Origin: Enterobacteriaceae bacterium UBA2655
GTDB lineage: Bacteria; Pseudomonadota; Gammaproteobacteria; Enterobacterales; Enterobacteriaceae
DNA length: 21,559 nt
Direction: 5' to 3'
Assembly (NCBI GenBank): GCA_002359495.1
Contig: DENB01000033.1
Location: 1 to 21,559, forward strand
A model generated the notes under the pieces. It was not told the origin of the DNA, searched no databases, and saw only the letters and a list, made by a program, of their open reading frames with translations. Every line of letters starts with the position of its first letter. The first letter of the stretch is position 1. Positions 1-21,559 of the stretch are shown here, piece by piece. The position numbers and the translations under genes are program-made.

Positions 1-659
1 CGCGCCCGGATACGGCGTCGCGGCGCCGCGACGATCGTCGGCGTCGGCTCTGCGGCCGGGATGTCGGGCTGGGGTTCTGGTTGCGCTTCAGCCTCAACCT
101 CCGGCAGCGCTACCGGCTCCGGCGCGGCGGCCGGCTGGTTAAACTCCGGCGGCAGCAGTTCGGGAAGATCCTCATGCAGCGTGGCATGCAGGCAGTCGAG
201 CGCATCGTTACGCGAACGCGCCTCCAGATCGACGAATCCCCAGAAGGTAATCACCGGTTTGCCGTCCACCAGATAAACATATTGCTGATCGGGAAACTGA
301 AAGCTTTTGCTGAGCAGGGCGCCGAACAGACGCATGGCGGGGTTTTCCGCATTGCGCGCGTTCTGGCTGAGCGTCGCAAAATCTTGCTGGTTGAGGGTGA
401 GCTGTTGCAGCGCGCTGCGGCGCTCGCTGTCGCTGGCGGCGAGCCAGGATTTTACCCGGCCGCTGAATGGCGCATACCAGTCGAGACGGTCGCCTTTCTC
501 ATTCGGCTGAGGAATGGCGAGGCAGTTCGCCAGCGCGCTCTGGCGGCGCAGCCGCAGGGTTTCGCGAATTTGCAGCGCAGAAGCATAAACCGGCTGGCCG
601 TTTTCACCCAGCGCCAGTACTGCATCCAGTTTGCCGCTGCGAAGAAATGTTTTTGCCAC
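1..659 (-). CDS. SrfA-family protein, N-terminal part (runs off left edge)
   Basis: A frame with no stop runs from a GTG at 659-657 to the left edge and gives 219 codons. The start is supported by an AAGGG ribosome site about 9 nt upstream. The protein begins VAKTFLRSGKLDAVLALGEN and later contains FPDQQYVYLVDGKPVITFWG, which I recognise as typical of SrfA-family proteins, the first gene of srfABC loci in Salmonella and Erwiniaceae. A region rich in Pro, Glu and Ala starts near residue 175, as expected of a linker. srfB and srfC would lie beyond the left edge. The biochemical role is not established; the name comes from an SsrB-regulated virulence-associated locus in Salmonella. The family call is recognition from memory and is fairly firm. 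Two long frames on the other strand here are its shadows. Confidence 0.75.
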   Translation of the reverse strand, partial: MAKTFLRSGKLDAVLALGENGQPVYASALQIRETLRLRRQSALANCLAIPQPNEKGDRLDWYAPFSGRVKSWLAASDSERRSALQQLTLNQQDFATLSQNARNAENPAMRLFGALLSKSFQFPDQQYVYLVDGKPVITFWGFVDLEARSRNDALDCLHATLHEDLPELLPPEFNQPAAAPEPVALPEVEAEAQPEPQPDIPAAEPTPTIVAAPRRRIRA

Positions 660-782
660 CTGTATGGGCCCTTATCTGAGGTTGTCTGAGGCAGAAGATC
701 GTGCGTTATCGGCGATTGTGCTGATCTTACGCCACTCAATGGCAAATCAAACGCTGGAAAAAAGGCTAATTGGGTGGGTTTT

Positions 783-822
783 TATCGGGCTAATCGGCAG
801 GCGCAGGGTGATTAGCCCGATA
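783..822. repeat. 13-bp perfect inverted repeat between ydcO and the srfA-like gene
   Basis: The arms TATCGGGCTAATC (783-795) and GATTAGCCCGATA (810-822) pair perfectly around a 14-nt loop. Both flanking genes are on the minus strand, so this lies just downstream of the ydcO-like stop. No T-run follows the stem on either strand: the five-T run is on the plus strand before the stem. It is therefore not a canonical intrinsic terminator. It may stabilise the 3' end of the ydcO message or be a protein-binding palindrome. Confidence 0.6.
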
Positions 823-843
823 ACAGCAGCGGTTTTGTCCGGT

Positions 844-2022
844 TCAGCCAGCCTTTGAGCGCGACAGCAGCAGATGCGCCAGCATTCCGCCCGCCAGGCC
901 CCAGAACGCCGCGCCGATGCCGAGCAGCGAGACGCCGGACGCGGTGATCAGAAAGGCGATCAGTGCGGCGTCGCGCTGATCGGCGTCAGCCAGCGCTCGC
1001 TGCAGGCTGCCTCCCAGCGTCGCCAGCAGAGCCAGCCCGGCCAGCGTCTGGATCAGCGCCACAGGCAGCGCGCCGAACAGGACGCCGATCAACGCGCCGA
1101 ACAGCCCGGCCAGCAGATAAAAGCCGCCAGCAAGCGCGGAGGCGATCCAGCGTCGGCGTGGGTCGGGATGCACCTCGTCGCCCATGCATATCGCTGCGGT
1201 GATCGCCGCCACGCAGACCGAAAAGCCGCCGAAAGGCGAAAGCAGCAGGGCGGTCAGCCCGGACCAGCTCATCAGCGCCGAAACGGGAGGCGCATAGCCG
1301 TGCGCCTGCAGCGTGGCGATGCCCGGCGCGTTCTGCGACGCCATGGTCACAAGGAAATAAGGCAGGCCGACGCCGATCAGCGCGGAAAGGGTAAAGTGCG
1401 GCGCGATCGCCTGCGGCAGGGAGACGCTCGTCGACTGCGGCGGAAAATGCAGGCTTCCCTGGCAGAACGCGACGGCGATACCGACCGCCAGCGTAACCAG
1501 AATGGCGTAGCGCGCCAGCCAGCGGCGGCTGAGCAGCCAGGCCAGGCACATGCTGCCACACAGCGCGAAATGCGATTGCAGGCCGGAAAACGCCTCCAGC
1601 CCGAAGCGCAACAGAATGCCGGCCAGCATGGCGGCGGCGATGGCGTGCGGAATATGATCCATCACGCGGGCGAAGAGTCCGGTGACGCCGCTTAACAGGA
1701 TCAGCGCATTGGCGAACATAAATACCCCGATCGCTTCGTTCAGCGACAGTCCGTGCAAGCTGGTCGCCAGTAGCGCCGCGCCAGGCGTCGACCAGGCAGT
1801 GAGGATCGGCATACGATAGCGCAGCGACAGGCCCAGCGAGGTGATCCCCATCGCCGCCCCTAATACCGAGAGCCAGCCGCCGATTTGCGCCGGGCTGGCG
1901 CCCGCCGCCTGCGCCGCCTGGAAAATAATCGCCGCCGAGCTGCTGTAGCCGATCAGCACGGCGATAAACCCTGACACCAGCAGGGGAAAGGAGAAGCCTT
2001 GATTTCTGGTCAGCTCGGACAT
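844..2022 (-). CDS. ydcO: BenE-family (benzoate/H+ symporter-like) inner-membrane transporter, YdcO-like
   Basis: The product is 392 aa, starting MSELTRNQGFSFPLLVSGFI, and is almost entirely hydrophobic, with roughly 11-12 likely membrane segments. Sequences such as YSSSAAIIFQAAQAAGA near the N-terminus, LTAWSTPGAALLAT near residue 75 and FGGFSVCVAAITAAICMGDE are typical of BenE/YdcO. The length matches E. coli YdcO (about 391 aa). An in-frame ATG at 2082 would add 20 residues, but these run through the operator palindromes and have no homology, so I place the start at 2022. The substrate is unknown: family members are annotated as benzoate symporters, but YdcO has no proven substrate. The divergent sutR-like gene is the same neighbour as in E. 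coli, so SutR probably regulates it. Confidence 0.9.
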   Translation of the reverse strand: MSELTRNQGFSFPLLVSGFIAVLIGYSSSAAIIFQAAQAAGASPAQIGGWLSVLGAAMGITSLGLSLRYRMPILTAWSTPGAALLATSLHGLSLNEAIGVFMFANALILLSGVTGLFARVMDHIPHAIAAAMLAGILLRFGLEAFSGLQSHFALCGSMCLAWLLSRRWLARYAILVTLAVGIAVAFCQGSLHFPPQSTSVSLPQAIAPHFTLSALIGVGLPYFLVTMASQNAPGIATLQAHGYAPPVSALMSWSGLTALLLSPFGGFSVCVAAITAAICMGDEVHPDPRRRWIASALAGGFYLLAGLFGALIGVLFGALPVALIQTLAGLALLATLGGSLQRALADADQRDAALIAFLITASGVSLLGIGAAFWGLAGGMLAHLLLSRSKAG

Positions 2023-2037
2023 AACGGGGTTCCGGTT

Positions 2038-2080
2038 GTGCGTTATAACGCACAGGGTGCCATAGTGCGCTATAGCGCAC
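2038..2080. promoter_or_regulatory. Twin 16-bp palindromic operators between ydcO and sutR
   Basis: Two perfect palindromes, GTGCGTTATAACGCAC (2038-2053) and GTGCGCTATAGCGCAC (2065-2080), differ only at one symmetric base pair and have centres 27 bp apart. Both lie in the 94-bp gap between the divergent ydcO-like and sutR-like starts. A TACACT hexamer at 2087-2092 is a candidate -10 for sutR, with its -35 region under the second palindrome. The placement suggests autoregulation and coordinate control by the SutR-like protein. This is inferred from position and symmetry only. Confidence 0.7.
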
Positions 2081-2116
2081 AAGTGTTACACTGGCGGTTT
2101 CGTCTCAGGAGGAACG

Positions 2117-2662
2117 ATGGAAACTCTGCATCTGCATCTCAGCAGCGCGCTTAAGCAGTTGCGACAGGCCAACGGCTGGAGCCTGGCGCTGACGGCGGAG
2201 CGCACCGGCGTCAGTAAAGCGATGCTCGGGCAGATTGAACGCGGCGAATCGAGCCCGACGGTGGCGACCCTATGGAAAATCGCCACCGGCTTTAACGTGC
2301 CCTTTTCCTTTTTTATTCACGATAACGAGGCGGAAGCGGGCGCGGGGAAGGTTTACAGTCAGCAAAATGCCCGCATGCGCGTCACCTCGCTGCTGCCTTA
2401 CGATCAGCGCCTGCGCTTCGACCTGCTGGCGGTGGAGCTGGCGCCCGGCGCGCAAAGCGACTCCTCCGCCCATGAGGCGGGCGTGACCGAGCAGGTAGTC
2501 GTGATTCAGGGCGAGCTGATGCTGGCGGTGGACGGACAATGGCGCCATCTGCGCGAGGGCGAGGCCTTTCAGTTCGCAGCCGACGTGGCGCACAGTTACC
2601 GCAATCCGTTGCAAACGCCGCTGCGTTTTCACAGCCTGATCCACTACCTGCGCCGGCCTTAG
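2117..2662 (+). CDS. sutR: XRE-family HTH plus cupin transcriptional regulator, SutR (YdcN)-like
   Basis: The product is 181 aa and follows a perfect AGGAGG (2107-2112). Residues about 8-65 form an XRE helix-turn-helix, with LTAERTGVSKAMLGQIERGE carrying the recognition helix. Residues about 100-178 form a cupin barrel, including VVVIQGELMLAVDGQWRHLR and a HSYRN stretch. E. coli YdcN/SutR, a reported regulator of sulfur-utilisation genes, is about the same length and also sits divergent from ydcO, so both sequence style and synteny support the name. The cupin presumably senses a small effector, which is unknown. It is probably autoregulated through the two palindromes upstream. The DNA is GC-rich like its neighbours. 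Confidence 0.88.
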   Translation: METLHLHLSSALKQLRQANGWSLALTAERTGVSKAMLGQIERGESSPTVATLWKIATGFNVPFSFFIHDNEAEAGAGKVYSQQNARMRVTSLLPYDQRLRFDLLAVELAPGAQSDSSAHEAGVTEQVVVIQGELMLAVDGQWRHLREGEAFQFAADVAHSYRNPLQTPLRFHSLIHYLRRP

Positions 2663-2680
2663 CCTTACAAATTGATACGA

Positions 2681-2717
2681 AGGTAAACTACCCAGTTTAC
2701 CTGTGGGTTTATATACT
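2681..2717 (+). promoter_or_regulatory. Inverted-repeat operator and -10 element of the marR operon
   Basis: The arms AGGTAAACT (2681-2689) and AGTTTACCT (2694-2702) form a perfect 9-bp inverted repeat around ACCC. This is the size and symmetry of a MarR-dimer site. A good -10 hexamer TATACT (2712-2717) follows, but no convincing -35 stands 16-18 bp upstream. The repeat covers where the -35 would lie, which would suit repression by steric block. TTGATA at 2672 is too far away to pair with this -10. Confidence 0.6.
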
Positions 2718-2745
2718 GCCGCGCAGAGTGCAAGGAGAATGAGCC

Positions 2746-3171
2746 ATGAGCGATCTGACATCCTCAACCGCCGCGCTGCGCACGGCGATCGGTAAGCTGG
2801 GACGCCGTTTACGCGAATCCGCGCCGCCGGATGACCTCACCTGGTCGCAGGTGGCGGTGCTGGGCTATCTGGTGCGCGACGGCGCGATGACGGTGACCGA
2901 ACTGGCGGCGGCTGAAGGGGTGCGTACCCAGTCGATGGGCGCGACGGTCGCCAGCCTGCTGGACGCGGAGATGATACGCGGCGAGCCGGATCCCGCCGAC
3001 GGCCGCAAAACCCGTTATTCGCCCACGGCGCGCAGCCTGCAGCTGATCGCCGCCAACCGGGCGATGCGCGACGACTGGCTGTTGCAAATCATCGAAACCC
3101 GCTTTACCCCGGAGGAGCGGCAGCAGTTGCTGCGCGCCATTCCCTTGCTGCAACGTATTGCCGACCAATAA
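2746..3171 (+). CDS. MarR-family transcriptional regulator
   Basis: The product is 141 aa. It has the MarR layout: an N-terminal dimerisation helix (about 1-25), then a winged helix including LTWSQVAVLGYLVRDGAMTV, LAAAEGVRTQSMGATVASL and the wing ADGRKTRYSPTARS (about residues 85-98), and C-terminal helices. The ribosome site AAGGAG lies at 2732-2737, before the ATG. The downstream hydrolase gene starts 17 nt after its stop and is presumably co-transcribed, so the hydrolase or its substrate is the likely regulatory target, with autorepression at the upstream inverted repeat. No cysteine is present, so a cysteine-based redox sensor of the OhrR type is unlikely. The ligand is unknown. Confidence 0.88.
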   Translation: MSDLTSSTAALRTAIGKLGRRLRESAPPDDLTWSQVAVLGYLVRDGAMTVTELAAAEGVRTQSMGATVASLLDAEMIRGEPDPADGRKTRYSPTARSLQLIAANRAMRDDWLLQIIETRFTPEERQQLLRAIPLLQRIADQ

Positions 3172-3188
3172 TCCTGAGAGGAACAAAC

Positions 3189-3746
3189 ATGGCTGTAACC
3201 ACGCTTGATGCAAAAACCGCCCTGATCGTTATCGACCTGCAAAAGGGCATCGTCGCGCTGCCGGTCAGCCACGATCCGCAACCGGTCATCGATCTTTCCG
3301 CCAGACTGACCGACGCTTTCCGCGCGAAAAACCTGCCGGTAGCGCTGGTCAACGTGGCAGGCGGCGCGCCGGGCCGTACCGGCCAGCCGCGTCATGCTGG
3401 CGAACTGCCCGCCGACTGGGCGCAGCTGGTGCCGGAAATGACGCCGCAGCCGGGCGATCTGACCATCACCAAATATACTTGGGGCGCTTTTCACAACACG
3501 GCGCTGCACGAGGAGTTGCAGCAGCGCGGCGTGACCCAGGTGGTGATCTGCGGCATCGCTACCAGCATCGGGGTTGAGTCCACCGCGCGTCAGGCCTATG
3601 AATTAGGTTACAACGTCACGCTGGCGACCGATGCGATGACCGATCTCGATATCAACACCCACAAAAACAGCATTGAACTAATCTTCCCGCGTCTGGGCGA
3701 AACCGGCACCACCGACGAGGTGCTGGCGCTGGTTAACGCGCTGTAA
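3189..3746 (+). CDS. Isochorismatase-fold hydrolase lacking the usual catalytic cysteine
   Basis: The product is 185 aa, with GAGAGGA upstream of the ATG. The isochorismatase-like fold is clear: ALIVIDLQKGI (D16), ITKYTWGAF (K95) and GIATSIGVESTAR, then the conserved tail FPRLGETGTTDEVL. Cysteine hydrolases of this superfamily use Asp-Lys-Cys. Here the Cys position, right before V129, is Gly128. EntB- and PhzD-type isochorismatases also have Gly there and use Asp for vinyl-ether hydrolysis, so this subgroup probably does not act by the cysteine amidase mechanism. C121 sits seven residues earlier, in the preceding strand. It is operonic with the MarR gene. The substrate is unknown. Confidence 0.85.
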   Translation: MAVTTLDAKTALIVIDLQKGIVALPVSHDPQPVIDLSARLTDAFRAKNLPVALVNVAGGAPGRTGQPRHAGELPADWAQLVPEMTPQPGDLTITKYTWGAFHNTALHEELQQRGVTQVVICGIATSIGVESTARQAYELGYNVTLATDAMTDLDINTHKNSIELIFPRLGETGTTDEVLALVNAL

Positions 3747-3764
3747 TTCAGCAGGTTAATGAAA

Positions 3765-3796
3765 AAGGGCTGAACCTGTCATCAGGTTCAGCCCTT
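3765..3796 (-). terminator. 14-bp stem-loop terminator
   Basis: The perfect arms AAGGGCTGAACCTG (3765-3778) and CAGGTTCAGCCCTT (3783-3796) flank a TCAT loop. On the minus strand the stem runs into TTTTTC, so it fits an intrinsic terminator for minus-strand transcription coming from pqqU and the antitoxin remnant. For the plus-strand hydrolase operon the stem lies 18 nt after the stop but has no U-tail, so its action there is less certain. Confidence 0.75.
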
Positions 3797-3912
3797 AATA
3801 CGTGGGCTGGCTTACCGCGATCGGTAATCTAAACCGGCCCGTTTTTCGCCGCTTTTTTTGCGCGCGACACTTCCTGATTAAAAACACGACTGATAAACGT
3901 AGTCACAGGCAT
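3796..3912 (-). pseudogene. Remnant of a Phd/YefM-family antitoxin gene (stop codon plus truncation)
   Basis: A perfect AGGAGG precedes an ATG at 3912. It opens a frame reading MPVTTFISRVFNQEVSRAKK and on to AAKNGPV, then a TAG at 3831-3829. In the same frame the next 11 codons read ITDRGKPAHVL before the sequence merges into the terminator stem. The combined string matches the DNA-binding N-terminus of Phd/YefM antitoxins, which usually have an aromatic residue where the TAG stands and continue for 35-50 more residues. So this looks like a truncated antitoxin with a nonsense mutation and no toxin gene beside it. A 27-aa peptide could still be made from the intact ribosome site. Recognition is from motif memory. 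Confidence 0.7.
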
Positions 3913-3984
3913 AACGCCTCCTTTGTAGCAATGTAACTACTTTGTTTTACCGCAGCGCAGGGCGGAGAGCAAAAATTAAGCTTT

Positions 3985-5856
3985 TTACTGAAACGCGTAG
4001 CTTACCGTTAACCCGACGCTGTAGTTGCGCCCCGGCGCCGGTTCGAAATAGCGGCCGTTGCTTTCATTGACGATCACCGAACCGACATAGTTGCGGTCGA
4101 ACAAATTATCGACGCGGCCGAAAAGATCCATCGTCCAGTCGCTGATCTGCCATTTATACCCGCTGTTCAGCGCCGCCACGGTATACGAAGGCGCCTGAGC
4201 GTCATTGTCGTCATCCGCTTCGATATGGCTCATATACCGCAGCTCCGCTCCGGCGTACCAGCCCTGTTCCGGCGCGTACGCCAGTCCGGCATACGCCATA
4301 TTGCGGGCGATGCCGGGGATGCGGTTGCCGTCGCAGCTGTCGTCGCCGCAGGCGTTGCTGCGATAGCGCGCGTCCAGCAGGGTATAAGCCACCTTTAGCC
4401 GCCAGTTCCAGCCGAACTGCTGATCGATGCCCAGCTCCAGGCCGCGACGGCGCGTTTCGCCGGCGTTTTTATAGGTGGTGCGGCCGCCGCTGCTGCTGTC
4501 CGCCACAATTTCATCCTGGGTATCGGTCTGAAACAGCGCGGCGGTCAGCAGGCCGTTGCCGAGGCGTTTTTTCGTGCCCAGTTCCAGGGTATCGCTGGTG
4601 GCGGGTTTCAGCCCGATATTCAGGCCCGACTGGCCGTCGGAACGGTAGGAAAGCTCATTGATGGTCGGCGTTTCAAACCCGCGTCCGGCGGAGAACCAGG
4701 CGTTCCAGCCGTTATCGATAGCGTATTTCAGCGCGGCGGCGGGCAGCCATTTGTGATAGCGCGCATCGCCGCTGTCGTCGCCGTTCGCCAGATAGTCGTC
4801 GTTGGAATCGAAGTTCACCGTGCTGAAGCGCACCCCGGCATCCAGCGACAGCTTATCGGTAAGCTGCCAGGCGGTTTGCAGGTAAGGATCGAGGTTCCAC
4901 ATCAGGTTGCGCTCGTTGCGGCGCAGATTTCCCTGCGTGCCGTAATCGGTTACGCCGTTGCTGACGGTGAAGTTTTCATAGCCTTTGCGGCGTTCGGTCA
5001 TGGTTTCATAGTCCAGCCCGCCGGTGAACGTTACCGGCAGCGTGAACAGCATATCGCGGTGGGTCCAGCGCGTATCGATCCCCTGATAATGGCGCGTCAG
5101 GTCGATCACGCCGCCGGGATGGTTGCGGTTGCTCTGCACACTGGCCGGAATCGACTGGAACTGGGTGGTTTCGCGGATTCCGGCATACATCATCACGCTG
5201 AGATCGTCGTTTTCGCTCATCTGTCGCTGATAATGCAGGCCGCCCTGCGTCTGATCGACGGTTTTACGGGTGTTATACAGGGTCACGTTGCTGACCACCT
5301 GGCGCGGATTGTCATGCCACTGCGCTTCCGTCAGACCGCCCGGATCCTGCGCTTCGACATGAACGCTGTTGAACAGCAGCGTCAGGGTGCTGACATCATT
5401 CAGACGCACGCCGAGCTTCGCATTGCCCAGATTTTTCTGCGCTTCGCTGTGATCGCGGTAGCCGTGGGTGGTAAAGCGCGAGGCGGAAACCGTGTAGTTC
5501 ACATCGCCCGCCTGGCTGCCGTCGCCGGTCGCGCCGCTCGCCTTAACGCTGTTGCGCCAGCTGCCGTAGCTGCCGTACCAGCTGCTCGCCTCCAGCGTGG
5601 GCGGCTGCTGGCCGGTTTGCGTTTCGACGTTGATCACGCCGCCGGAGGCGTTGCCGTAGAGCGCGGAGAAGGGACCGCGCAGCACTTCAACATGATCCAC
5701 CGAATTGATATCGATATTGGAGGTTTGCCCCTGGCCGTCGGGCATAGTGGCGGGGATGCCGTCGACATACATGCGTAATCCACGCACGCCGTAGGTTGAG
5801 CGCGAACCGAAGCCGCGCACCGAAATTTGCAGATCCTGCGCATAATTTTGACGGTT
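3985..5856 (-). pseudogene. pqqU: TonB-dependent receptor PqqU (YncD), 5' end removed by prophage insertion
   Basis: About 624 codons remain, from NRQNYAQDLQISVRGFGSRS at the prophage junction to the C-terminal FGRVDNLFDRNYVGSVIVNE and ...SYAFQ. The plug-domain hallmarks VRGLRMYVDGIPATMPDGQG and VEVLRGPFSALYGNASGGVI are intact, and the 22-strand barrel region appears complete. E. coli YncD/PqqU is about 700 aa, so the signal peptide, TonB box and first ~75 residues are missing. Upstream of the junction the frame meets a TAG within five codons. ATG at 5820 could start a 611-aa product, but it would lack a signal peptide and could not reach the outer membrane. The family imports pyrroloquinoline quinone and also serves as a phage receptor. 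The missing 5' end should lie beyond the other prophage end. Confidence 0.88.
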
Positions 5857-5860
5857 ATGC
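5840..5860. other. Probable attachment-site core (att junction)
   Basis: GCATAA (5840-5845) and TTATGC (5855-5860) form a perfect 6-bp inverted repeat around the 9 bp TTTTGACGG. This is the geometry of a tyrosine-recombinase core: two inverted arm sites around a 7-9 bp overlap. It sits exactly where receptor homology ends; the last receptor codon I can place is Asn at 5856-5854. The integrase gene starts 186 bp away. The true crossover and core length need the other end of the prophage. Confidence 0.6.
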
Positions 5861-6045
5861 CCTGCATGTATCTATGGGTATTTTTATGTATTCAAGCGGC
5901 CAGTAATGTAAGTAACCACTTGAAAATAGAATGAATAAAATAGGCTTCTTGTATTCATTGTTATTTACATGTCTTTTCTCATATTCCTTTGTCCAACGAT
6001 GATCAAGTACACTATGAGTACCAATAAAATTAGATGAGTACATAG
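5861..6045. other. Intergenic att-arm and integrase promoter region
   Basis: This is AT-rich and has no credible gene. It contains an imperfect 9-bp inverted repeat, TTCAAGCGG (5891-5899) and CCACTTGAA (5916-5924), and a repeated TGTATTCA (5887-5894 and 5950-5957). Such short repeats are where integrase arm-binding sites would be expected. No strong ribosome site precedes the integrase ATG. Confidence 0.35.
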
Positions 6046-7224
6046 ATGGCCATCAGTGACACAAAGCTAAGAGGATTGCAGGGCAAGCTCTATGACGGAC
6101 CGTCTGAGTTAACTGACGCAGATGGCCTGGGAATCCGCATCACGCCAAAGGGTATTATCAGCTTTCAGTACAGATACCGATTCAACGGCAAACAGCATCG
6201 CCTCGGAATCGGTAGGTATCCGGAAATTTCGCTAAGGGATGCCAGAATAAAAGTAGGAGAATTTAAGGAGTCGCTTGCAGCAGGGAAAGACCCTAAGCAC
6301 CATAAACCACAGGTTAAATTCCGCCCAACACTTCAAGACTGCATCAGCTACTGGTGGAAAAATTATGTCCAGCAAGCGCTCCGAGAAAGCACTCAAGAAG
6401 TTTACAATCGCGTAGTTCTTAACGAGATGGAAGGCGTGTTTGAGGGCATTCCCCTTGAGGATATAAACGTCAGTTCATGGGTAGATTTCTTTACCAAGAA
6501 AGAACATGAAAACCCTGTTAAGGCCCGTAGGCTTCTGGTTAATCTGCGTGGCGCCATAGACTGGTGCGCCCGGCGACAATACATAGACAGTTCAAGCCTG
6601 CTTCGGCTTGACCCCAAAGACTTTGGAAAAAAACCGAGGGTAGGGGAAACAGTCCTGACCTATCGCCAACTGGCCCAGATTTGGTTGGAAAATGAAAAAA
6701 CCACTGCGACCGCGTCCTCTAAGCGCCTGGTTAAGTTGCTCATACTTTATGGCGCTCGTAATAGTGAGATGCGCGAGGCTCAAAAGCAAGAATTCGATTT
6801 CGAAGAAAACATTTGGACTCTGCCGGCCGCAAAGAGCAAAACAGACAAAATTATCAGGCGTCCTATTTTCAAGCATGCGTTGCCACTGCTTGAGGAGGCT
6901 AAGGCTTCAGGTAAGGATATTCTTTTTCCTGGCGCTTACGATCGCGATATCCCCTTATCGATTGGCTCAGCTACAAGGTATGTCCGGCTATTACGTGATC
7001 AGTTGAGCATCGGGGACTTTACGGCTCATGACTTCAGGCGAACGCTGGCGACCAGGCTTTCAGAGGAAGGCGTTGCGCCGCATGTGATTGAAAAGATGCT
7101 GGGGCATGATTTAGGGGGCGTGCTTGCCGTTTATAACAAGCACGACTGGTTAGCAGAACAGAAGGCGGCATATGAGCTCTATGCAGAAAGGATTTTTGAG
7201 CAAATTAAGCTGATCTCTGGTTAA
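6046..7224 (+). CDS. int: Tyrosine-family phage integrase
   Basis: The product is 392 aa. Residues about 1-88 form the arm-DNA-binding domain (GIISFQYRYRFNGKQHRLGI, SLRDARIKVGEF). Residues about 93-180 are the core-binding SAM-like domain, and 205-380 the catalytic domain. Catalytic residues are visible: R238 (LYGARNSE), a Lys in the 263-268 region (AAKSKTDK), H328 and R331 (HDFRR), H354 (LGHD) and nucleophile Y363 (AVYNKHDW). The family catalyses site-specific integration and excision through a 3'-phosphotyrosine. It is next to the probable att core and points away from it. Its end overlaps the convergent AlpA-like gene by 20 bp, so excess transcription of one may interfere with the other. 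Confidence 0.95.
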   Translation: MAISDTKLRGLQGKLYDGPSELTDADGLGIRITPKGIISFQYRYRFNGKQHRLGIGRYPEISLRDARIKVGEFKESLAAGKDPKHHKPQVKFRPTLQDCISYWWKNYVQQALRESTQEVYNRVVLNEMEGVFEGIPLEDINVSSWVDFFTKKEHENPVKARRLLVNLRGAIDWCARRQYIDSSSLLRLDPKDFGKKPRVGETVLTYRQLAQIWLENEKTTATASSKRLVKLLILYGARNSEMREAQKQEFDFEENIWTLPAAKSKTDKIIRRPIFKHALPLLEEAKASGKDILFPGAYDRDIPLSIGSATRYVRLLRDQLSIGDFTAHDFRRTLATRLSEEGVAPHVIEKMLGHDLGGVLAVYNKHDWLAEQKAAYELYAERIFEQIKLISG

Positions 7225-7396
7225 CGCCGCCGTTAAGTATCCAGCTATCAACCTCGGCCAGTAAGTAAAGCTTTGGACGGCTTCTTACTGGCTTAGGGAA
7301 TCCCATCTTATGGGTGTAAGTCCAGATGGTCATTCTGGATGAAACCTTCAGCTTATCCATAACCTCTTTCTCTGAAATCAAATCTGTATTGGCCAT
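7205..7396 (-). CDS. AlpA/excisionase-like small DNA-binding protein
   Basis: The product is 63 aa, beginning MANTDLISEKEVMDKLKVSS. I chose the ATG at 7396 because a GGAGA site lies 8 nt upstream; a start at 7441 would add 15 unsupported residues. The pattern of a short HTH (EKEVMDKLKVSSRMTIWTYT), the FPKPVR turn and a following YLLAEVDSWI helix is that of AlpA/MerR-like winged helices used as excisionases or as activators of integrase genes. Its position at the end of the leftward operon, next to int, matches the place of xis in lambdoid phages. The convergent, overlapping layout differs from lambda, where xis and int share a strand. The role as recombination directionality factor is inferred. 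Confidence 0.75.
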   Translation of the reverse strand: MANTDLISEKEVMDKLKVSSRMTIWTYTHKMGFPKPVRSRPKLYLLAEVDSWILNGGVNQRSA

Positions 7397-7442
7397 GTTA
7401 ATTCTCCACTCCTGCTGCAACAGGTTAAGCATCCGTGACACG

Positions 7443-7787
7443 TCACGGCGTGATGTTTAATTTTGTCTCAAGCCAGCCGCTAGTGGCCCAGCACTGCGAA
7501 TCACCCTGGCACGGGCAGGAGGTAACCGGCAGACGATCCTGACATTTCCCGCACTGCTTTTGCTCCAGTGCCTCCATCTGCTTCGCCAGCTCAGCCGCGT
7601 CTTTGCGGATAAGCATCGCGATGTACTCGTTCAGTTCGTACGGCTCGCGACCGGGGCGCCGTGCGGCGCAGTTATGCGCCAGCATCTTCAGTTCCTGACT
7701 ATCCAGCGACAGCTCCAGCTTTTTACCGCCGGCAGCGGCCTGTCTGGCACGCTGCGCTGCTTTGCGTTCGGCGGGGGATTTAGGCAT
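7443..7787 (-). CDS. Phage protein of unknown function with Cys-rich C-terminus
   Basis: The product is 114 aa, with GGAGAAGAG before the ATG. It overlaps the end of the upstream methyltransferase gene by 8 bp, so it is translated from the same message. The N-terminus (MPKSPAERKAAQRARQAAAG) is strongly basic. Residues 23-55 (KLELSLDSQELKMLAHN and on) look like a ribbon-helix-helix style strand plus helices. The C-terminus carries CGKC (residues about 79-82) and then CPC and C, a possible zinc site. I do not recognise a named family. A small DNA-binding protein is possible, but this is only an impression. Confidence 0.7.
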   Translation of the reverse strand: MPKSPAERKAAQRARQAAAGGKKLELSLDSQELKMLAHNCAARRPGREPYELNEYIAMLIRKDAAELAKQMEALEQKQCGKCQDRLPVTSCPCQGDSQCWATSGWLETKLNITP

Positions 7788-8592
7788 AGCTCTTCTCCGG
7801 GCTTATCCAAATGCACTCCTTATTTACTTTTGTCCCACGCCCGGCTGATATACGTGAATCTTTGGACTCTTTTTTCCATCCGATCAGCATGTCGTTGTAC
7901 AGCTCATTGTCATAGCCGCTGATCATCACCATGCCTTTTAATGTCCCGGCAACGGCCAGTAACTGCTCATGCCCTTCAGGCGACATCTCATGGTTGTAAT
8001 AGCGATTTCCTTGTACGCGAGTTTCCGGCACGTATGGCGGATCGATATAGTGCAACGTGGTTTCAGCATCGTGAGCACGCATTATGGCCAGTGCGTCTTT
8101 ATTTTCGATAATAACGCCCTGCAGGCGCTGACATACCGCGCTCAAGTTATCAGGATATCTTTCCCACAGGTGTGCAGCGGTCGCATATTTGCGTTTACTA
8201 TCGCTGCGGAACCCTGAGTTACCGCCAATGCCTGCGGCTGAGCCAAAGCCCATGCATGCCCTAACAACCATCCGGCGCGCCCGTTCAACGGGTTCTTCCG
8301 TGGATTCTCTCGCCGCATAAAATTCATCTCGTGCATATGGAGTGAGGCGGCAACACTCCTGAAGGCGTTGACATAATTCAGGGTTACGTAAGACCTGAAA
8401 AAGGTTCACCACTTCGCCGTCGAGATCGTTATAAACCTCGGCGTAGCTGCGCGGTTTTTGGATGAGTACGCCAGCTGCGCCGCCAAAAGGCTCTACATAG
8501 CATTTGTGCTCTGGCATATGGCTGATGACCCATGATGCCAGGCGGAATTTCCCGCCATGGTAGCGAATAACCGGGTGCTTGATGGCGGACAT
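7780..8592 (-). CDS. dam: D12-class DNA adenine-N6 methyltransferase (phage Dam-like)
   Basis: The product is 270 aa from ATG 8592; a GTG one codon upstream (8595) is an alternative. An early RYHGGK motif (10-15) precedes CYVEPFGGAAGVLI, whose FGG motif (36-38) binds S-adenosylmethionine, and HYIDPPYVPETR gives the DPPY catalytic motif (184-187). This is the order of the D12 (alpha) class that includes Dam. The target is probably a short site such as GATC, but this cannot be read from the sequence. No restriction endonuclease gene is nearby, so it is an orphan methylase, likely used to protect phage DNA or control phage functions. It sits in the pL operon and is translationally coupled on both sides. 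Confidence 0.9.
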   Translation of the reverse strand: MSAIKHPVIRYHGGKFRLASWVISHMPEHKCYVEPFGGAAGVLIQKPRSYAEVYNDLDGEVVNLFQVLRNPELCQRLQECCRLTPYARDEFYAARESTEEPVERARRMVVRACMGFGSAAGIGGNSGFRSDSKRKYATAAHLWERYPDNLSAVCQRLQGVIIENKDALAIMRAHDAETTLHYIDPPYVPETRVQGNRYYNHEMSPEGHEQLLAVAGTLKGMVMISGYDNELYNDMLIGWKKESKDSRISAGRGTKVNKECIWISPEKSYA

Positions 8593-9098
8593 CACACACC
8601 ATCCTTACCAGCATTGCCAGCGCGGAGCTGGGCGGCGAAATGCAATGCAAACTCACCAGCTCGACGGGTGGCGGTTATCGCTTGATTAACAACAGCCTCG
8701 TTCGGCTCAGTCTTCATCATTTCGCCGCGTCGTTTCAGGCAGTGATTCGCAAACATCTCGACACCCTCAGCCCGCACCGCGTTAAGGATGGCGTCAGTGG
8801 CTGGGAATGGGTTTTCAGCATTCACATCGCGACTGATATACATGTTTATTTCAGAAACGTAATCGAGAGGAACCCCGGCAAACGTATAGCCTTCGCCTTC
8901 AGAGAAATATTCAACATGATTTTCACTGATATCCGTCAGTAGCTTCAGCATTACCGCATTCTCCGCCGCCAGCGCGTTGCGTTCTGCCCGAAGCTCAAGA
9001 AACTTATCTGCGAGCGCCTGGCAAAGCAGGTCCTTTGTCACCAGGTCCTGCTCCATCTGGTCACGCTCAACTGATACTGCGTTGTTTTTCTGGCTCAT
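8592..9098 (-). CDS. Phage early protein resembling Ead/Ea22-type proteins
   Basis: The product is 168 aa; the ATG overlaps the stop of the upstream gene as ATGA, with GAGGG upstream. Residues about 15-50 are rich in Glu, Leu and Ala and look coiled-coil (ADKFLELRAERNALAAENAV). The segment FPATDAILNAVRAEGVEMFA recurs in my memory in Ead/Ea22-like phage proteins, variable accessory proteins of the lambdoid left arm. No enzymatic motif is visible. Function is unknown. Confidence 0.65.
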   Translation of the reverse strand: MSQKNNAVSVERDQMEQDLVTKDLLCQALADKFLELRAERNALAAENAVMLKLLTDISENHVEYFSEGEGYTFAGVPLDYVSEINMYISRDVNAENPFPATDAILNAVRAEGVEMFANHCLKRRGEMMKTEPNEAVVNQAITATRRAGEFALHFAAQLRAGNAGKDGV

Positions 9099-9538
9099 GA
9101 CACAGCCCTCAGTGTTGCTGGCTTAGAACGGAGCAGGTCCATTTCCATTTGAGAAATGATGTTGATCGCATGTGATATGCCTGGCTGGTGGTGGTTACCC
9201 AGCGTGCAGACAGCCCGGCGCGCCTCTCCAATGGCTTCGCTGCGCAAGGTTCGAATCCAGCAGTCACTGGCTGGTGTCGCCAGGGAAACGTTCAGATCAT
9301 CAATAAGGGTCGGGTCTGCATCTGATGCCTGAAGGGCAGTAATAGCTGCTGGCAGCACGCTATTGATGCGTAAAACTTCTGCGGCCATCAAATTGGCGCG
9401 AACATTTGCCACATCCAAGCGAGAGGCCAACTCAGTGACCATCTTTGCCATTTCGATCAGCGAGGTATCCGCGCCGATGTTTTTAGCGAACTGATGGCCG
9501 GCGGCCACAACTTCTTTGTTTGATTTATTTGAAAGCAT
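9095..9538 (-). CDS. Phage protein of unknown function, mostly helical
   Basis: The product is 147 aa, with GAGGG before the ATG. It is rich in Ala, Leu and Ile and looks helical (IEMAKMVTELASRLDVANVR, LMAAEVLRINSVLPAAITAL). No catalytic motif or membrane segment is seen. It overlaps the downstream gene by 4 bp and lies 11 bp from the upstream small gene, so it is part of the leftward operon. The segment VRANLMAAEVLRIN resembles a repeated style in lambdoid left-arm proteins. I cannot name it. Confidence 0.6.
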   Translation of the reverse strand: MLSNKSNKEVVAAGHQFAKNIGADTSLIEMAKMVTELASRLDVANVRANLMAAEVLRINSVLPAAITALQASDADPTLIDDLNVSLATPASDCWIRTLRSEAIGEARRAVCTLGNHHQPGISHAINIISQMEMDLLRSKPATLRAVS

Positions 9539-9549
9539 GTTGGCGGCCC

Positions 9550-9708
9550 TCAGTGGATGGTGATGTTGCGGTTCAGTTCCTCAGCCATGCGCTGAGCTTT
9601 AATCGGATTGCCGACCAGTTCGCCATCAGGGGCGATCCAGCCGCGCAAAAGTTTGGAGTAGGGGAAGATGATCACGCCTACCCGGATATCGTCGTTAGGC
9701 TTTTGCAT
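9550..9708 (-). CDS. Small phage protein of unknown function (52 aa)
   Basis: It begins MQKPNDDIRVGVIIFPYSKL at the ATG at 9708. The frame is open upstream to 9948, but that part lies inside the next gene in another frame, so the short version is more credible. It overlaps the upstream gene by 14 bp, as is common in this operon. It contains a WIAPDGELVGNPIKAQRMAE segment that looks folded rather than random. No known function. Confidence 0.55.
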   Translation of the reverse strand: MQKPNDDIRVGVIIFPYSKLLRGWIAPDGELVGNPIKAQRMAEELNRNITIH

Positions 9709-10213
9709 TCTGTTGCTCCCGCTTTGCCTTATCGTACTCACTACCCAAAATCTCGATCGCTCCAGCGTTTGCTTCCGGGGTGGCCGAAGTTTCAACGTAG
9801 ATCGCGTCGCCATGGCGGAAATAGGTGATACCGGTAAAAAGCAATGTTCCCCAGTCCAGGCCGATGAGCGGAAAGAATCCTCCTTTCTCAACGCCGAATT
9901 TAGGCCGTTGTTCGTTCCAGAGCGCCTGGAGTGCTTTATGTTCTTCAATCAGCCCTTTTGGCGCCTTGCTCTTGGGCCAGGTGGCAAATCCTGTCCGGCT
10001 GGTGCCTTTGGTCCACAGCTCGGCAGAGACATACATAGCGCCTGAAAATTTGACGCCGTAGAACGATTCACGAATTCCGTCTGAGGTGAAAACCGCCTTT
10101 CCGCCAAACAGTGCGGCAAAAGAATTACCTGCGGCGCGCAGCTGCTCGGCATCGGCTTGAATTTTTTCCCAGCCGGCCAGCGCTGCATCGCTGGTGAATT
10201 TAAAAAAGCTCAT
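9695..10213 (-). CDS. Phage protein of unknown function, first long gene of the pL operon
   Basis: The product is 172 aa, starting MSFFKFTSDAALAGWEKIQA at ATG 10213 with GGAGA 9 nt upstream. An upstream in-frame ATG at 10276 would add 21 unlikely residues. It is a soluble mixed alpha/beta protein with many aromatic residues (LWTKGTSRTGFATWPKSKAP, FGVEKGGFFPLIGLDWGTLL). The aromatic and basic pattern is seen in several lambdoid left-arm proteins, but I cannot give it a family. It is the first substantial gene after a ~580-nt leader, so expression should depend on antitermination or on the state of that leader. Confidence 0.65.
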   Translation of the reverse strand: MSFFKFTSDAALAGWEKIQADAEQLRAAGNSFAALFGGKAVFTSDGIRESFYGVKFSGAMYVSAELWTKGTSRTGFATWPKSKAPKGLIEEHKALQALWNEQRPKFGVEKGGFFPLIGLDWGTLLFTGITYFRHGDAIYVETSATPEANAGAIEILGSEYDKAKREQQNAKA

Positions 10214-10300
10214 GAAATTAATCTCCACACGATTTTGGTTTGCACGAATCCCTTGCCAGTGACGGCAATAAAACAAAAAGGGGATTCAGTTAGTTGGCTG

Positions 10301-10322
10301 GTGGATCACTGCAATGAACCAC
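10301..10322. repeat. 22-bp quasi-palindrome
   Basis: The pattern GTGG-n-TCA-n-TGCA-n-TGA-n-CCAC is symmetric about its centre, with mismatches only at the four n positions. It stands about 90 bp upstream of the first long pL gene. It may be an operator or the base of an RNA hairpin. It does not resemble the CI operators. Confidence 0.4.
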
Positions 10323-10349
10323 AGCCCGATTACTCCACACAAAAAGTAG

Positions 10350-10529
10350 TTGTGGTGCCGGGTGCCTCCCGGTGCTCTAAGTCGGCTGTTCAAAGAGCGG
10401 ATTGTAGACTTGAAGCCGTTAAGTTTTAGCCTTCCGCGTTCGCACTGACGCCATCACCACAACGGAGAGAGCACTGTCAGAACGCCTCTGGCACTATACC
10501 CACCATCAGCCAATGCTCTTGCCGTTGTG
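10350..10529 (-). ncRNA. Candidate structured or antisense RNA region (P4 CI / P1 C4-like arrangement)
   Basis: Three segments of the leftward transcript share complementarity. Segment C is CACAACGGCAAGAGCA (10529-10514). Segment B is GTGCTCTCTCCGTTGTGGTG (10474-10455). Segment A contains AGAGCAC (10378-10372) and CACCACAA (10357-10350). B pairs with C over 8+6 bp with a 2-nt interior mismatch, and B also complements both blocks of A (7 and 8 bp). B thus has two competing partners, one upstream and one downstream. This recalls phage P4, where seqB of the CI RNA pairs with flanking seqA and seqC, and the C4 RNA of P1. The A blocks are in the same order as in B, so they cannot pair together as one simple helix. 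Function is inferred. Confidence 0.45.
10387..10399 (-). promoter_or_regulatory. boxA-like element in the pL leader
   Basis: The minus strand reads CGCTCTTTGAACA, close to lambda boxA (CGCTCTTA) and rrn boxA (TGCTCTTTA). It is followed 14 nt downstream by the 15-nt hairpin CCGGG-AGGCA-CCCGG (10372-10358), the size of a boxB stem-loop, although the loop is not lambda-like and the spacing is longer than in lambda nut sites. It could recruit NusB/S10 for antitermination. This is from sequence resemblance only. Confidence 0.4.
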
Positions 10530-10540
10530 AAAAAGGGCGG

Positions 10541-10660
10541 TTAAACCGGTAGAACACTATCTTCCTTCCTCCAGAGGTTGGTTGAAGACCCGGAGAAACC
10601 GCCAAAGCCCACAGCAATTCTCAAAACACAGGGGCGTAAGCCAGACCCCACCCACCGCAT
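10541..10660 (-). CDS. Possible 39-aa leader peptide
   Basis: The ATG at 10660 follows AAGGTGGA and opens MRWVGSGLRPCVLRIAVGFG, ending SVLPV just before complementary segment C of the leader. The ribosome site is good, and peptides of this style (VGFGGFSGSS) seem familiar from prophage leader regions. Whether it is a true protein or only translated for regulation is unknown. Its stop lies 12 nt before segment C, so ribosomes finishing it could affect folding of the downstream RNA. Confidence 0.35.
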   Translation of the reverse strand: MRWVGSGLRPCVLRIAVGFGGFSGSSTNLWRKEDSVLPV

Positions 10661-10803
10661 TCCACCTTCACAACACCCAGATCACCATCACAGACCAGCT
10701 CAGCTTCAGGGAAGAGGCACAGAAACGTTAACAGGTCCCAAAACTAGTGTTGGATATGCTTTTGATGAGATTCATAATGGACACTCTAAATTTTCAATAA
10801 GGA

Positions 10804-10833
10804 AATATACACATATTGTGATTTATTTGTCAA
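10804..10833 (-). promoter_or_regulatory. Early-left promoter pL
   Basis: On the minus strand a consensus -35 TTGACA (10833-10828) and -10 TATATT (10809-10804) are 18 bp apart. The start would be near 10797, directed into the leftward operon. Both hexamers are overlapped by CI operators, as in lambda. Confidence 0.85.
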
Positions 10834-10875
10834 ACACGATTTGTGTTATATTGCCATTAAACACGATATGTGCTT
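10807..10875. promoter_or_regulatory. Left operator OL: three CI/Cro sites
   Basis: Three 17-bp sites share a CACRA-N-TTGTG-like core: ATACACATATTGTGATT (10807-10823), AAACACGATTTGTGTTA (10832-10848) and AAACACGATATGTGCTT (10859-10875). Their centres are 25 and 27 bp apart. The first covers the pL -10 and the second overlaps the -35. The same core occurs three times at OR. Confidence 0.85.
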
Positions 10876-10951
10876 GAAATTTATGTGATTTAAAGTTTTT
10901 TTTGCTATTGACTGCCTTGAGGGCCGTATCGTAATGAAGACTCAACACGCA

Positions 10952-10976
10952 CAAAAAGCCCGTTCAGTGGCGGGCT
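10952..10976 (-). terminator. Second terminator of the cI operon
   Basis: On the minus strand AGCCCG (10976-10971) pairs with CGGGCT (10962-10957) around 8 nt and is followed by a T-run. It stands about 90 bp beyond the first terminator, so the cI operon is closed by two terminators before pL. Confidence 0.75.
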
Positions 10977-11044
10977 GCAGGTTCAGTTACAAGATGCAGG
11001 AGCAACAAAAAAGTGCAGGTGGTGCAGGAGTTACAGGCATGAAA

Positions 11045-11066
11045 AACCCGGCGCGATGACCGGGTT
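11045..11066 (-). terminator. First terminator of the cI operon
   Basis: On the minus strand AACCCGG (11066-11060) and CCGGGTT (11051-11045) form a 7-bp stem with an 8-nt loop, followed by TTTC so that TTTTTC spans the stem end. The stop codon of the 99-aa gene (11067-11065) overlaps the stem. Confidence 0.8.
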
Positions 11067-11364
11067 ATTTAATGAAGTATTTTGAAAGGACGGCTATAAG
11101 TACGGTGACAACTAACGCAATGATAATTTTCCACGTTTGGCCATTAATCTCTTTCTGCAAATCTTCCTTTGTGCAGATCGTAGCTTTAATAACCGCTATA
11201 TCAGTGCCAATGGCAGCAACTTGATCCTCAAGTTTTTTTACACGCTCTAACATGTCATCACCTCCACCATTTCCACTGCCATGCTTAAATGATGCATCAG
11301 GCGGATCTTGTTGTCCAGCATTCCAATCTTGGCTGTAAGCAAGAGTAACTTTAGCCTTTTCCAT
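11065..11364 (-). CDS. Small C-terminally anchored membrane protein in the rexB position
   Basis: The product is 99 aa. The N-terminus is soluble, with a Gly-rich stretch (SGNGGGDD, about 30-37). A heptad-like coiled coil covers about 38-72 (MLERVKKLEDQVAAIGTDIA), and one membrane helix covers about 77-96 (WKIIIALVVTVLIAVLSKYF). The coiled coil plus C-terminal anchor recalls XhlA/haemolysin-type phage membrane proteins. It overlaps the end of the upstream gene by 14 bp and is in the cI message, so it should be made in the lysogen. By position it matches rexB-type exclusion genes, but no homology to RexB is seen. A role in superinfection exclusion or another prophage trait is inference. Confidence 0.7.
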   Translation of the reverse strand: MEKAKVTLAYSQDWNAGQQDPPDASFKHGSGNGGGDDMLERVKKLEDQVAAIGTDIAVIKATICTKEDLQKEINGQTWKIIIALVVTVLIAVLSKYFIK

Positions 11365-11782
11365 GATCGTTTAAGTCCAGTAATATATTGAAAGAAATGT
11401 CTTTTTTATCGACTGTAGTCTGCATCATTTCAATCAGTTCGCAGGAGTAGGTATAAATGCCAGATTCCGATGCTTTAAAATTTAATCCTGCTGAAAGAAA
11501 TGTAGTTCTAGCTACAGGATGAATTTGATCGGGTGGTATACCATCGAGGTTATTGGCAGCCATCATCTCCACCCCGCTTGGAGACTTCAGCGACATACTG
11601 ACCAAATAAGAGCTTCCTGCATTTAAATCCATAAATGCAGAGCACATCAATAGCGATATGGACTCACTTTGAGAAAAAATGTTTAACACTGGCATAGCGT
11701 TACCATCATTATCTCGCGTTGCGGGGAAGATAAAACCGATCTTGCCTCGGTGTTCACTCGCTGCAGATAAATTATTGTCCAT
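11351..11782 (-). CDS. Unknown protein co-transcribed with cI (rexA position)
   Basis: The product is 143 aa, starting MDNNLSAASEHRGKIGFIFP at ATG 11782, 5 nt after the cI stop. A longer frame to 11857 only overlaps cI. No signal peptide, catalytic motif or membrane helix is visible. Alternating hydrophobic segments (SSYLVSMSLKSPSG, SGIYTYSCELIEMM, DISFNILLDLND) suggest a beta-sandwich. Read-through from cI and the following terminators make it a lysogenically expressed gene. In many temperate phages this slot holds exclusion or defence genes. I recognise no family, and the pairing with the 99-aa membrane protein suggests a two-part system. Confidence 0.7.
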   Translation of the reverse strand: MDNNLSAASEHRGKIGFIFPATRDNDGNAMPVLNIFSQSESISLLMCSAFMDLNAGSSYLVSMSLKSPSGVEMMAANNLDGIPPDQIHPVARTTFLSAGLNFKASESGIYTYSCELIEMMQTTVDKKDISFNILLDLNDHGKG

Positions 11783-11787
11783 AATTT

Positions 11788-12435
11788 TCACCCAAAAGTC
11801 TCTTCCGGCCACTGGGCCTTGACCACTTTGCCGATGATGCGGATGCTGTGGTCGCAATCGATAATCCTGTATGCAGGGTTCAGCGGCACCAGGTAGCTAA
11901 CGCCACCGTCCAGCTCGTACTTCTTGAACGTTGCCTCTGAATCAGCGTTGGCAGAAGCAACACAGAAATCTCCTGACTCCACGGGTTCTGCAGGGTCTAC
12001 CAGAATCAGCATGCCCTCAGGGAAGCTCGGGCGCACACCCTGCGGCGCTGTCATAGAGTGGCCCTTCACCTCCAGCCAAAAGGCATTCTCGCTGGCCTTC
12101 TTCGTAGTTGCTACCCACGTCTTCGCATCGCTCGCCGTATAGCTGCCCACTTCCGAAAATGGGCCCGCCTGAACCGATGCAAAGAGAGGGTAATCATATT
12201 GCTTGAAAACGGTAGAGGAATCATCGCCAAACATAATTCTTGCCGGGGAAACTCCGAGCGCAGCCCCCAGCAGCACTGCATCATCTGCACTAACTTTTCT
12301 AGCGCCGACCTCATAGTTGCCTAAACGTGATGGTGCCGACCAGCCACAAAGTTTGGCAAGCTGAGCCTGACTCAATCCTTTGCTTTCTCTGAGGGACTTA
12401 ATCCTTTCCCCGATCAATTCATGCATTGTTTTCAT
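11788..12435 (-). CDS. cI: CI-type repressor with S24 self-cleavage domain
   Basis: The product is 215 aa. An N-terminal HTH (about 8-62; [20 protein letters not shown]) is joined to an S24/LexA-like domain. The cleavage site is probably Ala90-Gly91 (SVQAGPFSE), with nucleophile Ser127 (KGHSMTAP) and general base Lys171 (ATFKKYE). It maintains lysogeny by binding the OL and OR sites and should be inactivated by RecA-stimulated cleavage. Two starts are possible. ATG 12435 would match a leaderless message from pRM, as in lambda. ATG 12426 has AGGGG 9 nt upstream and would suit a longer transcript. A weak pRM -10 TTAAAT lies at 12448-12443. Two further genes follow in the same operon. Confidence 0.93.
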
Positions 12436-12445
12436 CCCCTAAATT

Positions 12446-12510
12446 TAACACGAAGCGTGATTGCTGTATCTACACGTATTGTCATTGACTCTTAATCACG
12501 AATTGTGTGT
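12446..12510. promoter_or_regulatory. Right operator OR: three CI/Cro sites
   Basis: The three 17-bp sites are TAACACGAAGCGTGATT (12446-12462), CTACACGTATTGTCATT (12470-12486) and AATCACGAATTGTGTGT (12494-12510). Their centres are exactly 24 bp apart, as expected for cooperative dimers on the same DNA face. The site nearest cI covers the probable pRM -10, and the site nearest cro covers the pR spacer and -10. The middle site deviates most from consensus. Confidence 0.85.
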
Positions 12511-12513
12511 AAT
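12485..12513 (+). promoter_or_regulatory. Early-right promoter pR
   Basis: TTGACT (12485-12490) and TGTAAT (12508-12513) are 17 bp apart, directed at cro. The start would be near 12520, about 20 nt before the cro ATG. Two OR sites overlap it. Confidence 0.85.
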
Positions 12514-12542
12514 TGGGTGGTGATTAATTTGTGGAGAAGACA

Positions 12543-12761
12543 ATGAACACCATCGCCGAGCAAAGAAAAAAGCTCGCCATATCCCAAGCAGCACTGGCGG
12601 ATGTCATCGGTTGGGGGCAATCAAGGGTTGCCAATTATGAGTTGAGCATCCGAAAGCCAGGTTTGGACGAGTGCCGCATGATTGTGAGCGGACTAAACAA
12701 GCTCGGGGCCAATTGTTCTCTTGATGATGTTTTTCCTCCCAGCAAGCCCAAAGAAAAGTGA
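12543..12761 (+). CDS. cro: Cro-like regulator
   Basis: The product is 72 aa, starting MNTIAEQRKKLAISQAALAD at ATG 12543, with GGAG 6 nt upstream. A GTG at 12531 is in frame but lies before the ribosome site. The HTH is ISQAALADVIGWGQSRVANY. It is divergent from cI across OR and is first in the pR operon, so it fits Cro: it lowers cI expression and early transcription by binding the same operators. The tail (PPSKPKEK) is basic and Pro-rich. Confidence 0.88.
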   Translation: MNTIAEQRKKLAISQAALADVIGWGQSRVANYELSIRKPGLDECRMIVSGLNKLGANCSLDDVFPPSKPKEK

Positions 12762-12812
12762 ATTTAAAGCATTCCGCTAATCATCTGTAACCACAGCAGG
12801 AGGAACTCAACA

Positions 12813-13361
12813 GTGGGTAAACCAAATTGGCAAATCGAAAAGCAACCAGCCTGGCTGGTAGTCGCAATTAAGAAAACCATTTCCAGCTTGCCGGGCGGTT
12901 ATGCCGAAGCAGCTGAATGGCTTGGCGTAACTGAAGACGCATTGTTTAACCGCCTGCGCGCTAATGGCGATCAAACCTTTCCTATGGGGTGGGCGATGGT
13001 TCTGCAGCAGGCTAGCGGTACTAAGTATATCGCTGACGCCGTATCGCGGCAGTCAAACAGCGTTAACGTGCCGCTGGTGGAGATTGAGGATGTCGATAAT
13101 GACGACATTAATCAACGCCTGATGGAGTCGATTGAGTGGATCGGCAAACACTCAGCATATCTGCGCAAAGCAACGGCAGACGGAGTTATCGATGAGGCTG
13201 AGCGTGAGCGGATTGAAGAGAACAGTTATCAGGTGATGGCTAAGTGGCAAGAACATTTAACTCTGCTTTATCGCGTTTTCTGCCCGCCAGAAAAGGTGAA
13301 CGCCCCAGGTTGCAGCCCGGAGCGTTCTGGTGCGATCAAATCAATGTGTGTGGAGAAATAA
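12813..13361 (+). CDS. CII/YmfL-like phage regulatory protein
   Basis: The product is 182 aa from a GTG start with a perfect AGGAGG 9 nt upstream. Residues about 15-65 (SSLPGGYAEAAEWLGVTEDA, LFNRLRANGDQTFPMGWAMV) form the HTH-like region of phage CII regulators of the CP76/YmfL type. Residues about 95-155 are helical and acidic (DNDDINQRLMESIEWIGKHS). The position directly after cro is that of cII in lambda, although size and sequence differ from lambda CII. It may activate lysogeny promoters, or act with replication as suggested for YmfL in e14. The family assignment is by pattern. Confidence 0.75.
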   Translation: MGKPNWQIEKQPAWLVVAIKKTISSLPGGYAEAAEWLGVTEDALFNRLRANGDQTFPMGWAMVLQQASGTKYIADAVSRQSNSVNVPLVEIEDVDNDDINQRLMESIEWIGKHSAYLRKATADGVIDEAERERIEENSYQVMAKWQEHLTLLYRVFCPPEKVNAPGCSPERSGAIKSMCVEK

Positions 13362-13365
13362 TCGC

Positions 13366-13554
13366 ATGAGCAATTTAACCAGATTCCATTCCATTCCGCA
13401 ATTTCGTTGCCTCCCTACAACTGGTGGCCGTAAAAATCAAGAGCCGCTGCGGTATGTGCTTAATGTACCAGGTTGCCGTGATGAGGTGAACCACAGCTTC
13501 GTTAGTTGGACCGTGGGCGAGTTCAATTCATCAGGACGCAGGGTAGCGGCATGA
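13366..13554 (+). CDS. Small phage protein of unknown function (62 aa)
   Basis: It begins MSNLTRFHSIPQFRCLPTTG at ATG 13366, 4 nt after the preceding stop, with GGAG 10 nt upstream. Its stop overlaps the start of the replication gene as ATGA, so the two are translationally coupled. It contains two Cys residues and no membrane segment. I do not recognise the family. Confidence 0.6.
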   Translation: MSNLTRFHSIPQFRCLPTTGGRKNQEPLRYVLNVPGCRDEVNHSFVSWTVGEFNSSGRRVAA

Positions 13555-14444
13555 GCGTTAAATTAACTTCATACGTTTGGGATGGTTGCGCCGCGACGGG
13601 TATGAAACTCACTAGCGTAACCATCATGGCCCGCCTGGCAGATTTCTCCAGCGATGAGGGCGTTTGCTGGCCATCTATTGAGACCATTGCTCGCCAGATT
13701 GGCGCAGGTCCAAGCACTGTACGCGCGGCGATCCGAAAGCTTGAAAACGAAGGCTGGCTGACCAGCACGGCGCGTCGCAAGGGTAACCGTAACACGTCAA
13801 ACATGTATCAACTGAACGTGAGAAAGTTGCGTGAGTCCGCTATGTCTCACCCGTCAGAATCTGACACATCAAAATCTGACACATCAAAATCTGACACGTC
13901 AAAATCTGATGCATCAAATTATGACACCTCAAAATTTGACCCGTCAAAATCCAGCAAAAACAGCGGTTTTCACCCGCCAGAATCTGGCGACGATCCGTCA
14001 GTAAATTCAAAACATGATCCGTCAGATAAAAAAGCTTCTTGTCAGGTTGCGGCGCAACCCGACCGTGATGTGATGATTACCGATTTTGCTAAACAGGTTT
14101 TAACGCATCTGAATCAGGCCGCTGGTGCGAAATTCCAGGTAAGCAAATCCTCACTGGAGAATATCCGCGCCCGCCTAGCTGAGGGATATACAGTGGACGA
14201 GCTTCAGCTGGTGGTCGATTACAAGCATGAGCACTGGCGTGACACAGAGCAGGAGCAGTATCTGCGTCCGGCTACGCTCTTCATCCCGAAAAACTTCCCC
14301 GGCTATCTGCAGTCCGCTTCCAAATGGAACAAGGCAGGGCGCCCGCAGCGCCTGAACGGGCAATGGCAGACAGGAAAGCAACGCGATATCACGGTGATCC
14401 CGTCTACCGACTATGAAATCCCCCACGGCTTTCGCAGTGAGTGA
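13551..14444 (+). CDS. O-like replication initiator (winged HTH plus conserved phage C-terminal domain)
   Basis: The product is 297 aa. Residues about 1-90 are a replication-initiator winged HTH (VTIMARLADFSSDEGVCWPS, IGAGPSTVRAAIRKLENEGW). A low-complexity linker (about 100-165) repeats SDTSK. Residues about 178-260 match the conserved phage C-terminal domain seen in many initiators (LTHLNQAAGAKFQVSKSSLE, YLRPATLFIPKNFPGYLQSA). The linker DNA is a row of 15-bp iterons, so the gene carries its own origin, as lambda O does. No helicase or helicase-loader gene follows, so it probably recruits host DnaB directly or through DnaC. The start overlaps the previous stop (ATGA). Confidence 0.88.
   Translation: MSVKLTSYVWDGCAATGMKLTSVTIMARLADFSSDEGVCWPSIETIARQIGAGPSTVRAAIRKLENEGWLTSTARRKGNRNTSNMYQLNVRKLRESAMSHPSESDTSKSDTSKSDTSKSDASNYDTSKFDPSKSSKNSGFHPPESGDDPSVNSKHDPSDKKASCQVAAQPDRDVMITDFAKQVLTHLNQAAGAKFQVSKSSLENIRARLAEGYTVDELQLVVDYKHEHWRDTEQEQYLRPATLFIPKNFPGYLQSASKWNKAGRPQRLNGQWQTGKQRDITVIPSTDYEIPHGFRSE
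13854..13958 (+). repeat. ori: Seven tandem 15-bp iterons: probable phage replication origin
   Basis: Seven head-to-tail 15-bp units start at 13854, 13869, 13884, 13899, 13914, 13929 and 13944. Units 2 and 3 (TCAAAATCTGACAC plus A or G) are nearly identical, and similarity fades toward unit 7. A palindrome CGCCAG-AAT-CTGGCG (13975-13989) and AT-rich DNA follow. This is the layout of lambda-type origins inside the initiator gene: iterons bound by the initiator plus an adjacent unwinding region. The unit length of 15 bp keeps the reading frame, encoding the SDTSK repeats. Confidence 0.8.
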
Positions 14445-14458
14445 GAGGAGATATGAAC

Positions 14459-14890
14459 ATGAAATCTGAACCATTGATCCTCGGCCTCCTGAGCGAGAGC
14501 GCCGGCAAGTCTGCCGAGCAGCTGAGCAAAGATACTGGTCTGGTTATTTGTCACGTTCGCTATGTGTTGCGTGAACTTCTGAGCCAGGGGCTGGTGGAGC
14601 GAGACAGGGAATATCGTTACACGCTGCCTCAGAGCGTCAGTCCGGCGGCGCTCCGGTTCCAGGCTTGGGCTGAAAAGGCTACCGAACTGGAGAAAGGGCG
14701 GTACTGGCGCCGCGCTGCGCGTGTCTGGCTGGAAGCATTTGATTCAACCCGTAACCCGCAACTGCGCACCCGTGCAGCGGCACGACGCGATCACTGCATC
14801 GCGATGGGGAACCTGAACTGCGGCAACTACAGCGGCATTTCTGGCGGGGTGATGAACAGCCAGAGCACATGGGAGGACCTGAACCGATGA
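14459..14890 (+). CDS. PerC-family-like regulator with N-terminal winged helix
   Basis: The product is 143 aa, starting MKSEPLILGLLSESAGKSAE. ATG 14459 has AGGAG 8 nt upstream; ATG 14453 would be too close. Residues about 1-60 are a winged HTH (KSAEQLSKDTGLVICHVRYV). Residues about 75-120 (TELEKGRYWRRAARVWLEAF and the RRDHC motif) match the PerC family, named for the EPEC plasmid activator, members of which are common in prophages. It may control phage or host genes; the target is unknown. It is coupled to the next small gene by ATGA. Confidence 0.7.
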   Translation: MKSEPLILGLLSESAGKSAEQLSKDTGLVICHVRYVLRELLSQGLVERDREYRYTLPQSVSPAALRFQAWAEKATELEKGRYWRRAARVWLEAFDSTRNPQLRTRAAARRDHCIAMGNLNCGNYSGISGGVMNSQSTWEDLNR

Positions 14891-15009
14891 GATCACTGGT
14901 CCGTAACCACTTTGAGCAGAACGTAATTTTTTACCAAAGCATTCGCACTGCGGCCCTGATGAACGCCGCGCTGATTATTGTCCTGGCATGGGAGCTGGCA
15001 ACCAAATGA
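14887..15009 (+). CDS. 40-aa membrane peptide
   Basis: The ATG at 14887 overlaps the previous stop (ATGA), and its own TGA overlaps the start of the ParB-like gene (ATGA). The product begins MRSLVRNHFEQNVIFYQSIR and has one hydrophobic segment, TAALMNAALIIVLAWELA (residues about 21-38). The two-sided coupling and the membrane helix argue that it is real despite its size. I do not recognise it. It could be a small effector, or a translational relay that couples its neighbours. Confidence 0.65.
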   Translation: MRSLVRNHFEQNVIFYQSIRTAALMNAALIIVLAWELATK

Positions 15010-16553
15010 CTAACTTAGCAAGAATTTACGACAACAAAGCCAAGACCGAAACGAACATAACCACCCGCAAAACCTACTTGCTGGGCGTTGATGAGCTGTA
15101 TGTCGAAACTGGTTACAACATCAGGGAAATCGATCAGGACCACGTTCTGGAATTCCGCGACGCTTTCATTGCCGGAGAACATGTCCCGCCGCTGGCCGTT
15201 CAGGTCACAGAGCAGGGCATCAAAGTCATCGACGGTCACCACCGTTACCACGGCGCGCTGCTGGCGAAAGAAGCCGGTTACGATATCCGCCTGGAGTGCA
15301 AAGACTTCGTAGGCAGCGAAGCCGACCGTATTGCCTTCATGGTCACAAGCAGCCAGGGACGCCCGCTGGAGCCGCTGGAGCGCGCCGCTGCGTATCAGCG
15401 CCTGATTAATCAGGGCTGGGAGCCGGCAGAGATTGCGAAGAAGGTCAAGCGCTCAGCTGCCGACGTTGAACATCATCTGCAGTTACTGAGCAGCGGCGAT
15501 GAACTGATCGCAATGGTGAAAAACCGGGAAGTTGCCGCGACCACTGTGGTTGCCCTGGTGCGCGAGCATGGCGTTAAAGCCGGGACGGTCGCCAAAACGC
15601 AGCTGGAAAAGGCGAAAGCGACCGGCAAGAAGAAGCTGACCAAAGCCGACGCTATGCCGCAGTTCAGCGCGGCACTGGCACGCAAGCTGGTGGAGCTGCT
15701 GGCGAAACATGCTCAGGTCGAACAGCTGGAAGAGCCAGGGCAACTGACTGTCGATTTCTCATCAGAACTGGAAGCCTTCGAAGCGATGGACATCATCCGC
15801 AGCGCTAAAGAGCACTTTGGTATTGCCGCTGGCGCAGAGCCGGAGCAATCACTGAAGACAGAAACCCAGCTGGAGCTGGACAGCCTGGAGCAGCCTGAAG
15901 AATGCGAATTGCCGCTGGCGCGTAAAGACATTCTCGAACAGAGCGGTGTTGAGGTCTGGGGTTGCGCAGCCGCTGCTTTCGGCGACAAGGATGATTACAC
16001 CTTCAGCGAATCGAAGTATGCGCATACCTGGGCCGCAGATTCGGTTGAGAGTCCCTCTGTAGTGGTTATCCCTCCTGAGACTGTCGCAAAGGCAGTCCGG
16101 CTCATTAAATCAAAAAGCGAGAGCAATGAGCTCAGGGCGTGGCTGGCAGAGCATTGCGAAAGCACTGAAGCAGCGGAAGAGATGTTCAGGCGATTTACCT
16201 CGGCGGCCATCGATGCCCGCCAGGAGGCCGGGCTGGATATGGCTCAGTTCCTCAAACTGGCAGAGAAGACTGATCGCCAGTGCTGGTCGAACGTCAGGAT
16301 GCTGCGTTGCGAAATTCGCGATCTTATCAATGGGGGCGGGCAGCAAGAGAGATCTGAACAGGAATCCCAAAACGATGTGTGGCCCGCTGAAGTTGGTTTG
16401 GTTTTCGACCAGCTGACAATGATTTCTAACCTTGAGCCTGCGCAGCAGAGAAAAATTAAGTTTCACATAAATCGTATGTTGCTTGAAAAGATGCCTGTAC
16501 AGGAAGTCATTAGCGCGGCAGGCAAGCTCATTGGCATGGAGTCTTTTTCATGA
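15006..16553 (+). CDS. ParB/Srx-superfamily N-terminal domain protein
   Basis: The product is 515 aa from ATG 15006. Residues about 25-95 form a ParB-N-like domain with the box VIDGHHRYHGA (75-85) in place of the ERRxRA box of chromosomal ParB. Residues about 120-165 form a ParB-like HTH (LEPLERAAAYQRLINQGWEP, EIAKKVKRSAADVEHHLQLL). The rest (200-515) is helical, with acidic low-complexity parts (LEQPEECELP), and has no ParB C-terminal dimer motif I recognise. No ParA ATPase and no parS-like repeat are present, so plasmid-style partition is unlikely. ParB-N folds can bind CTP, act as nucleases or bind DNA. It is coupled by ATGA to the C5 methyltransferase, suggesting a joint role. Confidence 0.8.
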   Translation: MTNLARIYDNKAKTETNITTRKTYLLGVDELYVETGYNIREIDQDHVLEFRDAFIAGEHVPPLAVQVTEQGIKVIDGHHRYHGALLAKEAGYDIRLECKDFVGSEADRIAFMVTSSQGRPLEPLERAAAYQRLINQGWEPAEIAKKVKRSAADVEHHLQLLSSGDELIAMVKNREVAATTVVALVREHGVKAGTVAKTQLEKAKATGKKKLTKADAMPQFSAALARKLVELLAKHAQVEQLEEPGQLTVDFSSELEAFEAMDIIRSAKEHFGIAAGAEPEQSLKTETQLELDSLEQPEECELPLARKDILEQSGVEVWGCAAAAFGDKDDYTFSESKYAHTWAADSVESPSVVVIPPETVAKAVRLIKSKSESNELRAWLAEHCESTEAAEEMFRRFTSAAIDARQEAGLDMAQFLKLAEKTDRQCWSNVRMLRCEIRDLINGGGQQERSEQESQNDVWPAEVGLVFDQLTMISNLEPAQQRKIKFHINRMLLEKMPVQEVISAAGKLIGMESFS

Positions 16554-18250
16554 AGGAAATTATTGTTGATAATTTTGCTGGCGGTGGTGGCGCAAGCACA
16601 GGAATTGAAATGGCGATTGGGCGTAGCGTTGATATTGCAATAAATCACGATCCCCATGCCATCGCTATGCATACAACCAACCATCCCGAAACGTTGCATT
16701 ACTGCGAATCTGTTTTCGATATCGACCCGGCGGCGGCCACCGCCGGGGTACCTGTTGGCTTGGCGTGGTTTTCACCGGATTGTCGTCATTTCAGCAAGGC
16801 TAAAGGCAGCACGCCGGTAAAAAAAGAGATTCGCGGGCTGGCATGGATCGTTGTTCGCTGGGCGCTGGCCGTACGACCACGCGTCATGATGCTGGAGAAC
16901 GTTGAAGAATTTAAAACGTGGGGGCCGCTGCTGGTCGAAGAGGAACGCCCGGACCCGCAGCGCGCCGGCGAAACGTTTGCCGCCTTTGTGGGTATGCTGA
17001 GTAGCGGCGTTGCTGCTGATCATCCGGCTCTGGATGAGGTCTGCGAATTCCTCCACATTGACCGCCACGGTGACGCCGCCGTGCAGCTGGTTAATGGGCT
17101 GGGATATGACGTTGATCATCGCGAGCTGCGCGCCTGTGATTATGGCGCCCCAACCATCAGAAAACGCTTTTTCATGGTTATGCGATGCGATAGCACGGCA
17201 ATCAGCTGGCCGAAAGCTACTCATGGCGATCCGAAATCGCTGGCGGTTCAGGCTGGTCAGCTGGCGCCCTGGCGCACTGCGGCGGAATGCATCGACTGGT
17301 CACTGGATTGCCCCAGCATTTTTGAACGCAAAAAACCACTGGCGGAAAACACCATGCGCCGCATTGCCCGTGGTATCCAGCGTTTTGTGATGGATAACCC
17401 ATCCCCGTTTATCGTTAAATGCAACCATACCAGCACTAAAACGACTTACGATTGCTTTCGCGGTCAGGCGCTGACAGAACCGCTGCAGACCATCACGAAA
17501 ACCCACGGTTATGCGATTGTAGAGCCTCAAATAGCTCCGTTTATCGCGGGCACGGGTGGTTCAGAGTACCAGGCGAAGCCTCGCCCCGTGGATAAGCCAG
17601 CCCACACCATTCTGAAAGAGTCCCGCGCCTGTTTGGTAACCCCCTTTATTTCTCGCCAGTTTGGGGGCAGTGTCGGCCATAGCGCGGATGAGCCAAGCGC
17701 CACTGTAACGGCGGGCGGCGGTGGCAAAAGCGCACTGGTATCAGCTTTTCTGGCGAAACATTTTGGCGGCAATTACACCGGACCTGGCGCAGCGATGGAT
17801 GCGCCGGCGCATACCATCACTACAACGGATCATCATGCGCTGGTGACCAGTAACCTGATTAAGTTGCGAGGAACCTGCAAAGACGGTCAGCGCACTGATG
17901 CGCCAATGCCTACCATCACGGCCGGAGGGCAGCATGTAGGTGAAGTTCGTGCCTTGCTTCAGACATTCCAGGGCGTTGAAGGTGCTGGCAATAGCGGCGT
18001 CGTGATGGTGGAAGGCGTGGAATATCAAATCGTGGATATTGGTATGCGCATGCTGCAGCCTCATGAGCTATACGCCGCTCAGGGCTTTCCCTCCTGGTAT
18101 GTCATTAACCGCGACTACCAGGGCAAAACGTACGCCAAAGATAAGCAGGTCGCCCGCTGTGGCAACGCGGTGCCGCCGCCGTTCGCTGAGGCTCTTGTGC
18201 GTGCTAATTTGCCGGAAATGTGCTCTGGAAGTAAGGGTGCCGTCGCATGA
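16550..18250 (+). CDS. C5-cytosine DNA methyltransferase with repeat-rich target domain
   Basis: The product is 566 aa. Motifs in order: I, VDNFAGGGGASTGIE (6-20); IV, FSPDCRHFSKAKG with catalytic Cys78 (PDC in place of the usual PCQ); VI, ENVEEF (116-121); VIII, TIRKRFF (202-208); IX/X, LQPHELYAAQGFP (502-514) and GNAVPPP (538-544). Between VIII and IX lies a long variable region, about 285-466, holding five copies of a 34-39 residue unit ending DxPxxTIT plus ALV. It overlaps the ParB-like and rusA genes by 4 bp each. No cognate endonuclease is seen. It may protect phage DNA from host restriction or mark it for phage proteins. The target site cannot be read. Confidence 0.92.
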   Translation: MKEIIVDNFAGGGGASTGIEMAIGRSVDIAINHDPHAIAMHTTNHPETLHYCESVFDIDPAAATAGVPVGLAWFSPDCRHFSKAKGSTPVKKEIRGLAWIVVRWALAVRPRVMMLENVEEFKTWGPLLVEEERPDPQRAGETFAAFVGMLSSGVAADHPALDEVCEFLHIDRHGDAAVQLVNGLGYDVDHRELRACDYGAPTIRKRFFMVMRCDSTAISWPKATHGDPKSLAVQAGQLAPWRTAAECIDWSLDCPSIFERKKPLAENTMRRIARGIQRFVMDNPSPFIVKCNHTSTKTTYDCFRGQALTEPLQTITKTHGYAIVEPQIAPFIAGTGGSEYQAKPRPVDKPAHTILKESRACLVTPFISRQFGGSVGHSADEPSATVTAGGGGKSALVSAFLAKHFGGNYTGPGAAMDAPAHTITTTDHHALVTSNLIKLRGTCKDGQRTDAPMPTITAGGQHVGEVRALLQTFQGVEGAGNSGVVMVEGVEYQIVDIGMRMLQPHELYAAQGFPSWYVINRDYQGKTYAKDKQVARCGNAVPPPFAEALVRANLPEMCSGSKGAVA

Positions 18251-18609
18251 AATTAACCCTGCCATTCCCGCCAAGCGTCAACGGCTACTGGCGGGCCACC
18301 AATACCGGAATGAAAATCAGCGCCTCCGGGCGCTCTTTTCGCACCAACGCCATCGAGGCGATCCTGGCTCAACTCAAACGGCGCCTGCAGCCGATTACAG
18401 TGAACGTGGAAGTTACCGTGTTTCTGTACCCGCCAGACAAGCGTCGCCGCGACCTGGACAACTATCAGAAAGCGCTGTTCGACAGCCTGTCGCACGCTGG
18501 CGTCTGGCTCGATGACAGCCAGATAAAAAGATTCACTGTGGAGTGGGGCGAGATAGCCAAACCGGGAAAAGCTGAGATAACGATCAGGGGTTTCGTGCCG
18601 GTTACGTGA
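18247..18609 (+). CDS. rusA: RusA-family Holliday junction resolvase
   Basis: The product is 120 aa, the same size as E. coli RusA (also of prophage origin). The catalytic aspartates are visible: D69 and D71 in RRRDLDNYQKALFDSL and D90 in GVWLDDSQIK, matching D70, D72 and D91 of RusA. The Lys/Arg-rich stretch before D69 contacts DNA. It cuts four-way junctions as a homodimer. It starts within the methyltransferase stop (ATGA), in the slot used by nin-region recombination genes in lambdoid phages. Confidence 0.93.
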   Translation: MKLTLPFPPSVNGYWRATNTGMKISASGRSFRTNAIEAILAQLKRRLQPITVNVEVTVFLYPPDKRRRDLDNYQKALFDSLSHAGVWLDDSQIKRFTVEWGEIAKPGKAEITIRGFVPVT

Positions 18610-18754
18610 ACAAGCGAAGCGAACGTTACAAGGCCTGCAAAAGCCGTTATATTAGGAGTGCTTACCGCTCTTGCAGGAGCGAAAGCAAAGGTGGCCCTGT
18701 TCATTTGCAGATGAGGGGGCAGGGCCGGATAAAAATATGTGTGGAGAAAAGTCT
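18610..18754 (+). other. Structured noncoding gap before the antirepressor gene
   Basis: These 145 nt hold competing pairings. CCTGCAA (18634-18640) complements TTGCAGG (18671-18677), while CGCTC (18666-18670) and GAGCG (18677-18681) form a tight hairpin using part of the same bases. GGCCCTG (18693-18699) pairs with CAGGGCC (18720-18726). A ribosome site (GGAG, 18743-18746) for the next gene follows. In P1 and Gifsy phages small RNAs (C4, IsrK) lie in this slot upstream of antirepressors. A similar role here is a guess from position and structure. Confidence 0.4.
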
Positions 18755-19639
18755 ATGCCAAGTCTGGTAACAGGCACCGCTACGCGTGCCGCCAGTGCTG
18801 TTGTACTGTCATCAAATGCTTCCCTTAGCGTTCCTGTCCTCATGTATCGCGATCAGCGCGTTATCAACACCGAGCTGCTGGCGAAAGGATACGGAACGGA
18901 TGAGGCGAACATCCGCAAAAACCTGTCACGTAATATCAGCCGTTTCACAGAGGGCGTTCACGTCTTTACCGTTGAGGGTGAAGAGTTAAAGAATTTGCGA
19001 GTGGCTAACAGTCACGCACAAATTTCGAGCAAAGCCCGTACCCTGACTCTGTGGACAGAAAAGGGCGCCGCCCGTATGTCGAAGATCGTCGATACAGACG
19101 AAGCCTGGACGTTTTACGAAAAACTGGAAGACAGCTATTTCCGGCTGCGGGAAGTTGGTGGAATTCTTCTGCCGGATATGTCAGACCCGATTAAGCTGGC
19201 GCGGGCATGGGCTGATGCGATGGAAGCAAAGCAGCAGGCTGAAGTGCTGACGCACCGGCAGGCGCAGTATATCGAACACCTCGAAAATCTGTTTTCTGAC
19301 GGGCTGACGCCGGTCCAGTTCTGCAAGCGCCTTAACGGGGTAAACACCAGCAAGCTTAACGCCTGGCTCCAGCTTGCTAACTGGCTCTATGACGACAACC
19401 CCAACGGGAACCATGCGCACTGGCGCGTCCGTTCTCAGGCGCGGGATAAATATCTGACCGAGAAGAGCAGTAAGGTCAGCCCGAATCAGTCTGCCAGCTT
19501 TACCACTTATCAGCCCGTTCTGCTGCGCGAGGGAGCCGCCTGGCTCTATAAAAAATATCTGAAGCGCCAGCTGCCTATGAAAGTCAGCTGGAACGGTGAA
19601 TTTACTCATGACAAAGAGCTGGCGGCGGGTGGTGCATGA
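18755..19639 (+). CDS. ORF6N-domain antirepressor-like protein
   Basis: The product is 294 aa, starting MPSLVTGTATRAASAVVLSS. GGAG lies 8 nt before ATG 18755; an upstream TTG frame runs through the structured gap and is less likely. Residues about 20-120 form an ORF6N domain (VPVLMYRDQRVINTELLAKG, NISRFTEGVHVFTVEGEELK). The C-terminal half (about 165-290; HRQAQYIEHLENLFSDGLTP, VQFCKRLNGVNTSKLNAWLQ) resembles KilA-C-type antirepressor domains. Such proteins bind CI-type repressors or DNA and promote induction. Expression is probably controlled by the RNA upstream. It ends in ATGA with the next gene. Confidence 0.8.
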   Translation: MPSLVTGTATRAASAVVLSSNASLSVPVLMYRDQRVINTELLAKGYGTDEANIRKNLSRNISRFTEGVHVFTVEGEELKNLRVANSHAQISSKARTLTLWTEKGAARMSKIVDTDEAWTFYEKLEDSYFRLREVGGILLPDMSDPIKLARAWADAMEAKQQAEVLTHRQAQYIEHLENLFSDGLTPVQFCKRLNGVNTSKLNAWLQLANWLYDDNPNGNHAHWRVRSQARDKYLTEKSSKVSPNQSASFTTYQPVLLREGAAWLYKKYLKRQLPMKVSWNGEFTHDKELAAGGA

Positions 19640-20652
19640 GGGCCTTGCTTACGCCCGATGTGGCACCCCGAACCGGAATAGTCATCCTGAAGCCCGGTAG
19701 TGACCTGATCCACCTGTTTCGCGGACGGGTACTGATAAGCACGCCGTCGCCGTCAATGGAAAATCTTCCGTCCGGTCGCCTGGCTGATGGCGATCAGCCG
19801 CTGCTGGACGATAAGTCCCTCATCAGCTTTTTCACCTCAGAGCGGGTGATCAATGCCGCCGGCGGCTGGCGCGGGCTGGCTGAGTGGGTCTCGACGCTGG
19901 ATCGTTGCCAGTGGCAGGGCAAAGATGATTACCATCATCACCACTTCACCACGCTGCGGACCGAAACAGGCGTGGTCTGCCTTTGCTACAGTCACGATAA
20001 CGAGTTCAGGGATGTGGCAATACCGGCACGGCTGGAGGAAACCGCAAAGGCCAACGTGTCAGCCTGGGTTATCCGCGCCGCATGTCGCGATATGGGGCTG
20101 GATGAAGGCCACCAGCTGACATTGCCGGAACTCTGCTGGTGGGCATCGCTCAAAGATGTGCTGGACCTGATACCGGATGCGCCGGCGCGCCGCGTTCTGA
20201 GATTACCGGAGCAGACGGTGCCGACAGGCCCTGCCAGAGAAGCGTTTATTTCCCCGGAAGTGAATGCGGCAGGAGTGGTTCAGGATGCCGGGCTGGTAGT
20301 GAAGCGCATTCTTGGCCTGAAAATAGACCCGGAATCGCCGGAATCTTTCATGCTGCGACCAAAGCGCCGCCGCTGGGTAAACGAGGCATACACACTATGG
20401 GTGAAGGCACAAAATTGCGCCTGCTGCGGTAAACCCGCTGACGATCCTCATCACATCATCGGTTACGGCCAGGGAGGTATGGGTACAAAGGCGCATGATT
20501 TATTCGTGATTCCGCTTTGCAGGGCGCATCACGATGAACTGCACGCCGATATGCAGGCATTCGAAGAGAAGTACGGCAGTCAGTTAATGCTGCTGTTCAG
20601 GTTTCTTGATCAGGCGATTGCAGTCGGCGTGATTGGGACAGGTAAGAAATAA
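19636..20652 (+). CDS. DUF968-family protein with HNH-like Cys/His cluster
   Basis: The product is 338 aa. The C-terminal third has C261-x-x-C264, HHIIG (272-276), PLCRAHHDELH (294-303) and GYGQGGMGTKAHDLFVIPLC, the layout of an HNH endonuclease zinc site. DUF968 proteins recur in the nin-like region of lambdoid phages between replication genes and Q. N-terminal residues (about 10-220) are unassigned; a His run DDYHHHHFTT (98-106) is notable. Nuclease activity is inferred. The start overlaps the antirepressor stop. Confidence 0.8.
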   Translation: MRALLTPDVAPRTGIVILKPGSDLIHLFRGRVLISTPSPSMENLPSGRLADGDQPLLDDKSLISFFTSERVINAAGGWRGLAEWVSTLDRCQWQGKDDYHHHHFTTLRTETGVVCLCYSHDNEFRDVAIPARLEETAKANVSAWVIRAACRDMGLDEGHQLTLPELCWWASLKDVLDLIPDAPARRVLRLPEQTVPTGPAREAFISPEVNAAGVVQDAGLVVKRILGLKIDPESPESFMLRPKRRRWVNEAYTLWVKAQNCACCGKPADDPHHIIGYGQGGMGTKAHDLFVIPLCRAHHDELHADMQAFEEKYGSQLMLLFRFLDQAIAVGVIGTGKK

Positions 20653-20675
20653 ACTGTGTGGAGAGAGGATTAAAA

Positions 20676-21080
20676 ATGCGTGACATGTCACAAGTATTAG
20701 AACGTTGGGCTGGATGGGCGAAGTCCGATCACAGTAGTGTTGACTATTCGCCAATCGCAGCAGGATTCAAAGGCCTGCTTCCTCAGAATTCAAAAAACAT
20801 ATTATCCTGTAGTGATAATGATGGGCTAATCATAGAAGGCTGCATGGCGAGACTTAAGGCAAAGCGCCCTGAAGAGCATGCCGTTCTGGTAGTTCACTAC
20901 CTGTACGGGGTATCTAAAAGAAAAATAGCGCGCCAGGCAAGAAAGGATGAAAAACTTATTCGCATAGAAATTCAGCTGGCTGAAGGATTTATCGAGGGCT
21001 GTCTATCGATGCTGGATTTTAAGCTTGATATGGATGCAGAAGTGGAAAAGACTATTAATCATCAAAGTTGTGCAGCATAA
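20676..21080 (+). CDS. Q: Late antiterminator Q
   Basis: The product is 134 aa, beginning MRDMSQVLERWAGWAKSDHS; a GTG at 20658 is in frame but lies upstream of the AGAGG site. The strings YSPIAAGFKGLLPQNSK, DGLIIEGCMARLKAKRPEEH and LVVHYLYGVSKRKIARQARK match the phage Q family of the 933W/21 type rather than lambda Q. It loads onto polymerase at the late promoter and allows read-through into lysis and structural genes, which lie beyond the window. It is the last early-right gene and is followed at once by a terminator. Confidence 0.92.
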   Translation: MRDMSQVLERWAGWAKSDHSSVDYSPIAAGFKGLLPQNSKNILSCSDNDGLIIEGCMARLKAKRPEEHAVLVVHYLYGVSKRKIARQARKDEKLIRIEIQLAEGFIEGCLSMLDFKLDMDAEVEKTINHQSCAA

Positions 21081-21087
21081 GCAATAT

Positions 21088-21109
21088 AGCCCGAATCATT
21101 CGGGCTTTT
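21088..21109 (+). terminator. Intrinsic terminator after Q
   Basis: AGCCCGAA (21088-21095) and TTCGGGCT (21099-21106) form a perfect 8-bp stem with a TCA loop, followed by TTTCTT. The loop is also the stop codon (TGA) of the convergent gene, so the two transcripts share this hairpin. Confidence 0.88.
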
Positions 21110-21509
21110 CTTCCACATCGCGCACGTAAAGGATAACGGCTGAACGAATGTCGCCATCAACATGCTTAGCATTGATACTAAGGTGCACTGGCTTCCTCTC
21201 CCACTCAGCGCGCTGCAAAGCTTCTTTATTACCTGACTCATCCAAAAATACGTCTTGAACCACACATAAAAGGCGTTTATCGGTTTTAACCTCACGCACT
21301 CTAACTTTAAAGCTTTCCGGATCAGTATTGTTGACTTCTTCAATGCGATAAACGCCGTCAATACGCATTTCAACAGAGCGTCGCCTTGCGTTTGTGGTTA
21401 GTTCTTTGGCTGTCTCAGGGTCTAAAGTTATCCCGTCAATTTGAGCACTATCAGCCCGGACAAACGATTTCAACATCTCTGTCTTTGCATCGTATGACAT
21501 GCGCTCCAT
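21096..21509 (-). CDS. Unknown protein encoded against Q
   Basis: The product is 137 aa, starting MERMSYDAKTEMLKSFVRAD; ATG 21500 is an alternative, and neither has a strong ribosome site. It appears soluble and strand-rich (RRRSVEMRIDGVYRIEEVNN, RLLCVVQDVFLDESGNKEAL, IRSAVILYVRDVEE). No named family is recognised. Its orientation, opposite to the late region and with its own presumed promoter near the right edge, is that of a moron: an accessory gene expressed in the lysogen. Its stop lies in the Q terminator loop. Confidence 0.65.
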   Translation of the reverse strand: MERMSYDAKTEMLKSFVRADSAQIDGITLDPETAKELTTNARRRSVEMRIDGVYRIEEVNNTDPESFKVRVREVKTDKRLLCVVQDVFLDESGNKEALQRAEWERKPVHLSINAKHVDGDIRSAVILYVRDVEEKPE

Positions 21510-21525
21510 GTTATCTAAGAGTGGC

Positions 21526-21547
21526 TTTGTAGTGGTTTTGTAGTGGT
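21526..21547. repeat. 11-bp perfect tandem repeat
   Basis: TTTGTAGTGGT occurs twice without a gap (21526-21536 and 21537-21547), immediately upstream of the minus-strand gene. Two turns of phased repeats could bind a regulator of that gene, or extend into a longer repeat array beyond the window edge. Confidence 0.55.
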
Positions 21548-21559
21548 TTACTGAATTTG

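Follow-up and report, generated by a model that had tools for sequence, protein, structure and literature searches.

Within the pL leader of a lambdoid prophage lies an RNA element in which one segment, B, can pair either with an upstream segment, C, to form helix P0, or with a downstream segment, A2, to form helix P1, the latter closing a pseudoknotted domain of the STnc100 type. As judged from sequence comparison, the arrangement recurs in many related viruses including lambda and is a real, uncharacterised RNA device. We tentatively read the leader as carrying a conserved two-state RNA processing module, and rate the chance of this reading as a little short of even. The window, meaning the whole stretch of 21,559 nucleotides analysed, is a lambdoid prophage segment according to a profile and sequence reading of its gene content, with excisionase-like, phrog_2314, CI-like, Cro-like, CII-like, antirepressor and Q-like genes, and an integrase gene named from its own sequence. 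The features of the leader are the following.

10804 to 10833, minus strand: pL promoter (TTGACA, 18 nt, TATATT; 11 of 12 consensus positions in a simple sigma-70 scan)
10810 to 10872, no strand assigned: CI-operator-like repeats over and upstream of pL, three matches of CACAWATCGTGTTT
10530 to 10617, minus strand: DicF-like hairpin and U-tract (10534-10530), read as a putative intrinsic terminator directly 5' of C (Rfam DicF 18.7 bits, E 0.35)
10511 to 10529, minus strand: segment C, 5' strand of helix P0, CACAACGG at 10529-10522 and AGAGCATTG at 10519-10511 (kept in relatives)
10455 to 10476, minus strand: segment B, CAGTGCTCT at 10476-10468 (P0 only), GTTGTG at 10463-10458 (common to P0 and P1) and the 5' strand of P1 at 10463-10455
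10344 to 10471, minus strand: whole STnc100-related domain (model R2, described below, 79.6 bits, E 6.9e-21; Rfam STnc100 26.5 bits, E 0.0018)
10436 to 10451, minus strand: hairpin P2, GCGT 10451-10448 with ACGC 10439-10436 (from the fold of B to A2; 98.3% of alignment cells paired)
10383 to 10418, minus strand: P3 of an H-type pseudoknot, CGGCT 10418-10414 with AGCCG 10387-10383, weak in the window
10374 to 10398, minus strand: helix PK, crossing P3, GCTCT 10398-10394 with AGAGC 10378-10374, including most of block A1 (window z 1.1, p 0.05)
10358 to 10372, minus strand: hairpin P4, CCGGG-AGGCA-CCCGG (invariant in 20 of 20 rows of alignment A1)
10349 to 10357, minus strand: segment A2, 3' strand of P1, CACCACAAC
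9695 to 10213, minus strand: phrog_2314, function unknown, the first full-length gene 3' of the element (E 3.6e-49)

The leader is about 580 nt long (584 nt in the shuffle tests), with its start assumed near 10797 and its end at the gene 10213-9695. Weaker repeats similar to those at pL adjoin cro at 12449-12510, and at up to three mismatches CACAWATCGTGTTT has eight matches in the window (three at pL, three near cro and two elsewhere) as compared to 2.33 expected. The position of these repeats suggests that they are putative CI operators, and pL is probably repressed in the lysogen. The simple sigma-70 scan listed no minus-strand promoter between pL and B, leaving pL as the only upstream one listed, and no terminator-like site was listed by the simple scan between A2 and the gene. 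The hairpin preceding C resembles K-12 dicF in shape and position; in a relaxed Rfam search its 10617-10535 stretch on the minus strand stayed below the DicF (RF00039) gathering score of 48, and it is absent from the output of the terminator scan, which covers loops of 3-8 only. Its appearance by eye, together with the non-significant Rfam match, suggests a terminator. Two further observations concern the flanks of the element. Between pL and the hairpin, at 10775-10621 on the minus strand, a small frame resembles a conserved protein of about 51 aa that is intact in relatives such as L031 and L136 and split over two frames in the window. Between A2 and the gene, at 10345-10213 on the minus strand, we noted by eye a direct repeat, GTGTGGAG, and a hairpin that recurs in relatives whose downstream region is similar.

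A preliminary description of this DNA had proposed that B pairs with C over 8+6 bp or with two downstream blocks, A1 and A2. Its segment letters and coordinates proved correct on re-reading of the window, and the C:B helix turned out to be stronger than proposed: CACAACGG (10529-10522) pairs with CCGTTGTG (10465-10458) and AGAGCATTG (10519-10511) with CAGTGCTCT (10476-10468), giving 8-9 + 9 bp and -27.4 kcal/mol for both parts together (p 0.01 for C:B alone against 100 shuffles). Of the two downstream blocks, only A2 stood. Helix P1 joins GTTGTGGTG (10463-10455) to CACCACAAC (10357-10349) over 9 bp with -15.7 kcal/mol, whereas the B:A1 duplex reaches -11.2 kcal/mol, and a 7-mer complementary to B occurs in 72 of 500 shuffled downstream stretches. 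Because the 7-nt match of block A1 is at chance level, it is not evidence for pairing with B; this block was rejected as a partner also because it is conserved as a pseudoknot strand, and in most leader relatives the partner of this position is a stretch some 15-20 nt further upstream. The remark that both blocks could not pair at once is settled accordingly, A2 being the only conserved partner of B. The 584-nt leader itself contains two triples in which overlapping helices of at least eight Watson-Crick pairs have a B segment in common, namely C:B:A2 and 10674-10667 with C with B; of 300 dinucleotide-shuffled versions, 5 contain such a pair of helices. We rejected the extra helix of 10674-10667 with C, whose outer segment lies inside a small coding frame and was judged by eye not to be conserved in relatives. 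When folded without C, the window closes P1; when C is included, the pseudoknot-free optimum is C:B. The lowest-energy fold of 10620-10345 keeps C:B and leaves both P1 and the DicF-like hairpin unformed.

Helix P1 encloses hairpin P2, the pseudoknot P3/PK and hairpin P4. We analysed this domain in alignment A1, which holds 20 of 21 leader elements, with the window included and L033 left out. In the proposed structure 90.0% of the cells are paired, as compared to 31-41% when the partners are slid, and 48 cells are changed on both sides versus 16.5 in shuffles that, like those of the pseudoknot and C:B tests, ignore relatedness among the elements. P3 carries both-side changes at 10 of its 11 pairs. 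Further pair types did not exceed the shuffles, 233 of 500 of which reach the count. PK is paired in only 77.9% of cells, a low figure partly because some rows are one column out of register. Hairpin P4 carries no covariation information because it is invariant in alignment A1; in the Qin prophage it reads CCTGG-AGGCA-CCAGG, changed on both sides with respect to the window, and Qin P3, PK and hairpin P4 are all readable (both by eye). To test the pseudoknot, we searched every element for crossing helices that end near hairpin P4 and scored the best pair against 60 dinucleotide shuffles. Of the leader elements, 18 of 19 reached p <= 0.05, and of the late ones 49 of 76. The window is among the weakest leader pseudoknots, and the best crossing pair departs from the P3/PK arrangement in the leader elements L030 and L085 and in late ones such as L020, L023 and L057. 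According to these comparisons, P1, P2, P3, PK and hairpin P4 are conserved with covariation in alignment A1.

Segment C is likewise kept. From 33 loci, 24 distinct copies passed the pattern and were examined for upstream complementarity to B against 100 shuffles each; C:B pairing reached p <= 0.05 in 21 of them, the exceptions being L044 (0.11), Qin (L160; 0.78) and the late copy on the minus strand of L049 (0.69). L080 passes, but its helix covers the hexamer only in part. At least 87 elements with P1 pairing plus either the hairpin P4 motif or the lambda signature were collected (64 leader, 17 late and 6 of lambda type), of which L354, at least, looks spurious; P1 statistics on this set are conditional because P1 pairing was a selection criterion. 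In 56 distinct non-late elements, we scored the B hexamer against the DNA immediately 5' of the upper C helix, which had been located independently: it was fully complementary in 45, at five of six positions in 9 and at fewer in 2, as compared to about 10% full matches at random places. Matched C/B/A2 triples comprise CACAAC/GTTGTG/CACAAC, CGCAAC/GTTGCG/CGCAAC and CACAAT/ATTGTG/CACAAT, and from lineage to lineage the outer portion of C:B differs in both strands. Where B reads GTTGCG or ATTGTG, A2 has changed to match, pairing here being a selection criterion, and so, mostly, has C. In L455 and L482, C does not track B; L237 and L243, counted as GTTGCG from the letters of their A2, are fully matched by C in the collection, though not by the hexamer criterion, and many GTTGCG cases are close relatives, leaving few independent events. 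With these counter-examples included, comparison of relatives shows that C:B pairing is conserved besides B:A2, so that the mutual exclusion proposed for the pL leader is upheld, with covariation. Many B segments contain TGCTCTTT, which we take to resemble boxA; we rejected this motif as the conserved feature, as other lineages substitute covarying sequence.

We folded 54 elements that have a full C hexamer no more than 200 nt away. The optimal structure pairs the hexamer with A2 in 32 of them, with C in 14 and with neither partner in 8, the spread to be expected if the switch is poised. A rival reading is a cis-acting attenuator, in which the choice between C:B and B:A2 sets polymerase or ribosome entry into the operon, possibly biased by a protein or a second RNA and with no role in immunity. 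That the two mutually exclusive pairings are conserved, one being optimal in some elements and the other in others, would agree with such a device, as would its placement in leaders, the U-tracts or short hairpins directly 5' of C in relatives, and the terminator-like hairpins seen by eye after A2 in several loci. However, neither state was seen to include a terminator hairpin or a ribosome-binding site, terminator-like hairpins lie 5' of the element in some loci and 3' in others, and the next frame of at least 55 aa begins anywhere from 5 to 922 nt after A2 over 26 loci (one without such a frame in the DNA examined). We therefore regard attenuation as rather unlikely. As a separate observation made by eye, where the sequence before C ends in CCGGCA, CAGGCA or GGAGCA, a short hairpin replaces the U-tract and resembles hairpin P4 before A2.

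The family relationship of the domain was established with model searches. No Rfam family, C4 and isrK included, matched the window at gathering score, so that the likeness proposed earlier found no model behind it; in a relaxed search, 10461-10351 on the minus strand matched STnc100 below its gathering score of 47. Model R1, built from alignment A1, scores the window at 94 bits, which is not independent because the window belongs to that alignment. We therefore rely on R2, built from 18 leader elements with the window and L085 left out, which gave the window the score listed above; calibration of both models is rough. R2 further scored L085 at 85.0, Qin at 76.7, e14 at 80.7, L395 at 86.7, L403 at 85.9 and L415 at 98.1 bits, the stretch upstream of terB in P7 at 89.9 bits, and SfV at 97.4, Salmonella phage 118970_sal3 at 99.9 and L163 at 97.7 bits, the last three being the same as or close to training rows. 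The leader-built models also recover STnc100 copies recognised by Rfam, R1 with 58.9 bits at G000:C101 (Rfam 58.3) and R2 with 53.4 bits in L197 (Rfam 79.9). By these sequence-based measures the element shares fold and homology with STnc100. The first of these copies (L200; G000:C101:25905-26039, minus strand) is a true STnc100 in the window's own genome, above the Rfam cut-off and near an anti-repressor gene. Weak extra R2 matches (20-26 bits) occur near strong ones at L163:1785-1899, L163:2062-2132, L210:699-769 and L415:9813-9955, partly beside tRNA genes. A tRNA or tmRNA identity was rejected, as ARAGORN finds none in seven loci, and tRNA labels near Vequintavirus matches belong to the adjoining tRNAs; Klebsiella DinR, derived from dinI mRNA, was set aside as unrelated.

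The shared fold invites the view that the leader embeds a small-RNA gene, the domain being cut from the pL transcript to act in trans like STnc100 or PasD, with C as a processing helper only. Passages in the literature state that an STnc100 copy was verified by Northern blot in EHEC (PMC5331693) and that PasD, related to STnc100, was found by RIL-seq, which captures Hfq-bound pairs (PMC13192938). Against this stand the simple sigma-70 scan, which found no promoter of its own for the domain, and the probable repression of pL in the lysogen. On balance we judge an embedded small-RNA gene unlikely, if still a serious contender.

The element is widespread. R1 matched 54 of 295 genomes of the family at E <= 0.001. 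A search with a strict cut-off, E <= 1e-13, and strict filters listed 2 genomes out of 394 from the order. The hairpin P4 motif occurs in at least 120 stretches of viral contigs, and 172 anchor hits in the collected loci, duplicates included, comprise 103 with the late STnc100 pattern only, 39 with the leader pattern only, 15 with both and 15 with neither. Of 5426 complete E. coli genomes, 1816 hold a stretch like the SfV element, 4077 one like that of Qin and 152 one like that of lambda, counted at a query coverage of at least 80%; the window's own leader was found at partial length in one E. coli genome, one phage record and two plasmids. Among the matches listed, 6 of 80 loci (e.g. L049, L051, L063 and L108, and also L026 and L027) hold two or three copies of the hairpin P4 motif; adjoining late copies are separated by some 0.25 to 3.3 kb and have separate promoter-like sequences by eye.

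We examined the genomic context by scanning 20 proteins from 15 of 26 loci. A CI-like repressor lies upstream of the element in L395, L403, L460, L476 and L452; L398 and L381 have Q upstream and a holin downstream, and in a Klebsiella phage the late form sits between Q and holin. Downstream of the element lies a DnaB-like helicase in L415; a tellurite gene is found in L163, Kil in L455 and a lipoprotein in L341, and L231, L438, L441 and L496 show families of unknown function only. In the loci examined, the genes that follow the element belong to pL, late, replication and accessory operons. This spread bears on the suggestion of a second, RNA-based immunity layer, by which an RNA made in the lysogen and carrying B would base-pair with newly made leader transcripts at C or A and stop their transcription. 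The order C-B-A indeed mirrors seqA-CI-seqC of phage P4, whose CI RNA, according to a passage in PMC4825925, pairs with seqA upstream and seqC downstream, and the element shares with phage P4 CI, phage P1 C4 and isrK the logic of one segment complementary to upstream and downstream partners. In contrast to this pairing logic, a match by sequence or model is missing: the window gave no C4 or isrK match at gathering or relaxed thresholds, and neither R1 nor R2 finds anything in phage P4 6500-11624 (L198). The same models find nothing in HK022 26000-40751 (L196), examined with the put antiterminator RNA of that phage in mind, which says only that this part is without the element. The simple scan listed no second promoter; with no promoter listed between pL and B and CI-operator-like repeats around pL, nothing suggests that the RNA is made in the lysogen. 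Moreover, recurrence before lysis, replication and accessory genes, kil and tellurite genes among them, argues against an immunity role, which we consider very improbable. As an observation apart, the prophage contig L060 combines a leader-class element (4100-4288, minus strand) with C4 and isrK RNAs. Recurrence at module borders in unrelated operons could alternatively mean that the element is a conserved patch at which phage modules undergo mosaic recombination, its structure being a by-product, and the CUS-3 record labels the stretch matching the region next to lambda's copy 'boundary sequence'. The P3 and P0 helices persist while their sequences change, which a DNA-homology role leaves unaccounted for, and we give that role scarcely any credence.

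A processed leader module fits better than P4-like immunity because the element precedes pL, late, replication and accessory genes. The B:A2-closed domain and the alternative C:B helix follow from the comparison with relatives, and we propose that polymerase passing the DicF-like terminator would first make C:B, after which A2 would displace C from the common hexamer. RNase III might then cut the long duplexes P0 and P1, separating the upstream DicF-like RNA from the operon message, which would keep a defined, structured 5' end; cutting may also set the STnc100-like domain free as a small RNA. The STnc100 genes of late regions, seemingly starting at B without C, could represent a freestanding form locked in the P1 state. 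The proposal draws on the Qin prophage, where, as passages in the sources put it, RNase III processing of dicBF mRNA yields the 72-nt DicF (PMC5069750) and the cut makes the 5' end of a 190-nt species (PMC10448788). The corresponding claim for the 3' end of DicF rests on a 1990 paper, known to us through citing passages. Counted from the annotated dicF start, the end of the 72-nt DicF falls at L160:3954, the ninth of 18 bp in Qin P1, and because this end would lie inside P1, P0 and P1 are putative processing sites in the window leader by analogy. To our knowledge, RNase III cutting is known only for the Qin element, which is without C and has an 18-bp P1. The two-state reading of the window appears weakened by its weak pseudoknot, by the pseudoknot-free fold preferring C:B and by the longer fold having neither P1 nor the DicF-like hairpin. 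With more reserve, we suggest that one pseudoknotted two-state RNA, C/B/A2 plus the STnc100-type domain, might serve lambdoid and P1-like phages generally as a leader module, whether the operon is a pL, replication, late or accessory one, lambda having the C/B/A2 part, with a regulated form that includes C and a freestanding small-RNA form without it; we think this generalisation could hold, yet would sooner expect it to fall short.

Compared to the named systems, the element is closest to STnc100 and PasD, with which it shares the closing stem P1, P2, hairpin P4 with its AGGCA loop and the crossing P3/PK helices, whereas the window scores below the Rfam threshold, is without a detected promoter of its own, sits inside the pL leader and has C added. 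The late form of STnc100 has a promoter directly 5' of B and a terminator 3' of A2 (by eye); the simple scan found neither in the window, where C precedes B. The structure line of the Rfam STnc100 model is nested, with PK drawn as a hairpin. One published table gives STnc100 without a function. The Qin dicF-dicB leader has the same order as the window, a DicF-type hairpin and U-tract, then the domain, then dicB; it differs in having no C and an 18-bp P1, while the window's resemblance to DicF is below threshold. Among the titles and abstract openings listed in literature searches, none concerns this leader element, although Faubladier and Bouche (1994), who reportedly surveyed dicF-related sequences in prophages, may cover part of it. 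In the lambda late leader, C (CACAACAGGTAAGAGCATTG), B (CAGTGCTCTTTCCGTTGTGCTG) and A2 (CAGCACAAC) follow in this order right after a U-rich terminator, which we take to be tR', and upstream of S, with p 0.01 for C:B; lambda C is identical over 20 letters to C of L032 and L415. Unlike the window, lambda has a body between B and A2 without hairpin P4, a C overlapping the end of the annotated orf-64 and one P1 pair flipped from G-C to C-G, and its scores are weak (R1 19.1 bits, E 0.0018; R2 18.7 bits, E 0.0023). The stretch from the lambda body to A2, B left aside, also occurs in Vequintavirinae tRNA clusters at about 83% identity. For the lambda late leader and dicF-dicB, the records annotate no RNA except dicF, and Rfam at gathering gives none except DicF. 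Two well-studied loci, the lambda late leader and dicF-dicB of E. coli K-12, carry related RNA architecture, STnc100 gains a likely tertiary fold together with a set of leader-borne relatives, and the element can be tested in laboratory strains.
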